Assembly: GCA_025774865.1 (NCBI GenBank)
Contig: JALGZO010000486.1
Span: 1 to 7,173 of the forward strand
Reading direction: 5' to 3'
DNA: 7,173 nucleotides
Origin: a bacterium
GTDB lineage: Bacteria; ARS69
A program made the translations under genes and the position numbers. Positions 1 to 7,173 of this stretch are shown here, in pieces. The notes under the pieces are model-generated. The model was not told the DNA's origin, did no database searches, and saw only the letters and a list, made by a program, of their open reading frames with translations. The stretch's first letter is position 1, and the number at the start of each line of letters is the position of its first letter.

Positions 1-33
1 GGTGAGCGTCACGGGGGCGATCAGGGTCGACAC
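1..33 (-). CDS. 5' end of an unidentified leftward gene (partial, 11 codons)
   Basis: A leftward GTG codon at 33-31 opens a frame without stops to the window edge; it reads MSTLIAPVTLT. A Shine-Dalgarno of the AAGGAG type lies on the same strand at 47-42, eight bases before the GTG, and this is what selects the start. The 11 visible residues are too few to name a product. The gene is transcribed away from the hypothetical gene at 353, so the two share the intergenic region between them. The ribosome-binding site is strong evidence; the main doubt is that so little coding sequence is visible. Confidence 0.5.
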   Translation of the reverse strand, partial: MSTLIAPVTLT

Positions 34-352
34 AGTTTCCTCTCCTTCCGAACGAACTGTTGACGAACGAATCGTGCACGCGGGTTCGCGCACCACCATT
101 GATGGTCAATTACGCCTGACGAATCAACGCATCCGACACTGCACCTCGACCTTTCCAGGCCTGTCTTGGTTGCAGAAGATGACGCGGAATTGTGGAGTTC
201 TCCTCGCACTCCGGAACCTCCGACGTTCGCGCTTCGCCGTTCACGTTTCAGGAAATTCCGGAATCCGCAAGCGGCGCTGGAATGCGCTTCCCGTGGAGTT
301 GTAGAATGCGGCCGTTCGTGGTCACACATCTCTGACGAACGGGAGAACCACG
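34..352. other. Divergent intergenic region with short repeats and palindromes
   Basis: This 319-base stretch separates the leftward gene starting at 33 from the rightward gene starting at 353. Frames that cross it overlap both neighbours and look like nothing I know, so I call no gene here. It holds three copies of TGACGAA (61-67, 117-123, 333-339), an inverted repeat ATTGA-TGG-TCAAT (98-110), and a perfect 10-base palindrome ATTCCGGAAT (255-264) next to an overlapping GGAAATTCC (251-259). TAGAAT at 302-307 resembles a -10 box for the rightward gene but has no clear -35 partner. The region presumably carries both promoters and possibly operators; that is inference. Confidence 0.45.
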
Positions 353-1735
353 ATGACATTGCCCCGTGTCGACGAATCCCGGTTGGGATTCTTCGGTCCG
401 TTCTACAAGACGCACAGCGGCGCACTGTTCGGTCTCGCGAGTGCCGCGGAGGGAATTCGCGACGGGCTGGCCTTTGCGCTCGTCGCCCGTTACTTCTCAC
501 TCCCCGAGTTCGAGGGGATCACGCTCGAGCCGAGCCGCCGCAACATCCAGCCTCCGGAAAACCTGATCCTCCTCGGATCGTCGTCGCTGTTCGTGGACCC
601 CCTGGCGCACAAGACCTCCGGCGGACCGCCGGCCAAGGTGGAGGGCAAGGAGCTCCAGGACCGCATCGACCAGGTTGTCGCGCCGTGCTGCTTCCAGTTC
701 AAGGGGAGCGCAAACCGGGTCGTCGTCAACAAGATCACGGACGAGATCTACCGCCCGGAGCGGGACGAGAAGTCGGGAAAGTTCGTGGACTACGGTGTGA
801 TCCGGCGCGTCTTCCGGCCGGGCGAGAACACGGTTTGCCTGGAGGGAGTCCATCGCGTCGGAACGCTCGGAGTGGCGAAGGCCGCGATGAACGAGAACTC
901 ACTCAACGCCATCTGGGACGCTGTCAACAAGCTCGAGCCTGCGTTCGACGAGTCACTTCCGCTCGAGATCCTCGTGCGGGCTACGTTCTACGACCAGTTG
1001 AAGGACGGCGTCTACGCGATCGACTCGATCACCGCGGTGCCTCTCTTCGTGGTCTACAATCGGCAGTGGATCTTCGATCTCACGGGCGACCGCCGGTGGG
1101 TGGACCAGTTGCCGTGGGACATCCATCGAATCGCGCGGAAGGAGGATCCGCCCGAAGACGCGTCGTCGGACGGACCCGGCGGTCTCCCGCGCGTGGAGAT
1201 CGAAGCGAACCTCCGTGACCTCGACCCCAAGGTCCGGAAGCTCGCGGAGGAGTTGCTGACCAAGCGCGTCGAACCCATCGACACGGATGCCCCGCCGCCG
1301 CCGAACGCCCGTCAGAAGAAGCTACTCCGGGCGCTCGTGACCGACGTGAATCTGTTTCGAATGGTCCTCGTGGGGGTCAAGTTCACGGCCCTCGGGAATG
1401 AGGCCATTCTTCCGCAGGGTCGCACCCGAATCCGGATCCTGCGCAAGCAGTTCTTTCTGCACCTGGCGCTGTGCCGCATGCTCGGTTGCGGTTTCCGGTG
1501 CAACGAGGCGGCGATCCGCGCCTACTTCCCGAAGTTTCGCAGCGAAACCACCGGGAAGAAGTTCACGACGAAGTTCGTGGGATCGGTGCCGGGAAGGATG
1601 CGGGAGGGCTTCGAGGCCCTTCTGGGACCGGCGGCCAACCCGATGGATTACATTCACATCGACTACGCGAGGACGGAGCAGACGTACTCCTTGAGGCTCG
1701 AGAAGGCCTCGCTCGTCTTGCGGCTGCGTGTCTGA
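353..1735 (+). CDS. Hypothetical protein, alpha/beta N-terminal domain plus basic C-terminal domain
   Basis: A 460-residue protein that I cannot name. The ATG at 353 follows a purine-rich GGGAGA at 341-346 with six bases between. There is no signal peptide or membrane helix, so it is probably cytoplasmic. The N-terminal half (about 1-265) looks like a Rossmann-type fold: a hydrophobic strand with LILLGSSS (71-78), then YRPERDEKSGKFVDYGVI (133-150), then a Gly/His-rich GVHRVGTLGVAKAA (165-178). From memory, the order 'G-rich strand, Y-x-P-x-x-D, DYG-hydrophobic, G-x-H-x-x-GT' recurs in uncharacterised bacterial and archaeal proteins; no function is established that I know of. A Pro/Asp-rich linker (264-320, including APPPPN) leads to a Lys/Arg-rich C-terminal half (320-460) with predicted helices and closing strands, possibly a winged-helix-like nucleic-acid-binding domain (inference only). 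It stands alone, with convergent genes downstream. Codon use matches its neighbours. Confidence 0.85.
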   Translation: MTLPRVDESRLGFFGPFYKTHSGALFGLASAAEGIRDGLAFALVARYFSLPEFEGITLEPSRRNIQPPENLILLGSSSLFVDPLAHKTSGGPPAKVEGKELQDRIDQVVAPCCFQFKGSANRVVVNKITDEIYRPERDEKSGKFVDYGVIRRVFRPGENTVCLEGVHRVGTLGVAKAAMNENSLNAIWDAVNKLEPAFDESLPLEILVRATFYDQLKDGVYAIDSITAVPLFVVYNRQWIFDLTGDRRWVDQLPWDIHRIARKEDPPEDASSDGPGGLPRVEIEANLRDLDPKVRKLAEELLTKRVEPIDTDAPPPPNARQKKLLRALVTDVNLFRMVLVGVKFTALGNEAILPQGRTRIRILRKQFFLHLALCRMLGCGFRCNEAAIRAYFPKFRSETTGKKFTTKFVGSVPGRMREGFEALLGPAANPMDYIHIDYARTEQTYSLRLEKASLVLRLRV

Positions 1736-1737
1736 AG

Positions 1738-1771
1738 AAAAATCGGTGGGCCTCCGCACGGAGGCCCACCG
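1738..1771 (-). terminator. Intrinsic terminator of the leftward DUF2188 gene
   Basis: A perfect 13-base-pair GC-rich inverted repeat (arms 1744-1756 and 1759-1771, separated by two bases; in practice a 12-pair stem with a GCAC loop). Read leftward, the stem is followed by A then TTTTT (1742-1738), as in a rho-independent terminator. Read rightward there is no T tract, so it acts chiefly on transcripts from the DUF2188 gene. It begins three bases after the stop codon of the rightward gene, whose own transcript may also be stabilised at its 3' end by the same hairpin. Confidence 0.85.
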
Positions 1772-1826
1772 GCTCCAGTCCCAGATGAGGGTCAGCGCGC
1801 CTCACTTTCGTGAGCGCGCCGCCACG

Positions 1827-2030
1827 TTACGTGGCGTAGACCCGCTTGGCCTGAATTCTCCCGTCCTTCGTCTTGATCTTGAGGGTTCCGCCCACTTTCT
1901 TGGCGAGGGACCGCCCCTTGCGGATCGCGACGTCTTTCTTCCGATGCACGCTCTCCGGCGACCGCTTGCCTTCTTTCTGGACGAGCCAGCCGTCTGCGCT
2001 CATCCGCACCACATACGTCGTCTTCGCCAT
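1827..2030 (-). CDS. DUF2188 family protein
   Basis: A 67-residue basic protein that fits the DUF2188 family: an N-terminal strand TYVVRM (5-10), the conserved GWLVQKEG (14-21), a Ser-Val-His followed by a helix (27-45), then GGTLKIKTKDGRIQ (47-60), the family's usual ending. The family is small, widespread and without an established biochemical role. I chose the ATG at 2030 because a strong Shine-Dalgarno GGAGGT lies five bases before it (2041-2036). A further Met at 2084 in frame has no such site, and the 18 residues it would add do not belong to the domain. It appears to be a single-gene unit: an intrinsic terminator lies 56 bases after the stop, and a possible promoter lies at 2084-2112. 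Confidence 0.88.
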   Translation of the reverse strand: MAKTTYVVRMSADGWLVQKEGKRSPESVHRKKDVAIRKGRSLAKKVGGTLKIKTKDGRIQAKRVYAT

Positions 2031-2033
2031 CTT

Positions 2034-2044
2034 CCACCTCCCTT
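2034..2044 (-). promoter_or_regulatory. Shine-Dalgarno site of the DUF2188 gene
   Basis: On the leftward strand this reads AAGGGAGGTGG, a near-ideal ribosome-binding site. The GGAGGT core ends five bases before the ATG at 2030, which fixes that start over the more distant Met at 2084. Confidence 0.8.
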
Positions 2045-2083
2045 TTGTGGACGACGCCCTGGAGCCGACGTCGTATCGCGACA

Positions 2084-2112
2084 ATCATCGGCCGGATTCG
2101 CGGATTGTGCAA
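2084..2112 (-). promoter_or_regulatory. Candidate sigma-70-type promoter for the DUF2188 gene
   Basis: Leftward TTGCAC (2112-2107) and GATGAT (2089-2084) are 17 bases apart and would start a transcript with an untranslated leader of about 45 bases before the ATG at 2030. The match is weak (3 of 6 and 4 of 6 positions), so this is only a candidate; its support is correct spacing and placement. Confidence 0.3.
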
Positions 2113-2155
2113 GCCTTCTGGAAAGGGATTGTCCCGCCGGGGAAGACCTACGCGG

Positions 2156-2288
2156 TCATCCGGCCGGCTGCTCCGCGAACTGTTCGGCCAGAATCACGTT
2201 CCGCCTCTCTCACCGTCCGGCAGAACGGAATCACGACAATGTTGTCGAGTCCGATCTCCTCCCGGACCCGCCGGACAGCCGTCGGTGG
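2156..2288 (-). pseudogene. ppsA: Relic of phosphoenolpyruvate synthase (pyruvate, water dikinase) C-terminal domain
   Basis: Read leftward, codons from about 2279 to 2202 give AVRRVREEIGLDNIVVIPFC (2279-2220) followed by RTVREA. This closely resembles the segment of the PEP synthase C-terminal TIM barrel usually read as A-x-K/R-R-V-R-E-E-M-G-L-T-N-V-x-V-M-I-P-F-C/V-R-T. At about 2200 the match jumps one frame and resumes as NVILAEQFAEQ (2200-2168), which fits the later family segment S-N-V-I-L-A-D-E-F-A-E. The roughly 30-35 residues normally between them are missing, so an internal deletion also changed the frame. A TGA follows at 2158-2156. There is no start codon, the frame is stopped just upstream (TGA inside 2300-2303), and the phosphohistidine and ATP-grasp domains are absent. 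This can only be a decayed fragment. The family match is from memory. Confidence 0.7.
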
Positions 2289-2290
2289 TC

Positions 2291-2647
2291 CTAGAGGTCA
2301 GCGCGCCGGCCTCCGGTAGCGACGCCGAGGAGCGTCGAGAGGACGCTCATGACGATCGCGCCCAGAAACGCCCACCCGAAGCCGTCCACCTGGAAGCCGG
2401 GAACGAGGGTCGCGCCCAACGCAAACAGAACCGCATTGAGTACGACATAAAAGATCCCGAGGGTCACGATCGTGAGCGGGAGCGTGAGCAGCACGAGGAG
2501 CGGCTTGAGCACCGCATTGAGAAAACCGAGGACGAGAGCCGCCACCAGGAGCGCCTCAGGGGAAGTCACGCGCACTCCCGGCAGCATCCACGCCGTGACG
2601 CCCAGAGCGACCGCCATCAGGAACCAGTGAGTCAGGAATCGGGACAT
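2291..2647 (-). CDS. Phage holin family (four-helix) membrane protein, YvlD-like
   Basis: A 118-residue integral membrane protein with four hydrophobic segments at about 5-23, 32-55, 58-81 and 90-110. The sequence fits the family labelled 'phage holin, superfamily IV' (PF04020, YvlD-like): LPGVRV after the first helix, then FLNAVLKPLL (42-51), LTLPLTIVTLG (54-64) and a VVLNA (68-72) leading into the third helix. Despite the name, members are mostly ordinary chromosomal proteins of unknown function, and nothing phage-like is nearby. I chose the ATG at 2647 because GGAGGT (2657-2652) sits four bases before it; an in-frame Met at 2677 would add ten non-hydrophobic residues and lacks a ribosome site. 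Its stop (TAG, 2293-2291) lies next to the PEP synthase relic. It is divergent from the transporter operon, with 84 bases between start codons. Confidence 0.88.
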   Translation of the reverse strand: MSRFLTHWFLMAVALGVTAWMLPGVRVTSPEALLVAALVLGFLNAVLKPLLVLLTLPLTIVTLGIFYVVLNAVLFALGATLVPGFQVDGFGWAFLGAIVMSVLSTLLGVATGGRRADL

Positions 2648-2731
2648 GGCGACCTCCATTCGATCCGCGGGAGCCATTTGCCGTCTCTAAGGAATACACG
2701 AACCACCCGCGAACGCCTATCCTTCCCCTTC
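2648..2731. promoter_or_regulatory. Divergent promoter region between membrane protein and sugar operon
   Basis: These 84 bases must contain the start signals of the leftward membrane protein, and probably those of the rightward transporter operon. I found no clean -35/-10 pair and no sigma-54 box (GG-N10-GC) on either strand. The last 20 bases before the operon's ATG are pyrimidine-rich and lack a Shine-Dalgarno. Confidence 0.4.
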
Positions 2732-4000
2732 ATGGTGAAGTTCGTTCTCCCCATTTGCCTTCTGACCGCGGTCGCCTGTACCTCCGACCCGCGCGGTAAG
2801 ACGATCGTCTTCCCGGTGAGCTCGGTCGGCGCCGAGGCCGACGTACTGCGCGCCCAGATCGCGCGGTTCGAGGAGGAGCGTCCCGATATCCGGGTCGTCC
2901 TGCGCGAAACCCCCGACTCCGCCGACCAGCGTCACCAGCTCTACGTGCAATGGCTCGCCGCCGGGGCCGGCGATCCCGACGTCCTGCAGCTGGACGTCAT
3001 CTGGACGCCGGAGTTCGCCTCGGCGGGATGGATCCTCCCGCTCGGAGCCTTCGAAATCGACGAGACCGTGTTCTTCCCCGGAACGTTGCGCGCGAACCGG
3101 TGGAGAGGCGAGCTCTACGCGATCCCGTGGTTCGTCGATGTCGGCATGCTGTACTGGCGCACCGACAAGCTGGACGCGCCGCCCGCCACCCTCGAGGAGC
3201 TGGAGCAACGCGCCGTCGCCGCGAAGCGGCGCGGCGAGGTGGAGCACGGATTGGTATGGCAGGGAGCGCGATACGAAGGCCTGGTTTGCGTCTTTCTCGA
3301 GCATCTCGGCGCCTTTGGAGGTCGCATCCTGGACGAGAAGGGTCGGCCGGCGGTGGACACGGAGCCCGGACGCCAGGCCCTCGAGTTCCTTCGCCGCTCC
3401 ATCGGCGAAGACGGCTTCGTGCCGCGCGCCGTGCTCACCTGGCAGGAAGAGCAGACGCGGTTCGCATTCCAGAGCGGCCGCGCCCTCTTCCTCCGAAACT
3501 GGCCGTACGCGTACCCGCTCCTCCAGGATCCGGAGGAGTCCGAGGTGGCGGGCAAGTTCGCCGTCGCGCCGTTTCCCGGCACCGCGAACGGCGCCCCCAC
3601 GGCCGCGCTCGGCGGATCCCAGCTGGCGATCAATGCCCGGTCGCGACACCCCGAAGCGGCCTTTGCGCTGATCGAATACCTGATCTCGCCGGAGCGCATG
3701 CTGGAGCGCGCCCGTGCTGCCGGCCAGCTTCCCCCGCGACGCGACCTCTACGATGACCCGAGCCTCGCCGCGGAGCTCGCCGAGGCCTTGCCCATTCCTC
3801 CGGACGAGGCGCGACGCGTCGTCGAGGCAGCGGTCCCGCGGCCGGTGACTCCCGTGTACACGGAGCTCTCGTCGGTGCTGCAGGTATGGCTTCACCGGGC
3901 GCTCTCGGGGGAGGTCGGCACCGATGAGGCGCTCCGGGAAGCTACCGATGCCATGACGGACGTGCTGGATCGGACGACCGCGCGGCGCGACGCCTCGTGA
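2732..4000 (+). CDS. Sugar ABC transporter substrate-binding lipoprotein (trehalose/maltose type)
   Basis: A 422-residue extracytoplasmic solute-binding protein of cluster 1 (MalE/UgpB-like). It would capture a di- or oligosaccharide and deliver it to the two permeases that follow. Visible features: a short hydrophobic signal (about 3-15) with Cys16 as the likely lipidated residue; LQLDVIWTPEFASAGW (85-100) and GELYAIPWFVDVGMLYWRTD (126-145), hallmarks of the group containing trehalose/maltose binders such as ThuE, LpqY and thermococcal TMBP; ARYEGLVC (179-186); ALGGSQLAINARSRHPEAA (292-310); and RPVTPVYTELSSVLQ (370-384). The length is normal. The ATG at 2732 is the only start giving a signal peptide at the N-terminus, yet it has no Shine-Dalgarno, and the lipobox (AVAC) lacks the usual Leu at -3. 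The stop overlaps the next start by four bases. Family assignment is firm; the exact sugar is inference. Confidence 0.93.
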   Translation: MVKFVLPICLLTAVACTSDPRGKTIVFPVSSVGAEADVLRAQIARFEEERPDIRVVLRETPDSADQRHQLYVQWLAAGAGDPDVLQLDVIWTPEFASAGWILPLGAFEIDETVFFPGTLRANRWRGELYAIPWFVDVGMLYWRTDKLDAPPATLEELEQRAVAAKRRGEVEHGLVWQGARYEGLVCVFLEHLGAFGGRILDEKGRPAVDTEPGRQALEFLRRSIGEDGFVPRAVLTWQEEQTRFAFQSGRALFLRNWPYAYPLLQDPEESEVAGKFAVAPFPGTANGAPTAALGGSQLAINARSRHPEAAFALIEYLISPERMLERARAAGQLPPRRDLYDDPSLAAELAEALPIPPDEARRVVEAAVPRPVTPVYTELSSVLQVWLHRALSGEVGTDEALREATDAMTDVLDRTTARRDAS

Positions 4001-4896
4001 CACGGGGGCTGCGACGAAGTGACGGGCGCCTCGGCGTCGCGCTGGTCGCACCCGTGCTCGTGATCATCGCGGTCGTCGTGCTCTTCCCGGCGCTCTGGGC
4101 CGGCTGGGAGTCGTTGCACGCGCACGATCTCAGGCGCGGCGATGAGCCGTCGCAGTTCGTCGGGCGCGCGAACTACGCGGAGGCGCTCGACGACCGTCGG
4201 TTCGTCGGCGCGGTGGGGCGCACTCTTTGCTTCGTGGTCGTGTCGGTGTCGCTCGAGCTCGCACTCGGGCTCGTCTTCGCTCTGGCTCTCGATGGCGCGC
4301 GGCGCGGCACGACGCTCGTTCGGACGGCGGCCCTCCTGCCCTGGGCCATGCCGACAGTAGTGACCGCGCTCATTTGGCGGTTCCTCTTCGAGCCGCCGGA
4401 GGGCCTGGCGCAACGCGCGGCGACCCTGGCGGGAATCGGGGACCCTTCATTCGTGTGGCTCGCGGATCCGGTCGCGGCGTGGGTCCCGGTCATCCTCGCC
4501 GACGTCTGGAAGACGACGCCTTTCGTCACCGTGCTGCTGCTCGCCGGACTCCAGAGCATCGACGATTCTCTCTACGAGGCCGCGCGCGCCGATGGGGCGG
4601 GGGCCTGGGACCGGTTTCGGCACGTGACGTTACCGCTGCTTCGCCCGGCCCTGTTCGTCGCCGTGCTTTTCCGTACCCTCGACGGGCTGCGCGTCTTCGA
4701 CCTCGTCTACGTGCTGACGGGCGGCGGGCCGGGAACCGCGACGGAACCGGTGGCGCTCCACATCTACCAGACGCTCCTGCAGAATCTCCGGTTCGGGTAC
4801 GGGTCCGCACTGTCGGTGATCGTGTTCGGGTTGAGCCTCGGGCTCGCGATCATCCTCGGGCTGGCCGTCGGCCGCCGGACGGAGACGGCGTCGTGA
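3997..4896 (+). CDS. Sugar ABC transporter permease, MalF/SugA type
   Basis: A 299-residue inner-membrane permease, the first of two that would form the channel of the importer. Six hydrophobic segments are visible near 12-34, 77-98, 108-130, 160-183, 216-238 and 270-290. The cytoplasmic coupling helix (EAA loop) reads EAARADGAGAWDRFRHVTLP (194-213), with the conserved E-A-A, Gly200 and Leu-Pro; it is where the ATPase docks. The MalF-type signature TGGGPGTATE (241-250) follows the fifth helix and distinguishes this from the MalG-type partner. The start is GTG at 3997, inside the stop codon of the binding-protein gene (GTGA). There is no separate Shine-Dalgarno, so translation is probably coupled. 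No long periplasmic P2 loop like that of enterobacterial MalF is present, as is usual for this shorter branch. Confidence 0.93.
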   Translation: MTRGLRRSDGRLGVALVAPVLVIIAVVVLFPALWAGWESLHAHDLRRGDEPSQFVGRANYAEALDDRRFVGAVGRTLCFVVVSVSLELALGLVFALALDGARRGTTLVRTAALLPWAMPTVVTALIWRFLFEPPEGLAQRAATLAGIGDPSFVWLADPVAAWVPVILADVWKTTPFVTVLLLAGLQSIDDSLYEAARADGAGAWDRFRHVTLPLLRPALFVAVLFRTLDGLRVFDLVYVLTGGGPGTATEPVALHIYQTLLQNLRFGYGSALSVIVFGLSLGLAIILGLAVGRRTETAS

Positions 4897-5702
4897 GTCG
4901 CGCGGCGGGAATTGCCGCCGTCTTCGCGGTGGCGGCTTCGAGCGGCTTCCCCGTCGCGTGGATGGTCTGGGCCTCACTGCGGCCGGAAGCGGCGCTGTTC
5001 GACGCCGAGGGCGCCGCGGGCGGCTTCGGGTTCGGACACTACGCCGCGCTCTTCGCGGACCGGGACTTCTGGCGGCCGCTGCGCAACTCGATCATCGTGG
5101 CCGGAAGCACGACCTCGCTCTGCCTTCTCGTGGGGTCGGGCTGCGCGTGGGCCCTCGCGCGCCTTCCCCTTCCCGGACGACGTGCCATCCTCGGCGGCGT
5201 CCTCGCTGTCGCGATGCTTCCGCCGATCTCGATCGTATCCCCTCTTTACCTCGCCTTGCGGCGCGTCGGGCTGATCGACACCTACCCGGGACTGGTACTC
5301 CCCTATCTCTCGTTCGCACTGCCGCTCACGGTCTGGTTCCTCGTCCCGTACTTCCGCCAGCTACCGGCTCAGGTGGAGGAAGCCGCGATGATCGACGGAG
5401 CGAGCCGTTTTCGAGCATTCCGAACCGTGACCCTGCCGCTCGCGGCTCCCGGCCTCGTGACGACGGCCATCCTGACGTTCGTCTACTGCTGGAACGAGTT
5501 TCTGTTCGCACTCGCGTTCACGCTCGGAGCCGAGCGCCAGACCGTTCCCGTCGCGATCGCGCTCTTTCGCGGACAGCACCGCGTGCCGTGGGGTGAGGTT
5601 CTGGCGGCCGCAGTTGTGTGCACCGCGCCTCTGGCGGGACTCGTCGCCGCGTTGCAGAAACGAGTCATCCGCGGGCTCACGGTGGGGGCCGTGGAAGGAT
5701 GA
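4893..5702 (+). CDS. Sugar ABC transporter permease, MalG/SugB type
   Basis: A 269-residue permease that pairs with the preceding MalF-type subunit. Hydrophobic segments lie near 5-28, 66-90, 98-122, 132-155, 184-208 and 234-254. The EAA loop is EEAAMIDGASRFRAFRTVTLP (starting at 162; Glu163, Gly169 and Pro182 are the key residues). The C-terminus RVIRGLTVGAVEG (257-269) is the typical MalG ending that contacts the ATPase. The start is GTG at 4893, overlapping the upstream stop as GTGA, with GGAG at 4881-4884 as a ribosome site eight bases ahead. The same frame is open far upstream over the previous gene, but that is a high-GC shadow with no permease features. The stop is immediately followed by the stop of the convergent regulator. 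No ATPase gene follows, so the ATP-hydrolysing subunit must come from elsewhere. Confidence 0.93.
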   Translation: MSRAAGIAAVFAVAASSGFPVAWMVWASLRPEAALFDAEGAAGGFGFGHYAALFADRDFWRPLRNSIIVAGSTTSLCLLVGSGCAWALARLPLPGRRAILGGVLAVAMLPPISIVSPLYLALRRVGLIDTYPGLVLPYLSFALPLTVWFLVPYFRQLPAQVEEAAMIDGASRFRAFRTVTLPLAAPGLVTTAILTFVYCWNEFLFALAFTLGAERQTVPVAIALFRGQHRVPWGEVLAAAVVCTAPLAGLVAALQKRVIRGLTVGAVEG

Positions 5703-7173
5703 TCAGCGGCGGGCGCCCTTGGTCGCCTCGATTCCGAACCGCTGGATCTTCGCGATCAGCGTCGTCCGTGGAATCCCCATCAGCCGCGCCGCCTCCCGCT
5801 TGTTCCCCTCGGCGAGGTCGAGAACGCGCTGAATGTAGTCCTGCTCGACGCGCGCGAAGGTGGGCACGTCTTCGTCCGACTCCGCGTCGGATCGGCTCGG
5901 AGCCGGTGATTCTCCGTCCATCGCCGCCCGCACCGCGCCGAGCCGAGGCACCAATGCCTCGCCGATTTCGGGCTCCTGCGGAAGATGCTCCGGCTGGAGC
6001 TCGTTCGCTCCTTCGGAGTGAACGATCGCGCCGGCGATCAGGCTCTCGAGCTCGCGCACGTTCCCGGGAAGCTCTCGCTCCCGGAGCGCCCCGACGAACT
6101 CCTGCGCCATCCTCGGCGGCGTTGCACCCTCGGGCGTGAACCTCGTCAGAATGTGCTCCGCGAGCGTCGGGATCTCTTCTCTTCGCTCGCGCAGCGGTTC
6201 GAGCCGGATCGTGTACATACGGAGCCGATAGTAGAGGTCGCGCCGGAACGCGCCCCGTTCCACCTGCCGCACGAGCTCGCGATTCGTCGCGCTGATCACG
6301 CGCGCGTTCGTGGGAATGAGCATCGTGCCGCCGACTCGCCGGAAGCCGCGCTCCTGCAGAACTCGCAAGAGAACAGCCTGCGTCTCCAACGGCATGTCGC
6401 CGATTTCGTCGAGGAAGATGGTTCCGTTCGTGGAGCGCTCGAACGCGCCCACGACCGTCGAATCCGCGCCCGTGAACGCGCCCTTCTCGTGCCCGAAGAG
6501 CGCACTCGCCATGAGCTCTCGAGGAATGGCGGCGCAGTTGATCGCTTCGAACGGCTCTCGACTCCGCCGGCTGAGGTCGTGGATCGCACGGGCCACGAGC
6601 TCCTTGCCGGTACCCGTCTCGCCGAGAATCAGGACGGGCAGATCGAAGTCCGTGAGCCGGACGAGCTTCTCGAGAAGCCTCAGCGTGAATCGGCCCTCAC
6701 CCCGGATCGCGTCCAGACTGGGGTGCTTTCGGCGGAGCGCCCGGATTCGGCGAGCGGGGTTCCGTCGCCCCCGCGGCGGCGACCCCGAAGCGGCCGCCGA
6801 CTCCAGGCTCAGCGCCGCCTGCTCCGCGATCCCTTGCACGAGCCGAAGGTCACGTTCCCCATAGGGCTCGCTCGGAAGCTTCGGGCCGAGCGCGACGACC
6901 CCGAAGATGCGCTCCTCGCCCGCGACCGCCGCGACCAGCTCGAGCCCTTGCCGCTCCGCCGCCCGCGCGACCGGGGCGCCGAGGAGGGGAAACTGGCCGA
7001 GAGCGTACGGAAGACCGCCGCGGCCGAGGGCAGTTTCCAGCTTCCGGGTCCATTTGAGACTGAGCTCCGGCGGCTCCGCGAATCCTTCCGCCGCCTCCAG
7101 GCGCAGTGTGTCGTCGTCGTCGCGCGCCAGATACAGCGCCCGGCTCGCGCCGCACGCCCCCATGAGCGAGAGC
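5703..7173 (-). CDS. Sigma-54-dependent transcriptional regulator (GAF-AAA+-Fis), N-terminus beyond window
   Basis: A bacterial enhancer-binding protein that would remodel sigma-54 RNA polymerase by ATP hydrolysis. Counting from the Met at 7163: a GAF sensor domain fills about 1-120; the AAA+ domain spans about 157-385 with Walker A GETGTGKE (181-188), the sigma-54-contacting GAFTGA loop (228-233), Walker B TIFLDE (248-253), sensor I SATN (291-294), arginine-finger candidates R307/R308 and sensor II PGNVRE (366-371). An acidic linker (about 415-435) leads to a Fis-type helix-turn-helix (442-480). All catalytic motifs are intact. The frame stays open to the window end, and the residues before that Met (LSL) suit the first GAF helix, so the true start is probably outside. 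There is no receiver domain in view, so the signal is likely a small ligand or partner protein. It is convergent with the sugar operon with no spacer. Confidence 0.95.
   Translation of the reverse strand, partial: LSLMGACGASRALYLARDDDDTLRLEAAEGFAEPPELSLKWTRKLETALGRGGLPYALGQFPLLGAPVARAAERQGLELVAAVAGEERIFGVVALGPKLPSEPYGERDLRLVQGIAEQAALSLESAAASGSPPRGRRNPARRIRALRRKHPSLDAIRGEGRFTLRLLEKLVRLTDFDLPVLILGETGTGKELVARAIHDLSRRSREPFEAINCAAIPRELMASALFGHEKGAFTGADSTVVGAFERSTNGTIFLDEIGDMPLETQAVLLRVLQERGFRRVGGTMLIPTNARVISATNRELVRQVERGAFRRDLYYRLRMYTIRLEPLRERREEIPTLAEHILTRFTPEGATPPRMAQEFVGALRERELPGNVRELESLIAGAIVHSEGANELQPEHLPQEPEIGEALVPRLGAVRAAMDGESPAPSRSDAESDEDVPTFARVEQDYIQRVLDLAEGNKREAARLMGIPRTTLIAKIQRFGIEATKGARR

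Follow-up and report, generated by a model that had tools for sequence, protein, structure and literature searches.

A short intergenic remnant of a phosphoenolpyruvate synthase gene carrying internal deletions

Between two minus-strand genes of the window, by which we mean the whole 7,173-nt stretch of DNA analysed here (contig 490 of the 785 in its bin, for which completeness is 92.65% and contamination 8.3%), lies an intergenic gap that raises the question whether a ppsA gene once stood there. The product of ppsA is phosphoenolpyruvate (PEP) synthase, also called pyruvate, water dikinase. The gap is bounded by a gene for a 128-aa Phage_holin_4_2 family membrane protein (PF04020; 2291-2677, minus strand; Pfam E = 4e-32) and by an 85-aa frame for a DUF2188 protein (PF09954; 1827-2084, minus strand; Pfam E = 7e-13), whose true start is likely the ATG at 2030. 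An earlier note on this DNA had claimed that two short minus-strand stretches in the gap match the C-terminal barrel of PEP synthase. Using a six-frame translation of 2085-2320, we located both peptides: piece 1, AVRRVREEIGLDNIVVIPFCRTVREAER (2196-2279, minus strand), begins 11 nt beyond the stop codon of the holin-family gene (2291-2293), and piece 2, NVILAEQFAEQ (2168-2200, minus strand), follows in a different frame.

To score this resemblance, we scanned 80 ppsA loci from a contig database and four from a whole-genome search, of which 66 gave a PpsA protein with both landmark motifs. From these 66 genes we built a gap-free profile of 91 columns, which starts just ahead of the xPFxRT motif and reaches the SIGSNDLT motif, and aligned the gap to it locally with frameshifts and column skips permitted. 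Piece 1 falls on columns 10-37 of the PpsA C-terminal barrel, and piece 2 on columns 66-75 plus one further residue. The alignment of 2085-2320 scores 86.2 bits, whereas 400 dinucleotide shuffles of the same stretch reach a mean of 13.4 (SD 2.1) and a maximum of 22.6 bits, placing the real score 35 SD higher. The similarity to PpsA is thus well above chance, and the barrel match claimed earlier is borne out by the kind of frameshift-tolerant search that the earlier note had proposed for 2100-2300. Its second argument, that preserved order and orientation are hard to obtain by accident, also holds: the pieces are co-linear in the profile, and when both are searched jointly against the window by tblastn, E reaches 7e-9 with the PpsA of L090 (MAG Proteobacteria bacterium casp15-mb.167) and 4e-8 with that of L058 (MAG Zixiibacteriota), the two proteins closest to both pieces together.

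Among 18,950 NCBIfam models, hmmscan matched piece 1 to PEP synthase models only, two of them, with E = 4.6e-5 and 6.8e-5. At the DNA level, ppsA of Natrialba magadii is 80% identical to the relic over about 62 nt (E = 5e-6), and ppsA of another genome (G053), intact at the matched place, is 78% identical over 65 nt; for piece 2 alone, Sphingopyxis ppsA gives 92.6% over 27 nt, with a weak E of 0.4. A tblastn search of plasmids with piece 1 returned, among the matches listed, a ppsA annotation wherever one was given. The contig database contains no exact copy of a 39-nt pattern taken from the relic. A 35-nt, 89% DNA match on another contig of the same bin belongs to an unrelated predicted protein (SREDFGLDNI) and was set aside as chance.

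It is extremely improbable that the resemblance to PEP synthase itself arose by chance. The pieces are short (28 and 10-11 residues), and the PF02896 match that the earlier note had anticipated did not materialise, as this Pfam model gave no match to piece 1 at E <= 1; the sole Pfam match of piece 1 is a weak one to NUDIX (E = 0.046), below cut-off. Against this stand the distance from the shuffles, the joint E of 7e-9, the independent DNA matches to ppsA, and the right order of the pieces with a joint that a single deletion can explain. Neither piece 1 (21.4 bits) nor the window stretch in a genome scan (16.4 bits) attains the curated TIGR01418 cut-off, which at 739.75 bits is set for a full-length match.

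We next consider what is left of the gene. The relic comprises ~110 nt of a roughly 2,400-nt ppsA, so that about 95% of the gene is gone. Beyond 2279 on the upstream side and about 2168 on the downstream side there is no more similarity to PpsA, meaning that both outer parts have been lost, and tblastn with complete PpsA proteins revealed no further convincing stretch in the window. One apparent extension of the relic to 1890, a 136-aa tblastn alignment with a PpsA locus (L091), was rejected because it is a forced alignment that crosses stop codons and the DUF2188 gene. As the earlier note had described, residues are missing between the pieces and the frame shifts near 2200: in the PpsA profile, columns 38-65 (28 residues) are absent and the frame switches exactly at the joint. 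A second, in-frame deletion has removed one codon from piece 1 near 2240/2241, at ..GLDNI-VVIPF.., where the residue of column 23, present in 66/66 PpsA proteins, is missing (GLxNxxxM[IV]PF in the family, GLDNIVVIPF here). Compared with PpsA (TIGR01418 / NF005057, with PF02896 as its C-terminal part), the relic retains residues such as GL-N, PFCRT and NVILAEQF. Co-linear pieces with a frameshift, a one-codon deletion and the loss of both ends are what a ppsA pseudogene remnant displays. No open reading frame runs through the phosphohistidine and PEP-binding domains, as a functional PEP synthase would require, and the two pieces lie in different frames. Since the first start codon in the frame of piece 1, a GTG at 2234, lies inside the match, no notable product can be translated from it. 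The scrap cannot encode the enzyme, nor does it have any function in its own right.

The joint between the pieces (GAACGTG, 2195-2201, minus strand) was placed by the profile path, and both of its sides fit ppsA. Read from upstream, it is GAG GCG GAA CGT G, corresponding to E-A-E-R-V in the family; read into the downstream side, it is G AAC GTG ATT CTG, corresponding to S/A-N-V-I-L. Loss of about 86 nt (28 codons + 2 nt) in one event, in an ancestor that we infer, would account for this arrangement. The 6-nt microhomology AACGTG, which would have stood at both edges of the deletion, points to slippage or end-joining as its probable cause, and base frequencies at the two edge sites in 31 high-GC ppsA genes are compatible with one microhomology deletion.

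We then looked for ppsA in the rest of the genome. The intact copy that the earlier note had suggested seeking elsewhere was not found: a profile scan of the bin detected no ppsA over the TIGR01418 cut-off, nor, apart from recognisable paralogous families, any further ppsA pieces. Given this bin's completeness of 92.65% and contamination of 8.3%, the assembly could lack an intact ppsA. Four genomes of the same family likewise gave zero matches over this cut-off; their lack of a detectable ppsA would be compatible with acquisition followed by loss, and equally with ancestral loss. Two intact genes of the bin, both distinct from the relic, do score over their family cut-offs: one encodes a pyruvate,phosphate dikinase (1256 bits with TIGR01828), the other a PTS-family Enzyme I (428 bits with TIGR01417). 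Pyruvate,phosphate dikinase likewise makes PEP from pyruvate, and is the bin's present enzyme for this step. A further gene in the bin (positions 3881-6532 of locus L055, from C518, minus strand) encodes an 883-aa protein whose N-terminal and central (swivelling) parts resemble PEP synthase; it matches TIGR01418 positions 89-334 and 355-452, has no match to the C-terminal barrel, and is of a paralogue type rather than ppsA.

Our preferred reading, to which we assign a probability of about 0.82, is that the relic is the non-functional remnant of a canonical ppsA, a dispensable gene removed by successive deletions. The presence of pyruvate,phosphate dikinase would have made ppsA dispensable; the gene would then have been inactivated and cleared stepwise, with one deletion at the AACGTG microhomology. 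The outer deletions would have halted just short of the holin-family and DUF2188 genes, plausibly at the limit tolerated by selection. The earlier note's proposal that a ppsA gene was mostly lost here stands as far as a remnant with an internal frame-shifting deletion is concerned; that the whole gene once occupied this very spot is the simplest reading, and stays at that strength since the bin and the four same-family genomes yielded no intact ppsA and no relative offers sequence across the holin-DUF2188 junction. Of those four genomes, only G001 has a relative of the holin gene, and there the contig ends within it.

The main rival to decay in place is that the site never held the full gene and instead took up a short ppsA fragment, of native or foreign origin, in the course of illegitimate repair or recombination. 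We consider this unlikely, though it has several points in its favor: only about 110 nt are left, with sharp ends; neither the window nor, by TIGR01418 and beyond paralogous families, the bin has another ppsA piece; the four relatives lack a match over the ppsA cut-off; and the adjoining DUF2188 gene suggests a spot that may have received foreign DNA. That gene is unmatched in all four genomes of the family and has a GC3 of 0.55, compared with 0.78 for the relic and 0.81-0.88 for host genes and neighbours, and on these grounds was possibly acquired. Capture would, however, need later events or an already broken donor to account for the two internal deletions, whereas a decaying whole gene requires no extra insertion.

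A 12-bp direct repeat, GGTCAGCGCGCC, at 1790-1801 and 2296-2307, flanks the DUF2188 gene and the relic, and we considered insertion of both as one block between its copies. Since several further 12-mers in the window also recur at spacings of up to 700 bp, this repeat is no evidence for insertion. The absence of the DUF2188 gene from relatives, its low GC3 and this chance-type repeat hint only weakly at the rearrangement of flanking genes that the earlier note had entertained.

It is very improbable that the scrap was placed in the gap by a misjoined read or contig. The bin is fragmented and contaminated to the degree given above, which speaks for such an error, but a chimeric join would import intact coding sequence rather than a piece with 86-nt and 3-nt deletions, and misassembly is unlikely precisely because the piece itself carries them. 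The relic also resembles the host in GC and GC3, and at 0.67 the window has the same GC as other contigs in the bin. Retention of the relic as regulatory DNA for the DUF2188 gene or its messenger, as a promoter-upstream region or leader, is improbable too, if slightly less so, and none of our results favours it. No promoter emerged at this site from a simple sigma-70 scan. The window contains no RNA families or tRNA.

Returning to stepwise deletion of ppsA, we regard the relic as an ordinary pseudogene remnant. Bacteria are well documented to delete disabled genes rapidly (Kuo and Ochman, 2010, PMC2916853), and failed horizontal transfer seems to be the source of many prokaryote pseudogenes (Liu et al, 2004, PMC522871). 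The relic resembles known bacterial remnants in being a disabled intergenic homologue with a frameshift and deletions, as deletional bias predicts (PMC522871; PMC2916853); in contrast to surveyed pseudogenes, it is smaller than is usually accepted, the "recent" set of PMC522871 having required >100 aligned residues. It shows that a canonical PEP synthase was once present in an ancestor or past guest of this little-known lineage. The relic is noteworthy solely for the absence of an intact copy in the bin and the four relatives examined, and is useful as a test case for detecting very small gene relics.

Several other features of the window were recorded. A perfect 13-bp inverted repeat, CGGTGGGCCTCCG / CGGAGGCCCACCG, with a 2-nt gap (1744-1771), lies between the DUF2188 gene and a convergent gene for a 460-aa protein (353-1735, plus strand), and with the T-run that follows it on the minus strand is probably a terminator. 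The 460-aa protein has no Pfam or NCBIfam match and apparently belongs to a family without a name; a 43% identical relative occurs in another genome of the same family (G002) in different surroundings, adjoining what we take to be a 2-hydroxyacyl-CoA dehydratase activator-like gene. On the other side of the holin-family gene, 2732-5702 (plus strand) encodes a sugar-type ABC transporter with a binding protein and two permease-like genes, the permeases judged from sequence. A gene for a sigma-54-type regulator, likewise so judged (5703-7163, minus strand), is convergent with the transporter and ends directly beside it.
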